Shown: piece by piece, positions 1 to 64,000 of the stretch
Numbering within the stretch: position 1 is the stretch's first letter
Layout of the letters: every line of letters starts with the position of its first letter
Source of the DNA: Desulfobacteraceae bacterium
GTDB taxonomy: Bacteria > Desulfobacterota > Desulfobacteria > Desulfobacterales > Desulfosalsimonadaceae
NCBI GenBank assembly: GCA_003597945.1
Contig: QZJS01000075.1
Location: 1 to 64,000, forward strand
Length of the DNA stretch: 64,000 nucleotides
Direction: 5' to 3'
Position numbers and translations under genes: made by a program
The notes under the pieces: generated by a model
Told to the model about the DNA's origin: nothing
Database searches by the model: none
What the model saw: only the letters and a program-made list of their open reading frames with translations

Positions 1-3
1 GGC

Positions 4-62
4 TTGCGCAATATCGAAGAATGCAGCGTACTTAGCGTACGTGAAATTCTGAGAGATTGCGC
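4..62. repeat. Intergenic palindromic (REP-like) element
   Basis: An imperfect inverted repeat fills the start of the window. The arm at 6-31 begins GCGCAATATC and ends CGTAC; the opposite arm at 36-62 begins CGTAC and ends GAGATTGCGC, with about 5 bases between them. Each arm also carries an inner GAAT...CGTAC match, so the whole unit can fold into one long hairpin. It lies in non-coding DNA upstream of rmlD. I see no second copy in this window, so its status as a dispersed repeat is inference; it could also be the terminator of a gene left of the window. Confidence 0.45.
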
Positions 63-300
63 GTAACGCAGATATTGGACTTTTTACAAGGCCGTCATCT
101 TTCCTTTCCCCGAATGCCGGGCCATGCGCTTTTACCGTTTTATTGAAATTTTGCCGGCGACGCATTGCCGGGGCATAAACTTTACCGGTGAAAACTTTGC
201 CGGTTGCCTTGACGAAATTTTTAAGTTATATATGCGCACACGTCGGTATTCACAAGATTTTTTTTGTTTACCAAAGCAGTATGATGCAGAGGTCAGGACA

Positions 301-1206
301 ATGAACGACAAGCAGGCAATGTCCATCCTGATCACGGGAGGAAACGGTCAGCTCGGCATGGATTGCGCGCAGGTGCTGGGGCCGGATTACGCCGTCACCT
401 CAGTGGATATCGACACCACCGATATCACCGACCCGGCACAGGTGAACGCGATATGCCGAAAGGTCAACCCCGCGGTGATCATCAATTGCGCGGCCTATAC
501 CCAGGTGGATCATTGTGAAACCCATGTTGCGGCGGCCCGGGCCGTCAATGCCGAAGCGCCCGGCCATCTGGCGGCCTGCGCCCGTCAATGCGGCGCCGCC
601 CTGATCCATATTTCCACCGATTACGTGTTTGACGGCAAAAAACCACTGCCCACGCCCTATCGGGAAAACGATCCCACCGGCCCCGTATCCGTGTACGGCC
701 GAACCAAGCTGGACGGGGAACGCGCCGTTGCCGCGGCCGGCTGCCGTTTTATCATTCTAAGAACCGCCTGGCTCTATGGTTTTCACGGCCGCAATTTCTT
801 AAAAACCATGTTAAAAAAAGCCCTTTCGGCCCCGGAAACAACCCTTAAGGTGGTCAACGACCAGTTCGGGTCCCCCACATGGTCATACCGCCTGGCCCTC
901 CAGATCCGGCGGCTGATTGCCAGCGACGCCAGCGGGATCTACCATGCATCGGCTGAAGGATATGGCACCTGGTTTGACCTGGCGTCGTCTTTTCTTGAAA
1001 AAATGGGCGTGCCGCATCGCATCATGCCATGCGCCACGGCGGATTATCCCACGCCGGCGGTCCGACCGAAAAACGCCATCCTGGAAAACAATCGGCTAAA
1101 AGCCGAAGGGCTGAATATCATGGCGGACTGGCAAGAGGATCTGGATGAATACATCGCGACCTTTGGTAATCGATTGCGCGCCGAATGCCTGGATCCGGAC
1201 GGATAA
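301..1206 (+). CDS. rmlD: dTDP-4-dehydrorhamnose reductase RmlD
   Basis: This cytoplasmic short-chain reductase performs the last step of dTDP-L-rhamnose synthesis, reducing dTDP-4-dehydro-L-rhamnose with NAD(P)H. The 301-residue product has the nucleotide-binding GGNGQLG motif at residues 13-19, an STDYVFDG block near residue 104 and the catalytic YxxxK pair Y132/K136, all typical of RmlD. The frame is open back to position 124, but that extension has no family match, and an AGAGGTC ribosome site lies just before the ATG at 301, so I chose 301. A second ATG at 319 is possible. It opens the four-gene rml set (D, B, A, C), which supplies activated rhamnose for surface polysaccharide. Confidence 0.93.
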   Translation: MNDKQAMSILITGGNGQLGMDCAQVLGPDYAVTSVDIDTTDITDPAQVNAICRKVNPAVIINCAAYTQVDHCETHVAAARAVNAEAPGHLAACARQCGAALIHISTDYVFDGKKPLPTPYRENDPTGPVSVYGRTKLDGERAVAAAGCRFIILRTAWLYGFHGRNFLKTMLKKALSAPETTLKVVNDQFGSPTWSYRLALQIRRLIASDASGIYHASAEGYGTWFDLASSFLEKMGVPHRIMPCATADYPTPAVRPKNAILENNRLKAEGLNIMADWQEDLDEYIATFGNRLRAECLDPDG

Positions 1207-1322
1207 AACAATAAGATGCGCCCGATGGGGGGATTACCTGAACGGCATAATGATCGTTTCCTAAAAAATCGATGTCCGCGATCTTACCAATAATTTAATG
1301 TAAACAGGATATTAATATCAAA

Positions 1323-2366
1323 ATGAATATGCTTGTCACCGGCGGATGCGGATTTATCGGCAGCAATTTCATCCGGTACCTGTTCCAGGACGCTCCGGAT
1401 TTTAACGGCAGGATCATCAACATTGATTCGCTGACTTATGCCGGAAACCTTGAAAACCTGACCGATATTGCTGAAACTTTTCCGGATCGATACATCTTCG
1501 TCCATGCCGATATCTGCGATGCCGAGGCACTGGCCGCGGTCTTCTCGGATCATGGAATCGACACGGTCTGCCATTTTGCCGCGGAATCCCATGTGGACCG
1601 CTCCATCGTGGGGCCGGACGCCTTTATCCGGACCAACATTATCGGCACCTTCAACCTGCTGGAAATGGCACGGGACAAAAAGCTGAAACGGTTTCACCAC
1701 ATCAGCACGGACGAGGTCTACGGCAGCCTCGGACCGGACGGACGCTTCACCGAACAGACCGCCTATGATCCCAGCAGCCCGTATTCAGCGTCCAAGGCCG
1801 CCTCCGACCACCTGGTCCGGGCTTATTTCCGCACCTACGGCCTGTCCGTGACCCTGTCCAACTGCTCCAACAACTACGGGCCCTACCAGTTTCCGGAAAA
1901 GCTCATCCCCCTGATGATATTAAACGCCCGATCCGGCAAGGCCCTGCCGGTATACGGCGACGGCAAAAATATCCGGGACTGGCTCTATGTCAAGGACCAC
2001 TGCCGGGCAATCTGGGAAATCATCAAACACGGCGCTTTGGGGGAAACGTATAATGTGGGCGGGGACCACGAAATGGAAAACATCCGCCTGGTGGAGATGA
2101 TCTGCGACCTGATGGATGACATGGCCCCCCTTCCCGGCCGTTCTCCCCATCGCGGGCTCATCTCTTTTGTCAAGGACCGTCCGGGCCATGACCGGCGCTA
2201 TGCCATCGATGCCGGCAAAATAAGGGATGAATTGGGATGGACCCCGGAAACCACCCTTGAAAACGGCATCCGGGCAACCATCCAGTGGTACCTGGATCAT
2301 AGCGAATGGATCGAGCGGGTGCAATCCGGGGCCTACCGGGAATGGATCCAGCAACATTACCAATGA
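1323..2366 (+). CDS. rmlB: dTDP-glucose 4,6-dehydratase RmlB
   Basis: RmlB converts dTDP-glucose to dTDP-4-keto-6-deoxyglucose with tightly bound NAD+, the second step of the rhamnose pathway. The 347-residue protein shows the extended-SDR Rossmann motif TGGCGFIGS at residues 6-14, the dehydratase triplet T129-D130-E131 within STDEVYG, and the catalytic Y154/K158 pair in YSASK. Length is normal for the family. It follows rmlD after a 116-base gap, and the Shine-Dalgarno is weak (AGGAT about 15 bases upstream), so translation may depend on the operon transcript. Neighbours rmlA and rmlC confirm the assignment. Confidence 0.95.
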
Positions 2367-2420
2367 AAACAAAAGCCGAGAGACGGGCATTCCGGTGCGA
2401 CGGTAATTGAAAGAGTCGCA

Positions 2421-2479
2421 GAAAGTCGATTGTGAGCGAGATCGTGGATTGCGGGAAAAAACCTAAAGACTCTCGAAAC
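2421..2479. repeat. Diverged, truncated copy of foldback family 1
   Basis: The gap between rmlB and rmlA holds GATTGTGAGCGAGATCGTGG followed by a G/A-rich block and an AAAGACTCTCG box. It resembles the ends of the full-length foldback elements near 60.7 and 62.7 kb (GATTTTGAGCGAAATCGCGG..., CGAAAGACG). The central hairpin of those elements is missing. Similarity was judged by eye; I infer that this is a decayed relative. Confidence 0.45.
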
Positions 2480-2534
2480 GAACCATCCGATTTTCTGAGA
2501 AGCCATCAGAATATAAAAAAGAGGGAACCGAAAC

Positions 2535-3428
2535 ATGAAGGGAATCATCCTGGCCGGCGGGTCCGGCACCCGGCTTTATCCCCTGACCCGGGTCACCAGC
2601 AAGCAGCTCCTGCCGGTTTACGACAAACCCATGATCTATTACCCCCTGTCCGTGCTGATGCTGGGCGGCATCCGGGAAATCCTGATCATTTCCACCCCCC
2701 AGGACCTGCCCAATTTCAAGGCATTGCTCGGAGACGGCGCTTGGCTCGGGCTGTCCATTCAATACCGGGAGCAGCCCCGGCCTGAAGGGATCGCCCAGGC
2801 GTTTGTCATCGGCAAACAATTTATCGGCCATGACCCGGTCTGCCTGATCCTGGGGGACAATATTTTTTACGGCCACAACCTGTCGGGCATCCTGAAAAAC
2901 GCATTTAAATCCAACGCCGGAGGGACCGTGTTCGGCTATCACGTCCAGGACCCGGCCCGTTACGGCGTGGTGGAATTCGACGCCAACGGCTCCGTCATCG
3001 GCATTGAGGAAAAGCCGAAACAGCCCAAATCCAATTATGCGGTATCAGGCCTTTATATCTATGACAATGATGTGATCGCCATCTCCGAAAACCTCAGGCC
3101 ATCGGACCGGGGGGAACTGGAAATCACCGATGTCAACAAGGTCTATCTCAATCAAAACCGACTGAAAATGCAGATTCTCGGTAGGGGGTTCGCATGGCTT
3201 GATATGGGCACCCATGAATCCATGCAGCAGGCCGCCAGCTATGTCCGGGCCGTGCAGAACCGGCAGGGATTTAAAATCGCCTGCATCGAGGAGATCGCCT
3301 ATCGCCTCGGCTATATTCAAGCGGAAGACCTGAGTCGGCAAGCCGTTGACATGAAAAACAGCGATTACGGAAAATATCTGATGGAAATATCCAACACCAA
3401 GCGATCGGAGCTGGTCAAATGGCTCTAA
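2535..3428 (+). CDS. rmlA: Glucose-1-phosphate thymidylyltransferase RmlA
   Basis: RmlA joins dTTP and glucose-1-phosphate to give dTDP-glucose, the first committed step of dTDP-rhamnose synthesis. The 297-residue protein begins with the nucleotidyltransferase signature [13 protein letters not shown] (residues 6-18), followed by the Lys of [12 protein letters not shown] and the [10 protein letters not shown] metal-binding block, all classical for RmlA. An AGAGGGA ribosome site precedes the ATG. The last ten bases overlap the start of rmlC, so the two are translationally coupled. Length is standard. Confidence 0.96.
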
Positions 3429-3985
3429 CCGTCACCCGATGCGACCTGCCCGGGGTCCTGATCATTAAACCGCCGCATTTTGCAGATCATCGCGGTTTTT
3501 TCATGGAGACCCATCACCAGGAGCGATACGCCGAAGCCGGGGTGGAACGGGTATTTGTCCAGGACAACCACTCCCGTTCAAAAAAGCATGTATTGAGGGG
3601 TTTGCATTATCAGCTCACCCGGCCCCAGGCTAAACTGGTATTTGTAATTTCCGGCGAAATCTTCGATGTGGCCGCAGATATCCGAAAAGGGTCGCCGACC
3701 TTCGGCAAATGGACGGGCGCGTACCTGTCGGATGAAAACAAGCATCAGATATACGTGCCGGAGGGGTTTGCCCACGGATTTATGGTGCTCAGCGAATTCG
3801 CGGACGTGATCTACAAATGCACGGATTTTTACGCCCCCGGCGACGAACGGGGCATTTACTGGGCCGATCCGTCCATTGCCATCGACTGGCCGATCAAAAA
3901 TCCCATACTCTCGGACAAGGACCAAAAATGCCCGGGCCTTGCAGATGCCGGCGCGGCGGGGCATCTGCCGGTGTATCGCGCCTGA
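3419..3985 (+). CDS. rmlC: dTDP-4-dehydrorhamnose 3,5-epimerase RmlC
   Basis: This cupin-fold enzyme epimerises C3 and C5 of dTDP-4-keto-6-deoxyglucose. The 188-residue protein carries the catalytic His in RGLHYQ (H63) and the catalytic Tyr in DFYAPGDE (Y138), with the HRGFFMET substrate-binding strand near the N terminus. The ATG lies inside the end of rmlA, an overlap of ten bases. It completes the rmlDBAC set, so the cell can make dTDP-L-rhamnose from this locus alone. Confidence 0.95.
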
Positions 3986-3993
3986 TTCCTGAT

Positions 3994-4608
3994 ATGAACG
4001 CATACCAGAAGGAACAGATTGACGCCTTGAACATGGTTTGGCGTTATTTTGACTCTCAGGGTGCATCCCGCTTGGCCGAACTCAGAGCCGCCATAACCGG
4101 ATATCTTGCATTCCGGCAGCGGGTGGCGGCCTTTCTGGAAACCCATTTTAAAACCATTTGCACAAAAAAATGTTATCAGAGCCGACAGAGCGCCTGCTGC
4201 TCAAAAGACGGGATCATTACTTTTTTTGCCGATGTGGCGATCAACGCCTTGATTTCTTCCCAGCCGGAAATGAAACTGCTGTCGGACGCCATTGCTCATC
4301 CATACCAAGCGGATAAATGCATTTTTCTTTCAAAAAACGGCTGCACCTGGCGCCTCAAACCGGTGGTCTGCGAATTCTTTCTCTGCGATATGGCTGAACA
4401 ACAGGTTTTTCCGGTTAAACCCGAGGCACAATCACAATGGGAAGCATTAAACGCCGAAAAAAAAACTTACACATGGCCGGACCAACCGGTGCTGTTTGAA
4501 ATGATAGAAAAAGAATTCATCATGCACGGCTATCGATCACCCCTGATGTATCTCCACAACAGTCCGGGACTTATCCGGATCAGGCGCGCCAGAAATGAAT
4601 CGTCCTAG
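3994..4608 (+). CDS. Cys-rich YkgJ-like (zinc/iron-chelate) protein
   Basis: A 204-residue cytoplasmic protein. The frame is open further upstream, but that part overlaps rmlC, so the ATG at 3994, nine bases after the rmlC stop, is the plausible start. Eight cysteines cluster in the middle (CTKKC, SACC, KCIF, GCTW, VVCEFFLC), a pattern like the UPF0153/YkgJ family thought to bind zinc or an Fe-S cluster. The flanks are rich in charged helices. Function is unknown. Its tight spacing after rmlC suggests co-transcription, but no role in rhamnose synthesis is evident. Confidence 0.6.
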   Translation: MNAYQKEQIDALNMVWRYFDSQGASRLAELRAAITGYLAFRQRVAAFLETHFKTICTKKCYQSRQSACCSKDGIITFFADVAINALISSQPEMKLLSDAIAHPYQADKCIFLSKNGCTWRLKPVVCEFFLCDMAEQQVFPVKPEAQSQWEALNAEKKTYTWPDQPVLFEMIEKEFIMHGYRSPLMYLHNSPGLIRIRRARNESS

Positions 4609-4645
4609 CACCGAGTTGCCGTAAACAGAAGCATGGGAGGATAAT

Positions 4646-5194
4646 ATGAAAGGATGGACCGAGGAAGAACTTAGAAACAGGGAATTGATGGCGCCGTGCG
4701 GACTCTACTGCGGTCTGTGCGGGATTTATATTGCCACAAGGGACAACAATTTCAAATTCAAGGAAAGACTGGCAAGCATCTACGGATCAAAACCCGAAGA
4801 AACCGAGTGCCTCGGGTGCATGCAGCCTGATCCCGCCAAAACACTCTACGGATACTGCCAGTCATGCAAAATTCGGGATTGCATCCGGGAAAAAAATATT
4901 TATTCCTGCCACCAGTGCGGCCAATGGCCTTGCGAGCAGATCAAGGATTTTCCGATTTCTACCGGCAAAAGAGTAATGATGAGAACCATCCCGTTATGGC
5001 GGGAAAAAGTGGCCGCGCTCGGCAACACGGAGGGAAGTGTCGCGTGGGCAAGATCGGAATGTGAGCGATATCATTGCGATACCTGCGGCGCCCCGCTTTT
5101 CAGAGGCGCCCAGAAATGCCGGGCCTGTAAAGCCGAAATCGCCCATGACCTCGACGGGACTTTCAAACTTACCCCGGAAAAATCACAAAAATGA
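4646..5194 (+). CDS. DUF3795-type Cys-rich protein
   Basis: The 182-residue product begins, after about 15 residues, with APCGLYCGLCGIY, followed by CLGC, YCQSCKIRDC and CHQCGQWPCEQIKDFP. This cysteine layout is characteristic of the DUF3795 family, common in anaerobic bacteria and presumed to bind metal. A second zinc-ribbon-like region, CDTCGAPL...CRACKAE, lies at the C terminus. The start is set by a GGGAGGATAAT ribosome site directly before ATG. The gene follows the YkgJ-like gene by 37 bases and probably shares its transcript. Function is not known. Confidence 0.7.
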   Translation: MKGWTEEELRNRELMAPCGLYCGLCGIYIATRDNNFKFKERLASIYGSKPEETECLGCMQPDPAKTLYGYCQSCKIRDCIREKNIYSCHQCGQWPCEQIKDFPISTGKRVMMRTIPLWREKVAALGNTEGSVAWARSECERYHCDTCGAPLFRGAQKCRACKAEIAHDLDGTFKLTPEKSQK

Positions 5195-5256
5195 TGTCCG
5201 GCTCAGAAATACTTTCTCACCTGTATACACATTCGGAGCATTCGGCTATGTTTTAT

Positions 5257-5278
5257 GGGTGTGCATTTGTCCCACACC
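5257..5278. terminator. Hairpin between convergent genes
   Basis: GGTGTG at 5258-5263 and CACACC at 5273-5278 form a six-base stem immediately beyond the stop codon of the minus-strand PilZ gene and downstream of the plus-strand DUF3795 gene. No strong T-run follows on either strand, so this is a weak terminator candidate. Confidence 0.3.
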
Positions 5279-5662
5279 TTAACCGGCAGCCTTCCGGTCA
5301 TTGGCATTATATTTCCGGTGCGTGTAGATCTTGACAAAGGCTTTAATGGCTTCAAGCTGCTCATCCTTTGGTCCGATAAATTCCACGCCGGTAAAAAAAC
5401 AGCCTGAATCATTGCAATAACGGCTGGTCACCACTTTTCCTCTAACCTTTATTTTCTTTCCTTCCAGATCAATGGTCAAGAGCAGAACAAATGTCCCTAT
5501 CAATTTCTTTTCCGTTTCCAGGAGTACTCCGGTTTGGCTGAGATTGAGAGTTCGACCGATACCGCGATCGATTTTTTCCAGTTCTTCATTAAACAGAATG
5601 TAAACCACCCTGTTTTCAGTAGCGATTCTGGGGCATCTTCTTTTTTCACTGACAAATGTCAT
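5279..5662 (-). CDS. PilZ domain protein (probable c-di-GMP receptor)
   Basis: A single-domain protein of 127 residues. The N-terminal EKRRCPR segment supplies the arginine patch, and NLSQTGVLLE matches the second PilZ motif ([D/N]xSxxG), together the usual c-di-GMP binding signature. The rest alternates short beta strands as expected for a PilZ barrel. It stands alone on the minus strand, with a long AT-rich upstream region containing a palindrome at 5811-5828. A GGDEF protein that could make c-di-GMP is encoded at 24255-25262. Target process is unknown. Confidence 0.75.
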   Translation of the reverse strand: MTFVSEKRRCPRIATENRVVYILFNEELEKIDRGIGRTLNLSQTGVLLETEKKLIGTFVLLLTIDLEGKKIKVRGKVVTSRYCNDSGCFFTGVEFIGPKDEQLEAIKAFVKIYTHRKYNANDRKAAG

Positions 5663-5810
5663 TGCCTACCATCCGAAGGAAACCAAATAAGGATAAACTG
5701 AAAAACACTATCATTGGAAACCGGATATTGTGTATTTGTAACATAAAATTGTAAAATTTTATATTAAAATATGCAAAACAACAGCGCAATCATCTTTTGT
5801 CTGATTTTTT

Positions 5811-5828
5811 TGTAGGGATTATCCTACA
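5811..5828. promoter_or_regulatory. TGTAGG-N6-CCTACA palindrome upstream of PilZ gene
   Basis: A perfect 6+6 inverted repeat, TGTAGG and CCTACA separated by GATTAT, sits about 150 bases upstream of the PilZ start in the otherwise featureless AT-rich gap 5663-5969. The form resembles half-site pairs bound by NarL/LuxR-type dimers. The regulator is not identified, and the assignment as an operator is inference. Confidence 0.35.
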
Positions 5829-5968
5829 TTTAAAAGATAACATGTTGATTATAATCAAAAAAATAATTTTTAAAACAGATTATGATAATAAAAAGACAGC
5901 GGGCAGGAAAGTTACCGCGGGAAACATTGCTGGTTTATCAAGCTGATGGCAACTTATTGATTTTTTTA

Positions 5969-6046
<78 letters not shown>

Positions 6047-6097
6047 ATGTCTTGCGGCGCTTTTACCATCGATTGATCCAGGTTGCAAGTCGATATA

Positions 6098-6910
6098 TCA
6101 TTTTCCTGACTGAAAATATGCGTCGACGGCTTTTCGGATATGAATTCCCACATCCGAGAGAAACCGGGGATCTTTTAATGCATCCCTGGCCGCCGGGTTG
6201 GTCAGGTACCCTGCCTCCAGCACCACCGCCGGTGCATCGACGCCCTGGAGCACCCGCAACGGGGCCTGCCGGATCTCCACCGCAGGTATGCGGAGATCGG
6301 ACTGGAACTGCGATTTCAGGCATTCGGCCAGGTTCAGGCCCGCGGTTTCATGGCGGGGCTGGATTTCGCGCCACAGGATGCCATCATTGTTTTGCACCTT
6401 TGAAGACGTAACCGGGACCTGCGCATCCGCCCCGTGACGCCGGGCCATGTCCGGATGATCCCCGAAAGTGTATATTTCCCAGGCGTTGACATGCTGCTGC
6501 CGACTGCCGCCCAGATGAAGACTGATAAACAGATCGGCCCGGTGCTGATTGGCGGCCGAGGCCCGACGGGCCAAATCCAGGTGGTAATCTCCGGTCCGGG
6601 TCAGCACCACCCGGTAATCCGGCCGCAGAGCATCCGCCATGGCAAGAGCGAGAAGCAGGGTTATATCCTTTTCATATTCACCCCCCCGACTTTCGGCTCC
6701 CCTGTCATGCCCACCGTGGCCCGGATCGATCACGATCACGCGGGTACCGCCGGAATCGGACGCGGCCAGCGCGCTGCCGCTGGTCCCATGCGGGACCGTC
6801 AGCGCCGCGGACAGCATTGCCAGACCCCAAAAAAAGGATACATGGCGTTGCATCTGTTTTTTGAATGCCGTCATATCAATGCCTTGTCTTTCTTTTATTT
6901 TTCTTGACAC
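6098..6910 (-). CDS. N-acetylmuramoyl-L-alanine amidase (Amidase_3)
   Basis: A periplasmic zinc amidase that cleaves the bond between MurNAc and the peptide stem of peptidoglycan. The 270-residue protein starts with a basic stretch and a hydrophobic segment (about residues 24-50) that looks like a signal peptide. It then shows [12 protein letters not shown] with zinc ligand H65, E80 in EYEKDITL, H132 in ISLHLGG (usually SLHxN), and the catalytic E231 in [10 protein letters not shown]. No LysM, AMIN or SPOR domain is present, so it is a minimal AmiA/C-type catalytic unit. An internal ATG at residue 13 is an alternative start. It lies between tRNA-Pro and tRNA-Leu without an obvious operon partner. 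Confidence 0.88.
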
Positions 6911-7072
6911 CCTTATAAATAGATATTAATTTTATCGGCAAATGAGCGCAAAATATTTGATTTTTTTATAAACTCAGGATGTTGACGGTATCGGCAGCCG
7001 GGCGGGCGCCCTGACTGCCGTTCATTTTTATTACCCGAACGCTTCGGGAAAATAAAGCAAATAATACCCATT

Positions 7073-7158
7073 GCGAGAGTGGCGGAACTGGTAGACGCAC
7101 TGGACTTAGGATCCAGCTCTGCTAAAGAGTGGGAGTTCGAGTCTCCCCTCTCGCACCA
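7073..7158 (+). tRNA. tRNA-Leu (anticodon TAG)
   Basis: A class II tRNA. Acceptor GCGAGAG pairs with CTCTCGC. The anticodon stem CTGGA/TCCAG encloses CTTAGGA, giving anticodon TAG. A long variable arm (CTCTGCTAAAGAG) and T arm GGGAGTTCGAGTCTCCC follow, with CCA encoded at 7156-7158. The tig operon begins 56 bases downstream. Confidence 0.96.
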
Positions 7159-7214
7159 CACGGATACCCCCGAAATAATTCGGTTGAAATTCTAATATGG
7201 AGAGGAAATATCTT

Positions 7215-8546
7215 ATGCAGGTAACAGTGGAAGACATCAGCGCGGTAAAAAAAAAAATCAATGTTGAAATCCCGAAAGAAGATGTCGTACGGGAGATTGA
7301 TTCAGCCTATCAGAAAATCAAAAGCACCGCCAAAATCAAGGGATACCGGCCGGGCAAAACCCCCCGGGCCGTTTTAGAGCGGATCTTTAAAAAAGATGTG
7401 CATGCGGAAGTCGCCGGCACCCTGATCCAGAACTCCCTCATTGAGGCCGTAAAGGAAAAAAATCTTGCCTTTCTTGGAACGCCTCAAATCGATACCCCGG
7501 AACTCAACCCGGACGGTCCTTTTATCTACAATGCAACGGTAGAAGTCAAGCCCGAGCTTGCATCCATTGACTTTGCCGGGATCAAGCTGACACAGAAAAC
7601 CTACAAAGCCTCGGAAAGCGAGATCGATAACCAGATCAGCCTGCTCCAGCGCCAACTGGCCCAGTTAAAGCCGATCACGGAAGAACGGCCGGTGCAGGAT
7701 GGCGACTATGCCATCATTGATTATGAAGGGTTCAAAGACGGCCGACCCTTTGAAGAGACACAAAAGACGACCGATTATAATTTGAAAATCGGCCAGAACA
7801 CGATCACCCAAGACTTCGACAAGGCGCTGGTTGGCATGAACCCGGGGGAGAAAAAGGATTTTGAAATCGATTTTCCGGTCACCTATCACAATGCCAAACT
7901 TGCCGGTCAGCACATTGCCTTTCAGGTGCATTTAAAGGAAATCCGCGAGCAGATCCTGCCGGAACTGGACGCGGAATTTGCCGGATCTCTGGGCAATTAC
8001 AAATCCATGGACGAGGTAAGAAATGAAATCCGGGCCAATCTGCAGGCCGGCTACGACAAACGCTCCCAGCAGGAGCTGCACGAGCAGATTTTTGAAAAGC
8101 TCATGACGGAACCCTTTGAAATTCCGGATTCGCTGGTGCAGTATGAACTCGACGACATCATCTACGACACCGAGATGCGATTCGCCCAGAACAATATGAA
8201 AATGGAAGACGTGGGCCTGACCCGTGAAAAGCTGGAGACGGAATACCGGAATGTGGCGGAAAAGCAGGTGCGGCGCCATCTATTTCTGTCAAAAATCATT
8301 GAACAGGCAAACCTCCAGATCAGCGATGACGAACTGAGTGCCGAATTTGAAAAACTCGCCGGGACCCTTAAACAACCCGCCGATGCCATCAAACAATATT
8401 ACGCGCAGAGCCCGGAGAAACGCGACGGATTCAAACACGCGCTACTTGAAAAAAAAGCAATTGATCTTATTGTTGAAAAAGCGGAAGTTGAAAATGTCGC
8501 GGTGGAAGCGGCCGAATCGGCCCCTGAAACCGCATCCGCCGAATAA
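7215..8546 (+). CDS. tig: Trigger factor
   Basis: Trigger factor is the ribosome-bound chaperone and peptidyl-prolyl isomerase that meets nascent chains at the exit tunnel. The 443-residue protein has the N-terminal ribosome-binding domain, including the GYRPGKTPR loop (family signature GFRxGKxP), a central FKBP-like domain (around residues 150-240, beginning near DGDYAIIDYEG), and a helical C-terminal chaperone domain. The frame is open from 7197, but GGAGAGG lies nine to ten bases before the ATG at 7215, and the family start MQVTVE matches there. The gene leads the tig-clpP-clpX-lon group, a common proteostasis arrangement. Confidence 0.95.
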   Translation: MQVTVEDISAVKKKINVEIPKEDVVREIDSAYQKIKSTAKIKGYRPGKTPRAVLERIFKKDVHAEVAGTLIQNSLIEAVKEKNLAFLGTPQIDTPELNPDGPFIYNATVEVKPELASIDFAGIKLTQKTYKASESEIDNQISLLQRQLAQLKPITEERPVQDGDYAIIDYEGFKDGRPFEETQKTTDYNLKIGQNTITQDFDKALVGMNPGEKKDFEIDFPVTYHNAKLAGQHIAFQVHLKEIREQILPELDAEFAGSLGNYKSMDEVRNEIRANLQAGYDKRSQQELHEQIFEKLMTEPFEIPDSLVQYELDDIIYDTEMRFAQNNMKMEDVGLTREKLETEYRNVAEKQVRRHLFLSKIIEQANLQISDDELSAEFEKLAGTLKQPADAIKQYYAQSPEKRDGFKHALLEKKAIDLIVEKAEVENVAVEAAESAPETASAE

Positions 8547-8629
8547 TCCGGAGGCAGTTGCTTTTAAGCTGCAAGCCATTTGCTAAAATTTAATAAATTA
8601 GACTCAATATCAATCCAAGGAGGCCGACA

Positions 8630-9241
8630 TTGCCTTTAATACCAATGGTTATCGAACAGACCAGCAAGGGGGAGCGGGCCTACGACATATACTCCCGCCT
8701 TCTCAAGGATCGGATCGTATTTCTGGGAACCGCCATCAACGATGAAGTGGCCAATCTGCTTATCGCCCAGATGCTCTTTCTCGAATCCGACGATCCGGAC
8801 AAGGATATCAACTTTTACATCAATTCACCGGGCGGTTCCGTGACCGCCGGTATGGCGGTATACGATACCATGCAGTATATCAAGCCCGATATCACCACCG
8901 TGTGCATCGGCCAGGCCGCCAGCATGGGCGCCATTCTTCTGGCCGCCGGCGCGGCGAAAAAGCGCTATTCCCTGCCCAATTCCCGCATCCTGATCCATCA
9001 GCCCATGGGCGGGGTTCAAGGACAGGCTTCTGACATCAAAATACAGGCCGAGGAAATCATCCGCCTGCGGGGTACGCTTAACAAGATCCTGGCTTTTCAC
9101 ACCGGACAGGATCTCGATAAAGTGGAAAAAGACACGGACCGCGACCTGTTCATGAGCGGTGAAGAGGCCAGAACTTACGGCCTGATCGATCATGTCATCA
9201 ACAACCGGAATGATCTCGACGCAATTGTAACGGAGACCTGA
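8630..9241 (+). CDS. clpP: ATP-dependent Clp protease proteolytic subunit
   Basis: ClpP forms the tetradecameric serine-protease barrel that degrades substrates fed by ClpX. The 203-residue protein has the full catalytic triad: S98 in GQAASMG, H123 in LIHQPMGG and D172 in DTDRDLFM. Translation starts at a TTG codon at 8630, set by a strong AAGGAGG six bases upstream; no ATG fits the family N terminus better. The N-terminal propeptide is very short. It is followed one base later by clpX, so the two are co-translated. Confidence 0.97.
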
Positions 9242-9242
9242 T

Positions 9243-10490
9243 ATGCCATCCAAAGGGAGCAACGGAACCGACAACCTGTTTTGCTCGTTCTGCGGGAAAA
9301 ATCAGCAGGAAGTCAAAAAGCTGATCGCGGGACCTGCTGTATACATATGCGATGAATGCATCCAGCTCTGTAGTGAAATCATTGATGAAGAGAGCGTAAA
9401 AGACACCGATATCGGCAGCCGGCTGCTGGCGCCGACCGAAATCAAGAAAAAGCTGGATGATTACGTCATCCAGCAGGATCACGCCAAAAAAGTGCTTTCC
9501 GTCGCGGTGCACAACCACTACAAGCGCCTCGACACCACCGTGAGCACCGATGACGTGGAAATCCAGAAAAGCAATATTTTGCTCATCGGTCCCACGGGAT
9601 CGGGCAAAACCCTGCTGGCCCAGACGCTCGCGCGCTTTCTCAACGTGCCGTTCACCATCGCCGACGCCACCAGCCTGACCGAGGCCGGCTATGTTGGAGA
9701 AGATGTTGAAAATATTATTCTTTCACTTCTTCAGAATGCGGATTACGACCTGGAAAAAGCCCAGCGCGGCATCGTATACATTGATGAGATCGACAAGATC
9801 GCCCTGGCTTCGGACAACCCGTCCATCACCCGGGATGTTTCCGGCGAAGGGGTGCAGCAGGCCCTGCTCAAGATCATCGAAGGAACCCAGGCCAGCGTTC
9901 CGCCCAAGGGCGGACGAAAGCATCCTCAGCAGGATTTCGTCAAGGTGGATACCTCAAACATCCTCTTTATCTGCGGAGGCACGTTCACCCGGCTGGAGCA
10001 GATTATCCGACAGCGGATCGGCGCCAAGGTCATGGGATTCGGCTCAAAACTCATCGGTCAGAACAAGCAGGAAACCAGCGAAATACTGCGCATGGTGGAA
10101 ACCCAGGATCTTATCAAATTCGGCCTGATCCCCGAATTCATGGGACGACTGCCCGTGGTGGCCACTCTGGAGGAACTGGATGAAACGGCACTGGTGCGGA
10201 TTTTGTCCGAGCCGAAAAACGCCATCATCAAGCAGTTTCAGAAACTGTTTGAAATGGAGGGCGTCAACCTGCGGTTCACCGACAGCGCCCTCACGGCCAT
10301 CGCCCGGGAAAGCCGGAAACGAAACGCCGGAGCCCGTGGACTGCGCGCCGTACTTGAAAATACCATGCTTGATATCATGTATGAACTTCCTTCCATCGGC
10401 GGCGTAAAGGAATGCGTCGTGGGTGAAGAAGTCATCATAAACCAGGAACAACCGATCCTGCTTTTTGAAAAACCTAAAAAACAGGCATAA
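9243..10490 (+). CDS. clpX: ATP-dependent Clp protease ATPase subunit ClpX
   Basis: ClpX is the AAA+ unfoldase that recognises tagged proteins and threads them into ClpP. The 415-residue protein has the N-terminal zinc-binding domain with C14, C17, C36 and C39 (CSFC...CDEC), Walker A GPTGSGKT at residues 115-122, Walker [10 protein letters not shown] and the [10 protein letters not shown] pore/IGF-type region. The start lies one base after the clpP stop, with the ribosome site inside the clpP end. No truncation or odd residue is seen. Confidence 0.97.
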
Positions 10491-10581
10491 ACCCGTATCG
10501 CGCCCCGATGCCCGGGAAATGGAACCGCCGCTGTTTCGGCGTAATAATATATTGATCTAACAGCAGAATCTTATCAAATCT

Positions 10582-13044
10582 ATGAAACAGGAATCCCAAA
10601 AATCTACAGACTTTCTATCACCGATGGACGCGGACATGGCCGGCCTGACGCTGCCCCTGTTGCCGCTTCGCGACATCGTGGTCTTTCCGGAAATGATATC
10701 CCCGCTGTTTGTGGGGCGCCCGAAATCCATCAATGCCATTTCCGAGGCCATGCACACGGAGTTGAAATACCTTTTTCTCTCCACCCAGTCCGACCCGAGC
10801 AAGGAAGAGCCCAAGGAGCGTGATATCCGGCCCATGGGCACTATCGCCAAGGTGCTCCAGATGCTGCGGCTGCCGGACGGCACGGTCAAAACCGTGGTTC
10901 AGGGAAAATACCGGGCCAAAATCCGGGAATTTCGGCCCAATGAGAGTTTCTTTGAAGTGGTGCTCGATCTCATCTCGGAACCCGGTCTCGACCCGGCTGA
11001 AAAAGAAGCATTTTTCCGCAATATTATCGACAGCTTCAAGCAATACGCGGATGTCAATAAAAACATCTCCAAGGAAACCGTTACCGGCATCGCCGCCATC
11101 ACCGATCCGGTTAAGATGATCTACACGGTGGCCGGCCATTTTTCCTTCAAGACCCGGGAAAACCAGATTCTGCTGGAAACCCTTTCCACCCGGGAACGGA
11201 TGGTCCAGCTCATCGACCTGATCAAACAGGAAACAACCATTCTCCAGACCGACATCAAGATCAAAAGCCGCATCAAAAAACAGATGGAGAAAAGCCAGAA
11301 GAATTATTATCTCAATGAGCAGATCCGGGCTATTAAAAAGGAGATGGGCGCCGAAGAAGGCGACGCCGACGATTTCAAAGAGCTGGAAAAACGGGTCAAG
11401 CGGAAAAAAATGTCGAAAGAGGCCTCAGGAAAGGCCCGGCATGAACTGACCAAGCTGAAAATGATGACGCCCATGTCCGCCGAAGCCACGGTGGTGCGCA
11501 ATTATATCGACTGGCTCATCAGCCTGCCCTGGCATAACAAAAGCAAGGTGTCATCGGATATTGAAAAGGCCCAGGATATCCTCAACGAAGATCATTACGG
11601 GCTGGACAAGCCAAAGGAACGGATTCTCGAGTACCTGGCGGTCCAGTCCCTGGTCAAGAAAGTACGGGGACCGATTCTCTGTTTTGTGGGCCCTCCCGGC
11701 GTGGGAAAAACCTCTCTGGCCAAATCCGTGGCACGGGCCACGGGCCGGGAATTCGTCCGGCTCTCTTTAGGCGGCGTGAGGGATGAAGCCGAAATCCGAG
11801 GACACCGCCGGACCTATATCGGCGCCATGCCCGGAAAAATCATCCAGTCCCTGCGCAAGGCCAATGTCAACAACCCGGTCTTCTGCCTGGATGAAGTGGA
11901 TAAAATGAGCATGGATTTCCGTGGGGACCCGTCCGCGGCCCTGCTGGAGGTGCTCGACCCGGAACAAAATTATGGTTTCAGCGATCATTATCTGGACGTG
12001 GAATACGATCTGTCCGATATCTTGTTCATCACCACGGCCAATACATTGCCCGATATCCCCTTGCCCCTTCAGGACCGCATGGAAATCATCCGCCTGCCGG
12101 GATACACGGAACTTGAAAAGTTCAATATCGCCAAAAAATTTCTAATCCCGAAACAGATTGAAAACAACGGCCTGAGCGCCGACATGATCGGATTTTCGGA
12201 TAACGCCATCTATGCCGTCATCCGGGACCATACCCGGGAGGCCGGCGTCCGGAACCTGGAGCGCGAAATCTCATCCGTGTGCCGCAAGGTAGCCAAGGAA
12301 GTGCTCCGGCGGCAGAATCGGGAGCAGGAGGAAAAACCCGTCACCATCACGGCCACATCCATCCGGAAATATTTGGGAATTCCCCAGTACCGGCACGGGA
12401 TGATCGAAACCGAGGACCAGGTGGGGATCGTGACCGGACTGGCATGGACCCAGTTCGGCGGCGAACTGCTTTTCGTGGAAAGCGTCATCATGCCCGGCAA
12501 AGGGGAAATCAACGTTACCGGCAAGCTCGGGGATGTGATGAAGGAATCGGCGCGGGCCGCCATCAGTTATGTGCGCTCCCGGGCCGATCAGTTCAATATC
12601 GACCAGAGTTTTTATGAAAAATTCGACATCCATATCCACGTGCCCGAGGGGGCAACGCCCAAGGACGGGCCGTCGGCCGGCATCGCCATGTGCACTTCCA
12701 TCATATCGGCCCTGACCCGGATGCCGGTCAATCACAACGTGGCCATGACCGGAGAAATTACTTTGAGAGGCCGGATACTGCCCATCGGCGGACTCAAGGA
12801 AAAAATTCTGGCGGCCCATCGCGGCGGCATCACACGGGTGCTCATTCCCAAGGATAACGAAAAAGACCTCAAGGACATCCCGCCGAGCGTGGCCAAGCAG
12901 GTCCGGATCTTTCCGGTGGAAAACATGGACGAGGTGGTGGCCCATGCCATTATCCGGCCCGACGGAAGGGCCCTTTACAGCCCGGAATACAAGCACAAGG
13001 AAAACGCTCCCCTGGTGCTGGCAAAAATCCAGGCCGGCAATTAA
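10582..13044 (+). CDS. lon: ATP-dependent Lon protease
   Basis: Lon is a cytoplasmic AAA+ protease that removes damaged and regulatory proteins. The 820-residue chain has the N-terminal LON substrate-binding domain ([15 protein letters not shown]), a coiled-coil linker with [15 protein letters not shown], Walker A GPPGVGKT at residues 370-377, and the C-terminal proteolytic domain with the catalytic dyad S698 (PKDGPSAG) and K741 (GGLKEK). This is the bacterial LonA layout at normal length. It follows clpX after 91 bases. The ribosome site before the ATG at 10582 is weak, so the exact start is less certain than the identity. Confidence 0.96.
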
Positions 13045-13132
13045 TAATTTCTTACCGCCGGCTGCCAAATCGAGTGTTTTTCGCTTGACATTACCCGATG
13101 CAACTGTTAGTTAGCAGATCTTGCCTGAAGAC

Positions 13133-13208
13133 GGGCGGGTAGCTCAGTTGGGAGAGCGGCGGCCTTACAAGCCGTAGGTCACAGGTTCGAGCCCTGTTCC
13201 GCCTACCA
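13133..13208 (+). tRNA. tRNA-Val (anticodon TAC)
   Basis: Acceptor GGGCGGG pairs with TCCGCCT (terminal G-U pairs at both ends), the D arm is GCTC...GAGC, and the anticodon loop CTTACAA gives TAC. The T arm is ACAGGTTCGAGCCCTGT, and CCA is encoded. The unusual G1-U72 pair is worth noting, but the cloverleaf is otherwise complete. Confidence 0.93.
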
Positions 13209-13266
13209 GGCGAAGATCCTGGGACTCTTGATCCCAACGATCGTTTTTGATTTGAAATACCTTTTC

Positions 13267-13343
<77 letters not shown>

Positions 13344-13351
13344 TAAAAATC

Positions 13352-13386
13352 AAGGGGTTATCCAGAGATGGGTAACCCCTTTTTTC
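13352..13386 (+). terminator. Rho-independent terminator after tRNA-Asp
   Basis: AAGGGGTTA (13352-13360) pairs perfectly with TAACCCCTT (13373-13381) across a 12-base loop and runs straight into a T-tract. It terminates the tRNA-Val/tRNA-Asp transcript. Confidence 0.85.
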
Positions 13387-13437
13387 GTTTTTACCTGTTT
13401 TTTGCCATAAATTTGCCATAATTTCATTTACTCCACC

Positions 13438-13743
13438 CTACCCTTGCTTCCCGATGATTCCTGAGTACAGATTATCAAGCTTATGTCCGTCAACCGAGCC
13501 TGTGCCATCCATTATATATTTACTGTATACTTTGATAATCATGTTGGTATCGCGGTGTCCCATGACCCTGGCGATCCATAATGGATTTTCCATACAGCCT
13601 AAGGCATTGGTGGCAAAACTGTGCCGGGTCTGTTTCATGTCCCGATAAGGAACCCCGGCTTTTTTCAAGGTCGGTATCCATAACCGTTTCCTCAGGTTAG
13701 CGTGAGTGCCTTTTTCTCCCCATGGTCGTATTTTTTCTTCCAT
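13438..13743 (-). pseudogene. Tyrosine-recombinase (integrase) C-terminal fragment
   Basis: The 101-residue reading frame matches only the C-terminal part of a phage-type tyrosine recombinase. The TRHSFATNALG box supplies the second-Arg/His region, VMGHRDTNM the GH box, and KVYSKYI the nucleophilic Tyr. The first catalytic Arg and the arm- and core-binding domains are missing, and upstream DNA (13744-13940) does not continue the match. The fragment points toward tRNA-Asp, the usual arrangement for an element integrated at a tRNA 3' end. I call it a remnant; an intact short integrase is unlikely. Confidence 0.8.
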
Positions 13744-13943
13744 AGGAAAGTTTTTTCGACACCGTGAAGCTCGCCACGAAACCGCCTACAACATAAAGGA
13801 CCTGTTAAAATTTGACATACAATCCAATTTCTGAGATACATCAAGTCGAAAAAAGCAGTGTCATTATTCCTTGACAACAGCAAGTTAAGAGGCTTTGCTT
13901 TAGTCCAAGACAAATATTGAGAACTCATAGGTGTTTTAAAGAT

Positions 13944-15092
13944 TTGAAGATTTTACTTTTAAATTATGAATTCCCTCCAATGGGTGGCGGGGCAGGCAAA
14001 GCAACATTTAATCTGGCCGGAGAACTTGCCCGGATGGGCCATCAAGTGAGTGTTCTGACCTCTAAGCTAAAAAACCAGCCACCTGTCGAAAATCTGGATG
14101 GTTTTACCGTATATAGGGTTATGAGCTGGCGCAAAGGGATTCATGATTGTGGTTTCCGCGGAGCATTTACGTATGTATTTTTTGCAATTTTTAAGTTTTT
14201 GCAATTAACACGGAAAAATGATTACGATGTGATTCATTATTTTTTTGGATTGCCAACCGGCTTCCTGTCCCTTTTGCCCGGGCCACACCGTAAAATACCC
14301 TATTTCATATCCCTTCGAGGATCGGATGTCCCCGGATATGATAGATATAATAAAAGCCTTCAGATGTTTCACCGAATATTAATGCCGGTAACCATAAAAA
14401 TATGGAAACATGCAGATCAAATTATCGCCGTAACGAACAGCCTGAGAGAAACTGCTCGCCTGGCCGTTCCTTCGCAATCAGTTCGTGTGATTCCGAATGG
14501 GTTAGATCCAATTTTTTTAGAGGTTCTGCCGTCTTCCAGAAGCAGAAAAACCCATGGACTGAAATTGATTTCTGTTGCCCGGCTTATTGAAAGAAAGGGG
14601 GTTCAGCATATTTTATATGCATTAGCAGAATTGCGGGATCCGGATATTTCCCTTTTGATTATTGGATCAGGAAATTTTGAGGCAAAACTTAAAAAAATTT
14701 GCAAAGACTTATCATTGGAAAAAGTTGTCACTTTTTATGGGTTTTGCCATCCCCGCAGCCTCCCCGAACTCTATGTCGGCTCTGATGTTTTCATTCTTCC
14801 TTCACAGGCAGAAGCGTTCGGCAATGTTTTCGCTGAAGCAATGGCCTGCGGACTGCCGGTGATTGGTTCCAAAACCGGCGGGATTCCTGACTTTATTGAC
14901 AGACAAAATGGTATTCTGGTGGATGCCGGCAATATCGACCAAATAAAGAAGGCTATTATAGAAATGAAATCATCACCCGACCTGAGAATAGCGATGGGGC
15001 GTGTCAACAGGGAAAAGATGATTCAGCATTTCACTTGGGAAAGCGTTGCACGGCTCCATCTCACAATCTATGAAAACAGCACGGTGCTTTAA
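13944..15092 (+). CDS. Glycosyltransferase family 4 protein
   Basis: A GT-B fold retaining glycosyltransferase likely to act on a lipid-linked or surface glycan. After LKILLLNYEFPPMGGGAG comes the N-terminal acceptor domain. The C-terminal donor domain has the RGSDVP segment, VIPNGLD, and the EAFGNVFAEAMACGLPVIG motif with the EX7E glutamates that bind the nucleotide sugar. The frame opens with a TTG at 13917. The family N terminus fits the TTG at 13944 better, preceded by AGGTG, so the start is uncertain. Base composition is more AT-rich than the rml and lon regions, and it follows the integrase remnant, so it may have arrived by transfer. Substrate unknown. Confidence 0.85.
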   Translation: MKILLLNYEFPPMGGGAGKATFNLAGELARMGHQVSVLTSKLKNQPPVENLDGFTVYRVMSWRKGIHDCGFRGAFTYVFFAIFKFLQLTRKNDYDVIHYFFGLPTGFLSLLPGPHRKIPYFISLRGSDVPGYDRYNKSLQMFHRILMPVTIKIWKHADQIIAVTNSLRETARLAVPSQSVRVIPNGLDPIFLEVLPSSRSRKTHGLKLISVARLIERKGVQHILYALAELRDPDISLLIIGSGNFEAKLKKICKDLSLEKVVTFYGFCHPRSLPELYVGSDVFILPSQAEAFGNVFAEAMACGLPVIGSKTGGIPDFIDRQNGILVDAGNIDQIKKAIIEMKSSPDLRIAMGRVNREKMIQHFTWESVARLHLTIYENSTVL

Positions 15093-15103
15093 AAAAATCC
15101 CTT

Positions 15104-15132
15104 CTTTCCCCTCAAACCTCCAAAGGGGAAAA
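15104..15132. terminator. Hairpin between convergent genes
   Basis: CTTTCCCC and GGGGAAAAG form a short stem about a dozen bases beyond the glycosyltransferase stop, in the gap before a convergent gene. No strong T-run follows, so confidence is low. Confidence 0.35.
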
Positions 15133-15206
15133 GCATCCAAATTCGAGAAAAAATCCGGATCGAATCTGATCAATTTATTCAAGAATTCCTGCCAATAATT
15201 TGGGTT

Positions 15207-16517
15207 TCAGGAAAGAACCGATTGTACAGAACAGAATTTGCCATTTTGTTGATTATTGATTTCCTCTTCAAGACAAACGTTTATCTCAATATCCTTCCCG
15301 ATTTGGGCTTCTAAATTTTCTTTCAGGCGGGATTTAACGAAATCTGAGTACTTATCATTAACAATTAACTTAACGATCACTTTATTTTGAGCCATCTGGA
15401 TAAATTGAAATTTGTATATTGTATCCTGCAAGGATTCCCTCAGCGTTCTGTTGATTTCATAATAGGGAATTTTTTCCCCGTGAAAGGTCAAATAATCCCC
15501 TTTCCTGCCGCAAACCATCGTCATTAATGGGAAGTTGCACCCGCAGGAACATTTTTCACTGCTGACTCTTGCGATATCACCAATTCTGTAGCGGATCAGC
15601 GGCATGGCTTTCGTCTGAAGCGATGTCACTATAATTTCCGCATCTTTATCCGGCGCTGCATTTTTTCCGTTTTTAACGAATTCTATATAAAAAAAATCGG
15701 CATTAATATGGTATCCTTTTTTCTGGCTGCACTCAAATGCGATTTCCTTAAACTCTACTGAGCCATAAATATCATAAAGACGGCAGGAAAAATAATTTTC
15801 GATGAGTTTTCTCTGGTGCTCATCCAATAATTCAGAGCTTGTAAATACCATTTTACACTTATCATAGCCAATGTGATTTTTTTCCAGATGACAGATAAAA
15901 TCGATCAGGAAAGAGGGGAATCCGTAAATAATTTTCGGTTTAACCCTTAAAAATTCGGTTTCAAGATTTTTTTTCGAGGAATATATTGAAAAATACTTGA
16001 TATTTAGAAGACGTCTGATGGGTTGACTATTTTTACGTTGGACTTCTCCTTCAGATTCAGCGCAAAAGATGGCGACGGGATCAAATAGTCGCAGGCCACA
16101 AAACGCTTTGGATCGATATTTTAGAACCCACATTAAATAAAAAAGCGAGTCTTTGCTGAAATAACTCACTGTGGGAATTCCAGTACTTCCGGAAGTTTTC
16201 ATAGGAATCAGGTCATTGAAAACAAATTCTGTTGAAATCAGCTTTTTTACCCGCTCACCTTGAAGATCATATTTAGAAATTGTTGGCAGTTTCAACATAT
16301 CATCCGGCGACTGAATATCATCCGGCGTTAAACCTGCCTCATTAAAACGCTCACGGTAAATTTGAACATTTTCATAGGCATAATTTAATGTCTCTTTTAA
16401 TAGCCGCCATTGAATGTTCAAAATTTCATTTTGCGGCTTTCTCATATTTTTTAGGAACGTATATGTCTTAGCTATTGTTTTATGATTATACATCCTTCCG
16501 ACATTCCTTAAAGTCAT
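15207..16517 (-). CDS. CapK/PaaK-like adenylate-forming enzyme
   Basis: A 436-residue member of the phenylacetate-CoA ligase/CapK group, which activates carboxylic acids as acyl-adenylates. The P-loop-like MKTSGSTGIPTVS motif (near residue 108) and the YGSVEFKEIAFEC and IRYRIGDIARV blocks are typical. Canonical PaaK is similar in length, but the motif set and polysaccharide-like surroundings are closer to the CapK branch seen in surface-glycan clusters. A four-Cys element, CSCGC near residue 325, may bind metal. It is 77 bases downstream of the nicotianamine-synthase-like gene on the same strand, so they may act together. Alternative start at M10 (16490). The substrate cannot be named. Confidence 0.75.
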   Translation of the reverse strand: MTLRNVGRMYNHKTIAKTYTFLKNMRKPQNEILNIQWRLLKETLNYAYENVQIYRERFNEAGLTPDDIQSPDDMLKLPTISKYDLQGERVKKLISTEFVFNDLIPMKTSGSTGIPTVSYFSKDSLFYLMWVLKYRSKAFCGLRLFDPVAIFCAESEGEVQRKNSQPIRRLLNIKYFSIYSSKKNLETEFLRVKPKIIYGFPSFLIDFICHLEKNHIGYDKCKMVFTSSELLDEHQRKLIENYFSCRLYDIYGSVEFKEIAFECSQKKGYHINADFFYIEFVKNGKNAAPDKDAEIIVTSLQTKAMPLIRYRIGDIARVSSEKCSCGCNFPLMTMVCGRKGDYLTFHGEKIPYYEINRTLRESLQDTIYKFQFIQMAQNKVIVKLIVNDKYSDFVKSRLKENLEAQIGKDIEINVCLEEEINNQQNGKFCSVQSVLS

Positions 16518-16594
16518 GGCGGTTTAGCGCATTTAGGTTATGAGCTGGCCCCAAATGATAAAGATTTCGTATTCTTTTAAGGTCTGGGGTTGTT

Positions 16595-17362
16595 TTAGTT
16601 TATCTTGGCCAAAAGATCCTGGGAAAGAAATGACTTGCTGGGGTGGCCTGCCTGAACAAATGAAAAATTGGAAGGCGATGATTTTAGAACACATTCAGCA
16701 AGCAATCTGCCAAGAGGCGTGGGGTTGCGGACGACAATCTGTATTTTTTTACTTGATGTTTCCAGGATGCGGCTTAAAACGTCTTTCTTGGGCGTGACTT
16801 GATTGGCGATATAAACAAAATCAACATCACGGTAATTGTATTCTCTGCCGTCTTTTGCTTCAAAAACGATCTTTTCCAGATTTAACTCTTTTGAAACTGA
16901 TGATGAAAGAGCGATGCAGTCCGAATCCAAGTCTATTCCAATATATTTCATCCCAGGATAATGATCATAAATCCAAAATAATGTTGCTGGAAAAGCGCCG
17001 CAGCCAACCATCACGATTTTTTTGCAGGATGAAAAATCAACCATCCGAGAAAGGTCTTTTACACGATTATAAGAATTATTTTCAAATTCTGAGTTCCAGC
17101 GCCTTTGAATCAGCGTGTTTTCTTTATTCTGTTTAATTAATGTTCTTGATGCCTTCTGCTCTTTAAGCATTAAATAACGCCTCTGGCAGTTGGTAAAAAA
17201 CAATGAATAATGGGCAAAACTTTTTTCACCGACAGTCTCAAGTGCATGGTTTTCAAACAAGGCAAGATTTTTTATAAATTCTTCATAGGTATCAAGAAAA
17301 TCGTCAGGGTTTGATATGGGTTCAAGTAATTGACGATAATCGCGTAATAATTTTTTTAGCAT
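16595..17362 (-). CDS. SAM-dependent enzyme resembling nicotianamine synthase
   Basis: A 255-residue protein. The first 100 residues are helical. From about residue 113 it has a Rossmann methyltransferase core: IVMVGCGAFPATLFWIYDHYPG (first 20 residues IVMVGCGAFPATLFWIYDHY), then YIGIDLDSDCIALSSSV, and VDFVYIANQV before a late IQIVVRNP strand. The GxGxFPxT arrangement, in place of the usual GxGxG, and the D-x-D...A...S/L pattern after strand 2 resemble nicotianamine-synthase-type aminobutyryl transferases rather than ordinary methyltransferases. That is my reading by eye. The downstream CapK-like ligase could work on the same small molecule. It may equally be a plain class I methyltransferase. 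Confidence 0.55.
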   Translation of the reverse strand: MLKKLLRDYRQLLEPISNPDDFLDTYEEFIKNLALFENHALETVGEKSFAHYSLFFTNCQRRYLMLKEQKASRTLIKQNKENTLIQRRWNSEFENNSYNRVKDLSRMVDFSSCKKIVMVGCGAFPATLFWIYDHYPGMKYIGIDLDSDCIALSSSVSKELNLEKIVFEAKDGREYNYRDVDFVYIANQVTPKKDVLSRILETSSKKIQIVVRNPTPLGRLLAECVLKSSPSNFSFVQAGHPSKSFLSQDLLAKIN

Positions 17363-17889
17363 TGGCTTTTTTTATGAAACCTCTTTATTTAAAAAAGATT
17401 ATTGCCCCTGTTTCAGACAAAATATGCCATCAAATGATTGGGGAATCAAACACAAATAAAGGACATCAATTATTTTCTAATCGACAACATGATGAACTGG
17501 CATCTCAGCGGGATTTAACGTTTATTGCAGCAAGCCCCTCTGGCCGGCCCAGCTCACCACCCATATTCCGAACCGGGGGAAACAGATGTGCCGATATTAC
17601 GGATTCTATTAAAACCAATCCAAGGGTTGGAGAAAGAAAGCGGGATGAATGAGATTTTGCCCCAAGTCCCGTTTGTGTTACAATCGGAGGCCAGGGGGTT
17701 GTGGGGATGAAACTGGTTGATGAACGCGAATCTCCAGCAACCATTTCAAAGAGTGCAAACGGATGCACTTTTTCCTATCACGATCTCCGATAAAATCTAA
17801 AAATCCGTGCAAAATAATAAAAAAAGGACAGATCCCATCTCACGCCTGAGCAGATTAAAAGGGCCGAGGAGACCGCGTTTTTATTAACC
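17363..17889. other. Gene-free gap, possible decayed sequence
   Basis: This 527-base stretch separates the minus-strand methyltransferase-like gene from the plus-strand arrestin-like gene. Short open frames exist on both strands (for example an 87-codon minus frame at 17505-17768), but none has a ribosome site, and I recognise none. It probably holds the promoter of the upstream minus-strand pair and remnants of lost genes. Confidence 0.4.
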
Positions 17890-17910
17890 GTTTACAAAAT
17901 TTTTGTAAAC
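17890..17910. promoter_or_regulatory. Perfect palindromic operator candidate
   Basis: GTTTACAAAA and TTTTGTAAAC form a ten-base perfect inverted repeat with one central T, ending 17 bases before the ATG of the arrestin-like gene and just before its ACAGGAGGAAGC ribosome site. Position and symmetry suggest a repressor operator or a leader hairpin. The cognate regulator is not seen nearby. Confidence 0.5.
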
Positions 17911-17927
17911 GCGACACAGGAGGAAGC

Positions 17928-18968
17928 ATGGAAACAATAACACTGCGCACCGTTCTGGACAAGCCAGATAACATTTATAAAGGGGGGGAGATAATCGCAG
18001 GACAGGTAAAAGTTTCTGTGGCTGAAAGAATCCAATCCGCAGAGCTTGTGCTTGGTCTTTATTGTAAAGGCTCATCTAAAGCGCCAAATATATTAAAGAC
18101 GATTGAAAAAAAACAACAGGAGATCCATCTTTTCATAGGGTCATGGATGCCTGAAAGATACATTTATCCTTTTGAGATCATCGCCCCTGAGTCTCCCCTT
18201 ACATACCAAGGACAAATTTTTGATGTCGGATGGTATCTTAAAACTATTGCACGCTCTTCAAAAGGGAAAGATATTGCGATTAAATCTGAAATTACGCTCC
18301 TTAAAGAAAAAAGGATGCCTATGGGCAACGAGGTAAAAAATTCAGAGGAGGTCGTACACAGCCAATCATCAGGAAAAAGCTTAACTGGTTGTTTTTCTGT
18401 AACATTGGCCTTCACTTTTATAGGTATTTATTTTGCCTGGAAAACGTTTTCTGCTGAAGGAGACTATGCGGGATTATATGGATGGGGAGGAACCATCCTC
18501 ATTACTTTTGGCCTTATTGCGTTTTTTCTTTTAACATATACAGCACTAATTAATAGGAGAATCAAAAAGGCTGAAGTAAGACTTGGTTCCAGACAGGTCA
18601 ACCCTGGAGGAAAAGTCCCTTTCATCCTCACCTTTGAAGCCAATACCCCTTTTGAGATCGAGAAAATCAGTGCAACTCTGAGGGGGAATGAAATAGTCGA
18701 CTTTTTCAGGTCGTCCAAAAATAAAAAATACCTCAAGCAATGTCTATATGAAAATCGACAGGAACTTCCCTTTTCGCAAAAAAAAATTTCGACGAAAGCT
18801 CCCTTTCAAGTAAAGGGAGAATCCCTGATACCGAAAGATGCCCCCTGTTCCATAGATTTGATGGAATCGGGAAAAGGCATGGCGCTTTCTTGGGAGATTG
18901 AGTTTGCTATCGAAATGAAAAAATGGCCTGATTGGATCCATTTTGAGGACATTACTGTGCAACCGTAG
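17928..18968 (+). CDS. Arrestin-fold protein with central membrane hairpin
   Basis: A 346-residue protein with two beta-rich halves around two membrane helices. The N-terminal half (about 1-125) reads like an arrestin-type domain: DNIYKGGEIIAGQVKV, then ERYIYPFEI...PLTYQGQIFDVGWYLK, equivalent to the 'lP.S..g....I.Y.l.a' strand of arrestins. Helices follow near residues 153-170 (SVTLAFTFIGIYFAWK) and 184-207 (GGTILITFGLIAFFLLTYTAL). The second half (about 211-346) repeats the fold: VNPGGKVPFILTF and MALSWEIEFAIEM. ATG is preceded by ACAGGAGG. It stands alone behind a palindrome at 17890-17910. Function unknown; the arrestin assignment is by pattern only. Confidence 0.6.
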   Translation: METITLRTVLDKPDNIYKGGEIIAGQVKVSVAERIQSAELVLGLYCKGSSKAPNILKTIEKKQQEIHLFIGSWMPERYIYPFEIIAPESPLTYQGQIFDVGWYLKTIARSSKGKDIAIKSEITLLKEKRMPMGNEVKNSEEVVHSQSSGKSLTGCFSVTLAFTFIGIYFAWKTFSAEGDYAGLYGWGGTILITFGLIAFFLLTYTALINRRIKKAEVRLGSRQVNPGGKVPFILTFEANTPFEIEKISATLRGNEIVDFFRSSKNKKYLKQCLYENRQELPFSQKKISTKAPFQVKGESLIPKDAPCSIDLMESGKGMALSWEIEFAIEMKKWPDWIHFEDITVQP

Positions 18969-19035
18969 GATGCCTCTAATAAATTAAAAAATATGTCAGT
19001 ATATTATATATTTATTTGCCTGGTTAATATATTTT

Positions 19036-19280
19036 CTCATAAGTTTTTCCGTCATAGAATCTCAGATAGGAATCCCTGCATTGCGTCATCGAAAAATTTG
19101 TCACCCGGGACGGCACGGATTATGGTCTTTTTGAAGCCACTCTGGAGCAGAAAATCATTGATGTCATGCGCCAGGTGAAAAAAAGGCGATGCGGTGCTTG
19201 TCTATGACGAGGTTACACAGACCACCAATGCCGTGAGAAAAGAAGATATTGCCAAAGATAAAAAAAGCCTGGGGAATTGA
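19036..19280 (+). pseudogene. UPF0270 (YheU-like) gene with frameshifts
   Basis: Translating across frames gives PHRISD, then [38 protein letters not shown], then [17 protein letters not shown] before a TGA at 19278-19280. This matches the UPF0270/YheU family (IExFVxREGTDYG...LEQKVxxVxxQL...GxAVLVxxE) over its entire length of about 75 residues. At least two frameshifts are needed, one near 19073 and one at the A-run around 19177-19183. It is therefore a pseudogene, unless the homopolymer shift is a sequencing error. Confidence 0.75.
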
Positions 19281-19469
19281 TTCAAATTCAAATACGAAGG
19301 AAGTTGCGTTCATGGGAATCAGTATTTACTTTGATCCGCACCCCCGGCAACAAGGCGCTTGAATCACCATTGGCCAGTTGCACATCCAATGACTGTGTAT
19401 TACTTTCAGAACAACGATATCAATGGATCACCTGGTTTGCGACAATTCTTACGATAAAGGAGTTACCCC

Positions 19470-19676
19470 ATGAAATGCCCTTATTGTGGTCATCAGCGCT
19501 TTTATGTCAAGGACTCGGAAGATGAATTTGAAACGTTTTCCTTTGATTGCAGCGCCGGGAGTATCTGTTTCGATCCTGAGATCGCCAAAGACGATATTCC
19601 CGAAGTTTCTGACGGCACGCATATTTTTTGCGACAAGTGCGCATGGAACGGTGAGGCATCAAAAATAATGAAATAA
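19470..19676 (+). CDS. Small zinc-ribbon-like protein
   Basis: A 68-residue protein with MKCPYCGHQRFYVKD at the N terminus and FCDKCAWNG near the C terminus. The CxxC...CxxC pattern suggests a rubredoxin-like or zinc-ribbon knuckle; two further cysteines (FDCSAGSIC) lie between them. AAAGGAG sits seven bases before the ATG. It starts the rubredoxin-rubrerythrin-flavodoxin run, 23 bases upstream of rubredoxin, so a redox or metal role in oxygen defence is plausible but unproven. Confidence 0.7.
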   Translation: MKCPYCGHQRFYVKDSEDEFETFSFDCSAGSICFDPEIAKDDIPEVSDGTHIFCDKCAWNGEASKIMK

Positions 19677-19699
19677 TCGTCTTTTGAAAGGAGACCATC

Positions 19700-19909
19700 A
19701 TGGCCAAACCCGAGGAGATGTATCAATGCCAGACCGTCAATTGTGGTTGTATTTATGATCCGGATCGAGGGGACCGCAGAGGTAAAATTCCCAAGGGAAT
19801 CCGGTTTGAAGAAACGCCTGATGACTGGTGTTGTCCGGTTTGTGGCGCCGGCAAAAAATGTTTCCGGCCGCTGGCAGGTCCCGGATCTGTAGTGGAAGAT
19901 GGAAAATAA
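19700..19909 (+). CDS. Rubredoxin, CX4C type
   Basis: A 69-residue one-iron electron carrier. The C-terminal ligand pair is the standard CPVCG (in DDWCCPVCGAGKK). The N-terminal pair is CQTVNCG: four residues between the first two cysteines, where ordinary rubredoxins have two. The IYDPDRGD and GIRFEETPDDW segments match the family. I recall such spacing from a minor rubredoxin class in Desulfovibrio. Encoded between the zinc-ribbon protein and rubrerythrin, it probably donates electrons to rubrerythrin or to the superoxide reductase encoded at 23814-24209. Confidence 0.9.
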   Translation: MAKPEEMYQCQTVNCGCIYDPDRGDRRGKIPKGIRFEETPDDWCCPVCGAGKKCFRPLAGPGSVVEDGK

Positions 19910-19944
19910 CTCTATAAATTAATGATCAAGAAGGAGAAAACCAA

Positions 19945-20439
19945 ATGACTCAGACGGAAAAAAATTTGAAAGAAGCATTTGCCGGAGAATCACAGGCCAA
20001 CCGGAAGTACCTCGCTTTTGCCAAACAGGCGGAAAAAGAAGGCCATCCCCAGGTCGCCAAACTGTTTCGGGCCGCCGCGGAAGCCGAAACCGTACATGCA
20101 CATGCTCATCTGCGGACCCTAGGTGAAATCAAAAGCACGACCGATAATCTGCAAGCGGCTATTGACGGTGAAACCCATGAATTTAAAAGCATGTATCCCG
20201 ACATGATCAATACCGCTGAGGAAGAAGGGAACAAGGCGGCACATCGCAGCTTTGTTTATGCCAATGAAGTTGAAAAAATTCATGCCGAACTGTATCAGAA
20301 AGCCTTAGAAAACCTGGATTCCTTGCCGGAAGTCGATTATTATGTATGCCCTGTATGTGGTTATACCTGCGAGAATGAACCTCCTGATACCTGCCCCGTT
20401 TGCAGCGCCAAAGGAAAGGCTTTTTTCAAAGTCGATTAA
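19945..20439 (+). CDS. Rubrerythrin
   Basis: Rubrerythrin reduces hydrogen peroxide to water at a di-iron site, using electrons passed through its own rubredoxin-like centre. The 164-residue protein has an N-terminal ferritin-like four-helix bundle with the Glu/His ligands in AGESQANRKY, EAETVHAHAH and EEEGNKAAHR...EVEKIHAELY, and a C-terminal CPVCGYTC...CPVCSAKG iron site. AAGGAG precedes the ATG. It follows rubredoxin by 35 bases and is probably co-transcribed with it. Confidence 0.95.
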   Translation: MTQTEKNLKEAFAGESQANRKYLAFAKQAEKEGHPQVAKLFRAAAEAETVHAHAHLRTLGEIKSTTDNLQAAIDGETHEFKSMYPDMINTAEEEGNKAAHRSFVYANEVEKIHAELYQKALENLDSLPEVDYYVCPVCGYTCENEPPDTCPVCSAKGKAFFKVD

Positions 20440-20529
20440 GTATCTAAGCACATCCATCTGAAAATGATCATTTATCCTGGCATTACTGCCCATGTTGAAA
20501 AACTTAAACTGAATGCGAAAGGACTGGAT

Positions 20530-20973
20530 ATGAAAAAAGCATTGATCTGCTATGCGAGCCGAACGGGGAAAACAGAAAAAATGGCCAAATACATTGCCGA
20601 AGGACTCAGAATGAAGGGTATTGATGTGGACATTAAAAAAATATCCGAAATCGAGAGTGAAAAACAGATGGAAGGGTTTGACGCCTATATTTTTGGGTGC
20701 CCAACCTATCACAGGGACATGACCGCCGGCATGAAAACTTTTCTTTTTTTGGCTGAAAAACTCAACATGGTGGGAAAAATCGGCGGCGCTTTCGGCTCCT
20801 ATACACACAGCGGCGAATCAGCTCCCATGATATTTGATACCATGCAGTTTGTTTATAAAATGGACATGACGGATCTGGGAGCATTAAGTTTAAAAGAGGC
20901 TGTCGTTGATTCCGGCGATGGCGCCAAGGCCTGTCAGGACTACGGGAAAGCCATTGGCGAAAAAATACAATAA
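20530..20973 (+). CDS. Flavodoxin family protein
   Basis: A 147-residue FMN-binding electron carrier. MKKALICYASRTGKTEKMAKYIAEGL carries the phosphate-binding loop (first 20 residues MKKALICYASRTGKTEKMAK). CPTYHRDMTAGMKTF and GSYTHSGESAP supply the two isoalloxazine loops. The frame is open from 20464, but the ATG at 20530, with AAAGGA just upstream, gives the canonical N terminus. It closes the rubredoxin/rubrerythrin group. Similar short flavodoxins serve in oxygen- and peroxide-reduction chains of sulfate reducers. Confidence 0.88.
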   Translation: MKKALICYASRTGKTEKMAKYIAEGLRMKGIDVDIKKISEIESEKQMEGFDAYIFGCPTYHRDMTAGMKTFLFLAEKLNMVGKIGGAFGSYTHSGESAPMIFDTMQFVYKMDMTDLGALSLKEAVVDSGDGAKACQDYGKAIGEKIQ

Positions 20974-21084
20974 GCGTATTTCAGAAATAAATTTATTCGG
21001 CTTATAGTCATTTGCCGAAACATGCTCATTTATTATGAACATTTGTTAAAATTAGCATGCGAAAACGACCGGTCGATTCAAAAA

Positions 21085-21121
21085 ATGATATGCCCCGCCA
21101 ATGATCAAAGGGGCATGTCAT
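21085..21121. terminator. Strong hairpin after flavodoxin
   Basis: ATGATATGCCCC (21085-21096) pairs with GGGGCATGTCAT (21110-21121) through twelve positions, one of them G-U. It lies 110 bases past the flavodoxin stop. No T-run follows, so it may be a 3' stabilising stem or a small mobile hairpin rather than an intrinsic terminator. Confidence 0.4.
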
Positions 21122-21249
21122 TCGAGACGTAACATATCCGTCAGAGGCTTCTTTATTTCCTGGTCTGCTACGGAAATATTATTAGGCCGTCCATTTCCCG
21201 ATCAAAGCGCTATTATTTTCTGTGACAAATCATGAAATAGAGTTCTATA

Positions 21250-21622
21250 TTAAGGTCTTGATTCAGCCGAAATTGGAGATGATTGTGTGGTCAACAGTAC
21301 CCCGGCTATCTTTTCAATCTTTTTTCGATCATCCACTACCTCCTTTGCTTGGGCCTCATCAACGGGCAAACTAAAAGGTATAAACTGGCATGGAAAACCT
21401 TTAACAGCGTTTTCTAATATTTTTCAGTTACTTATCGGTTTAATCCCCATCTTTTCGAGCCTTGCAATTTCAACCAAATGCATCTCCCGAGCCTTTCCAA
21501 AAGACTTCCCAAGAACTTCATGTGTACGAATTTCAAAACGATACGCCTCCTGCCGCGCCCTGGGTGTAAGTTCTCGGGGGAAAGCCAGACAGGATGCCAA
21601 TTCTCATCATTTTTTCCGCCAT
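21250..21622 (-). pseudogene. Broken small gene, possible antitoxin partner
   Basis: From the ATG at 21622 the frame reads MAEKMMRIGILSGF and is lost at a C-run (21574-21579 region). Shifting by one base gives RELTPRARQEAYRFEIRTH, GKSFGKAREMHLVEIARLEK and MGIKPISN, then an in-frame TGA. The frame then continues KILENAVKGFPCQFIPF to a TAA at 21250. One frameshift and one stop therefore interrupt a gene of about 120 codons. It lies six bases downstream of the TumE-like fragment on the same strand, which suggests a toxin-antitoxin remnant. No known family is recognised with confidence. Confidence 0.5.
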
Positions 21623-21627
21623 GATGT

Positions 21628-21822
21628 TTATCCTTCCAAATATTGATCAACCGCCTTCCAGAAATCTTCGAGCAACTGGCCGGCCGATTGAAAATTATAG
21701 GATTCTATGTTATTCAACCGGTGCGCATGATCCCATGTAATTTTCCGCCCGGAAAAACCTTTCAGTCTTTTGGGCTTCAATGCATGGGCATTATCGAAGC
21801 CAACAACCCGCCCGCCAACCAT
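21628..21822 (-). pseudogene. TumE-like toxin fragment
   Basis: A 64-residue frame containing RVVGFDNAHALKPKRLKG, then ITWDHAHR and SYNFQSAGQLLEDFWKAVDQY. The VVGFDNAH, DHxHR and LLEDFW blocks resemble the C-terminal two thirds of the TumE/DUF6516 toxin family. The N-terminal part is missing: upstream sequence carries a stop directly before the ATG and then runs into a foldback element at 21927. I therefore treat it as a truncated gene. Family assignment is by eye and moderate. Confidence 0.45.
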
Positions 21823-21926
21823 TCAGGAAGTAACATACACCACCATCGTAAATGGCGGCAACGTTGACGTCGCATATCCCCTTCTCTCGCTTTTCCTTTA
21901 CCTGATCGGTGAATTGCCGAGGATAT

Positions 21927-22073
21927 TAGAAGCCGTTTCAAAACCCCATCTGAGGTCCGATGGCTACGTTGCAGCCCTCTTCAAAATGCTCACATATTAT
22001 CGAATATGCTCCGCTTTTTCATTGGCCCGCGCCTTGCCATCGAACCTGATCTGAGGTTTTGAAACGGCTTCTA
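21927..22073. mobile_element. MITE-like foldback element, family 2 (full copy)
   Basis: A 147-base unit begins TAGAAGCCGTTTCAAAACC and ends with its reverse complement, GGTTTTGAAACGGCTTCTA. The inverted match continues inward with gaps (GGTCCGATGGC against GCCATCGAACC). It has no coding capacity. TA at both tips could be the duplicated target, as in IS630/Tc1-type miniature elements. A second, truncated copy lies at 40089-40175. Confidence 0.7.
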
Positions 22074-22380
22074 TATGAAATCAGGATTGCCGGAGTTCCA
22101 TCCGAGTGAAAATCTCATAGAGACCAATAGATTGTAAATTCCGGGCCGCCGTTCATCAAAGCGGATCTCGCGTAGCGGTTCGATGGTTTCCCGCATGGTC
22201 TTTCGCCGGATCGCCGCCTTGAGACGCCCATTTAGACCCAACCTGAATTCCTATCGGTGTTCGGGCACCAATGCTTATGGCGGTGGGATCTACGACACTC
22301 TGTGCGCCATAAACCCTTAAACTATTAGACTTTAATGCCTCGCAAAGCCGTTATCCCCCAAAACTCCTATCAAGTACTAA
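22074..22380. other. Gap with a decayed coding remnant
   Basis: No intact gene is seen. The minus strand contains a readable stretch (RRKTMRETIEPLREIRF, then DERRPGIYNLLVSM), but it lacks a start and is flanked by shifts, so it looks like a fragment of a lost gene. The 3' end of the haloperoxidase-like gene follows. Confidence 0.35.
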
Positions 22381-23739
22381 CTATTGTAAGATGGAAATAT
22401 AACATCCTCCACTGCCATGTTTGCCTGTGGCCATGGGTGGAACGGCTGCAAAATGGTTTTCAAGACCATCCTCCGCAAGTTGCTGCCCCATGTTTACCGC
22501 TAGTACGGAGGAATCGCGGAAGTGGAGTCCTCCCCAGGTTCTGGCATCCACGATCTCTGTTCTGAGATCGTCTGCGGTGGAATAGTGCCGCATTGTTCCT
22601 GTCACACTGCTCTCAAGGTCAATCTCGATCATGGATGTGCCGAGGAACCGGGTGAAGACTTCGGCCTGCGCCGAAACAAAGGAGCCATGCCCCGCGACAT
22701 ATTCGGGAAAATTCGGCGTCATCACCAACGGCATCCACATGGGATCAGGATCTGTGGCAGGATTGCCGTCCGTATCGGCTCTTCGGATCGCCGTCACCGG
22801 CCGCCAGAAGTTGTAGAAGTATTTGGTGTCAAAAGTGGCAATCAGGCTGTCGGTTGAGACCATATTGCCCATCACCATCAGGCGAGCCGTATCGAGGAGA
22901 CTCAAGTTGAGACTTGCCGCGAGTTGCCGGTAAGCGGCGTTGAACTGGATGGCCATGTTGGTCGTCCAGAATCTGGCCACTTCGGTCTGCTCGGACGTCC
23001 GGGACATGCTCATGGCCCCGCCGATGTCTTTGACCTCGTTCAAGTCCGTCGCGTATTCGGCGCTGGTGAGGGCTGGCGGAGGTCCGGGGCGGTAAAGGTC
23101 CGGCGAGATGCGCAAAAACGGCGTCAATACGGCCATCCATGGATCCATGGGGGGCGCGGGGGTCACACCGTCAGGCATCATCGCCGTGGGCTCCCAGACA
23201 CCCGGACCGGGAGTCGGAAGAGCGTACCCGCCATCACCGCTAAGAACATCGCCGGACCGTAATGCAATGATCTCATCGGCAGCCTGTTCCCCTAGTATTA
23301 TCCCGTCATTCTTTGCGGTGCCATCCGGGATTGCGGCGAGCGAAGCGCTGTATTTTTCGGCGAGCATGGCTGAGGGGAAATAATGATTCAGTACACTGTA
23401 GGCGGCCGCCGCCACCGCGGCATCCCTCGAGGCTTTTGGAGCGGCCATTAAATCTGATTTGTATGGTTCATACCCGCCGTCTATGGCCACCAATGCATTG
23501 TAGACGGCAGCCTGCACATACGACAGGTAAACAAATGCCGCCGGCATGGAGGTTCCGCCCATAGACATCGGCATCCCCGGCATTGCTGGCGGCTGGATGA
23601 TGTCCTGAGCGATTTTGTTCCATTCAGCCACGATGCTGTCCGACGGAGAGCTGTCGGCGAGAGCCTGACCGACTCCACAGAAAAGAAAAATTCCCGCCAG
23701 CACCGAACCTGTCAATCTATAAAATTGATGCTTATTCAT
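22381..23739 (-). CDS. Vanadium-dependent haloperoxidase family protein, secreted
   Basis: A 452-residue protein of the PAP2/vanadium haloperoxidase superfamily, whose members bind vanadate or phosphate. A signal peptide (about residues 1-28, ending GQALA) precedes a helical domain. The active-site set is present: KYFYNFWRPVTAI (K and R of the KX6RP motif), PEYVAGHGSF (the SGH-type His), and ARTWGGLHFRD (second Arg and His). It could oxidise halides with peroxide or act as a phosphatase; sequence alone does not decide. The chain ends GSGGCYISILQ, a Gly-Cys tail shared with two other proteins of the cluster. It is the most downstream gene of the minus-strand secreted cluster. Confidence 0.8.
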   Translation of the reverse strand: MNKHQFYRLTGSVLAGIFLFCGVGQALADSSPSDSIVAEWNKIAQDIIQPPAMPGMPMSMGGTSMPAAFVYLSYVQAAVYNALVAIDGGYEPYKSDLMAAPKASRDAAVAAAAYSVLNHYFPSAMLAEKYSASLAAIPDGTAKNDGIILGEQAADEIIALRSGDVLSGDGGYALPTPGPGVWEPTAMMPDGVTPAPPMDPWMAVLTPFLRISPDLYRPGPPPALTSAEYATDLNEVKDIGGAMSMSRTSEQTEVARFWTTNMAIQFNAAYRQLAASLNLSLLDTARLMVMGNMVSTDSLIATFDTKYFYNFWRPVTAIRRADTDGNPATDPDPMWMPLVMTPNFPEYVAGHGSFVSAQAEVFTRFLGTSMIEIDLESSVTGTMRHYSTADDLRTEIVDARTWGGLHFRDSSVLAVNMGQQLAEDGLENHFAAVPPMATGKHGSGGCYISILQ

Positions 23740-23813
23740 GTCATTTTTCCCTTTTTTATGGTTTTGGTTTAAATTTTTACGGGAGAGAAATTGAGGCCCT
23801 CGAGTCTTTCAGG

Positions 23814-24209
23814 TCATGAAACCTTTATCTGCAATGAATTCTGCCACAGGCCGTGGATGTTGCAATACGACGCTGCCAACAGAAGGCCCGCTTTCTTGAT
23901 TTTCATTTGCAATGTGGCGCTCGGATCCGCATAAACGTTTCCTTTGTTCGGGCCATCTACGCATTCGCCGTGCGCATTAAACTCGCAACCGCCGACTTCA
24001 TAGCAGAACTTATCGCCGTCGGGCTTAAAATACAGTTTGATCCATCGGATATGGTGCTCCGTTGTGTTCGGATGAGCGATTTCCTTGCCAACCGTGACAG
24101 TCACGGTAAAAGGCGTGTCCGCGGCTACCGTATCCTGACATGCGATAACCGGAACATGCTTTTCACTTTTCCAATCCGCCGTTTGATACAATTCACCAAA
24201 ATTTGACAT
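23814..24209 (-). CDS. Superoxide reductase (neelaredoxin type)
   Basis: The 131-residue enzyme reduces superoxide to peroxide without making O2. It has only the catalytic Fe(His)4Cys site: ligands H18 (EKHVP), H46 and H52 (HPNTTEHH), and C116 with H119 (YCNIHG). E16/K17 precede the first His as in active enzymes. The N-terminal desulforedoxin domain of class I proteins is absent. AAGGAGG lies eight bases before ATG. It sits between the GGDEF gene and the haloperoxidase-family gene. The rubredoxin at 19.7 kb is a plausible electron donor. Confidence 0.93.
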   Translation of the reverse strand: MSNFGELYQTADWKSEKHVPVIACQDTVAADTPFTVTVTVGKEIAHPNTTEHHIRWIKLYFKPDGDKFCYEVGGCEFNAHGECVDGPNKGNVYADPSATLQMKIKKAGLLLAASYCNIHGLWQNSLQIKVS

Positions 24210-24254
24210 GACAAATCCTCCTTGTTGATTTTCATTGCTGTTTTTATGGATTAT

Positions 24255-25262
24255 TCAAAGCATATCCGCTTTTCGCATTTGATTCAGAAGACTGCTGTTT
24301 TGACTACGATGAGGAAGGGTCGTTATTTTGGGGTAGCAATTCTTGCGTCTATATTTTTTTTTATAATTATACATTTCAGCATCCGCTTCCGATATGATCT
24401 GATTGAGTTCTTTACCCCAATAACCGGTCGCACCCCCCAGGCTGAACGACAGAGGCTCCGGCACCGCTTTTTCCCGGTTATTATTCCAGAGGCGGATCAA
24501 ACCGATCAGGCGATCTTCAAACAACAGCCGCCTTTTTTCATCCATACCGCTCATCATCAGCATGAACTCATCCCCGCCCATCCGGAACAGCAGATCCGGC
24601 TCCCGCTTGTGGGTCAGCAGAAATTCGCTTAATTCCTTTAACATTTTATCGCCCATGATATGCCCGTAGGTGTCGTTTACTGTCTTGAGCATATCAAGAT
24701 CAAAGATAATCACCGATAACGGAAAGGATTGTTGATTAAGGTTTAAGATATCGCCGCGCTCGATTAATTTCAAAAAATTACGGTTATATAACCCGGTAAG
24801 TCCGTCTCTGATGGCCAGTTCCCTTTCCATTTGGATCTTGTTGATAAGATGCCTGACCAGAATATTGACATGTTCACCCAACGCGCCGAGCGGCTGATCC
24901 AGGTACTGTTTAAACACATCACAATCATAACATATTCTGTGCTTTTGACTGAAGTCCCCGCTGCAGCACGCTCCGCTTAATGTTCCGGCGATGAGCCAAC
25001 AGCGATAATCCTCACTCACACGGCAATCACAATCAAGTTGCTCGCAATCATTTATTTCCCAGCACCTGCGCCCGGGTTTATTATTCATCGACATTTTTTT
25101 TAAAAAAATATCGTATTGCCGCTCCTCCCCGGTTTCGGTCCGTTCCTGTGTTGAACGGATAAACCATTCGATGGATTTGTTTAATTGTTCTAACTGCAAG
25201 AGGATGTCTTTATTGTCAGTTGATGTCGTCATAAGAGATGTCTTTGCCTTTCGGCTCATCAA
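24255..25262 (-). CDS. Diguanylate cyclase with N-terminal Cys-rich sensor
   Basis: A 335-residue soluble protein. Residues about 67-122 hold a Cys-rich block: CWEINDCEQLDCDC, CWLIAGTLSGACC and ICYDCDVFK. This repeated CW...C pattern is found in deltaproteobacterial sensors and probably binds a metal or senses redox state. The C-terminal half is a GGDEF domain with RMGGDEF, FDLDMLKTVNDTYGH and DGLTGLYNR intact, so it should make c-di-GMP. An inner ATG at residue 11 is a possible start. The neighbours, hemerythrin upstream and superoxide reductase downstream, suggest coupling of oxygen or redox state to c-di-GMP signalling. Confidence 0.85.
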   Translation of the reverse strand: MMSRKAKTSLMTTSTDNKDILLQLEQLNKSIEWFIRSTQERTETGEERQYDIFLKKMSMNNKPGRRCWEINDCEQLDCDCRVSEDYRCWLIAGTLSGACCSGDFSQKHRICYDCDVFKQYLDQPLGALGEHVNILVRHLINKIQMERELAIRDGLTGLYNRNFLKLIERGDILNLNQQSFPLSVIIFDLDMLKTVNDTYGHIMGDKMLKELSEFLLTHKREPDLLFRMGGDEFMLMMSGMDEKRRLLFEDRLIGLIRLWNNNREKAVPEPLSFSLGGATGYWGKELNQIISEADAEMYNYKKKYRRKNCYPKITTLPHRSQNSSLLNQMRKADML

Positions 25263-25304
25263 ATAAAAGAAGATTTTTTCTTAAGATTTAAAAAACCATT
25301 TTCA

Positions 25305-25691
25305 TCATTTTAAATATTGGGCGAATTTAATATCTTCTTCCATGATGTGATTGAGAAACCAATCTCTCATGAACGTAAACACACTATTGGGCGAAATCTT
25401 TTCCGGTGAAGATGCCATTTCCGATATCTGTGTTTCAAAATATTTATGCATTTGCCGTTGCTTTTCTAATTCAGGATAGACGTTTTCTTTCATCATGCTC
25501 TCTTCTGATCTGAAATGTTTGGTTGCATAGAGTTTTAATTGATCAATCATGGACTGCTTGATTTCAGATTCTTTTTTGATGGAACTTTTCTGTTCGAAGT
25601 TGTTCAGCAAATCCATAAATTCTCTGTGTTGACGGTCAATGTCGGCAATGCCGATATTAAAAATGTTTTTCCACATGAATTGATTCATCAC
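25305..25691 (-). CDS. Bacteriohemerythrin
   Basis: A 128-residue four-helix di-iron O2-binding protein. The ligand regions are visible: W-N-IGIADIDRQHREFM (first His), YATKHFRSEESMM (His and Glu), RQMHKYFE and FLNHIMEEDIKFAQ (His and Asp). It has no fused signalling domain, so it probably binds, stores or senses oxygen in the cytoplasm. It is encoded just upstream of the GGDEF sensor and could hand a signal to it. The ATG pair at 25691/25688 follows an AAGGAGG-type site. Confidence 0.9.
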   Translation of the reverse strand: MMNQFMWKNIFNIGIADIDRQHREFMDLLNNFEQKSSIKKESEIKQSMIDQLKLYATKHFRSEESMMKENVYPELEKQRQMHKYFETQISEMASSPEKISPNSVFTFMRDWFLNHIMEEDIKFAQYLK

Positions 25692-25745
25692 ATCCTCCTT
25701 TCTCGATGTGAAAATATCTTATTTTATGATTCCCTTCGTATAATG

Positions 25746-27380
25746 TTATTGATGCAATGTGGAGATGAAACATCCGCCGTCGCCTCTGCGGCCTGATGGC
25801 TGCTGACTTCCAATTCCCGAAGGGTCTGTAATGAATCCATCCGCCGTGTTGTCGCTGTCCCCGATGCCGCCGTCCGTCAGAGTCAGAACGACCCTGTCGC
25901 GAGATGTATTAAACACCGCATGTTCACTGTAATCCTGCCATCCGCCCGCATCATCATACTTAAACCACATCTCATCGGTTTCAACGGCAACCGGCAGGGC
26001 GATTTCCACCACCGCGGCGCCTCCGGGGGCATCGGTTTTGATTCGCATGTCGACGAGACCAAAACGCATATTATCGGGGCGGTTCTCCATGTCGCTGATA
26101 TCCGCCGGGTCCATAACTTCAACACTCACCAGGTCTCCGCCGGACAACACCTTTATCCCCAGATGATCCCCCATGGGGGTAGTCAGGGGAATCATATCCG
26201 CCGGCAGTGTGTTCACGCCGCTGTCGGATACGGTCACCGCCACTTCATCGGCGGCGGAAAGCCCGCCCTGGTCGACGACCATCAGTGATAAAACAATGGA
26301 TGCGCCGTTCTCATCCACCGGCGGCGCAACAAATGTAGGGTTCGGCAGGGTTGCATCCGACAGCGTTACATCGGCTCCGGTTTTGACCGACCACAGATAA
26401 GAGGCAATTCCGGCTTCCGCATCGGTTGAGGCCGTCCCGTCCAGCGTTACCGTCGAACCCTCCGCTACCGCCTGATCGGGCCCGGCGTCGGCAATGGGGG
26501 GCTGATTAACCGCCACTGCATCATTGATAATGATGCTCACTGTATCCGTGTCCTGCAGCCCGAACATATCGGTCACGGTCAGTTGAAAGGTCATCACGAG
26601 TCCCGGCGGTCCAACCAGCGGAGCGGTGAACGTCGGCTGTGAAGAGGCGGGATTGGAAAGCGGGATGCCGATAGTGGTTATCTCATCCCACATAAAAGAC
26701 GCAACCGCATCGTCCGGATCACTGGAAGCGGTGCCGTCCAGCATGACCAACGTACCTTCAATCACGGTCTGATCGGGTCCGGCATCCGCGTTTGGCGGCA
26801 GATTGCCGTTGATGGCGGCATTTGAAAAGATGAAATCATCGGCAAATATATATTTCTGATCTCCGGGAGTTCCCTCGATTTCCTTAAACTCAATCTTTTG
26901 AAAACCCTCCGTGGAAATCACCCCCCGGAATGAAAACTGGCCATTGATGGGCATGTCGTCAAAATCCGCCGTCAGCGCATCATCGATGATGAAATTGATC
27001 TGGGCCGGCGGGGTGTTGGTCATAAACCATCCGCCCGCCGCGATAAGAGGCTGCGCAGCGGAACTCGAAAGGCTGTCGGGAATGCCGTGGGGAAACGAAT
27101 AAATTCCGTATCCGCTCCGGCCGGCGCCCATGCCGGTGGTCACCCTTTCACTGGAGCTCCAGGTGATGCCCTGACTGGTAACGCTGGTTGCCGAGTTGAC
27201 GGTGTCTATCGTGGATCGGACTCCATCCCACGCATTTCCTTCGAAATCTTCCAGAAAAACCGTCTCCAGCGCAGCAAGAAACGCGGATTCGTCCGTATAA
27301 GCGGTTAACGCCCCCATGGCGGCCGGCTGCTGCGTCAGAACCACGGCGAAAAAAACAACATATTTTATTATCTGTTTCAT
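25746..27380 (-). CDS. Secreted PKD-repeat protein with choice-of-anchor-U-like end
   Basis: About 544 residues from the ATG at 27380, chosen because GGGGGAG and AAAGG lie just before it; the frame is open to 27422 but overlaps the upstream gene. A signal peptide (ending AAMGA) is followed by a beta-sandwich region. Two PKD/REJ-type repeats, each starting PPxADAGPDQ, occupy about residues 195-390. A C-terminal segment with MWFKYDD, GWQDYS and DGGIGDSDNTADG resembles the choice-of-anchor U domain. It ends RRGDGGCFISTLHQ, the Gly-Cys tail shared with the subtilase and haloperoxidase proteins. Likely a surface or extracellular structural protein. Confidence 0.75.
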   Translation of the reverse strand: MKQIIKYVVFFAVVLTQQPAAMGALTAYTDESAFLAALETVFLEDFEGNAWDGVRSTIDTVNSATSVTSQGITWSSSERVTTGMGAGRSGYGIYSFPHGIPDSLSSSAAQPLIAAGGWFMTNTPPAQINFIIDDALTADFDDMPINGQFSFRGVISTEGFQKIEFKEIEGTPGDQKYIFADDFIFSNAAINGNLPPNADAGPDQTVIEGTLVMLDGTASSDPDDAVASFMWDEITTIGIPLSNPASSQPTFTAPLVGPPGLVMTFQLTVTDMFGLQDTDTVSIIINDAVAVNQPPIADAGPDQAVAEGSTVTLDGTASTDAEAGIASYLWSVKTGADVTLSDATLPNPTFVAPPVDENGASIVLSLMVVDQGGLSAADEVAVTVSDSGVNTLPADMIPLTTPMGDHLGIKVLSGGDLVSVEVMDPADISDMENRPDNMRFGLVDMRIKTDAPGGAAVVEIALPVAVETDEMWFKYDDAGGWQDYSEHAVFNTSRDRVVLTLTDGGIGDSDNTADGFITDPSGIGSQQPSGRRGDGGCFISTLHQ

Positions 27381-27418
27381 GGCCTTTTCTCCCCCAAAAT
27401 TACGCATTAATAAACGGG

Positions 27419-28321
27419 TCATCGCCCCTCCGGGCTTATGCCGGCGGACCTGGCTTGCGCTGCTTGTTTTTCCATTTTCCCCATGGCATAAAGTATCGCC
27501 TTTTCAATTCCGTCGGGTGTCCAGTCCCTTAGCAGGCTTCCATTGACGAATATAGTAGGCGTCCCGTCAACGCCAAGCGCTACGGCTTCCGCGATATCTT
27601 TCCGTATCCGGTCAACCGTTTCGGGGGCATGGTAGTCGTGCTCAAATTTTTCCATATCCAGATTCAGTAACTCGGCGATCTCGGTAAGCCTTTTTTCGGT
27701 CAAATTCAGGCCCTCGTCAAAAAGGATATCATGGTACAGCCAGAACATATCCTGTTCATGGGCCGCCATGGCTGCAATCGCGGCTTTGACCGCATACCGG
27801 TGCCCTCTTAACGGGTAATGTTTGAATACAATTTTGACGTCCTCCGAATAGTCGGCCTGCACCTGATCGAGCGCTTCCGCGGCCCGGGCGCAGCCTGTGC
27901 ATTGAAAGTCCGAGAACACGGTAATGGTGACCGGGGCATCCGGCGACCCCTTTACCGGGGAGTGGGATATGTTGATATCCTTGATGAAATTGACGGCCGT
28001 AATCCGGACGGTTTTTTGTTCCGTGCTGGTTAAAAACAGAATATCGTCTCTAGGTCCGGCCATAATGCCGTCAATGGCGGAGTCCACCCCGATTTTTCCC
28101 TTAAAATCCCCGTCCGCTCCATATACAAGGATATTGCGGGTTTTAGTAAGGACATAAATATAATTGCCTGTAATTGAAGCCGCCGTATCCATCGGCGTTT
28201 CCGCTAATGTAATGGTGTTTCGTGTAACCAGCTCAACCTCAACGGCGCCGACCGGACCGGCCCACATCAGGAGCAGGGCGGCAACGCATATGAAACTGCA
28301 TATTATGGATCTATTGCGCAT
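27419..28321 (-). CDS. DsbA/thioredoxin-like periplasmic oxidoreductase
   Basis: A 300-residue secreted protein. A signal peptide (about 1-26) precedes a roughly 90-residue beta-rich module (YIYVLTKTRNILVYG and DDILFLTS) that looks like part of a propeller. From about residue 128 there is a DsbA-type thioredoxin domain with C141-T-G-C144 (SDFQCTGCARA) and the cis-Pro loop GTPTIFVNG. It likely forms or isomerises disulfides, or reduces a partner. Its place between the subtilase and the PKD protein suggests service to the exported proteins of this cluster. The unusual fusion with an N-terminal beta module is notable. Confidence 0.82.
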   Translation of the reverse strand: MRNRSIICSFICVAALLLMWAGPVGAVEVELVTRNTITLAETPMDTAASITGNYIYVLTKTRNILVYGADGDFKGKIGVDSAIDGIMAGPRDDILFLTSTEQKTVRITAVNFIKDINISHSPVKGSPDAPVTITVFSDFQCTGCARAAEALDQVQADYSEDVKIVFKHYPLRGHRYAVKAAIAAMAAHEQDMFWLYHDILFDEGLNLTEKRLTEIAELLNLDMEKFEHDYHAPETVDRIRKDIAEAVALGVDGTPTIFVNGSLLRDWTPDGIEKAILYAMGKMEKQAAQARSAGISPEGR

Positions 28322-28346
28322 TCTTCATTCTTCCTTTCTCTGAGGG

Positions 28347-29870
28347 TCATCGGCTGTCATTAGACGCGGAAATAAAGCATCCGCCCCCGCCTCTGCCGGA
28401 ATCATTGCCTGAACTGTTTTGCAGAAGTTCCAGCGCCGCCGGCACGTTGATCCGGCCGTACCCGTATTCATGGTCCGGTCCCGGCTCTCCCAGATCCTTC
28501 GCACCGCCGGACAGCGCCTGCTTCAGATCGGAAAGCTCCGCATCCGGATGCGCGCTCATTAAGAGCGCCAGCGCACCGGTTACGTGGGCGGCGGCATACG
28601 ACGTGCCGGACACTTCGACGTAGGGGTCGCCGATTCCGCCCAGCGTCAGATCAGCGGTGCGGACGAATTCTCCGGGCGCCGTGAATGTCGGATAAACGGC
28701 TTCCCCGCACGGAGACGGTCCTCGTCCGCTGAAATCGGCGATCTCATCATCAGCATCAACCGCACCGACGGAAATGCTTTCTACATAATTTGACGGGCTG
28801 ACGCTGGTGGCCGCATTCGGCCCGGTATTGCCGGAGGCGCAGACCATGGCTATTCCGGCCTGAGTCAATATTTGGATATCTTCCTGGAATTCCGCCACGC
28901 ATTGATCCAGCGCATCAACAAACCCCCAGGATTTGTTTACGACATCCGGCGCATCATCCGTGTCCGGATCACCGTCCGGGTCCAACAGCCACTGGAACCC
29001 TGCATGGATGATGCTGTAAGCCGAAGTCCCGTCGTCATCGTAAATTTTAACGGCAATCCATTGAGCCCCCGGCGCCACCCCTATTGCACCGCCGCCGAAA
29101 TCGCCGCCAACCGCTATCCCGGCGACCTGGGTCCCATGACCGATGGGGTCATGGGGAAGGTTATACTTGCCAAAAGGGTCAAACCAGCTATTGTTGCCGC
29201 CGCGCCATTGATCCTCCAGGTCCGGATGCTTTCCGTCCACTCCGGTGTCCATGATCGCCAGAACGACTCCCTGTCCCGTAAAACCTTGCTTCCAGACCTC
29301 CGGAGCGCCGATCATATCCAGATTCCATCGGTTTTCCGAATGCCCGGAAAACATCGGTTGCACCATGCTGATCGCTACATCCGGGTCAATCCGCTCGACA
29401 GAGGGATCATCCGACAGTTCTTCAATCAGCCGGGCATCCGCCTCCAGCGCCACCGCATTGATTGCCCACAGATTGCGGACCTTCTCAACACGGTGAGAAA
29501 GCAGCCGGTTATTGACCGCCGTCCTTGCCTGATGCGCTTTTTCTTTAAGGGCCCGGATGAGTTGTTTCCGGTCTATTTTATCCATTTTATCCTTGACGGG
29601 CGCGGGGCCGGGAATTTCCCTTTCGGTCCGTTTTATTTTCCGGGATTCGCTGTCCGTGCCCTTTATGCCGATTGGTTTGTCAAATCTACGATCATTCACC
29701 TTGCCCACGAACCTTACGATCACCGGGATTTTGCCATCCGGTTCGGCCTGTTCCAGAAGGACCGCCAGCTCCGGGGTCAGGCTCCCCGCATGCACCGGAA
29801 AGGCAAACAACCACCACACAAGGATGATCGCGGCAATCTTTTCGGTTTTTCCCAGGTTCGGCTTGCGCAT
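28347..29870 (-). CDS. Secreted subtilisin-like serine protease (S8)
   Basis: A 507-residue preproprotease. A signal peptide ends near residue 28 (PVHA). An inhibitor-I9-like propeptide follows (about 30-168), and the S8 catalytic domain has D208 (IMDTGVDGKHPD), H245 (GHGTQVAG), oxyanion N348 (ASGNTG) and S424 (SGTSYAAAHVTG). All catalytic residues are present. The chain ends GRGGGGCFISASNDSR, the Gly-Cys-Phe-Ile-Ser tail found in two neighbours. It may process the large secreted proteins of the cluster. It starts 19 bases downstream of the lipoprotein gene stop. Confidence 0.92.
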   Translation of the reverse strand: MRKPNLGKTEKIAAIILVWWLFAFPVHAGSLTPELAVLLEQAEPDGKIPVIVRFVGKVNDRRFDKPIGIKGTDSESRKIKRTEREIPGPAPVKDKMDKIDRKQLIRALKEKAHQARTAVNNRLLSHRVEKVRNLWAINAVALEADARLIEELSDDPSVERIDPDVAISMVQPMFSGHSENRWNLDMIGAPEVWKQGFTGQGVVLAIMDTGVDGKHPDLEDQWRGGNNSWFDPFGKYNLPHDPIGHGTQVAGIAVGGDFGGGAIGVAPGAQWIAVKIYDDDGTSAYSIIHAGFQWLLDPDGDPDTDDAPDVVNKSWGFVDALDQCVAEFQEDIQILTQAGIAMVCASGNTGPNAATSVSPSNYVESISVGAVDADDEIADFSGRGPSPCGEAVYPTFTAPGEFVRTADLTLGGIGDPYVEVSGTSYAAAHVTGALALLMSAHPDAELSDLKQALSGGAKDLGEPGPDHEYGYGRINVPAALELLQNSSGNDSGRGGGGCFISASNDSR

Positions 29871-29889
29871 ATTCCTTTAACGCCCTGAA

Positions 29890-30378
29890 TTATTGAACGA
29901 CAAGATCGCTAATTTTAACATCTCCGATTACCACATTGACCCGGTCGCCGGATTTGACAACGCCGGGGTTGCCGAAAAACATCCAGTAAACCCTTCCTTC
30001 TTCCGGCGTGCCGGTGGTTCGAAGCGGCCCGACCTTGGCGGTGGTCGGCACCGCCAGGGTCTGATTGGTGGACTGATGAATCAGGTAAGCCTTGGTGTTC
30101 CGGTCAAAAACCGGCACGGCTTTTTTTTCATCGATGACCCGGTATCTGAAATCCACCATCCGGCCGGCGGCGGTCAGTGCGATCATTTCCACCTGAATTC
30201 CCCATTGCGCCGCAAGGCTTTCGGTGGAGATTTCCGAATCTGATCTCAGGTTACCGTTAATTGAGCTGCACCCGACAATCAAAAATAATAGTAACCCCAT
30301 TGTCGCGACGGCGCCAAATCGTTGTCTGCCGCATCTTTGCAATAGTAGTCTCCCGATTATTTGTTTTTTCATTTTCAT
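29890..30378 (-). CDS. Small lipoprotein of unknown function
   Basis: From the ATG at 30378 the product is 162 residues. A basic N terminus and hydrophobic run end in LFLIVGCSS, a good lipobox, so it should be lipid-anchored at Cys37. The mature part is mainly beta: VDFRYRVIDEKKAVPVFD, AYLIHQSTNQTLAVP, RVYWMFFGNPG and VNVVIGDVKISDLVV. The frame is open to 30435, but that extension lies within a strong hairpin. It is the first gene after the multicopper-oxidase-like operon and probably belongs to the same secretion or assembly unit. No family recognised. Confidence 0.65.
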   Translation of the reverse strand: MKMKKQIIGRLLLQRCGRQRFGAVATMGLLLFLIVGCSSINGNLRSDSEISTESLAAQWGIQVEMIALTAAGRMVDFRYRVIDEKKAVPVFDRNTKAYLIHQSTNQTLAVPTTAKVGPLRTTGTPEEGRVYWMFFGNPGVVKSGDRVNVVIGDVKISDLVVQ

Positions 30379-30399
30379 ACGGTTTATAAAAACTTTTAT

Positions 30400-30437
30400 A
30401 TATGCGGGGCATCGTTGATCACGAATGCCCCGCATAT
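30400..30437. terminator. Thirteen-base perfect hairpin after third cupredoxin gene
   Basis: ATATGCGGGGCAT (30400-30412) and ATGCCCCGCATAT (30425-30437) pair perfectly around a 12-base loop, six bases beyond the stop of the minus-strand gene at 30444. An A/T-rich tract follows on the minus strand. It could end or attenuate the multicopper-oxidase transcript before the lipoprotein and subtilase genes. Confidence 0.6.
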
Positions 30438-30443
30438 TTAGGG

Positions 30444-32024
30444 TTATCTATCGGAAAACCAAACAACCCGGACCGTAACGATAGCCTCATTGGAAACGTT
30501 GCCTGCCAGATCGGTTACGGTATATCTGAATGTATCCGTCCCGGTAAAATTCCTGGCAGGCGTGTAAATGACGCCGTTGGTGACGATCTGTACGGTTGCA
30601 CTATTGGATCCACTCGGCAGTGGTGTCAGACTGATTTGAGACGCCGCCACATTGCCGTCGCTATCCTTGAGATTGCCGTCCGGATCGTAATCATTTTCCG
30701 TCAGATTGATGAACACCGACACGTTCCGACGGGTTATCGCATTATCATCAACAGCTATCGGCGGATTGTTGTCCGTCGCCGTGACGGTTATGGAGACGGT
30801 GGCATTGGTGGCGCTGTATACCGCACCATCAAACGCCCTGTAGGTGAAGGTATCCGGACCGGAATATCCCTGGTCCGGGGTGTAGGTAAAGGACCCGTCC
30901 GGATTCAATGCCACAACGCCATTGAGCGCCCCCGTTACCAGCTCCGCAGTGATGAGAAGGCCGGTGTCGTTGCCCAGCACGCCGGGAGCCGGCACTTCAA
31001 GGACCGTATCCTGGGGTGTTTCGTATGCATCATCAACCACAATGGGGCCGGGCACTCCCTCTCCCACTTCAAGATTGACGAGCATACCGCCGCCGCTCAC
31101 CTGGTTGGTGGTCAGAAAATATCTGGCGTCATATACCGGGTATACGCCTTCCGCCCCGGGGTTCCAGATAACGTCCATGGTCTTCATGGCCGGCAGGAGA
31201 ACACTGTATTGCTGCTTCGGATAGGTATAGGGGTTGCCGTCCTCGGCCACCACTTTCCAGTAGCCGCCCCGCAATGTCGGTACATGGGTTTTGAGTCCCG
31301 CATTAACGAACCGGATCAGAATATTCTGGGTGACCGCGCCCGCCAGCCAGTTGGGGTCGCCCGGCTCATAAGGCTTTCCGTTCACCAGAAAGTAGGCGGG
31401 TTTGTAATTGAGAGGCTGGGCCACGGCAGGAGACGGGTCATGCAGGGTCGCATCGATCTCGCTGTAAAACAGCATGATCTCGCTCCCGTACTCGATATTG
31501 GGATAGGCCTGCCCCGGGCCGGCGTCCATTTTGACCGCACCATACAGCCCCATATGCACCTGGAGCCCCGGGTGGCTGCCGCTGTGATAGACATATGTTC
31601 CCGGCCGGAGGTTGTTCCAGGTATAATTGGCCGTGCCGCCGCCCGGAAGCGCCGAATGGGTGAACGACCTCACCCGGCTGCCTGCAAATTGAGGATTCAT
31701 CGCGGCGAACTGTCCCGGAATCACGATGGATACCGACTCACCGGTAGCAGCCGGCAGGTCGTTTCTTAAATAAATATTCAATACCGTATCACCGGGAGGA
31801 ATCGTAATCACCGGTCCCGGCGATGAAGCAGGTCCGATATTTGCAAATCCGGCATCCGCTTCGGCAAATCCCCACATGGTAATGGGGGTTCCATTAACGT
31901 TTTTTGTAAACTCCCCGGCCACCAGGTAGACATCCATGGCAAAGGAGGGGGCCGCGGCCAGCAGGACGGCGGCAAGGGTCAGCAGGACCCGCCCCAAAAA
32001 CATTCTAAGCAGTTTACGTTTCAT
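30444..32024 (-). CDS. Two-domain cupredoxin protein without copper ligands, plus cadherin-like repeats
   Basis: A secreted 526-residue paralogue of the next two genes upstream. After a signal peptide (about 1-29) come two cupredoxin-type domains. The positions that hold copper histidines in oxidases read SIVIPGQ, GTYVYHSGSHPG, THVPTLRGG and FLTTNQVSGGG, so no complete HxH pair and no type-1 Cys remain. The C-terminal third carries two cadherin-like/Big_9 repeats (PDGSFTYTPDQGYSGPDTFTY; later ARNFTGTDTFRYTVTD), of which the first 20 residues are PDGSFTYTPDQGYSGPDTFT. It is most likely a structural or adhesive subunit. AGGAGGG precedes the ATG, 16 bases after its upstream neighbour. Confidence 0.8.
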   Translation of the reverse strand: MKRKLLRMFLGRVLLTLAAVLLAAAPSFAMDVYLVAGEFTKNVNGTPITMWGFAEADAGFANIGPASSPGPVITIPPGDTVLNIYLRNDLPAATGESVSIVIPGQFAAMNPQFAGSRVRSFTHSALPGGGTANYTWNNLRPGTYVYHSGSHPGLQVHMGLYGAVKMDAGPGQAYPNIEYGSEIMLFYSEIDATLHDPSPAVAQPLNYKPAYFLVNGKPYEPGDPNWLAGAVTQNILIRFVNAGLKTHVPTLRGGYWKVVAEDGNPYTYPKQQYSVLLPAMKTMDVIWNPGAEGVYPVYDARYFLTTNQVSGGGMLVNLEVGEGVPGPIVVDDAYETPQDTVLEVPAPGVLGNDTGLLITAELVTGALNGVVALNPDGSFTYTPDQGYSGPDTFTYRAFDGAVYSATNATVSITVTATDNNPPIAVDDNAITRRNVSVFINLTENDYDPDGNLKDSDGNVAASQISLTPLPSGSNSATVQIVTNGVIYTPARNFTGTDTFRYTVTDLAGNVSNEAIVTVRVVWFSDR

Positions 32025-32040
32025 ATTTTTCCCTCCTTTT

Positions 32041-33324
32041 CTACATCATCGGTGCGCCGGGCGGCAGGATCATCAGCATGGTCATCATTCCCCCGGGGAA
32101 AATGTCATAGTTGACCATTTCTTTTTCCGTGTGGGAATGCCACATATACGTATACCCCCCGTGCGGGTTGAGGCCGCCTTCACCCGGAGGGAGACTTTCT
32201 TCCCCGCCCAGGTAGGGACTGCCGCTCCAGAATCCGCCGAAAGCCATGTCGAGTCCATCGGGAAGAAATACCGGGAAGGGTTTGCCGTGATCCGGCGCAT
32301 ACTCGTTGGGCTCCATGGGATCACCCGGCGCGTGACCGTAGATGTCCCATCCAAGGCCCTTGCCGGTCCAGGTAAAAACAGCGTCCATGGTCCCTCCCGG
32401 AATGGACTGAGCCGTAAACAATTCATAGCTCAGGTCCGCGCCCGCGCCCGGCGCGCTTTCCAGCAGTCGGCCGTCCGTGGCGATGATCCGGGCGTGGTTC
32501 CCGTGATAATGAAACGGGTGCAGGTCCCTTCCTCCGCCGATGATCCGCATGAGCATCTTATCTCCCGGATGCATCATGGGCATGCAGTTATACGGCTGAG
32601 TCGGCAGCCACACGGCCATCGGCTTAAACATGGTGTCCGGCGCGCACCGGCCGTTGATGAACCAGTAGTTGGGGAAATAATCCGAGAGATAATCGGTTCC
32701 TTCCAGCGCGGCCGGTCCCATGAATTCCACCAGTTGGTGAATCCGGGGGTCCATTTCAGTGAGCAGGAACAGATATTCCATGTCATACGCCGAATCCGGG
32801 TGACCGTAAGCCGTCGGCATCATCATATTAAAACCGGCAGGCCGGACGATGACGGCGCCCACGAGGCCCATCTCCACCTGGAGTTCGGGGTTGGTGCCGC
32901 TGTGGTAGAGATAGGTGCCGGCATGGGTTGCGGTAAACGTATAGGACGCGCTTCCCCCGGGCGCGGCTTCCATGGTCAACAGGCCCTGGCTGTCGCCGGA
33001 GGCCGTCACCGAATGTCCCGGAAACACGATGGACACCGGCACATCCAGCTCATTGGAAAGATTTACGGTGACGGTGCTGCCCTGGTTAAGGATCAGGGTC
33101 GGCCCGGAATATTGGGCCGGCCCGGCGCCGTTGGCATATCCCCAGAAATAAACGCTGTTGCCGTCCGGGGTGCTGATATAATCCGCCTTGGCCGTAAAGC
33201 TGAAGTTGGTCCCACTGATGCCGTGGATCATGGCGGCGGCGTCCGGCGCCGATATGAGCAGCATTGTCGATACCGCCATCATCAGGAGGCAGACGTTGAG
33301 ATATGATTTAATTTTTACATTCAT
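32041..33324 (-). CDS. Multicopper-oxidase-fold protein, domain 2 ligands only
   Basis: A 427-residue secreted two-domain cupredoxin protein. Signal peptide about 1-31. Domain 1 has lost the ligands: FPGHSV stands in for the HxHG motif, and TYLYHSGTNPELQVEMG replaces the HCH block. Domain 2 keeps HPFHYHG with H269, H272 and H274, and WHSH with H396 and H398. The type-1 cysteine that normally lies between those two histidines is Ser397. Domain 2 can therefore offer four trinuclear-cluster histidines but no type-1 copper. AAGGAGG stands six bases before ATG. It is the middle gene of the operon, 15 bases after the previous stop. See the finding on complementarity. Confidence 0.85.
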   Translation of the reverse strand: MNVKIKSYLNVCLLMMAVSTMLLISAPDAAAMIHGISGTNFSFTAKADYISTPDGNSVYFWGYANGAGPAQYSGPTLILNQGSTVTVNLSNELDVPVSIVFPGHSVTASGDSQGLLTMEAAPGGSASYTFTATHAGTYLYHSGTNPELQVEMGLVGAVIVRPAGFNMMMPTAYGHPDSAYDMEYLFLLTEMDPRIHQLVEFMGPAALEGTDYLSDYFPNYWFINGRCAPDTMFKPMAVWLPTQPYNCMPMMHPGDKMLMRIIGGGRDLHPFHYHGNHARIIATDGRLLESAPGAGADLSYELFTAQSIPGGTMDAVFTWTGKGLGWDIYGHAPGDPMEPNEYAPDHGKPFPVFLPDGLDMAFGGFWSGSPYLGGEESLPPGEGGLNPHGGYTYMWHSHTEKEMVNYDIFPGGMMTMLMILPPGAPMM

Positions 33325-33339
33325 GGCGATCCTCCTTGG

Positions 33340-34560
33340 TTAATTGACGATGATTTCGGTCATCATTCCCCCGAAATCTTCAGTATCATTGCTCAAATAA
33401 TTCATGTTGGTGGTATACAGAAAATAAGTTCCCGGCGGTATGTCCGTGGTGTCTAAAATAACGTCGATGGATTCGCCGCCGCCCATCGTAACCGAGCTGG
33501 TTGTATAATACAGATTCTTGCCGTCCGGCCCCCGATAGTGCCGGGCGTTTCTGCCCACCACTTCCATGGGGATGGACAGGCTGGTAAGGGTATAAAAACG
33601 GGTGATGTTCAGATTCGACAGCCGGAGCAGCACCCGGTCTCCCTGATTGGCCGTGATCAGCGAATGTTCCGGTTGCGTGGAAACCCCGTTTCTCGGATTG
33701 GCCATCATGGGCGCCATGGGTTGCATCATGCTGGCCGTATCCGGATATCCCCTGCCGTTTATCATGGGGTAGTTGTCCCGCATCAAGGCAAACGGAAGGG
33801 GCTGGACCATTTCACTGGCATCATGGAACGCGCTGTCAAAAGAGCCGAGCTGAATGGCGTAATCCACGTCATACCCGGTGGAGCCGTCGTTGTCGTTATA
33901 GGCGAATCGGCTGTAAGATTTCCCCTGGTAAGAGTAGACGGTGCCGTCCTGGGCCGGGCGCACGTAGAGATTGCCCAGCATCCCCATCTGCATGTGTTCG
34001 GTAGCTTCCACATGGCAGTGGTACATATACGTGCCGGGCTCCACCACATTATAATAATAGGTGAACGAAGCTCCCATATTGATGGAGACGGAAGCATCCG
34101 GGACCCCGTCGAACACCGGCGCGGCCTCGGGAAACCCGTGCCAGTGGACCGTGTGCGGATCAAACAGATCGGGCCGCATCATCATCCCCACATTGGTCAG
34201 GGTCAGGTAAAACTCATCCCCCTGATCGAGGACGATTTTAGGAGCCGGGAAAGTGGCCGCCATCATGCCGGCGGTCATTCTTTCATCGTGCGGCGTATCG
34301 GGATTATCCGTAATGCCGGTGAGATCGGAAAAACCGAACATATACATATCCCTGCCGTCGGCCATACGGACGGCCCCGTCTCCGGCGCCGATATGCATAC
34401 ATTTGACATTGTTATAAATCGGGTTACTGCTGTCCACAATGGCGTCCCCGTTGCTGTCTCCGGGGCATTGCACCAGGACCGACGCACCGGCGGCGACCAC
34501 CCAAGCCGACAACAGCAGACCCATCATGATCAGGAAGAGATATCGCTTGATTGTTTTCAT
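33340..34560 (-). CDS. Multicopper-oxidase-fold protein, domain 1 ligands only
   Basis: About 406 residues from the ATG at 34560, chosen for the AAAGGA nine bases upstream; the frame is open to 34578. After a signal peptide, domain 1 holds a full set of copper ligands: H136, H139 and H141 in PHTVHWHG, and H181-C182-H183 with H189 and M194 in YHCHVEATEHMQMGM. These would supply one type-1 copper and four histidines of a trinuclear cluster. In domain 2 the matching positions read ITRFYTLTSL and YFLYTTNMNYL, with no ligand histidines. Two-domain oxidases need both domains to build the trinuclear site, so this chain alone looks incomplete. It leads the three-paralogue run. Confidence 0.85.
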   Translation of the reverse strand: MKTIKRYLFLIMMGLLLSAWVVAAGASVLVQCPGDSNGDAIVDSSNPIYNNVKCMHIGAGDGAVRMADGRDMYMFGFSDLTGITDNPDTPHDERMTAGMMAATFPAPKIVLDQGDEFYLTLTNVGMMMRPDLFDPHTVHWHGFPEAAPVFDGVPDASVSINMGASFTYYYNVVEPGTYMYHCHVEATEHMQMGMLGNLYVRPAQDGTVYSYQGKSYSRFAYNDNDGSTGYDVDYAIQLGSFDSAFHDASEMVQPLPFALMRDNYPMINGRGYPDTASMMQPMAPMMANPRNGVSTQPEHSLITANQGDRVLLRLSNLNITRFYTLTSLSIPMEVVGRNARHYRGPDGKNLYYTTSSVTMGGGESIDVILDTTDIPPGTYFLYTTNMNYLSNDTEDFGGMMTEIIVN

Positions 34561-34626
34561 GGTTGCTTTTCCTTTCATGTGGTATGTTCCCGTCCGGCGG
34601 GAAAACCACCGGACGGAATGATTTCA

Positions 34627-37600
34627 TTAAGGCGCCGCGTAATATTCATCAGCGCCGATGTCCACGCCCGCCCCGTTGGGCCGGGCCTGACCATCATAGT
34701 CAACAGCCAGATCGGGATAATCGCCGGTCAGGTCCATTCCCGCATCAATCACGGGAGAGCCGGCGGTAATATGATAATCGGTGATCTGCCCCGGCATGTC
34801 GTTTTCGGGCGTCGGATGGGAAGTTAATGTCAGCGGTCCGTAGCGCACCTTGATGAAATTGCCGCCTTCGTCAAAAGCGATGGCCGGCTGGAGCCCGGTA
34901 GTGGGCTCTCCCGGAAGAACGGTCTGACCCCGGCCGCCGTTATGATATCCAAGTACAAACTCCGGATCACCGTCGCCCGTCAAATGGCAGTTCTGCGGAT
35001 TCAGCGCCTGCGGAGCAGGGGTTCCCAAGACCGCCAGGTCGTTATACCCCGCATCCGTGATCAGGTACTGGGGCGGATCACCGCTCACGATCTCGAAATA
35101 AAAGGACCGGTTCTGCCAGATAATATTGTCCTGGAGAATCGGATTCGAAAAACCGGGCTCCGAATTCAACAGGACCGCCAGAAGCGCACCGGTGTGCGCA
35201 CGGGAAACAATGCCCGCGGGCTGGGGGTTGGACTGGTTGAACTGCCCCGGGCTGAAGGCTTCTCCCGCGGTGGCGGTGCTGTCATTATTGGCGATGGTAT
35301 TGTGGATGATCCTTACCCGGACGGCATCCTGCAATGAAATGCCGCCGCCCGCCAATGCCGCCACGTTGTTTGCGATCATGTTGTTATAGATCTCCACGCT
35401 ATTCCATGGATGTTCCCAGGTTTCATCTTGAATCACATCGACTCCGTTGATCCGGCTCAACCGGATGCCCGCGCCGTCGCCGGCCGCCGCATAGTTGCCC
35501 AGAATCAGGTTGTTTTTCACTTTGATCGATCCGGCGCCCGGTCCAAGGGTATTGCCGGCAAGAGGCGCGTGCCCGCCGATAAAGATGCCTCCCCCGGAAA
35601 CGGTTTCACCCTGGTTGAAACATTCGTTGAAGATGATGGTGTTATTGGCGATCAGGCCGTTTTCACTCAGACCCAGGTGGCCGATGCCGCCGCCGTTGGA
35701 CAGGTTGAAATTGCCCGAGATCCAATTGTCGGTCACCTCGTAAAAATCAGAGCCGGTGCAGAGGGATACGCCGCCGCCCGCGCCGTTAAGGCCGCCGTTA
35801 TTGACGATATGGTTGTGATGAATCCGGACGTAATCGTTATCCGCATCCTGGTGTAAAACAGTATCCTCCTGCTCCACGACAAGCTGGGGATGTCCGACCC
35901 GAACCCCGCCGCCGAAAAAGCCGCTGTTTCCCATAATCCGCAGGTTGCTGATGTTCAAGTAATCGGCATAGCCGTTGACCACCACGCCGCCGCCGGTATC
36001 CGCGCCGGTAATGGTAAACCCGTCAATCCGGGCTCCCCGGTTCCGGGGTCGACGGAACCGGGCAGTCCCGTCGGCCCTGGCCACCACCAGCACCCCGGCC
36101 CCTTCTTCGCTTTGAAGCAGTTTGTCGGGATGCGGAACGCCGGTTTCGATTTCCTGACCCGGCAGCAGCGTAATACTGCCGCTGGAAACCAGCATCTCCA
36201 CTTTGTTTCGCCAGGCCACCGTTTTTTCCTGTGGAATCTTGTAAGCCCGGATCACGGTGGCGCCTTCGCCCCATCCCTGGAGACGGACCGGCTTCCACAT
36301 GATGACCATTTCGTCATAAGTGCCGGGTCCCACCAGAATCAGATCATTGTTTCCGGCATTGTCGATGGCGGCCTGAATGGACTGGCCCGCACTGACGGTC
36401 CGGACACTCGCACCCAGGGGCAGGCCCACCTGGACCGTTATTCCGGTGATACTGGACAAACCATTGGCGCGCGTTATTTCAAGCTGTCCGGTGGTGGTGC
36501 CGCCGGCCACCGTTCCGGTGATCAGCAGATCGCTCCAGATCACGTTGGTCAACGGCACGCCGTTGATGGAGACCGATCCGGGGGTCGTGCCGAATCCGTA
36601 ATCCCTGGTGATGGTTTTGCTGTTTACGCCGTCAAATTCCGGGTTGGGAACCTCGACTGCGCCCATGGCATGGATCTCAATCTGCCCGCCCGGAGCCGGG
36701 ACATACGGCCCGCCGCCCACACCGTTTCCCGGCGCGGTTACCCGGTCAATCCGCGGGGTGCCGTCCATAAATTCGCTGTCTAACGGAAACTGGTCCGGTC
36801 CGGCAAACGCCGCCACCGGCACCACCGGAGTGTCCAGATAGGTGGTGGACCCCGGCATGTACTGGAAGGTGTAACAGAATGTGCTGTACTGCGTATTGAA
36901 TTGCGGGTCCGGTACAAACGCACCGGTCACCGGATCAATATTGCCCGGGCTGTTCATGCAGGTGGTGAGCATGTTGGGCGACATCCCGGAAAACATGGGC
37001 AGGTTCGCCGTATACGTGGAAGGAACCAGCGCATTGTATCGGCCGTACTGGTCCGAATAGGTCCGACCGATCTCGCGGCCGGTCCAATCATGAATGGAGA
37101 CCGGCATCCAGGGAGGCGCAAACTTTTCTCCGAACTGCGGGGATGCGGGGTCGAACTCGTTTGCGGTATCGTCCAGGATAAAACCCACAATGTGGCCCGC
37201 AATAGGCGCTTCCGTGAACATGAAAAAATCCGCAACCGCATTCTGTCCGCCGCTCAGATAGACCTTTTTCCGGTCGCACAGGGGCGTGTTGGTTCCCGCC
37301 CGATACGGCTGCACCGGATTGCCGTTTTCATCTTCCAACGAAAAAAGGGAGAATTCCATCGGCACCAGATGCGGGTCGCCCACGCAGGCGGGCGGCAACA
37401 ACTGGGTGCTGGGCACATACTGATCGCCGAAGTCGACATTTCGGTCTTCTTCCTTTATAATTTCATACCCGGCCGGCGGAATGGCCTCCACGATATAGAT
37501 GCCTTTTGGCAACCCATCCGGGTTGTGGACCGGATCATACCCGGCAAACGCGTACCCGCCGTCGAAAACACCGGGACGCACCTGGTTCCAGTTGCGCATG

Positions 37601-39741
37601 CCGTCGTAGCATTTATCGGGAAGCACATCCGGAGGATCCGTCGGGTCCGCTCCCGGGCATCCGGCGGGCAGATTGTCGTCCCAACTGTCGGTATAGGTAT
37701 AATCAACGGCATCGCCAAGATCGAATACGTTGTTTCCGTTATGGTCGACATCCTCCGGTCCGGGGAAGTTATCATACGGATAATTATCGACATCCGCATA
37801 CTCGATAGCGCCGCTGCCATTAATGTCGTCCACCACGCCGTTATTATCGGCATCCATATACAGATTGACCTGTACCCGGGGAATCCCCGGCTCCCAAGGC
37901 TCAGCAGCGGCATAGGCCGGGTCGTTTTCTGCACGGGTCACGGCATAATAGACCATGCCGGAGATGCCGCCGTTTTCACCGGGGCCGTAAGCCGCCTTGC
38001 CCCACTGCATCACGCTGGTCTGTCCCAGAAAACCCTGGAACGCCGCGGTCAGGACCGGGCCGGTTTCCGTCCGGTACTTGGAAGTGCCGTATTCATTGGC
38101 CGGGTCGGCCGGATCCTGGATCTGGGGTGTCAATACCCCCTGAAACGACCAGGGATCGGCCGCATCAATGGGGCCGCCGTGATCCACCGTAACGGTCACG
38201 CCGGTGGCTTTGAACCGGGCGAAATCGACTTCCGCCACCTGCCAGGAGAAAAACGGAAAGACCTGATCAAACGGTACGAAACCTTCCGTATCAGTGGGGA
38301 AGGATTGATACATGGTCCCGTCCCGCCATCTCAGATTAACGGCCTGTTCGGGAATCGGCGGCTCGCCGGCGTCCCATCTGCCGTTTTGATTCAGGTCATT
38401 GAAGACCCAGTGCTCCAGGCGGGTAAACCATTGAAACACCGGCACGTCGCCGAGGCTGCATCCGCCCAGGTTATTGCAGGATCCATCCGGATTGACGGTC
38501 ACCCCGTAAAAAGCGATGACCAGATCCATATAATCATCCCAGACCACCATCTGGTAGGCGCCCGGCGGCACGTTGGGAATGGAGAAGGTGCCGTCACCAT
38601 TGGCCCGCTGCGCATATACGCACTTGCCGATACCCACGGCCATGTCGTTTAACCCGATCCACGGGGTGGTATGCGCAAAGGGCTCGCCCGAGTAAAATTC
38701 GGTGGCCGGCGGCCGGGACAGATGCAGATTGGTTATCCGGCCGGATATGGTTGAGCCGCCGGTCAGGACGGTGGCATCATAAGTCGGCCGGACAAAACCG
38801 ACGAACACATGCCAACCCGCGGGACCGAATTCCTGAAAATACGGGGGTTCGTTGGCCTTGACCCAGGCATCGATGACTTTTGTACCTTCAATGGTGGTGG
38901 TCTGCTGCCAGTCGGTGCTGACCCAGTTGCCAGATCCGGGGGGCATTTCCACCGCATTGGGCGGAACGATGATGACGCCGTATTTGCCCGGCGCCAGATT
39001 GCGGACGGTGGCCAGGCCGTTTGCATCAGTGTAGATGTTCATGTCGCCCATGTTCTCCACAATGGGCTGCCCGTCTGCATCCAGGATATAGTTGCCCAAA
39101 CCGTCGCGCTGATAGGTGGTGCCCAGCATATTGCCGAAGGCGTCCATCATCGCCTGGCCGGCGGACATGCCGTATTTGCCGCCCGCATCCTCCAGAATGA
39201 CGCGGAACCCTTCCAGGCCCTGTTCCTCGGGTAAATCCGGCGCATTGTTAACCGGATAATTATCATTAAACACAAAGATGGAAATCTGGGCCGTGGGAAT
39301 CGGGTGCCGGTTCACATACACGGTCACGGTTCCATCTCCGATATCTCCGCTAAAGGCGGCCGCGCCGTTGCTGTACCCGCCATCCGGCAGCACGGAAATG
39401 TAATACCGCTTGGCGGGGTCCAAAGCCGGAAAAGGATCCGACTCGGCGCCCTGGGCCACCACCGGCATATAGCTTTTATGAAAGTCTGTGGCGAAATTGG
39501 TGGCGGGATCATCAGGCACGACATGGTGGGTAGCATCTTCTTCCACCAGCCATTTATACTGCGTCACCGGACTGGTCGCGCCGTTTTTGTCGACTCCTTT
39601 GACGCTTAACGTAAACGCCCATAAACTCGAATGTGTCATTAACATCATCAGGACGAAGACCGTTACATGCAGGTCCCATTTGACCGGCCTTTTGGACATT
39701 CGCCTTAAAAAGGCGTTTAAATTAAATTTCATTACATTCAT
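34627..39741 (-). CDS. Giant secreted modular protein (SdrD_B-like modules and beta-helix)
   Basis: A 1704-residue exported protein. An unusually long signal region ends near THSSLWA (about residue 43). Beta-sandwich modules of the SdrD_B/carboxypeptidase-regulatory type follow, for example IFVFNDNYPVNN near 147 and HWVFNDLNQNGRWDAGEPP near 440. Around residues 620-680 lie Asp-rich, calcium-binding-like loops (YMDADNNGVVDD, DVDHNGNNVFDLGDA). A parallel beta-helix begins near residue 1113 (SAGQSIQAAIDNAGNNDLIL) with many N-rich turns, and the C terminus (DYDGQARPNGAGVDIGADEY) resembles choice-of-anchor Q. AAGGGGG sets the ATG at 39741. It is the first gene of the cluster and probably the scaffold for the oxidase-fold proteins. 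Confidence 0.85.
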   Translation of the reverse strand: MNVMKFNLNAFLRRMSKRPVKWDLHVTVFVLMMLMTHSSLWAFTLSVKGVDKNGATSPVTQYKWLVEEDATHHVVPDDPATNFATDFHKSYMPVVAQGAESDPFPALDPAKRYYISVLPDGGYSNGAAAFSGDIGDGTVTVYVNRHPIPTAQISIFVFNDNYPVNNAPDLPEEQGLEGFRVILEDAGGKYGMSAGQAMMDAFGNMLGTTYQRDGLGNYILDADGQPIVENMGDMNIYTDANGLATVRNLAPGKYGVIIVPPNAVEMPPGSGNWVSTDWQQTTTIEGTKVIDAWVKANEPPYFQEFGPAGWHVFVGFVRPTYDATVLTGGSTISGRITNLHLSRPPATEFYSGEPFAHTTPWIGLNDMAVGIGKCVYAQRANGDGTFSIPNVPPGAYQMVVWDDYMDLVIAFYGVTVNPDGSCNNLGGCSLGDVPVFQWFTRLEHWVFNDLNQNGRWDAGEPPIPEQAVNLRWRDGTMYQSFPTDTEGFVPFDQVFPFFSWQVAEVDFARFKATGVTVTVDHGGPIDAADPWSFQGVLTPQIQDPADPANEYGTSKYRTETGPVLTAAFQGFLGQTSVMQWGKAAYGPGENGGISGMVYYAVTRAENDPAYAAAEPWEPGIPRVQVNLYMDADNNGVVDDINGSGAIEYADVDNYPYDNFPGPEDVDHNGNNVFDLGDAVDYTYTDSWDDNLPAGCPGADPTDPPDVLPDKCYDGMRNWNQVRPGVFDGGYAFAGYDPVHNPDGLPKGIYIVEAIPPAGYEIIKEEDRNVDFGDQYVPSTQLLPPACVGDPHLVPMEFSLFSLEDENGNPVQPYRAGTNTPLCDRKKVYLSGGQNAVADFFMFTEAPIAGHIVGFILDDTANEFDPASPQFGEKFAPPWMPVSIHDWTGREIGRTYSDQYGRYNALVPSTYTANLPMFSGMSPNMLTTCMNSPGNIDPVTGAFVPDPQFNTQYSTFCYTFQYMPGSTTYLDTPVVPVAAFAGPDQFPLDSEFMDGTPRIDRVTAPGNGVGGGPYVPAPGGQIEIHAMGAVEVPNPEFDGVNSKTITRDYGFGTTPGSVSINGVPLTNVIWSDLLITGTVAGGTTTGQLEITRANGLSSITGITVQVGLPLGASVRTVSAGQSIQAAIDNAGNNDLILVGPGTYDEMVIMWKPVRLQGWGEGATVIRAYKIPQEKTVAWRNKVEMLVSSGSITLLPGQEIETGVPHPDKLLQSEEGAGVLVVARADGTARFRRPRNRGARIDGFTITGADTGGGVVVNGYADYLNISNLRIMGNSGFFGGGVRVGHPQLVVEQEDTVLHQDADNDYVRIHHNHIVNNGGLNGAGGGVSLCTGSDFYEVTDNWISGNFNLSNGGGIGHLGLSENGLIANNTIIFNECFNQGETVSGGGIFIGGHAPLAGNTLGPGAGSIKVKNNLILGNYAAAGDGAGIRLSRINGVDVIQDETWEHPWNSVEIYNNMIANNVAALAGGGISLQDAVRVRIIHNTIANNDSTATAGEAFSPGQFNQSNPQPAGIVSRAHTGALLAVLLNSEPGFSNPILQDNIIWQNRSFYFEIVSGDPPQYLITDAGYNDLAVLGTPAPQALNPQNCHLTGDGDPEFVLGYHNGGRGQTVLPGEPTTGLQPAIAFDEGGNFIKVRYGPLTLTSHPTPENDMPGQITDYHITAGSPVIDAGMDLTGDYPDLAVDYDGQARPNGAGVDIGADEYYAAP

Positions 39742-40088
39742 GTTGCCCCCTTTTATTTTAACGTGACGTTGCTCTTGTTTTTTGGTCGCGTTTAGGTTTA
39801 AAATTGCGCTGCCTCATAGGCTTCCCTCCTTTCTTAAACGATGGTTGATAATATCTGTTTTGTAATTTTTTTCTTCACAACGCCTCGGTATTCGCTTTTT
39901 TTGTCATTAGATCAGCGAAAAACGAGTAAAACCGTTCCCGAAAAGAGCATTTTGAAATAATGCAAACTCGTCATTTACACCATTTGCGTTCTTTGTATCG
40001 ATTTCCCGGACAGATATCCATTCCCTGAAATGTGTATTTTGATATGGCAAAACTACGTAGAAACAGCTCCGGTTCTCTCGTGTTTGCA

Positions 40089-40175
40089 TAGAAGCCGTTT
40101 CAAAATCCCGGATCAGGTTCGAGGACAAGGCCCGGGCCGATGAAAAGCGGGGCATATTCAAAAATATGTACGCAT
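40089..40175. mobile_element. Foldback element family 2, truncated copy
   Basis: TAGAAGCCGTTTCAAAATCC followed by GGATCAGGTTCGAGGACAAG, a CCGGGCCGATGAAAAGCGG block and GCATATTC matches the reverse complement of the 21927-22073 element over about 85 bases. The far inverted terminus is absent. It lies 350 bases upstream of the giant gene, in a 640-base gap (39742-40381) that otherwise holds only hairpins and presumably the promoter of the secreted cluster. Confidence 0.65.
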
Positions 40176-40223
40176 TTCGAGTGGATGGGGAATAACGAAT
40201 ACGGTTAAGCGGGGAAAAAATTC

Positions 40224-40266
40224 ATGTCGGCCCCATATGCAGGTCAATGCATCCAGGGGCCGACAT
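40224..40266. repeat. Eleven-base perfect inverted repeat
   Basis: ATGTCGGCCCC (40224-40234) and GGGGCCGACAT (40256-40266) enclose a loop that itself contains ATGCA...TGCAT. It lies upstream of the giant secreted gene and downstream of the phosphoribosyltransferase terminator. It may be a regulatory stem or a small repeat. Confidence 0.45.
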
Positions 40267-40289
40267 CTTGACGGTAGGAAAATAATGAG

Positions 40290-40362
40290 GAAAATAAAAA
40301 ATTGAGACCGGATATCGTATTTAAACAGCTTTTAAACTGTGAAAAACGGCTATCCGGCCTCA
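40290..40362 (-). terminator. Intrinsic terminator of phosphoribosyltransferase gene
   Basis: On the minus strand TGAGGCCGGATA (40362-40351) pairs with TATCCGGTCTCA (40314-40303) with one mismatch and is followed by ATTTTTTATTTT. It lies about 20 bases beyond the stop of the phosphoribosyltransferase gene. Confidence 0.7.
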
Positions 40363-40381
40363 TGGGTCTCACATTTGCTCA

Positions 40382-41095
40382 TCATGTTAAATCATCGGCT
40401 TGAAAATTCAAGAATGATGGAGCTAAAAGTTCGCGTTTATGTGGACGCTTATTCCATGCCCGATTAAGAATTTCCTTAACCTCCACGTCGGTGGTTTGGG
40501 AGAAATTATGATACCATTCACCAACGCTTCGAAAGTATATCGGTATAACCGGACATATGAATTTATCGGCAGCCTTGCTCATGGTACTGAATACATCGGA
40601 TGGCGCTACCGGCGCAGCAGCAATAATCCGTTCCGGGTTTAATTGCCGCAACGCCGTAACGGCCGCCTTCATCGTAGCCCCGGTGGCGATCCCGTCATCC
40701 ACTATAATAACGTTTCTGCTTTGCACATTATAGGGAGGCCGATCCCCCCTGTAAGCCCGTTCTCTTCTCAGGAGCTCTTTATTTTCAATACGCCTGATTT
40801 TCTCAATGGCGGAATCCGGAACCCCGAAACTTCGAACCACATCCGCATTTATTACTTCCACGCCGCCGGTCGCAATGGCGCCCATCGCGACTTCCTCATG
40901 TCCGGGGACGCCAAGTTTGCGCACGACAATCACATCAAGATCCGCATGTAGCCGTTTTGCGACCTCGGCCGCCACCGGGACGCCCCCCCGGGGCAGCCCG
41001 AGAACCAATACATTCGTCAGATCGCTATAATCTTTAAGCTCATCAGACAGGATACGTCCGGCTTCTGTTCTGTTTTTATATATGAAATTTCTCAT
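40382..41095 (-). CDS. Phosphoribosyltransferase family protein
   Basis: A 237-residue cytoplasmic protein with a type I PRTase fold. The PRPP-binding motif VIIVDDGIATGATMKA is complete, and LGLPRGGVPVAAEVAKRL and VRKLGVPGHEEVAMGAI mark the N-terminal half. Proteins of this form are common in bacteria, often of unknown acceptor base and sometimes fused to dienelactone hydrolase; here it is unfused. It is monocistronic, with its own terminator downstream. The exact substrate is not predictable. Confidence 0.85.
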   Translation of the reverse strand: MRNFIYKNRTEAGRILSDELKDYSDLTNVLVLGLPRGGVPVAAEVAKRLHADLDVIVVRKLGVPGHEEVAMGAIATGGVEVINADVVRSFGVPDSAIEKIRRIENKELLRRERAYRGDRPPYNVQSRNVIIVDDGIATGATMKAAVTALRQLNPERIIAAAPVAPSDVFSTMSKAADKFICPVIPIYFRSVGEWYHNFSQTTDVEVKEILNRAWNKRPHKRELLAPSFLNFQADDLT

Positions 41096-41134
41096 CTCGG
41101 CCTCGTTTTACGCAGCACTCTAATCGATGTCTGG

Positions 41135-41222
41135 GTTAAAAGTCCGATTTTTCGATTCAAAAGTCTTTCGTGATACGATTTTCCCTGAAACTCACAATCT
41201 GGCTCAAAATCGACTTTTTGTC
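41135..41222. repeat. Foldback family 1, internally deleted copy
   Basis: Read on the minus strand this gap contains AAAAAGTCGATTTTGAGCC, then CACGAAAGACTTTTGAATCG and CGGACTTTTAAC, matching the two ends of the 60643-60816 element without its central hairpin. It lies between the phosphoribosyltransferase start and the metallothionein-like gene. Match by eye; divergence is considerable. Confidence 0.5.
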
Positions 41223-41356
41223 AGTGCATCCTGATTAAAAATAAACCAAAATTGAACAAAATCAATCTACCCTCAAAACTGGTATTTCCGTGAAAATGCA
41301 TTATTGTTTAAAGTAGCGGAATAAAGAAAAGTTGTAATCAAGAGGAGGTGATATTC

Positions 41357-41536
41357 ATGGAAGATGAAAAAGCAAAAGACTTTGCCGTGGAAAGTACTGA
41401 AAAACCGAAAACGGCAAAAAATTCCTGCGGGTGTCTTATTGTTGATGAGTGCGGCTGCATTCAGGACGCATGCGCCGTTGAAGCCTCATCCGGATGCAAC
41501 TGCTATAAGGATCCCTGTGCGTGCCCGATTCGGTAA
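41357..41536 (+). CDS. Metallothionein-like Cys-rich peptide
   Basis: A 59-residue peptide with nine cysteines, all in the last 37 residues: SCGC, ECGC, DAC, GCNC and DPCACP. The N-terminal 22 residues are charged and Cys-free. GAGGAGGTG sits six bases before the ATG, one of the best ribosome sites in the window, so the small frame is likely real; an in-frame GTG at 41348 is less suited. The CxC pairs suggest binding of soft metals or an Fe-S cluster. It is not a recognisable classical metallothionein family. It stands alone between two minus-strand genes. Confidence 0.65.
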   Translation: MEDEKAKDFAVESTEKPKTAKNSCGCLIVDECGCIQDACAVEASSGCNCYKDPCACPIR

Positions 41537-41642
41537 CCTCTTGAAAACATCTGTATCGATCAGGGATGAAATATAAATTCTCTTCCCGCAATCTTCGAAA
41601 CCGGACTTGCATCAGCAGCCGTTCATTAAATCATTGAGACTA

Positions 41643-41924
41643 TCATAATGCGGCCGGCGGCGATGCGGGATCATACTTGCTCATCAGAAAGATGGCCTTT
41701 GTCGGGCAGGCCATCATGCAGGCGCCGTCCCCGATGCAGTCGCCGGGGCGCACCGGTTTTGCAATGCCGTCCACAATATCAAGTACGTTCGGTCCGAGTT
41801 TCTTGCAGAGGTTGACGCAATGCCTGCAAGCCATACAGCGCACGGGGTTGATTTCCGGGATGTTTCCTTTTACAAACGTTCTCCCGAAAGCCTCGAAGAC
41901 TTCCGTTTCAATCTTCGCGTTCAT
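41643..41924 (-). CDS. 2[4Fe-4S] ferredoxin-like protein
   Basis: A 93-residue protein with two cluster-binding motifs: CMACRHCVNLC with extended spacing to CP-type ends, and CIGDGACMMACP. The second motif has an insertion between its first cysteines (C-IGDGA-C). It probably transfers low-potential electrons. GAAGGAG stands before the ATG. It follows the STAS gene by twelve bases on the same strand, but the nearest likely partner in function is the fused oxidoreductase gene upstream at 43355-44527. Confidence 0.8.
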   Translation of the reverse strand: MNAKIETEVFEAFGRTFVKGNIPEINPVRCMACRHCVNLCKKLGPNVLDIVDGIAKPVRPGDCIGDGACMMACPTKAIFLMSKYDPASPPAAL

Positions 41925-41936
41925 GATATTTCTCCT

Positions 41937-42269
41937 TCATAAGTTTGTATTGATCATGGAATAGGCTTCTTTAGAATCACACGCGAAATTTTCCCGATCC
42001 TTAAATTTTTCCTTATGTCTTCCTTTGAATTCAATACTGATTAATCGCTGATGAAACTTCTTGATACGGGCAATAAAAACATTGAGACCAAATTGGTCAA
42101 TTTTTTTTAACCCGTCCGTGTGTATGTAAATCTTTGTTGCGTTTTCTATTTTTTCATTCATAACGTCCGCAAGCCGGCAGGCGGATGTGCCGTCAAAATC
42201 GCCAAATAACGAAATGGAAACCTTATCCCTTGATTTATTATTTATCCGTGTTTGAAAATTATTTGCCAT
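41937..42269 (-). CDS. STAS-like domain protein
   Basis: A 110-residue single-domain protein with VSISLFGDFDGTSACRLADV, then IYIHTDGLKKIDQFGLNVF, resembling the anti-sigma-factor antagonist (STAS) fold. The usual DxSG phosphorylation loop reads TDGLKKIDQFG, so the phospho-acceptor serine appears absent. It is encoded 26 bases downstream of rpoH and may act in sigma-factor or partner-switch control, though that is inferred from position. Confidence in the fold is moderate. Confidence 0.55.
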   Translation of the reverse strand: MANNFQTRINNKSRDKVSISLFGDFDGTSACRLADVMNEKIENATKIYIHTDGLKKIDQFGLNVFIARIKKFHQRLISIEFKGRHKEKFKDRENFACDSKEAYSMINTNL

Positions 42270-42295
42270 AGCAAATATCGTCCTTATTCATTTGT

Positions 42296-43243
42296 TTAGA
42301 TGCCCGATGCGCCATTCGGTAATAAATTAATAAAATCCGGTATGTTGTCTTCAAAATAAGTTTTTATTTTATTAATAATTTCCTTTTCAACCTGGCGGAC
42401 CCTCTCTCTTGAAATTCCGTACCGTTGGCCAAGGTTCTGCAATGTAACAGGATCCTCGGTAAAGATACGCCTGTCAAATATGTCACGCTCTCTATTGGTA
42501 ATGGTGGTTTTAAACTCATCTATCTTTTCATTCAGCAGGGTTTTGATTTCCTCTTTAACGATCTGCTCCTCCGGAGATTTGCTTTCCGCGTGAAGAAAAT
42601 CAATCATCTCCGTATTAGAATTTTCTTTTACAGGAGCATTTAGAGAAACATCCCAGGAGTTCAACCGCTGGTCCATGTCAATAATATCCTTGGAGGATAG
42701 ACCGAGCTTTTGTGATAAAAATTCCGGTTCGGGCTCAAATCCATCATTGATCAGTTTTTCCTTTTCCTTGTTGAGCCTGAAAAACAGCTTGCGTTGGGCC
42801 TCCGTGGTGCCGATTTTGACCAGCCGCCAATTATCCAATATAAATTTCAATATATATGCTTTAATCCAGAATGAGGCGTAATATGAAAATTTAACGTTGC
42901 GGGATGGATCAAATTTCAAGGCCGCCCGCATGAGCCCGAGATTTCCTTCCTGAATCAAATCCTGCAGGTTCTGCATCCAGGGCCGCTGATAATCTTTTGC
43001 GATTTTAAACACCAGCCGCAAATTCGTGACCACCAGAAGTTGGATTGCTTCGGGTTCATCATTTTCCTTAAAGCGAATGGCGAGATTTTTTTGTTCATCC
43101 GGCGACAACATTTTGTATTTTTTAAGCTCAAACATATACTGTCTTAACGGATCAACGTTGACCATCGCTTTGCCGGGGGACGGCAATTCCATATCCAGGA
43201 ATTTTTGATCATCATGATTGACATGCCTTTTTCCCTTACGCAT
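42296..43243 (-). CDS. rpoH: RNA polymerase sigma-32 factor
   Basis: A 315-residue group 3 sigma factor that directs RNA polymerase to heat-shock promoters. Region 2 shows NLRLVFKIAKDYQRPWMQNL, QDLIQEGNLGLMRA and FSYYASFWIKAYILKFILDN. The RpoH-box-like segment is QRKLFFRLNKEKEKL. Region 4 ends with LGQRYGISRERVRQVE. These features fit RpoH rather than RpoD (no region 1.1). Here the gene is followed by a STAS protein. Protein-quality genes clpPX and lon at 8.6-13 kb are plausible regulon members. Confidence 0.87.
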   Translation of the reverse strand: MRKGKRHVNHDDQKFLDMELPSPGKAMVNVDPLRQYMFELKKYKMLSPDEQKNLAIRFKENDEPEAIQLLVVTNLRLVFKIAKDYQRPWMQNLQDLIQEGNLGLMRAALKFDPSRNVKFSYYASFWIKAYILKFILDNWRLVKIGTTEAQRKLFFRLNKEKEKLINDGFEPEPEFLSQKLGLSSKDIIDMDQRLNSWDVSLNAPVKENSNTEMIDFLHAESKSPEEQIVKEEIKTLLNEKIDEFKTTITNRERDIFDRRIFTEDPVTLQNLGQRYGISRERVRQVEKEIINKIKTYFEDNIPDFINLLPNGASGI

Positions 43244-43354
43244 AGCACCCTCCCCAAAATCAATTGTTTAGATAAACCATCCGCCGACTTTTCGAAACAC
43301 AACTCCAGGGACCGGCAACACGAGTTTGACGCCGGCAGAAACGTTATTTGGAAA

Positions 43355-44527
43355 TCACGGCGCGAGTGGAATGTTTATATTCTCAAAACGGCATTTGATC
43401 TTCTCCGGATCCGACAGGTAAGAAAAGAGAGTCTGCCTCACAGGATCTATCTCGCCAATGCAAGACAGGGATTCGGCCACCATGGGATCAGCTGCAATAA
43501 TGACCGGCGCCTGGTGTATATCCGCCAATTGGAATGACAGAATCGTCTTATAAAAAGCGTCTTCCGCGCTTTTAGGGATCAGGACTATCCCGGAGGTTTT
43601 GCCCTTTCCCGTGCATACTTCGGACAAATAATCGACCGTATGGTTTTTTGCGTCCTTGTTGCGAGCCATCCCCAGCCGCCATCCGAAAACAATAACCACC
43701 GGCGTGTCGGCCAGACATTCAAAAAACATATCGTCTGCCGACCATTCAAATCTTTTGCGCCGTAAACCGGATTTTGTGTTATCAGCGATTTTGATCCCGT
43801 CACTATTGAACGGATTGATCGGGGTAGCGAAGTGTTCAATCTGCCGGGCAAATTTTCCGAACCGGCTCTCTTGCTTTTCAAAAAACGTGACCATCCTGTC
43901 CGGCGGCGTCGTGGGGCAGGAGTATATGAATCGGCATCCGGCATATGCCGCACCCATTGCAATGGCATCATTGCCGGTGATGCCGATATAACGCTGTTTT
44001 CCGACGGGCAACCGGCGTTTTGGGATATTCCGGATCTTGCCGGAGGCAATGGCATGGCCTCTTTTCGCGGCCGCCTGAACACCGGATGCGCAATCATTGT
44101 GGACAGTTGCGAAATGCCTGGTAAGTTGATGCGTCAGCGTATAAAAATCCATGCCGATTGCGACTGATACGGCGCCCAATAATTCGGCATTTGCTAAGAT
44201 TTGGGTGGTAATCGGATGGTTTTCAAGCCGGTCGTTTGCCGGTAAAGGTTTCATGCCGGATGAATCAATATCATCAGGAATTGTTATCGCCCACTGGCCG
44301 GCTGAACCAAGGTCCACAAGAACGTCCGCCCGGGAAAAAGGTCCGTCAAGCGGTCTATCGGAAATTTCGATATGGTAATAGTTTTTCCGGCCAATGTGTT
44401 TGGGGCCGTTTTCCTGCCATGCAAAAACCGCGCAGCCCTGAGCAAGGGCCGTATCGATCAGAATATTTCCAATGGACGCCACTTGGTCTTTGGCCGACCC
44501 CGCAATGGTAATTTTTACATCTTTCAT
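43355..44527 (-). CDS. Fused gamma-alpha subunit of 2-oxoacid:ferredoxin oxidoreductase
   Basis: A 390-residue protein. The first part (about 1-170: TIAGSAKDQVASIGNILIDTA and so on) matches the gamma domain of pyruvate/2-oxoglutarate:ferredoxin oxidoreductases. The second part (ITGNDAIAMGAAYAGCRF, YSCPTTPPDRMVTFFEK) matches the pyrimidine-binding alpha domain. The order gamma-alpha is that of the KorA/IorA-type fusions. The total is much shorter than the usual 560-610 residues, and the TPP-binding beta subunit is absent nearby. It may be a diverged or regulatory paralogue. The ferredoxin at 41643 is near but not adjacent. Confidence 0.7.
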   Translation of the reverse strand: MKDVKITIAGSAKDQVASIGNILIDTALAQGCAVFAWQENGPKHIGRKNYYHIEISDRPLDGPFSRADVLVDLGSAGQWAITIPDDIDSSGMKPLPANDRLENHPITTQILANAELLGAVSVAIGMDFYTLTHQLTRHFATVHNDCASGVQAAAKRGHAIASGKIRNIPKRRLPVGKQRYIGITGNDAIAMGAAYAGCRFIYSCPTTPPDRMVTFFEKQESRFGKFARQIEHFATPINPFNSDGIKIADNTKSGLRRKRFEWSADDMFFECLADTPVVIVFGWRLGMARNKDAKNHTVDYLSEVCTGKGKTSGIVLIPKSAEDAFYKTILSFQLADIHQAPVIIAADPMVAESLSCIGEIDPVRQTLFSYLSDPEKIKCRFENINIPLAP

Positions 44528-44736
44528 TTTGATACCAGATAGTTACAAATAGTTTTCGCTTTCCCTTCGCGTGCATGCTTTTTAGACGGAATTCAAAGTA
44601 CAGATTACCAAAGGATAAATACATACGGTTTCGGCAGTATTTTTTTTTAAAAAAAACTGTAGTCGCTTTGATGAGGGGCCAGGATCAGGAACCGGAATCG
44701 ATCAGGGCAATCATATGAGAAGGAATCGGAGAAAGA

Positions 44737-44764
44737 AATGCCGGCGCCGATAGGCGCCGGCATT
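44737..44764 (-). terminator. Perfect 12-base hairpin after response regulator
   Basis: AATGCCGGCGCC (44737-44748) and GGCGCCGGCATT (44753-44764) form a perfect stem with a GATA loop, followed on the minus strand by a T/C-rich run. It lies 62 bases beyond the stop of the LuxR-type regulator and ends the signalling operon. The rest of the 44528-44825 gap shows no gene. Confidence 0.7.
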
Positions 44765-44825
44765 CAGATGATTTCAACGTAACAAATTCAGGGACTTCTA
44801 TAAAGGAGGCGGGTTTTGTCCGCCA

Positions 44826-45485
44826 CTAAACCTCCCGGTTTGATACCAGACCTCTTTCAATGGCATAAACCGTCAATGCCGACACATTATGGAGATCAAG
44901 CTTTTCCATGAGGTTTGAGCGATGCTTGTTGACGGTCTTGACGCTGATAAACAGAATATCGGCGATATCAGCGCTCTTATAGCCTTCGGCGATCAGTTTG
45001 AGGATTTCTTTTTCACGAGGGGTTATGGTTTCCCATGTGGAGGTGGATTTGATGGTTTTTTTCTCTTCCAGATACCCGGTCAACACTTTCGCCGATACTT
45101 CCCCGCTCATATAAGGTTTGCCGGACAGTATCGTTTTCATCGCGTTCAAGACCTCGTCAAAACGGGCGTCTTTGAGGCAATATCCGTCCGCGCCCGTCTG
45201 AAACGCGGTAAGAATGTACTCTTCATCCTGATGAATGGTTAATACCAGTATTTTGGTTTTCGGGGATTGTTTCTTTATTTCCCTGATGGCGGAAATACCG
45301 TTCATTTTCGGCATGGACAGGTCCAGTATGGCGATATCCGGCAGACACTCGGACGCGCAGCGAATCGCCTCGATACCGTTGGTCGCTTCCCCGATCACTT
45401 CAAACGCATCGCTTAAGTTCAGCAACGCGCGCAATCCGTCCCTGAGGATCGTGTGATCTTCCGCGATGATAACCGTTTTCTTCAT
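44826..45485 (-). CDS. NarL/LuxR-family response regulator
   Basis: A 219-residue DNA-binding response regulator. The receiver domain has ED at the start (IIAEDHTILRDGL), the phosphorylatable Asp in IAILDLSMPKMNG, T in ILVLTIHQ and K in GYCLKDA. The C-terminal LuxR helix-turn-helix is TPREKEILKLIAEGYKSADIADIL...SVKTVNKHRSNLMEKL (first 20 residues TPREKEILKLIAEGYKSADI). I placed the start at the ATG at 45485, which overlaps the upstream stop as ATGA; the frame is open to 45500. Its likely kinase is the HisKA_3-type protein encoded at 50895-51989. Confidence 0.92.
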   Translation of the reverse strand: MKKTVIIAEDHTILRDGLRALLNLSDAFEVIGEATNGIEAIRCASECLPDIAILDLSMPKMNGISAIREIKKQSPKTKILVLTIHQDEEYILTAFQTGADGYCLKDARFDEVLNAMKTILSGKPYMSGEVSAKVLTGYLEEKKTIKSTSTWETITPREKEILKLIAEGYKSADIADILFISVKTVNKHRSNLMEKLDLHNVSALTVYAIERGLVSNREV

Positions 45486-45946
45486 ACCCCCGTCCCCCAA
45501 TAAAATAAAATCAGCTGGCTATCCGGCCGGATCCCCGCTCCCCCATTGCGCTGAAAGTGTTTTTGAATCAGCATCTTCATGATATCTACCCATTCTTGAA
45601 AACGGGCCGGTTTGGTAATAAATGAATCCGCCCCCATTTCCCGGCTGAAGACGATATCTTTTTCGTCTTGAGAGGTGGTGAAAATCACGATCGGGATATG
45701 CTGTAAGGACCGAATCGACTTGATTTCCCTTAACGCCTGCCGTCCGTCTTTCCGGGGCATATTCAGATCCAGCAGGATTAATGACGGCAGCCGGCTTGTG
45801 TTCAACAAGTGATCCATGAGTTTGATCCCGTCTTCCACGCAATGCAGATTATCGTTTCCAGCGGCTTCTCCAAAGGCTTCTTTTGCCAGCATGCAATCGT
45901 CAACATCGTCATCCGCCATCAGAACAATCGACATTTGCTGATTCAT
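45482..45946 (-). CDS. Single-domain response regulator (Rcp1-like)
   Basis: A 154-residue receiver domain without output region. It has the acidic pair in LMADDDVDD, the phospho-acceptor in LILLDLNMPRKDG, and IVIFTTSQ and SFITKPA for the conserved Thr and Lys. Such stand-alone receivers with long loops accompany phytochrome-type kinases. The start is the ATG at 45946, with AGGAG nine bases upstream. The large PAS/GAF kinase gene ends 80 bases before it on the same strand, so it is probably that kinase's direct partner. Confidence 0.9.
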   Translation of the reverse strand: MNQQMSIVLMADDDVDDCMLAKEAFGEAAGNDNLHCVEDGIKLMDHLLNTSRLPSLILLDLNMPRKDGRQALREIKSIRSLQHIPIVIFTTSQDEKDIVFSREMGADSFITKPARFQEWVDIMKMLIQKHFQRNGGAGIRPDSQLILFYWGTGV

Positions 45947-46025
45947 CAATCAAGTCTCCTGAGGGTTGTCAATTCCAGCAAAGAGTAGCTATCACATCGT
46001 AATTAAATGAAATATAAGCGATTAT

Positions 46026-49000
46026 TCATTTCTTGACTTTTTTTCGGGGCAGTTTCACGATGAAAGTTGATCCCTTCCCGGGTTGGCTTCGGGCCGTGAT
46101 AATTCCGCCATGGTTTTCGACAATCCGGCGGCATATGGCAAGGCCGATGCCGGTTCCCTGATATAAGTCGCTTTTTCCGTGGAGTCTCTGAAACGGCAGG
46201 AAAATCTTGTCCAGGTAAATTTCATCAAACCCGATGCCGTTGTCTTGTACGTGGATTTCGTAAAACCGCCCTCTCTCCGATGACGCATCATATATTTTAA
46301 TGACCGGCTCTTGATCACCTTGATATTTTAAGGCGTTACTGATCAAATTTTGAAAAAGCTGTCTCATCTGGCTTCGGTTGGCTGTTACGTCCGGAAGCGC
46401 GCCGATGTCGATGATCCCTCGACCGTCCTCAATCACAACCTGAAGGTCAGTCAACGCCTCCTCAACGGGTTCTTTTAAATTAAACGGGGTAAAAAGTTCC
46501 AGATTTGCAGCCAGCCGCGAATATGCCAACAGATCCTGGATCAGGGTCCGCATTCTTCCGGAGGCCTTATCCATTCGCGCCAGGTAATCCCTGGCCTTGT
46601 CATCTCCAAGATCCGGCATGGATTTCAACCGGTCGGCAAAAGTCCGGATCTTTCGCAGGGGTTCCTGCAGATCATGGGATGCCACATAGGCAAATTCCCC
46701 GAGGGCTTTGTTGCTTCTCGCCAATGCCTCATTTGCTTTTTTCAGCTCGGCGGTGCGTTCTCCCACCCGGGTTTCCAGCACATCCTGGTGCTGATGGAGT
46801 TCCTCAATCAGCCGCATCCGTTCCATGGCCGTGGCGACCTGATGCGTCACCGTCCGCATCAATGCCAGATCATCTTCGGAAAATGAGGCCCGCGTTTTTG
46901 TTCCGAACGACAGTGTGCCGATGACATGTCCCCGCACAATCATCGGATGGCAGGCATACGCCTGAATTCCGAAAGATTTGACCAGTTCGGTTCTGGGATC
47001 GACTTTGTTGAAGATATTTTCAGCGATAATGGGGACCCCGTCCCTGGCCGCGCATCCGCAAACCGCCACCCCGTAATCCAGCCACTCAATCCTTGCGGCT
47101 TCTTCATCCGGAATACCAATGCAGGCGTTCAGATGAAGTTTTCCGGCTTCTTCGTCGACCAGAAAATTGAAACAGGCCTGGCAGTCCAGATGTTCCATGA
47201 CCTTTCGGGAAATAAAATCGACAATTCCCTCCGGATCTTCCGATTTGAGCAATTTTTCCGCGATCTCCGCCAGTAACCGAAAACGGGCTTCTTTTTCCCT
47301 CAGGGACCGGTTCACCTTCCCGCGCGCTTCCAGTTCTGCTTCGAGGTCTTCAAAAAGACGCGCGCTTTCAAGGGACAGGGATATCAAAGCCGCGAGTTTG
47401 ATCCCGAAATCCAGGTGGGCATCGCTGAAAGCCGCCGCCGACGTGTGATTGTTGAAAAAAATCGCCCCGACGGCCTGTTTCCGGAGCAGAACCGGGACCA
47501 CCATCACGGAGCGGATGCCCCACTTTCGCATGCTCTCGTTATTTACCCGGTCATCGGTATACGCGTCATTGATGATCACCGGCTGCATGGTGTTAACGGC
47601 AAGCACGGCATGGGGATTTTCCTCGTCACTCATCCGGGTCCCGATGACGGATTCCGGAAACCCATGCACCCAACTGACGATCCACTGGTTTTCCTTTCTA
47701 AGGGATATGGCGGCGGTATCGCTTCCGATGGCGGATGCGCCCTTAAAAATGGCGGTTTCCATGATATGATCAAACTTGAGCGTGGAAAGGAGCGTCTGAT
47801 TGATTGAATTGACGGCTTTGCTGAAAGACTCGGCCTGCTTGATGTCGGTGATGTCCTGGGTGGTGCCGAAGCCGCCCAGCAATTCGCCGTTGCCGTCAAA
47901 CTCCAACTCGGCTTTTTCACGCACCCATTTCACGTTGCCGGCGACAACAATCCGGTGCTCAATATCATAGGGCGCCCCGCCCAGGCAGGCTTTCCACTCG
48001 CGATCGACGTATTCGCGGTCATCCGGATGAACCGTTTCCATAAAGGTTTCATAGGACATGGGGACCCCTGGAGAGATTCCAAAGATCCGATGCGCCTCGT
48101 CCGACCACAACAATTTGTTTTTCGCGACATTAAGGCGCCAACTTCCGGTACGGGCCACCTCCTGCGCCCGGTTGAGGTCTTCCCGGTTTTCACGAAGAGA
48201 TTCTTCGGCCAGAAATTTCCCGATCGTCATTGCCAGATAATCCGCCAGCCTTTCCAGAAATCTGATAAGCTGTATCGAAAAAACCTCTTGCCGCGGATCA
48301 TTTAACTGCAAAAGGCCGAGGCGGTCTTTGCCCACGAATAACGGCAATAGGGCCACGGATTCATACCCCGCCTGGTTGCACCGATTTCGCGTCCGCGGCA
48401 ACATATCCGCTTCCGTAGCCGAGGCAATCAACCGGGTCGTGCTGTTTGTCCAGAAACTGCCGTGGGGCGTAAAGAAAGGTTTTGCCGGATCAAAACGGCC
48501 GCAAATAACATTGCCGCACATGCATTCAAAGATCGGATTGCCGGTAAAATCTCTTATTATATTCAAGTCCTTATCCAATGCGCAAAGGCTATTTTCCGCC
48601 TGGATGAACTCATCCGGGAATCCCCTGTATTCATAATAAGGAAAATCGTCTCCCTGGCGCAGACGGATGCCCACGGCCGCACAACCGGATTGGCGCTGAA
48701 AAAAGGTCGTCACGGACGCAATCAGCTCGTGCATGCTTTTGCTTGAATTGACGACCTGCAGAAACGCAATGGTGGTTTCCCGTTCCATCTCCACGTGTTT
48801 TCGTTCGGTGATGTCGGAGACCGTAACCACGGCAAGCAATGGCTGACCCCATTCATCCCGTACAACGGCGCCGCCATAGTTTAAAATACGCTGCCAGTCG
48901 GTATGAACCCGCCTGATCCGAATCTCCAAATTTTCCAGGCGCTCATCCCGCAGAATACGGCTAAGCGGCCATTGGTCCACCGGGAGCACGGTTCCATCCA

Positions 49001-50690
49001 GTGCTGCAAGCTCAAAGATGTCGGCAAACTCGGGCAGCCGTCGACGATATTCATCATGGTTTTCAAATCCATGCATCGCAACCGCGGCCTTGTTCCAGTG
49101 GAACAAATGACCATCCATCGTGGCGACCACAAGGCCTTCCGTCAGGTTTTCCAAAATCGTTTGCAGTTGGGCCTCGCTGTGCCTCAAGGCTTTCTCAACG
49201 CTTTTTATCTCAGTGATATCCCTGGCCACATGCACGCTGCCGATGATCTTCCCCTTATCATCGACCAAGGGGGTGGTGCTGATAAGAAAATGCCCCCCGA
49301 GACACTCCTCATAAAGTTCAATGGAATGCTGAACCCCATCGGCAATGGTCATGGTATGGGGACAATACGCAGGCGGCGCGTCAGTACCATGTACGGCTTG
49401 ATAGCAGGGAAGGCCCACGCACTGCTCAGGCCGGCGTCCCAGCCGATCGGCCATGGCCTTGTTGGCTCGCACCACCCGGTGCCGATTGTCTAAAATGGCT
49501 ATCAGATCCGGAACGGTGTCAAATGTTTTTTCCCACTCCTTCTTGGCCCGGCTGACGGCTTCCTGATGATTTTTACGCTCGGTGACATCCAGGAACATGA
49601 CCCCGAATCGGCCCGGCTCGGTTTGATATGCGTAAACCTCGAACCAACGGTTTAATTGGCCGGAAAATGACTCAAAATGATCCGGCTCTCCCGTGAGGGC
49701 CACATGGCCGAACCGATCGATCCAGACCTGTTCGGTATCGGGCATGATTTCCAATACGGTTTTACCCAAAACCGTTTCGGCCTTTAATCCGGTGAGACGC
49801 TCAAATGCCGGGTTGATTTCTAGAAAACGGTAATCGCGCGGGTTGCCGCCGACGTCACAAATTACTTCGTGGACCGCAAACCCCTCGTTCATCGTCATAA
49901 AAAGTCCGTGATACCTTGCTTCACTTTCAGCCAACATAGCGGTCCGTTCGGCGACTCGATCCTCCAGCGTTTGCTTGGAATCGAGCAAGGCGGCCTCGTA
50001 TTCTTTCAATTCCGTAATATCGATCCCCATCTCCAGGATCAGAGACGAGCCGTCCGCATCGGTAAAGGGATAGTCATAGATATCGTAATTTCTTCCGTCC
50101 GGCCCGAGCCATTCCCATCGATGGGGCCGACCGGTTTTTAATACCGTATAAGTGTCGCAAATCTCACAGGGTTCGGTCCGGCCAAACAAGTACTCGTAGC
50201 AGCGCATGCCGGAGGCTTCGCCGAAACGTTCGCGGAAAAACCGGTTGGCAAACGGCACATGATAATCCGGCGTGAGGAGGATTACATAAACCGGCAGGGT
50301 CTCAAGGACGTCATAGAGCCGCTTGCGTTCTTTCCGAACGGCATCTTCGGCCCACATGCGCAGAGATATTTCCTCCTCCAGCCTTTGATTGGATTGAGCC
50401 AGTTCTTTATTAGCCGAGCTTAATTGTTCGTTGGCGGATCTCAATTCTTCATTGACCACCGCATGTTCCTCGGTGATATTCCGAATCATGTCATCGGCAT
50501 GCTTTAAATCTTCGACGGTTTTCCGAAGCTTCTTTTGGGCGGCGGCAAGCTCTTTTTTGAGACGACGAACATCGCTGTCTTTATCGGATTTTTCGGATGA
50601 TGCTGGGGGGGAAGGGGATTTTTTGGGGTTTGATTTATCGCCTGTTTTATCGGTATCGGGTTTTTTGCGGCTTTTGGTTATCTTGTTCAT
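46026..50690 (-). CDS. Multi-PAS, multi-GAF sensor histidine kinase (1554 aa)
   Basis: A very large soluble kinase with no membrane helix. A Lys/Pro/Ser-rich start and coiled coil (about 40-115) lead into at least five PAS domains and three GAF domains; the approximate order is PAS x4 (130-640), GAF (655-800), PAS (810-940), GAF (950-1105) and GAF (1125-1285). The phosphorylatable His lies in EFAYVASHDLQEPLRKI, and the ATPase domain has DNGIGFD and GTGIGLAICRRIVENHGG. Two PAS domains contain Cys clusters (MRCYEYLFGRTEPCEIC; LPCYQAVHGTDAPPAYCP) that may bind a redox cofactor. It precedes a stand-alone receiver and a LuxR-type regulator, forming one phosphorelay locus. Confidence 0.92.
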   Translation of the reverse strand: MNKITKSRKKPDTDKTGDKSNPKKSPSPPASSEKSDKDSDVRRLKKELAAAQKKLRKTVEDLKHADDMIRNITEEHAVVNEELRSANEQLSSANKELAQSNQRLEEEISLRMWAEDAVRKERKRLYDVLETLPVYVILLTPDYHVPFANRFFRERFGEASGMRCYEYLFGRTEPCEICDTYTVLKTGRPHRWEWLGPDGRNYDIYDYPFTDADGSSLILEMGIDITELKEYEAALLDSKQTLEDRVAERTAMLAESEARYHGLFMTMNEGFAVHEVICDVGGNPRDYRFLEINPAFERLTGLKAETVLGKTVLEIMPDTEQVWIDRFGHVALTGEPDHFESFSGQLNRWFEVYAYQTEPGRFGVMFLDVTERKNHQEAVSRAKKEWEKTFDTVPDLIAILDNRHRVVRANKAMADRLGRRPEQCVGLPCYQAVHGTDAPPAYCPHTMTIADGVQHSIELYEECLGGHFLISTTPLVDDKGKIIGSVHVARDITEIKSVEKALRHSEAQLQTILENLTEGLVVATMDGHLFHWNKAAVAMHGFENHDEYRRRLPEFADIFELAALDGTVLPVDQWPLSRILRDERLENLEIRIRRVHTDWQRILNYGGAVVRDEWGQPLLAVVTVSDITERKHVEMERETTIAFLQVVNSSKSMHELIASVTTFFQRQSGCAAVGIRLRQGDDFPYYEYRGFPDEFIQAENSLCALDKDLNIIRDFTGNPIFECMCGNVICGRFDPAKPFFTPHGSFWTNSTTRLIASATEADMLPRTRNRCNQAGYESVALLPLFVGKDRLGLLQLNDPRQEVFSIQLIRFLERLADYLAMTIGKFLAEESLRENREDLNRAQEVARTGSWRLNVAKNKLLWSDEAHRIFGISPGVPMSYETFMETVHPDDREYVDREWKACLGGAPYDIEHRIVVAGNVKWVREKAELEFDGNGELLGGFGTTQDITDIKQAESFSKAVNSINQTLLSTLKFDHIMETAIFKGASAIGSDTAAISLRKENQWIVSWVHGFPESVIGTRMSDEENPHAVLAVNTMQPVIINDAYTDDRVNNESMRKWGIRSVMVVPVLLRKQAVGAIFFNNHTSAAAFSDAHLDFGIKLAALISLSLESARLFEDLEAELEARGKVNRSLREKEARFRLLAEIAEKLLKSEDPEGIVDFISRKVMEHLDCQACFNFLVDEEAGKLHLNACIGIPDEEAARIEWLDYGVAVCGCAARDGVPIIAENIFNKVDPRTELVKSFGIQAYACHPMIVRGHVIGTLSFGTKTRASFSEDDLALMRTVTHQVATAMERMRLIEELHQHQDVLETRVGERTAELKKANEALARSNKALGEFAYVASHDLQEPLRKIRTFADRLKSMPDLGDDKARDYLARMDKASGRMRTLIQDLLAYSRLAANLELFTPFNLKEPVEEALTDLQVVIEDGRGIIDIGALPDVTANRSQMRQLFQNLISNALKYQGDQEPVIKIYDASSERGRFYEIHVQDNGIGFDEIYLDKIFLPFQRLHGKSDLYQGTGIGLAICRRIVENHGGIITARSQPGKGSTFIVKLPRKKVKK

Positions 50691-50894
50691 TGATCACCCA
50701 CAATGCAAATAAACGCTGGATTGCGCTTCCGGGGGTTGCACAGGCGGTATAAATTAAAACAAGTATTTAAATTTTTTGTTATATACCCGTTATCTACTTA
50801 TATGTCAAGATAGCAAGCATTTCCCATTTCTTTCTATCCGGCGCCAGGAGAAAACATACTTTAATCCGCGTCTGGAAAAGTAATGCCGGGTCTC

Positions 50895-51989
50895 TTAAAC
50901 CCTGCACGACAACACCGGCCAGATCGCTTGAACTTCCGTGCCTTTCGTTTTCGCCGAAGAGATTAAGAAGCTGCCGCCGGAATTGCCGACCCGCTCTTTC
51001 ATACTCATCAGTCCCATCCCGCTGAAACAATCTTTTTCAGGCCTTTTGCCGGAAATATCAAACCCGCGGCCGTTATCGCGTATGGTAAGTATTATTTTAT
51101 CATCGGTTTTTTCAAACACCAGTTTTACTTTATCGGCCCCGCTGTGTTTGGCCACATTGGTGAAAGCCTCCTGCATCACTCTGAATATGACCACTTTTAA
51201 CGGTTCGGGGACTTCCTTCTCGGAGATTTTCAAATCGGCATCGATGGAAATATTTGAATATGATTGCGGGAAATTTCGGCAATACCACTTAATGGCTATG
51301 ACAACTCCAAGATCGTCTAGAACGGACGGACGCAGATTATGGCAGATCCTCCGGGTTTCATCTATCGTTTGTTGAACAATATCAGTCAGATTTTTAAATT
51401 GATGATCAATGTCGAAATTTTCTTTTCTTTTTTTTAAATCGGTCATCTGTTTTTGAATTTCGAATTTAACCGCCGCCAGATTTGAACCGATGCTGTCATG
51501 CAGTTCCGTTGCAATCCGTTTTCGTTCATCTTCCTGTGTGTTAATTAATTTTATGGAAAGTTGCCTGAGTCGTTTTTCCGATTCCCGCAGCAATTCCATG
51601 GTAAAAAATTTCTGTATGGAATAGCGGATAACCCGCTCAAGGAGTTGCGGCGTTATCATTTCTTTTTCCAGATAATCCGCCGCCCCTTCTTTCATGGCCT
51701 GCACATCGATGTCATGATCGCCATGCCCGGTCAGAAGGATGAAGGGTTTTTCCATAGCATTTTCTTTCAATGCCTGGAGCAGCTCAATCCCCGTGCCTTC
51801 GCCCAGCAGATAATCGACGATGTAAATATCATACAGGCTCTTCCTTGCCTCAACAAGGGCATGTTGAAAGTTGTTTACCCATGTCAGCTCAATGCGAAGA
51901 TGCTTTACTTCCGAAACCACATCGCGGAAAAGGACATAATCGTCCTCATCGTCTTCCACCAGAAGAACTCTTACCGAATCTTTATTCAT
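50895..51989 (-). CDS. Receiver-HisKA_3 histidine kinase
   Basis: A 364-residue cytoplasmic protein from the ATG at 51989 (GGGAA upstream; the frame is open to 52070). It has an N-terminal receiver (VEDDEDDYVLF; Asp in IYIVDYLLGEGTG; K in YLEKEM), a linker coiled coil, then a NarX-type dimerisation/phosphoacceptor region with the His in ERKRIATELHDSIGSNLAAVK (first 20 residues ERKRIATELHDSIGSNLAAV). A HATPase domain with DNGRGFDISG and SGMGLMSMKERV follows. HisKA_3 kinases normally pair with NarL/LuxR regulators, so the regulator encoded at 44826-45485 is the probable target. The receiver suggests input from another kinase such as the 1554-residue protein. Confidence 0.9.
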   Translation of the reverse strand: MNKDSVRVLLVEDDEDDYVLFRDVVSEVKHLRIELTWVNNFQHALVEARKSLYDIYIVDYLLGEGTGIELLQALKENAMEKPFILLTGHGDHDIDVQAMKEGAADYLEKEMITPQLLERVIRYSIQKFFTMELLRESEKRLRQLSIKLINTQEDERKRIATELHDSIGSNLAAVKFEIQKQMTDLKKRKENFDIDHQFKNLTDIVQQTIDETRRICHNLRPSVLDDLGVVIAIKWYCRNFPQSYSNISIDADLKISEKEVPEPLKVVIFRVMQEAFTNVAKHSGADKVKLVFEKTDDKIILTIRDNGRGFDISGKRPEKDCFSGMGLMSMKERVGNSGGSFLISSAKTKGTEVQAIWPVLSCRV

Positions 51990-52276
51990 AATTTTTCCCG
52001 ATCCAAGGAATTGGTGGGCACTACGTTCAGGATGCGGCTTTTTTGCGGACAACTCGGGAAAATGCCGCAATGCCGCTTCACGGCTTTTGCCATCCCCGTT
52101 AATAGTTATATACTCGAAACTTCAGGATTGAAAGTACTTAATTTATATTGACAAGGACGAGGTACGGCCCTGTTTGCCAGGTAGAAAATGGTTTGTGGAA
52201 TGATGTGCGGAAATTTCTAAAATGGATGAATCGGGTGGAAAACATGGTGAGTAATAACTGTTCGGTGAAAAGCGAT

Positions 52277-52334
52277 GGGAAGATGCATACCGGGCAGGGG
52301 CAGTACCTCCTTTGCCTTGGGAATGCATCTTCCC
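52277..52334. repeat. Twelve-base perfect stem with structured loop
   Basis: GGGAAGATGCAT (52277-52288) and ATGCATCTTCCC (52323-52334) pair perfectly around a 34-base loop that can form a further GGCA/TGCC stem. It lies in the 391-base gap (51990-52380) between the selenoprotein gene and the kinase gene. It may be a terminator-like or regulatory RNA structure; no T-run follows. Nothing else is recognised in this gap. Confidence 0.45.
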
Positions 52335-52380
52335 TATTTCCTAATTTCCTATAAAAAACGAATTTTAAACCAAAATCGTT

Positions 52381-53427
52381 TCACTCCTTAATCAGCAACT
52401 CCCCGGTTTGCTCTTTTTGGAGCTGCTTGAAGAATTCTTCAGGGGTAAGCTGCAATGTCGACATTGCCCGGACCTGGGCCTCCCTTGCCGCGGTTCCGGT
52501 TTCGATTCTGAGTTTTCTGATCTCATTAAACATTTCGCCCATCAGTCTTTCGGCCGGGACCGGGGTATTGAGGGCAATCATCTTCTGCTCGATCGGTTGC
52601 GCTTGTCCGCTGCCGTTCAAGGTGAATTGCAGAAATCCCATGCTCACGCCGTTACGTGCCGGATGAAGCATATCCGTTTCGCTTTGTTGCGGCCCATGAT
52701 CGGCGCATCCGGCAAGACGGGCGCCGGGACAGATCGCAAAATCAATGCCTTTTACGGCATCCACCAGCGCGGTGGTTTCATCAAGGTCGCACTGGGAAAG
52801 AAGAACGATCACGTCCGCTTCTTTTTTGAGGGCCGGAATTAGTGCATCCAATGCTTCCTTCGGCGGAAGGATTTTAAGATTTTCCGAATATTTCGGATCG
52901 GCTATATTTTTCAGACCATCTGCGGGCATCACGCCCACGATGCCCACTTTTACATTCCCCAAATTCGTGAGCACATATGGTTTCCAGAGTGGCTCTTGCC
53001 CGTCCTTTAAGACCAGATTTGAAGAGAGCAGCGGGAAACGCATCCCCGTGGTGACTTCCCCGAGAAAATCCGCGCCGGCGTAAAGCTCGCTGCCGCCCAG
53101 GTTCATGGCCGTATACCCCATCTGGTCCATTCCCCTGACCATGTATCTTGCGGTCAGCCGAAAATCCTTATCAACTACCGAAAACGCCCCACCGGATTCC
53201 AGAAGAAGCAGCGGACCGTTTTCGTTCCGAATCTTTTCCACCATATGCGCGTGCCGGGCAAGACCGCCCGCTGTTTTGCCGCCTCACTGGGGAATGGGAT
53301 TGATTTTGCCTTCGATATTTCCCGTGTAAAGAAGCGTCAGCGGACGGGCGTCTTCCGCCAGGCCGCTTAACGGTGAAAACAACATAGCGGCTGTAATACA
53401 AATTGTAAAAATAATTAATTTTTTCAA
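52381..53427 (-). CDS. Selenocysteine-containing metallophosphatase-fold protein, secreted
   Basis: Two open frames in the same phase are joined through one TGA (53286-53284). Read as selenocysteine it gives 348 residues with Sec48 in NPIPQ-U-GGKTAGGLARHA. A bacterial-type SECIS hairpin follows at once. Translation starts at a TTG at 53427, seven bases after AAGGAG; a signal peptide ends near residue 24. The layout follows 5'-nucleotidase/UshA-type phosphatases (LTLLYTGNIEG, LLLLESGGAF, NLGGSEL, LLSQCDLDE, ICPGARLAG), but every usual metal ligand at those motifs is replaced, some by Cys. The family is clear; phosphatase activity is unlikely. A genuine stop cannot be excluded, but the intact downstream frame argues against it. 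Confidence 0.75.
53255..53286 (-). promoter_or_regulatory. SECIS element of the metallophosphatase-fold gene
   Basis: On the minus strand the TGA (53286-53284) is followed by 13 bases and then CGGGC, loop GGTCTT, GCCCG (53270-53255). The GGUCU apical loop begins 18 bases after the TGA, almost as in the E. coli fdhF element, whose loop also contains GGUCU. Stem and loop are read directly; function is inference. Confidence 0.7.
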
Positions 53428-53431
53428 GTTA

Positions 53432-53617
53432 TTACTCCTTACCCTCACACTTGTCATCGTTAATGCCACACATACCACATTGTGGCAAATTGAACTTCAC
53501 AATTACGAAATTATCCGATTCTGTCAATACATAATTTGCGACCCAATCATTTACAAAATGGAAAAGAGTGGATTCGTCCGTCAGTCTTTTAAAAGATGAA
53601 ATACTGGAAGAAGGCAT
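53432..53617 (-). CDS. Small Cys-containing protein upstream of the selenoprotein gene
   Basis: From the ATG at 53617 a 61-residue product ends FNLPQCGMCGINDDKCEGKE. The frame is open to a TTG at 53647 that overlaps the stop of the upstream gene. The CxxC plus C end could bind metal. The stop lies five bases before the TTG start of the selenoprotein, whose ribosome site overlaps its last codons, so co-translation is plausible. No good ribosome site precedes the ATG, and no family is recognised, so reality as a gene is uncertain. Confidence 0.4.
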   Translation of the reverse strand: MPSSSISSFKRLTDESTLFHFVNDWVANYVLTESDNFVIVKFNLPQCGMCGINDDKCEGKE

Positions 53618-53643
53618 CTTTTCAGCAAGGGATAGAACCCTAA

Positions 53644-54543
53644 TCAAGGCGTTTGGTATTTGTTTTTTAATCCTTCCAGTGTTTCAATATAGCTTTTCTT
53701 AAATGCCAGCCCCTGCTGGGAGCGGACATCATTGAGGGCGATATCGAGATGGGGCCGGATATCGATGCCGTGGGTATTTAAGCCCTGATCATTGGCCATA
53801 TCCAGGATCTGTAAACTGTAAAAAACGGCCAGGATGCGGATTTTCGAGTTACGCCGCGCGAGATAACTTTTGCCGCCCAGGGTTTCCAGGAAATAGGCCG
53901 CATAATCATAGAGCACCGCTTTGTCCGGTGCAGGGGGCAGATCGTCAGCAGGCGCATCCCCGTTGACCCATGTCATGGCATCGGCCAGCACCGGCTCGAA
54001 AACATCGGCCTCTTCCCGCAAAATGGCGGCGATCATCCGCACAGGCTCTTTTCCCAAAACCCGGTAAAAATGAGCCAGGTTGCGCAGCAGAATCTCCAGA
54101 TCTTGTTTCTCGTTTGCGATAAACGGCGGATTTTCGGCCAGCCTGTCTATGGCATCTTCAAGCAGCACCCGGGTGCTGGTTTCCTCAAGATACGGCTGAA
54201 GATAATCCCGGCCGTCCAGATAAGTCAAAAAAGAAGAAAACCGACGGGCCGCGTCCCGATGCCGAGTTTCGGGATCATCGGCCGGCGGCAGGGCAACGGA
54301 TTCACCCAGTGCCTCGGCCAGCCGTTGCTCGGAAACCGTATCTTCCTGGAGCAACGCAACTTCATCCTGCTTTTCCTCGAGTTTTTCATGCAATAGTTGA
54401 ACCTGATATTCATGTTCCCTGCGTTCCCGCTCCACCGCCACGCTCATCTGGTCGGCATGCCACTGCTGGACGCGCATTACTCCCACATAAGAAATAACGG
54501 CCAAGCCGATCAAAGCAACGACAATGGCGACTAAACGTCTCAT
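53644..54543 (-). CDS. Membrane-anchored coiled-coil protein, unknown function
   Basis: A 299-residue protein. One N-terminal membrane helix (residues 4-23, LVAIVVALIGLAVISYVGV) is followed by a charged coiled coil (about 33-72) and a helical domain rich in acidic residues with repeats of LEDA, LEILLRNLAHFYRVLG and ILAVFYSLQILDMAN. It is probably held in the inner membrane with the domain in the periplasm. The ribosome site AAAGGAG lies within the end of the MetE-like gene, two bases apart, so the pair is co-transcribed. Not recognised. Confidence 0.65.
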   Translation of the reverse strand: MRRLVAIVVALIGLAVISYVGVMRVQQWHADQMSVAVERERREHEYQVQLLHEKLEEKQDEVALLQEDTVSEQRLAEALGESVALPPADDPETRHRDAARRFSSFLTYLDGRDYLQPYLEETSTRVLLEDAIDRLAENPPFIANEKQDLEILLRNLAHFYRVLGKEPVRMIAAILREEADVFEPVLADAMTWVNGDAPADDLPPAPDKAVLYDYAAYFLETLGGKSYLARRNSKIRILAVFYSLQILDMANDQGLNTHGIDIRPHLDIALNDVRSQQGLAFKKSYIETLEGLKNKYQTP

Positions 54544-54544
54544 A

Positions 54545-55576
54545 TCATTCTCCTTTACTGATCCACTTTTCCCGCAAACGTTCGGACAGCGCCTTCACCA
54601 TGGCAAATCCTTTTTCCACGGTTTTTTCAATATCCAGGTTAACCAGACAGCAGGTGGCGGGCGAAATCAGGCTCTGGGCCAGAAGCTGCCGGCGGTCGAT
54701 GCCGCTGTCGGTGAGCCGCTTCCAGACGTCTTCGATAAGGGTCATCAGGGAAGCGATATTTTCCTTTTCATGAGGCTCGGCATTGGTGGGCACGATCCCC
54801 CAGCACAGGATGCCGCCCCGGTCCAGAAACCGCCGGATGGATTTCAGATAAGCGGGAAAAACATCGACATTGGTGTAGATATCCATGGACAAAATATCGA
54901 GATCCAGGTTCAGCAGAAAATCCCAGTCCGGATTGCCGCATAAGTGAACCCCCCGGGGCCGTTCGATCATGGCGAAAAAGGATTCCATATCCGCGCGCGC
55001 CTTGGCGTCGCCGTAACCGGACATGGCGGAAAACAGAAATTGCAGGCCGGGTTCGTCGATATACATGAAGGCATTGGAATTTATTTTTTTCAGCCGCTCC
55101 AACTGGACATTGACCCGCCGGGCCATGAACTCGAACATGAACGGCCGCACCGTGTCGTCAAACAGGATGGGCCGCTCATCCTGGTCGAGCACATTGAATC
55201 CGAAACTGACGGGACCTTCCAACTGCCCCCGGATGGCGGGCCGATCTGAAAGATCGAGCTCAAGGAATCGGTGATACACCGCCGAAAAATCCGGGCTGAT
55301 ATCAAAAATCTCCGGCGAATCAAAACGGGCCAGCACATCTTCGAGTTCTTCCATGAATTTGTCCATGGAAAATCTTAAGGTCCGTTTTTCCATATTTAAT
55401 ACGATGCCCGGAAAGTGCTCGGCAGCCTGGACATACATGTCCTCGTGATAATTGAGCCGGGGAAGCTGGGGCCAGAAGGGGATATCCATGGTCAGGGCCA
55501 CATCCAGGGCCCGTTTGACATCCGTGTGCGGCATCACGGCCATGGCCGTGGTCAACAGATTTCCAGGGATCGGCAC
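54545..55576 (-). CDS. MetE/UROD-superfamily methyltransferase-like protein
   Basis: A 343-residue TIM-barrel protein resembling the C-terminal catalytic half of cobalamin-independent methionine synthase and uroporphyrinogen decarboxylase. The HLCGNPDW segment holds an HxC zinc-ligand pair, IYTNVDVF and GGILCWGIVPT follow, and a further Cys lies in SPATCCLVNL near the C terminus. These fit a zinc-dependent thiol methyltransferase. The N-terminal MetE domain is missing, as in stand-alone core enzymes of anaerobes. GTG is the start, with AAGGAGG five bases upstream. Methyl donor and acceptor are unknown. Confidence 0.7.
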   Translation of the reverse strand: MPIPGNLLTTAMAVMPHTDVKRALDVALTMDIPFWPQLPRLNYHEDMYVQAAEHFPGIVLNMEKRTLRFSMDKFMEELEDVLARFDSPEIFDISPDFSAVYHRFLELDLSDRPAIRGQLEGPVSFGFNVLDQDERPILFDDTVRPFMFEFMARRVNVQLERLKKINSNAFMYIDEPGLQFLFSAMSGYGDAKARADMESFFAMIERPRGVHLCGNPDWDFLLNLDLDILSMDIYTNVDVFPAYLKSIRRFLDRGGILCWGIVPTNAEPHEKENIASLMTLIEDVWKRLTDSGIDRRQLLAQSLISPATCCLVNLDIEKTVEKGFAMVKALSERLREKWISKGE

Positions 55577-55713
55577 AATGCCTCCTTATGCATGGAAAAA
55601 GGGCTGACATCCAATACAATAACGGCCCTATCCTGCTACATCCGGACGTATTTGTCAAACAGCCGTTCCATGGAGTAACGCATGATGCGAAAGATTACTG
55701 ATGTGGCCTTGTC

Positions 55714-56040
55714 TCAGCCCACGTCATCAAAAAACAATTCCTTCGACCCCCCCCGGTCGGTATCATATAAATCAATGACCGATTCGGCAATTTTGGCCGC
55801 GGTGGGAGCCATGGGAAACAGCCCATCGGTGCGCAATGCCGACACCAGAGCGCCCTTGCCGTCGGAAATGGCTTTGGCGATGGCGGCGCCGTCATATTTT
55901 TCCTCAAATACAAAAAAATAATCATCGGGCCGCAGGACGGGGGTTTTAATGTTTTGCAGGTTTTTATCAATGACGGCATATTCCCTGATGGTGAGGATGT
56001 TTCCGGCGGCACTGCGGATAATCTGGTATTTCCGGCGCAT
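55714..56040 (-). CDS. Conserved-looking hypothetical protein
   Basis: A 108-residue soluble protein: beta-rich start (YQIIRSAAGNILTIREYAVI), then LRPDDYFFVFEEKYDGAAIAKAISDG, and an acidic C-terminal end. ACAGGAG precedes the ATG by seven bases, so it is likely translated. It lies upstream of the MetE-like gene on the same strand, 137 bases away. I recognise no family. Confidence 0.55.
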   Translation of the reverse strand: MRRKYQIIRSAAGNILTIREYAVIDKNLQNIKTPVLRPDDYFFVFEEKYDGAAIAKAISDGKGALVSALRTDGLFPMAPTAAKIAESVIDLYDTDRGGSKELFFDDVG

Positions 56041-56445
56041 GGGTTTTCTCCTGTTGATCCGGTTTACGGATTGAACCGGGAATCGGTCCCTTTGCCCTTT
56101 TGCTCAGACGGCGGCGGCGTGCTGCTTTCGGGATAACCCGGACCGGCCATATAAAACCGGTTTAACGGCAAACCCGGGTTATACAATCCTGTTGGCGGAT
56201 GATTCGGCCTTGAGGGAGATAGGTGCGTGGGAATCTGAAATTGATCCGTTCCCGATTTCCCGTACGGGGGCAGGCTGAACGATCATATTTCTATTGAGTA
56301 TAGCGGAACTTTAAAAAAAGTCAATAGATTATAATCAGACTGTATTAAGCGGAAAAACCGACCGGGGTTGCGGCATATAAATTGCCCGTTTGGTTGAGTA
56401 CCATCCAGGCCCCCAATCAGCGGGACAAAAAAGACCGGATTTCGG
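56041..56445. other. Gap with Pro-rich open frame lacking a clear start
   Basis: On the minus strand one frame is open from about 56290 to a TAA at 56064 and reads as a proline-rich chain (QIPTHLSPSRPNHPPTG, then LYNPGLPLNRFY and MAGPGYPESSTPPPSEQKG). The only ATG (56150) would give 28 residues and has no ribosome site. It may be a small gene with an unusual start or a remnant. The remainder presumably carries the promoter for the 56040 gene. Confidence 0.3.
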
Positions 56446-57645
56446 TCATTGGATCACGTCTTTTTTTTTAACGGACGCCGCTTCCCTGTTTGCGCGCGCC
56501 TTGATCCGGTCATTATACCAGACGGCAACCGCCGGGGCCCGGCCGAACAGGTAAACGCCGATAAAGGCCGTGATCACAATATAAATACCGCTGAAGATCC
56601 GCAACTGCGGGATGGCCAGACTGGCGATGATGGCGGAAAACTCGCCCCGCTGCACCATGGAAAACCCGGCCCGGCACGAGACCTTGGGACTCAGCCCGAA
56701 CAGGCGGCTTCCCGCATAGGCCGACACGATTTTCCCGACAACGGCCCATGCAACCAGCGCCGTCATCATTGGGATAAAGGGCACGCCCTCGCCGAAACTC
56801 ATGGTGGTGCCGAACCAGAAGAAAAAAAACGGCAGAGTCAGGTCCCGGATCGGCAGGATCAGATGTTCCAGCTCCGAAGACCTTCCGGTTTCCGACAGCA
56901 TGACCCCGGCCAGAAACGCTCCCAGAATCTCCGACAGCCCCAGGGAAATGGCAATGCCCGCATACGCCAGGGCGACGCCCACGGTCAGGAGGGGCATGAA
57001 ATCCTGCTGGATGTATCTGGAAACAAACTGGTTGAGCCGCTTGAATCCATAATGACCCATGAGAATGGCGCCGGCCACCAGCAGGATAATTTTAACCATA
57101 AGCAGGCCCATAAATGCGGGGGAAATCGCTTCCCCGTCGCTTACGCCGGCAATAAACGACACCAGGACCGGGGCCACCAGGTCTTCAAAAATCAGCAGGG
57201 CCAGGATAAATTCGGCCTCGGGATTGGCCAGACGTTTGTTTTCTTCCAGCATCTTGGCGGAGATGGACGAACTGGTGGCATAGGCCACGGACCCGATAAT
57301 AAACGATGGGATAAGCCCCAGGCCGAACATCCACGCTATGGCCATGGCCCCGCCGAGATTAAACAGCACGTCTAACAGCCCGGCCGGCCAGATTTTCCGG
57401 GAAATATCGACCATCCGGGCCAGGGGAAATTCCAGGCCCAGGATGAAAAACAGCAAAACGATGCCGATTTCGGCCACCGTGTGGATGGCCTCGATATCAT
57501 GGAAAAACGTCGATACGGCCGTCCCCAGGACGATATAAACAAGGACCGACGGCAGCCTGAATTTCCGGGAAGTGAAGCTGACCAGAAAAAAGGCGCACAG
57601 AATCAACCCGGCGAACAACAGAAATGGAAGATTTAAAGTTTGCAC
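56446..57645 (-). CDS. Monovalent cation:proton antiporter, CPA2 (KhtU/Kef-like)
   Basis: A 399-residue inner-membrane protein with about eleven to twelve hydrophobic helices and the CPA2 signature regions LFFILGLEF, FEDLVAPVLVSFIAG and LGAFLAGVMLSETG. No C-terminal RCK domain is attached; that role is taken by the separately encoded protein just upstream, whose end overlaps this start by 13 bases. The pair matches KhtU (channel/antiporter) with KhtT (regulatory subunit), which exports K+ in exchange for protons. The direction of ion exchange is inferred. Confidence 0.85.
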   Translation of the reverse strand: MQTLNLPFLLFAGLILCAFFLVSFTSRKFRLPSVLVYIVLGTAVSTFFHDIEAIHTVAEIGIVLLFFILGLEFPLARMVDISRKIWPAGLLDVLFNLGGAMAIAWMFGLGLIPSFIIGSVAYATSSSISAKMLEENKRLANPEAEFILALLIFEDLVAPVLVSFIAGVSDGEAISPAFMGLLMVKIILLVAGAILMGHYGFKRLNQFVSRYIQQDFMPLLTVGVALAYAGIAISLGLSEILGAFLAGVMLSETGRSSELEHLILPIRDLTLPFFFFWFGTTMSFGEGVPFIPMMTALVAWAVVGKIVSAYAGSRLFGLSPKVSCRAGFSMVQRGEFSAIIASLAIPQLRIFSGIYIVITAFIGVYLFGRAPAVAVWYNDRIKARANREAASVKKKDVIQ

Positions 57646-58115
57646 ATGCTGTCCAGGCTTTTGGTCTGGTCCCGGTTGCCGATGGCCATGAGCACGTCCC
57701 CGGGAAGGATCACCTCGTTGATGTCGGGACTGCCGATCATTGTGTTGCCCCGCTGGATCCCGATGATGGTTGAACCGGTCCGTGAACGGATCTGGCTGTC
57801 GATGATCTTCTTATTGGCGATGCAACTGTCGGGCTCCACCCGGATCCATTCCAGGCGGATGTTTTTCAAGAAGAACTCCACCCGCTCATCGGTGACCGGC
57901 TGGTAATCCACCCCCAGCAGGATGGTGCCGAGCTGCCGGGACTCCTCGTCGGTCAGGGTGATGGTAAAATCCGGATCATCCTCGTCATCCGGGCTGAAAT
58001 GATAAATCTCCCGGTTGCCGTTGTGATGCAGGATGACGGTGACCTGGTCCTCGTTGGCGGTTTTAAAGGTATAGCGCTTGCCGATGCCCGGCAGGTCGCT
58101 GGTCTTGATCTGCAT
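57633..58115 (-). CDS. TrkA-C (RCK_C) regulatory protein, KhtT-like
   Basis: A 160-residue cytoplasmic protein. The C-terminal half (IRLEWIRVEPDSCIANKKI...SPDINEVILPGDVLMAIGN) is an RCK_C/TrkA-C ligand-binding domain, preceded by a KhtT-type N-terminal module beginning IKTSDLPGIGKRY. It lacks the NAD-binding Rossmann domain of KefC tails. Overlap with the antiporter gene by 13 bases indicates a two-subunit system. AGGAG lies eight bases before the ATG. Such KhtT proteins sense nucleotides and pH and gate K+ efflux. Confidence 0.82.
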   Translation of the reverse strand: MQIKTSDLPGIGKRYTFKTANEDQVTVILHHNGNREIYHFSPDDEDDPDFTITLTDEESRQLGTILLGVDYQPVTDERVEFFLKNIRLEWIRVEPDSCIANKKIIDSQIRSRTGSTIIGIQRGNTMIGSPDINEVILPGDVLMAIGNRDQTKSLDSMCKL

Positions 58116-58136
58116 GTGTGATCTCCTGGGTGTGTT

Positions 58137-60596
58137 CTATTTATCGCCTTCCGCGCTCTCATCCTTGCGCTTGTGCTGGCGGGCCAGGATAGCGACGGTT
58201 TCGCTGATCTCCTCCGGGGTCACGCTTTGGCGCAGGGCCTCCATCTGCTCCATGACCTGCTTGAAGCGGATGCCTTCGGCCGCGCTGATCCATTCCAACT
58301 GGAGCCGCTCCGGCCGGATGCCCCATTTGGCCATGCGCTTGCGGATTTTCTCCACCCGTTTTTCCGTCCACTTGTTGGCGTCGATGTAATGGCAGTCCCC
58401 GATATGGCACCCGCTCACCAGGACCACGGGCGCTCCCTGTTCAAAGCCGCGCCAGATGAATTTCTCATCCACCCGGCCCGAGCACATGGTGCGGATCATG
58501 CGCACGTTGGGCGGATACTGGAGCCGCGACACGCCGGCGTAATCGGCTCCCGCATAGGAGCACCAGTTGCAGGCAAAGGCCAGGATCTTGGTTTCCGCTT
58601 TGGTTTCCAGCAATGCGTCCACCTGGCCGATGATCTGCTCGTCGGTGTAATGGTTCATGATAATGGCCCCGAAGGCGCACTCGGCCGCGCATGTGCCGCA
58701 GCCGGCGCAGGCCGCGGTATTGACCACGGCCGGGGTCTTGGCACGGACATCCACCACAATGGCGTTATACGGGCAGACTTCGGCGCACTTGCCGCAGGAT
58801 TTGCAGAACCGGGGGATCACTTCGGAGGTGATGGGCTCGGTGGCGATCTCGCCTTTGTGCATCAGCCGGATGGCCCGGGCCGCCGCGGCCGACGCCTGGG
58901 TGACCGATTCCTTGATGTCTTTGGGACTTTCCGCGCACCCGGCGTAAAATACGCCCCGGGTGGCGGCATCCACGGGCTGAAGCTTGGGATGGGCTTCCAG
59001 GAAAAACCCGTCGGGCGTCATCTGGAGTCCCAGCATTTCCTGAAGCCGCCGGGCCCCGTCGGCCGGCTCCAGGCCCAGGGCCAGGACCAGCATATCCAAA
59101 TCATGGGTTTCCAATCCGCCGGTGACCGTGTTTTCCACCGACACCCGCAGGCTCTTGTCGGGAAGCTGCGTGACATTGCCGGGCAGACCCCGGAGATAAT
59201 TGACCCCCAGCCGCCGGCTCCGTTTGAACAGGTCCTCGAATCCCTTTCCAAAGGCCCGGATGTCGATGTAGAATACCTTGATGTCGATATCCGGATAATG
59301 TTCTTTCAACACCAGGGTGCTCTTGATGGTGTTCATGCAGCAGACATTGGAGCAGTAATCGCTCCCCCGGCGGCTGCTCCGGGAGCCCACGCACTGAATG
59401 AAACCGATGGATTTCGGGTGATTGCGGTCCGTTGGCCGGATCAGTTCCCCGCTGGTGGGGCCGCCGGCATTGACCATGCGCTCAAATTCCAGGCTGGTGA
59501 GCACGTTTTCAAACCGGGTATAACCGTATTCGTCCAGCTCCCGGGGGTTGTAAGGCTTCAATCCCGTGGCCACGATGATGGAGCCCACCTTTTCGGTGAT
59601 TTCCGCGTCCGACATGTGGAAATCGATGCTCTTTTTCTCGCAGGCATCCAGGCATTTGGCGCATACGGTCAGGTTGTGGCCCAGGCATTCATCCAGGTTG
59701 ATGACATAGGCCGAGGGCACGGCCTGGGGAAACGGCGAAAAAATGGCCTTGCGGGAGGAAAGCCCCATGTTGAACTCATCGGGCCGCACCACCGGGCAGA
59801 CCGCCACGCAGTCCCCGCAGGCGGTGCAGGATTTTTCGTCGATATAGCGGGCTTTTTTAAGGATTTTGACCTCAAAATTGCCCACGTAGCCGGAAACGTC
59901 CGTGACTTCGCTTAAGGTCAGCAGCTTTATTTTGGGATGTCGACCGACATCCGTCATCTTCGGACCGAGAATTCAGATGGAACAGTCCATGGTGGGAAAG
60001 GTCTTGTCCAACTGGGCCATGACCCCGCCGATGGACGGATTCTTCTCCACCATGACCACCTCGTACCCGTTGTCGGCCAAATCCAGGGCCGCCTGAATCC
60101 CGGCCACCCCGCCGCCGATGACCAACGTGCGCCTGGTCAGAGGAAGGATATCCTCATACAGGGGCTCGAGTTTGCGGACCCGGGCCACGCCCATCCGAAT
60201 CAGGTCCAGAGCCTTTTCGGTGGCATCTTCGGGCGCGCGCATGTGAACCCAACTGCACTGTTCCCGCAGATTGGCCATCTCCAGCATATAGGGGTTCAGA
60301 CCGGCGGCCTGCATCATCTGCCGAAATGTCGGCTCGTGCAGCCGCGGCGAACATGCCCCGATCACGACGCGATCCAGACCGTTGGCCAGGATGTCTTCCC
60401 GGATTTCCTGCTGGCCGGGCTCGGAACAGGCATACAGAATGCTCCGGGACACCACCACGTCCGGACTGCCGGCCAGTTTTTCGGCCACGGCCTCGCAATC
60501 CACGGTCCGCGCGATGTTGAGCCCGCAATGGCAGACATACACGCCGATCCGGCTCCCCGCCGCTTCCGGCGATGTTTCCATCAGTTTTGCTTCCAT
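58137..60596 (-). CDS. hdrA: Selenocysteine-containing heterodisulfide reductase subunit A fused to MvhD
   Basis: One reading frame of 820 codons is split only by a TGA at 59975-59973. Translating it as selenocysteine gives Sec208 in DKTFPTMDCSI-U-ILGPKMTDV, the position of the conserved Cys in HdrA. A SECIS hairpin follows. HdrA is the FAD- and Fe-S-carrying core of flavin-based electron bifurcation. Domains in order: N-terminal CHCG segment, FAD Rossmann VIGGGVAGIQAALD, CTACGDCVAVCP cluster site, HdrA core, two ferredoxin sites (CKSCGKCAEVCP, CAGCGTCAAECA), then a MvhD/FlpD domain (CNWCSYAGAD, CSGRVDEKF, GCHIGDCHY). GAGG precedes the ATG. A true stop would leave both halves useless. Confidence 0.88.
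59935..59975 (-). promoter_or_regulatory. SECIS element in hdrA
   Basis: Twenty bases after the TGA, GGATGTC, loop GGTC and GACATCC form a perfect seven-pair hairpin (59952-59935, minus strand). The GGUC apical loop starts 27 bases past the TGA, within the range for bacterial SECIS elements, and matches the GGUC(U) loop of the other candidate at 53255-53270. Confidence 0.75.
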
Positions 60597-60642
60597 ATTG
60601 TTGCCTCATTTAGATATGGACGGCTTATTATAAAACAGCAGA

Positions 60643-60816
60643 GTCTTAACAAGTTGATTTTGAGCGAAATCGCGGATTTCGGGGGAAAAAGCGATTTTTG
60701 CGGATGCGTCAAGAATGGCAAACTGTTTGAGGAGCCTGCGACGAGTTTTTGCCATTCAGCATCCGGAAAAATCGCGCCCCGAAAGACGTTTGAGCGCAAA
60801 ATCAACTTGTTAAGAC
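60643..60816. mobile_element. Foldback element family 1, full copy A
   Basis: A 174-base palindromic element with 20-base perfect inverted ends (GTCTTAACAAGTTGATTTTG and its complement). The arms continue inward through TTTCGGGG and GCGGATGC...GAATGGCAAA to a central loop CTGTTTGAGGAGCCTGCGAC. It encodes nothing. It ends four bases after the stop codon of the minus-strand gene at 60821 and lies 46 bases upstream of hdrA. Confidence 0.8.
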
Positions 60817-60820
60817 GCCA

Positions 60821-62404
60821 TCACTTCCAATAAATGGTCCGCGCAATCACGCTGGCGAGATCGAGCATCTCCATTTCGATCTCCTCCTTTAAAAACATAT
60901 CCTCCATGGCGCATTTGAGATGAATCTGGCATTTGGGGCAGGCCGTGACCAGCAGATCCGCGCCGGTTTCCTTTGCCTGGCGAAGCCGCCGCACCTGGAG
61001 ATTCTTGGAATAGGCGTCGCACATGCTCCACCCGCTGTTGCCGCAGCAGATGCTGCCGGCGCCCCTTTCGTCCATCTCGAAAAACCCGTCGGTCTTGAGC
61101 CGGGCGATGAGATTTCGGGGCAGATCCGCCATGTGTTCATGCCGGCTCAGACGGCAGGGATCCTGAAAGCTGATGCGGCGGTTGAGCTTTTTAAACCCCA
61201 CGGCCCCCTTGCCGATCTCCCGCTCCAGCAGATCATACATGTGGGTGACCTTAAAAGGCAGCTTGACGCCGTTGGCCGGATAATCATGATGCAGGGTGCG
61301 AAAACATTCCGGACATGTCGTCACCACTTCTTCGGCGCCCGTTGCCGCGATGGCGTCCACGTTAAGCTTGGCCAGGGCCAGGAAATTCTCCCGGTCGCCC
61401 GTCCAGAGCAGATCATGGCCGCAGCACCGCTCGCCGGACAGCAGGACCGGCTTGATGTCGAAAAAATTGAGCAGCCGCAGACTGTCTTCCAATATCATAT
61501 TGGTCCGGGCGCGGACGTAACTCTTGAAAAACACGTCAAAATACGGCGCGCACCCCCCGAAAAACAAAATGGGCCCGGCCGTCTCCGTCTGGATATCTTC
61601 CGGCAGCCAGTCCCAGTGCTTCACGGGAATATCAGCATGGGTCATGGCCCGCATCAGGGACTGGAACACCCCGCTGTGAGCCTTGTGGCCATCCTCGCCG
61701 CCTTCCAGCAGCACGTGGCGGATCTCCTGGATAAACGACGGGAAATCCACGGCCGACGGGCACCGCTGATAGCAGATGCCGCAGGTGAGACAGGACCAGA
61801 TATCCTGCTGCACCGCCTCGGCGGCGATCTCTCCGGCGATCAGGGACCGGACAATGGCCCGGGGGGAATAATTTTTCCCGGACAGGGCCAACGGGCAGGC
61901 CGACGTGCATTTGCCGCAATCCTGGCACGCGTGGGCGTCGTATCTGGCGATGATGGCGTCCACCGCGGCCCGGTCGATGGGCGCCCTCTCCTTCCGGCGG
62001 CCGGGGAGAATGGGCGTGGGGCCGAGTTCCCGGATCCGGGCGGTAAAATCTACCATCAGGGCCAGCAGCGCGTCGGCGGCATCGGGCAGAAAGGTTTCAT
62101 GCCGGATGCGCTCCCCGCCGATGCCGATAATTTCGAGCAGATGGCGGGCGTCTTCGGTGTGATCCCGGGCGATGCGGGCTCCGCCGCCGTAACGGCAGGT
62201 CCCCGGGTTGCAGCCCACCAGCAGGACCCCGTCAGCCCCGACTTCAAAGGGCTTGAACAGCAGCGACTTGCTGATGCGCCCGGTGCACGGAATCCGGACC
62301 ATCTTGATTTCCGGCGGTATGGGGATGCGCCGGTCCTGGAGGGTCTGAAACGCCGCGTGCGGCCCCCAACTGCATAAATACAAAATGATATTAATCGGTT
62401 TCAT
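60821..62404 (-). CDS. MvhD-HdrC-HdrB fusion protein
   Basis: A 527-residue cytoplasmic electron-transfer protein. Residues 1-130 match MvhD/FlpD (LYLCSWGPHAAFQ, PCTGRISKSLLFKPFEVGADGV, GCNPGTCRYGGG). A ferredoxin pair follows as in HdrC (CQDCGKCTSACP, CLTCGICYQRCP). The last 280 residues contain two CCG domains as in HdrB/HdrD, each with CX31-39CCX35-36CXXC spacing (FFGGCAP...ERCCGH...TCPEC; DPCRLSRHEH...SICCGNSG...ACPKC), which hold non-cubane [4Fe-4S] clusters that reduce disulfides. Together with HdrA it would form a compact Hdr-like complex. It lies upstream of hdrA on the same strand, with a foldback element between them. Confidence 0.88.
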   Translation of the reverse strand: MKPINIILYLCSWGPHAAFQTLQDRRIPIPPEIKMVRIPCTGRISKSLLFKPFEVGADGVLLVGCNPGTCRYGGGARIARDHTEDARHLLEIIGIGGERIRHETFLPDAADALLALMVDFTARIRELGPTPILPGRRKERAPIDRAAVDAIIARYDAHACQDCGKCTSACPLALSGKNYSPRAIVRSLIAGEIAAEAVQQDIWSCLTCGICYQRCPSAVDFPSFIQEIRHVLLEGGEDGHKAHSGVFQSLMRAMTHADIPVKHWDWLPEDIQTETAGPILFFGGCAPYFDVFFKSYVRARTNMILEDSLRLLNFFDIKPVLLSGERCCGHDLLWTGDRENFLALAKLNVDAIAATGAEEVVTTCPECFRTLHHDYPANGVKLPFKVTHMYDLLEREIGKGAVGFKKLNRRISFQDPCRLSRHEHMADLPRNLIARLKTDGFFEMDERGAGSICCGNSGWSMCDAYSKNLQVRRLRQAKETGADLLVTACPKCQIHLKCAMEDMFLKEEIEMEMLDLASVIARTIYWK

Positions 62405-62453
62405 TTATTCCCCGAACAACCATGTCTGGTATCTTGCCGTTGAACGCCGCGTT

Positions 62454-62516
62454 GTTCGCTTCAGAGTCTTTCGGGGGCTTCCCCCCCGAAATCCACAATT
62501 CAGCTCACAAGCGGCC
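62454..62516. repeat. Foldback family 1, short relative
   Basis: Minus-strand reading gives GCTTGTGAGCTGAATTGTGG, a GGATTTCGGGGGGG block and CGAAAGACTCTGAAGCG, resembling the 2421-2479 copy. It contains a compact hairpin, TTCGGGGG against CCCCCGAA (62470-62490). It lies 50 bases upstream of the MvhD-HdrCB start. Confidence 0.5.
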
Positions 62517-62591
62517 TTCAACCGCCAAAATAATGGCAGCTTTACACTGTTAAACTTCGCCGTTTAGTCTTGACCTCTATTCTTGTCGTTA

Positions 62592-62769
62592 GGGCCTGAA
62601 CAATTTGATTTTGAAAGAAATCGCGGATTTCGGGGGAAAAAGCGATTTTCGCGGATGCGTCAAAAATGGCAAACTGTTTGAGGAGCCTGCGACGAGTTTT
62701 TGCCATTCAGCATCCGAGAAAATCGCGCCCCGAAAGACGCTTGAGCGAAAAATCAACTTATTCAGACCC
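62592..62769. mobile_element. Foldback element family 1, full copy B
   Basis: A 178-base palindromic element closely matching copy A at 60643-60816 in its core: GCGGATGCGTCAAAAATGGC, the loop CTGTTTGAGGAGCCTGCGAC and CATCCGAGAAAATCGCG are shared with few changes. Its terminal arms (CTGAACAATTTGATTTT against AAAATCAACTTATTCAG) are less perfect. It ends 17 bases past the stop of the minus-strand gene at 62787. Confidence 0.78.
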
Positions 62770-62786
62770 GATCATTAATGTTGTTG

Positions 62787-64000
62787 TTATTCCGGCAGCG
62801 GCGCATCCATCAGTTCGGCGATGGTCTGCTCCAGAAACGCCAGGTCCCGGTACGGGCTTTCGGCCGCGTTGGAGGGGCATACGGAAATGCAGTTGCCGCA
62901 CCCCTTGCACAGGGCCTCGTCGATCACCGCGTGCCAGCCGCCCAGGCTGTTTTTCGTCATGTCGATGGCTTCAAAGGGGCATACCCCGATGCACCGGCCG
63001 CAGCCGCGGCAGATGTCTTCCCGGACCACCACCATGTATCCCTTATTCTGCCGCGGCCCCCGAGGCATGACGGCGGCGGCCAGCAAGGCCGCAGCCGCGC
63101 CCTTGCGTCGGGCCGACACCCGGATGCCCGGCGGCTCAGCAAGGAAAAGGCCCGATATGGCGGTCATGCCCGGATACTTGAAGGGAATGCCGTCCACGTC
63201 GGCTTCCTGAAGGGATGGATCCACCCGGTGGCCCGGCAGTTCTTCCTGCCGGATATAATCAATGCTTTTGCGCCCTTTTTCCGACAAAATCACCGCGCCC
63301 GCCTGAAGGGTCCGCTGGTTGTCGCCTTCGACGGCTGTTACCTGGAAATTGCCCAAAGTCCCGCTGATGGCCCTGACCGCGGCATTTTTGAAATAATGGA
63401 TATTGGGGTGCAGAACCTCTTGCCCGCATGATTCACCCCCTACCCCGAACAGAAATACTTCCAGGCCGAAATCCGCCAGAGTGGCCGCGGCCTCCAGGGA
63501 GGCTTCGGAGCATCCGATCACCGCGGTGGTGAAATTGTAATTGCGGGCCGGCGAGGGAAACGGCTTGAGGTTCCGGGACCGGCTAACGGAGCGGTTCATC
63601 ATGCCGGTAAACCGCTTGAAAGCCAGATCCGGGTCCCGCTCCAGAAAACTCAGCACTTCCCCCCGCATATTGTAGGGCTGCACCATGGACCGGCTGATGC
63701 CGGTGCCGTTAAACAGCCCGTCCTTGAGGCGGCTGCGGGAATACGTGCAGGAACTGCATACGAAATTGAGCGGGCAGCACACGCATGAGGCCAGCACCAG
63801 CCGGGTGATCTCCTTTTCCCGCACGGCCCGCAGGATGGCCGCGATCCCCTCCGGGGTGCACGCCGAATCCACCACATCGGAAAAAACGATATCGGATTCC
63901 CGCGTCAAACCGCCCACAAAATCGGTCATGGCATCGGTCCAGCCGAAGGAATCATTGCACCGACAGGCAATCACGCCGATGCGGATCTCCGGGGAAAGAC
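62787..64000 (-). CDS. HdrA-like Fe-S flavoprotein, N terminus cut by window edge
   Basis: The minus-strand frame stays open through the window edge; 404 codons are visible and the start lies beyond 64000. It begins LSPEIRIGVIACRCND, like the HdrA N terminus. A Cys-rich segment (LASCVCCPLNFVCSSC) follows, then a Rossmann-like stretch (TTAVIGCSEASLEAAATLADFG), and ends with two ferredoxin sites (CRGCGRCIGVCP, CKGCGNCISVCP). The FAD motif is degenerate (GCSEAS for GxGxxG), so flavin binding is doubtful. It is probably the upstream member of the Hdr-like gene set, separated from MvhD-HdrCB by two foldback copies. Confidence 0.7.
   Translation of the reverse strand, partial: LSPEIRIGVIACRCNDSFGWTDAMTDFVGGLTRESDIVFSDVVDSACTPEGIAAILRAVREKEITRLVLASCVCCPLNFVCSSCTYSRSRLKDGLFNGTGISRSMVQPYNMRGEVLSFLERDPDLAFKRFTGMMNRSVSRSRNLKPFPSPARNYNFTTAVIGCSEASLEAAATLADFGLEVFLFGVGGESCGQEVLHPNIHYFKNAAVRAISGTLGNFQVTAVEGDNQRTLQAGAVILSEKGRKSIDYIRQEELPGHRVDPSLQEADVDGIPFKYPGMTAISGLFLAEPPGIRVSARRKGAAAALLAAAVMPRGPRQNKGYMVVVREDICRGCGRCIGVCPFEAIDMTKNSLGGWHAVIDEALCKGCGNCISVCPSNAAESPYRDLAFLEQTIAELMDAPLPE

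Follow-up and report, generated by a model that had tools for sequence, protein, structure and literature searches.

A three-gene cupredoxin cluster that probably encodes a secreted heterotrimeric multicopper oxidase with one trinuclear site divided between paralogues

Genes and copper ligands at the locus

On the minus strand of the window (the whole stretch of DNA analysed here, 64,000 nucleotides of contig QZJS01000075.1 from the Desulfobacteraceae bacterium assembly GCA_003597945.1) lies an operon-like run of genes in the order G-A-B-C-X181-S8 protease, most of them separated by gaps of about 10-50 bases (Table 1). Promoter and terminator scans returned signals no more than chance, and Pfam and NCBIfam searches with X181 found no family match. 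For A, the ATG at 34560, which is M7 of the open reading frame beginning at 34578 and is preceded by AAGGA, is probably the true start. Because a preliminary description of this DNA began A at that internal ATG, its numbering of A is 6 lower, and the residues it called H136, C182, H189 and M194 are H142, C188, H195 and M200 when counted, as here, from the 34578 reading frame.

Table 1. Features of the cluster, with positions in the window.
Feature	Coordinates	Strand	Description
G	34627..39741	-	1704 aa; giant secreted scaffold or adhesin-like protein; gene upstream of A
G domains	34627..39741	-	SdrD_B, PL4 fn3-like, NosD/beta-helix, choice-of-anchor Q
A	33340..34578	-	Secreted two-domain multicopper-oxidase subunit; domain 1 has the only type-1 site and half of the putative trinuclear site
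A motif H142-x-x-H145-x-H147	34138..34155	-	T1 His, T2/T3 His; invariant, 81/81
A motif H187-C188-H189-x5-H195-x4-M200	33979..34020	-	T3, T1 Cys, T3, T1 His, T1 Met; invariant, 81/81
B	32041..33324	-	Secreted two-domain multicopper-oxidase subunit; domain 2 has the other half of the putative trinuclear site
B motif H269-P-F-H272-Y-H274	32503..32520	-	Histidines invariant, 78/78
B motif H396-S397-H398	32131..32139	-	Ser at type-1 Cys position; invariant, 71/71
C	30444..32024	-	Third two-domain paralogue, without copper ligands; C-terminal bacterial Ig/cadherin-like repeats
X181	29890..30435	-	Small protein, lipobox-like IVGC; conserved gene after C
S8 protease	28347..29870	-	Secreted, subtilisin-like; Peptidase_S8 E 2.5e-54; often the next cluster gene

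Known multicopper oxidases are self-sufficient single chains or homotrimers. In the type-C two-domain oxidases, domain 1 holds the type-1 (T1) copper and the HCH motif, the partner histidines come from domain 2 of the neighbouring chain, and homotrimeric two-domain oxidases have a trinuclear site at every such D1/D2' interface. The solved structures nearest A, 3g5w and 2zwn, are type-C two-domain oxidases, namely the Nitrosomonas blue copper oxidase and a metagenomic enzyme, respectively. A matches the Pfam families Cu-oxidase_3 (E 2e-16) and Cu-oxidase (E 3e-5), B matches Cu-oxidase_3 (E 3e-16), and C matches Big_9 (E 9e-28); the first 325 residues of C have no Pfam match and match two-domain copper proteins in the PDB. 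All three proteins are paralogous over both domains, with hhalign E-values of 1e-30 for A-B, 2e-23 for A-C and 1.7e-54 for B-C.

The sequences confirm the earlier observation that A and B have lost copper ligands reciprocally. In domain 1, which reads H142-TV-H145-W-H147 and H187-C188-H189...H195...M200, A retains a complete T1 set together with four trinuclear histidines; its domain 2 has none. B retains four trinuclear histidines (H272, H274, H396 and H398) in domain 2 only; serine stands in place of the T1 cysteine in its WHSH motif, read as W-H396-S397-H398, and its domain 1 reads YHSGTNPELQVEMG, without cysteine. What the preliminary description missed is C, a third paralogue that lies directly downstream of B and is devoid of ligands. 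B additionally keeps H269, the first histidine of HxxHxH and a T1-type position, which is invariant despite the absence of a T1 cysteine in B.

Some features of the surrounding sequence deserve mention. Adjoining the S8 protease is a DsbA-like thioredoxin (27419-28321), with an NHL/beta-propeller-like stretch before it, which is a possible redox partner or folding factor of the cluster. Three secreted proteins, at 28347-29870, 25746-27422 and 22381-23739, share a Gly-rich GG-C-F/Y-I-S tail at the C-terminus (GGGGCFISASNDSR, GDGGCFISTLHQ and GSGGCYISILQ, respectively) that looks like a common C-terminal sorting or anchoring signal. The last of these also bears a distant match to the second helical domain of vanadium chloroperoxidase, and a relative of it adjoins C in one of the related loci described below (L065).

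Conservation and distribution of the cluster

A search of one genome per species yielded 80 loci (designated by L numbers) with relatives of A at 52-69% identity, from entries titled Desulfobacterota, Beta- and Gammaproteobacteria, Nitrospirae, Acidobacteria, Planctomycetes, Myxococcota, Hydrogenedentes and others. All eight ligands of A are present in 81 of 81 sequences across these many phyla. Over the same loci, H269, H272 and H274 of B were found in 78/78 sequences and H396-S397-H398 in 71/71. Where a B sequence seemed to be without HSH, the motif was located past an insertion, in a different frame of a broken gene or on the piece that follows. The two exceptions are L030 and L068, in which the gene runs off the end of the contig. 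An apparent HCH in B of L069 was rejected as a real motif, since it belongs to an insert and this B has its usual WHSH as well. Neither HxH nor HCH occurs in C (none in 74/74). The eight trinuclear positions are thus invariant at a mean divergence of A and B of 43-47%, and conservation across 80 related loci argues that the ligand pattern of A and B is not due to chance. Whether reciprocal loss is always kept in homologous pairs had been posed as a check on the original proposal, and it proved universal in the relatives examined; the contrary case, in which both chains lose the ligands of the same domain, was looked for among them and none was seen. Even the divergent clusters of Paraburkholderia (L083) and Cupriavidus (L084), whose A is only about 40% identical, are arranged in the same way, and the reciprocal motifs recur in L083 (HTVHFHG and WHCH...EHLQMGM in A; HPFHEHG and WHSH in B).

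A and B also travel together. Of 198 genomes sampled from the phylum, 11 encode A and precisely these encode B, the two genes being adjacent every time; the other 187 have neither. Pairwise distances of A correlate with those of B (r 0.61), as expected for genes that move as a pair. A is absent from 30/30 nearer relatives, and the G+C content of the cluster region (window positions 27000-39741) is 0.54-0.59 vs 0.38-0.50 in the flanks. These two observations suggest horizontal spread, and the cluster is probably a horizontally acquired island.

Gene order extends this association to the neighbours. The order G-A-B-C-X181, often followed by the S8 protease, is found in most of the 80 loci with enough contig; G adjoins A in nearly all, and X181 is present in most. 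G is fused to A in L036, L043, L049 and L055, and C to G in L074, L083 and L084; given these real fusions, the products of G, A, B and C probably function jointly. L053 seems to join A to B as well, but this is an assembly-gap artefact, as the open frame crosses a run of Ns. In L013, L014, L016, L019, L020, L034 and L048, the S8 protease bears an Ig/cadherin-like tail like that of C in the window, as if this repeat module were shared between members of the operon.

Genes for a SCO1/SenC copper chaperone and for a monoheme cytochrome each lie beside the cluster in 21/80 loci, and multiheme cytochromes lie near it in about a dozen. Downstream of the cluster, three loci (L011, 18632-20689; L018, 18339-20471; L037, 18268-20505) encode a cytochrome with 12 hemes that has MtrC-like and Cytochrome_cB matches; L027 has a partial relative. 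SCO1 was not found in the window's own genome, which is about 88% complete, implying that copper loading there differs or that the gene falls in the missing part. Many hosts are denitrifiers or sulfate reducers, and the electron acceptor could be questioned because some are nominal anaerobes.

Assembly of the candidate oxidase

From the ligand pattern, the preliminary description had proposed an obligate hetero-oligomeric oxidase, built as a mixed trimer or hexamer of A and B. That the oxidase would be an obligate hetero-oligomer is well supported, because reciprocal retention is universal, A and B always co-occur and no alternative completes the trinuclear site. The mixed A/B oligomer is incomplete as a description of it, with C missing. 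Since a third paralogue, C, accompanies A and B, and since structure prediction was confident only when C was included, the assembly is likely A:B:C with one active site.

In locus L006, A, B and C stand in one frame; with two stops read as Gly, they were folded as one chain by AlphaFold2 on an alignment of 36 rows, all natural read-through stretches of other loci. The alignment was restricted to such rows because MAFFT, given A, B and C as separate rows, superimposed the paralogues. The prediction was one confident body (pLDDT 82.4, pTM 0.86), in which the signal-peptide linkers were disordered, as expected, and the copper loops of A were of moderate confidence (pLDDT 64-76 per block). A and B of the window alone (19 rows) gave a low-confidence model (pLDDT 66.2, pTM 0.55). 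Adding C is the likely source of this gain in predicted confidence, partly confounded by a different query and by fewer B rows in the A-B run, the A rows being about equal.

The top Foldseek matches of the A-B-C model were of the six-domain class (prothrombinase factor V, ceruloplasmin, factor VIII and MnxG; E 1e-46 to 1e-38), at a TM-score of about 0.2 and an rmsd of about 34 A, and the three-domain Thermus laccase aligned over 767 columns with a TM-score of 0.72 of its own length. This suggests that the domains match those of six-domain oxidases one by one and that the modelled order round the ring differs from the sequential order of ceruloplasmin. Laccase D1-D2-D3 in some 770 columns would fit A1-A2-B2 or B1-B2-C2, which points to the ring A-C-B and hence to contact between A1 and B2. 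Judging from these Foldseek scores, the order A-C-B, with A1 against B2, appears to fit the model better than A-B-C. Covariation across 73 sequences of A, B and C, in which A1-B2 accounts for 7 of the top 30 pairs against 3.3 expected, is at most weakly suggestive.

Could A and B suffice? Together they contain all the ligands, and alternating chains in a mixed trimer or hexamer could form an A1/B2 site, leaving C as an unrelated surface protein of the operon, a role that its Ig-like repeats would suit. We regard this as unlikely: C is a full-length paralogue of B (hhalign E 1.7e-54) and lies beside A and B wherever the contig suffices, the prediction was confident with C and poor without it (with different queries, and so partly confounded), and two chain types in an odd-membered ring cannot pair every A1 with a B2. 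Considerably less probable is that these are decayed paralogues with no trinuclear site at all, A then being an electron carrier with a mononuclear blue-copper centre, and B and C serving for structure or copper storage. It is true that no single chain has a complete trinuclear site and that B has serine for cysteine, but decay would not keep eight trinuclear positions invariant across phyla at the divergence seen here, the two halves always travel together (the same 11 of 198 genomes), and the same D1/D2' split is used by the type-C oxidases nearest A. Finally, a heteromer of the same composition housing a nitrite-reductase-like or other T1/T2 centre in place of an O2-reducing trinuclear site is very improbable, for although the best sequence match of B is to NirK chains, C matches several of them, NirK is trimeric with an interfacial site and many hosts are denitrifiers or sulfate reducers, A has the trinuclear motif HCH instead of an HCA-type motif, domain 2 of B has both HxH and HSH to make eight histidines where the T2 site of NirK needs three, and the NCBIfam Cu_nitrite_red scores of 29.5 and 37.1 bits are far below the cut-off of 296.

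We therefore favour, with reasonable confidence, an obligate A:B:C heterotrimer that is secreted and has six cupredoxin domains, a single T1 copper and a single trinuclear site. In this proposal, A, B and C would be sister two-domain cupredoxin chains duplicated from a type-C-like two-domain multicopper oxidase, and the trinuclear site would have been kept only at the interface of A domain 1 with B domain 2, the B1-C2 and C1-A2 interfaces being structural. A would contribute the T1 copper (H142, C188, H195, M200) together with H145, H147, H187 and H189, and B would contribute H272, H274, H396 and H398. An extracellular donor would be oxidised at the T1 copper of A, and a Cys-His relay would carry the electrons to the A/B trinuclear site, where O2 would be reduced to water. 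G, which in some lineages is fused to A or C, probably serves as an extracellular carrier or display scaffold for the enzyme. What the data show directly is the ligand pattern with its conservation, the synteny and co-occurrence of the genes, their paralogy, the G fusions and a confident joint prediction of A, B and C in one relative; we infer the copper loading, the oxidase activity and, from the comparison of folds, the A1-B2 contact.

Relation to known oxidases

Like the type-C oxidases 3g5w and 2zwn, A, B and C have two cupredoxin domains per chain, as judged by Pfam, paralogue alignment and predicted strands. The type-C enzymes have T1 and HCH in domain 1 only, matched by A in 81/81 sequences, and HxH/HxH in domain 2, with the site between D1 and D2'. 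They differ in being homotrimers with both trinuclear halves on each chain, whereas here the halves are on different paralogues and C has neither. The MnxEFG complex of Bacillus is, like the proposed A:B:C, a heteromeric multicopper oxidase complex, and it oxidises a metal outside the cell; MnxG alone holds all of its oxidase sites, and MnxE and MnxF are not known to be multicopper oxidase paralogues. The six-domain oxidases (ceruloplasmin, hephaestin and bacterial MnxG/MofA-like proteins) form a ring with a single trinuclear site, as is proposed for A:B:C, but do so in a single chain; the present system has three separate genes, T1 in a first domain and, by our reading of the model, another chain order round the ring. 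According to one account (PMC3600357), the T1 coppers of six-domain oxidases occupy even domains and the trinuclear site lies at D1/D6 or D2/D3; in the bacterial ones, unlike the present case, domain 2 is described as holding T1 and the D2/D3 interface as holding the trinuclear site.

A study of Sideroxydans lithotrophicus ES-1 reports that the products of Slit_1812-1818 are more abundant on magnetite (Keffer et al. 2025, PMC12016527), that two of them have multicopper oxidase motifs and a larger third has adhesin- and polysaccharide-lyase-like domains (PMC12016527), and that relatives exist in Paraburkholderia and Ralstonia (PMC12016527, PMC5566968). They are described there as uncharacterised magnetite-induced cupredoxins, and the passages found on them mention no split active site (PMC12016527). 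As far as these sources go, that cluster comprises three tandem secreted cupredoxin/multicopper oxidase genes, the large third one without multicopper oxidase motifs, along with small genes, SCO1 and a cytochrome. Of the related loci, L083 and L084 resemble it with A, B, a C-G fusion and X181, and L074 has the order A, B, C-G, X181, SCO1. The window has A, B, C and X181 in the same order, differing in that C and G are separate and that its genome shows no SCO1. Because the order in L074 and the C-G fusions of L083 and L084 fit so closely, we think that the cluster is the same system as Slit_1812-1818, matched by gene order and domains only.

A metal or mineral electron donor is our leading guess for the substrate. 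More tentatively, the cluster may represent a widespread, horizontally spread extracellular oxidase, a heterotrimeric counterpart of ceruloplasmin displayed by G, that takes electrons from solid minerals such as magnetite. In the open-access literature we found no description of a heteromeric or split multicopper oxidase, of reciprocal ligand loss or of such a heterotrimer. If true, the proposed A:B:C enzyme would clearly exemplify the specialisation of subunits that follows gene duplication, with a ligand-free third subunit completing the ring, and would represent a path from two-domain trimers towards six-domain oxidases other than gene fusion. Annotation gene by gene, as multicopper oxidase or hypothetical protein, would miss such an enzyme. 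The model also suggests, in concrete biochemical terms, what the uncharacterised magnetite-induced cluster of an iron oxidiser might do.
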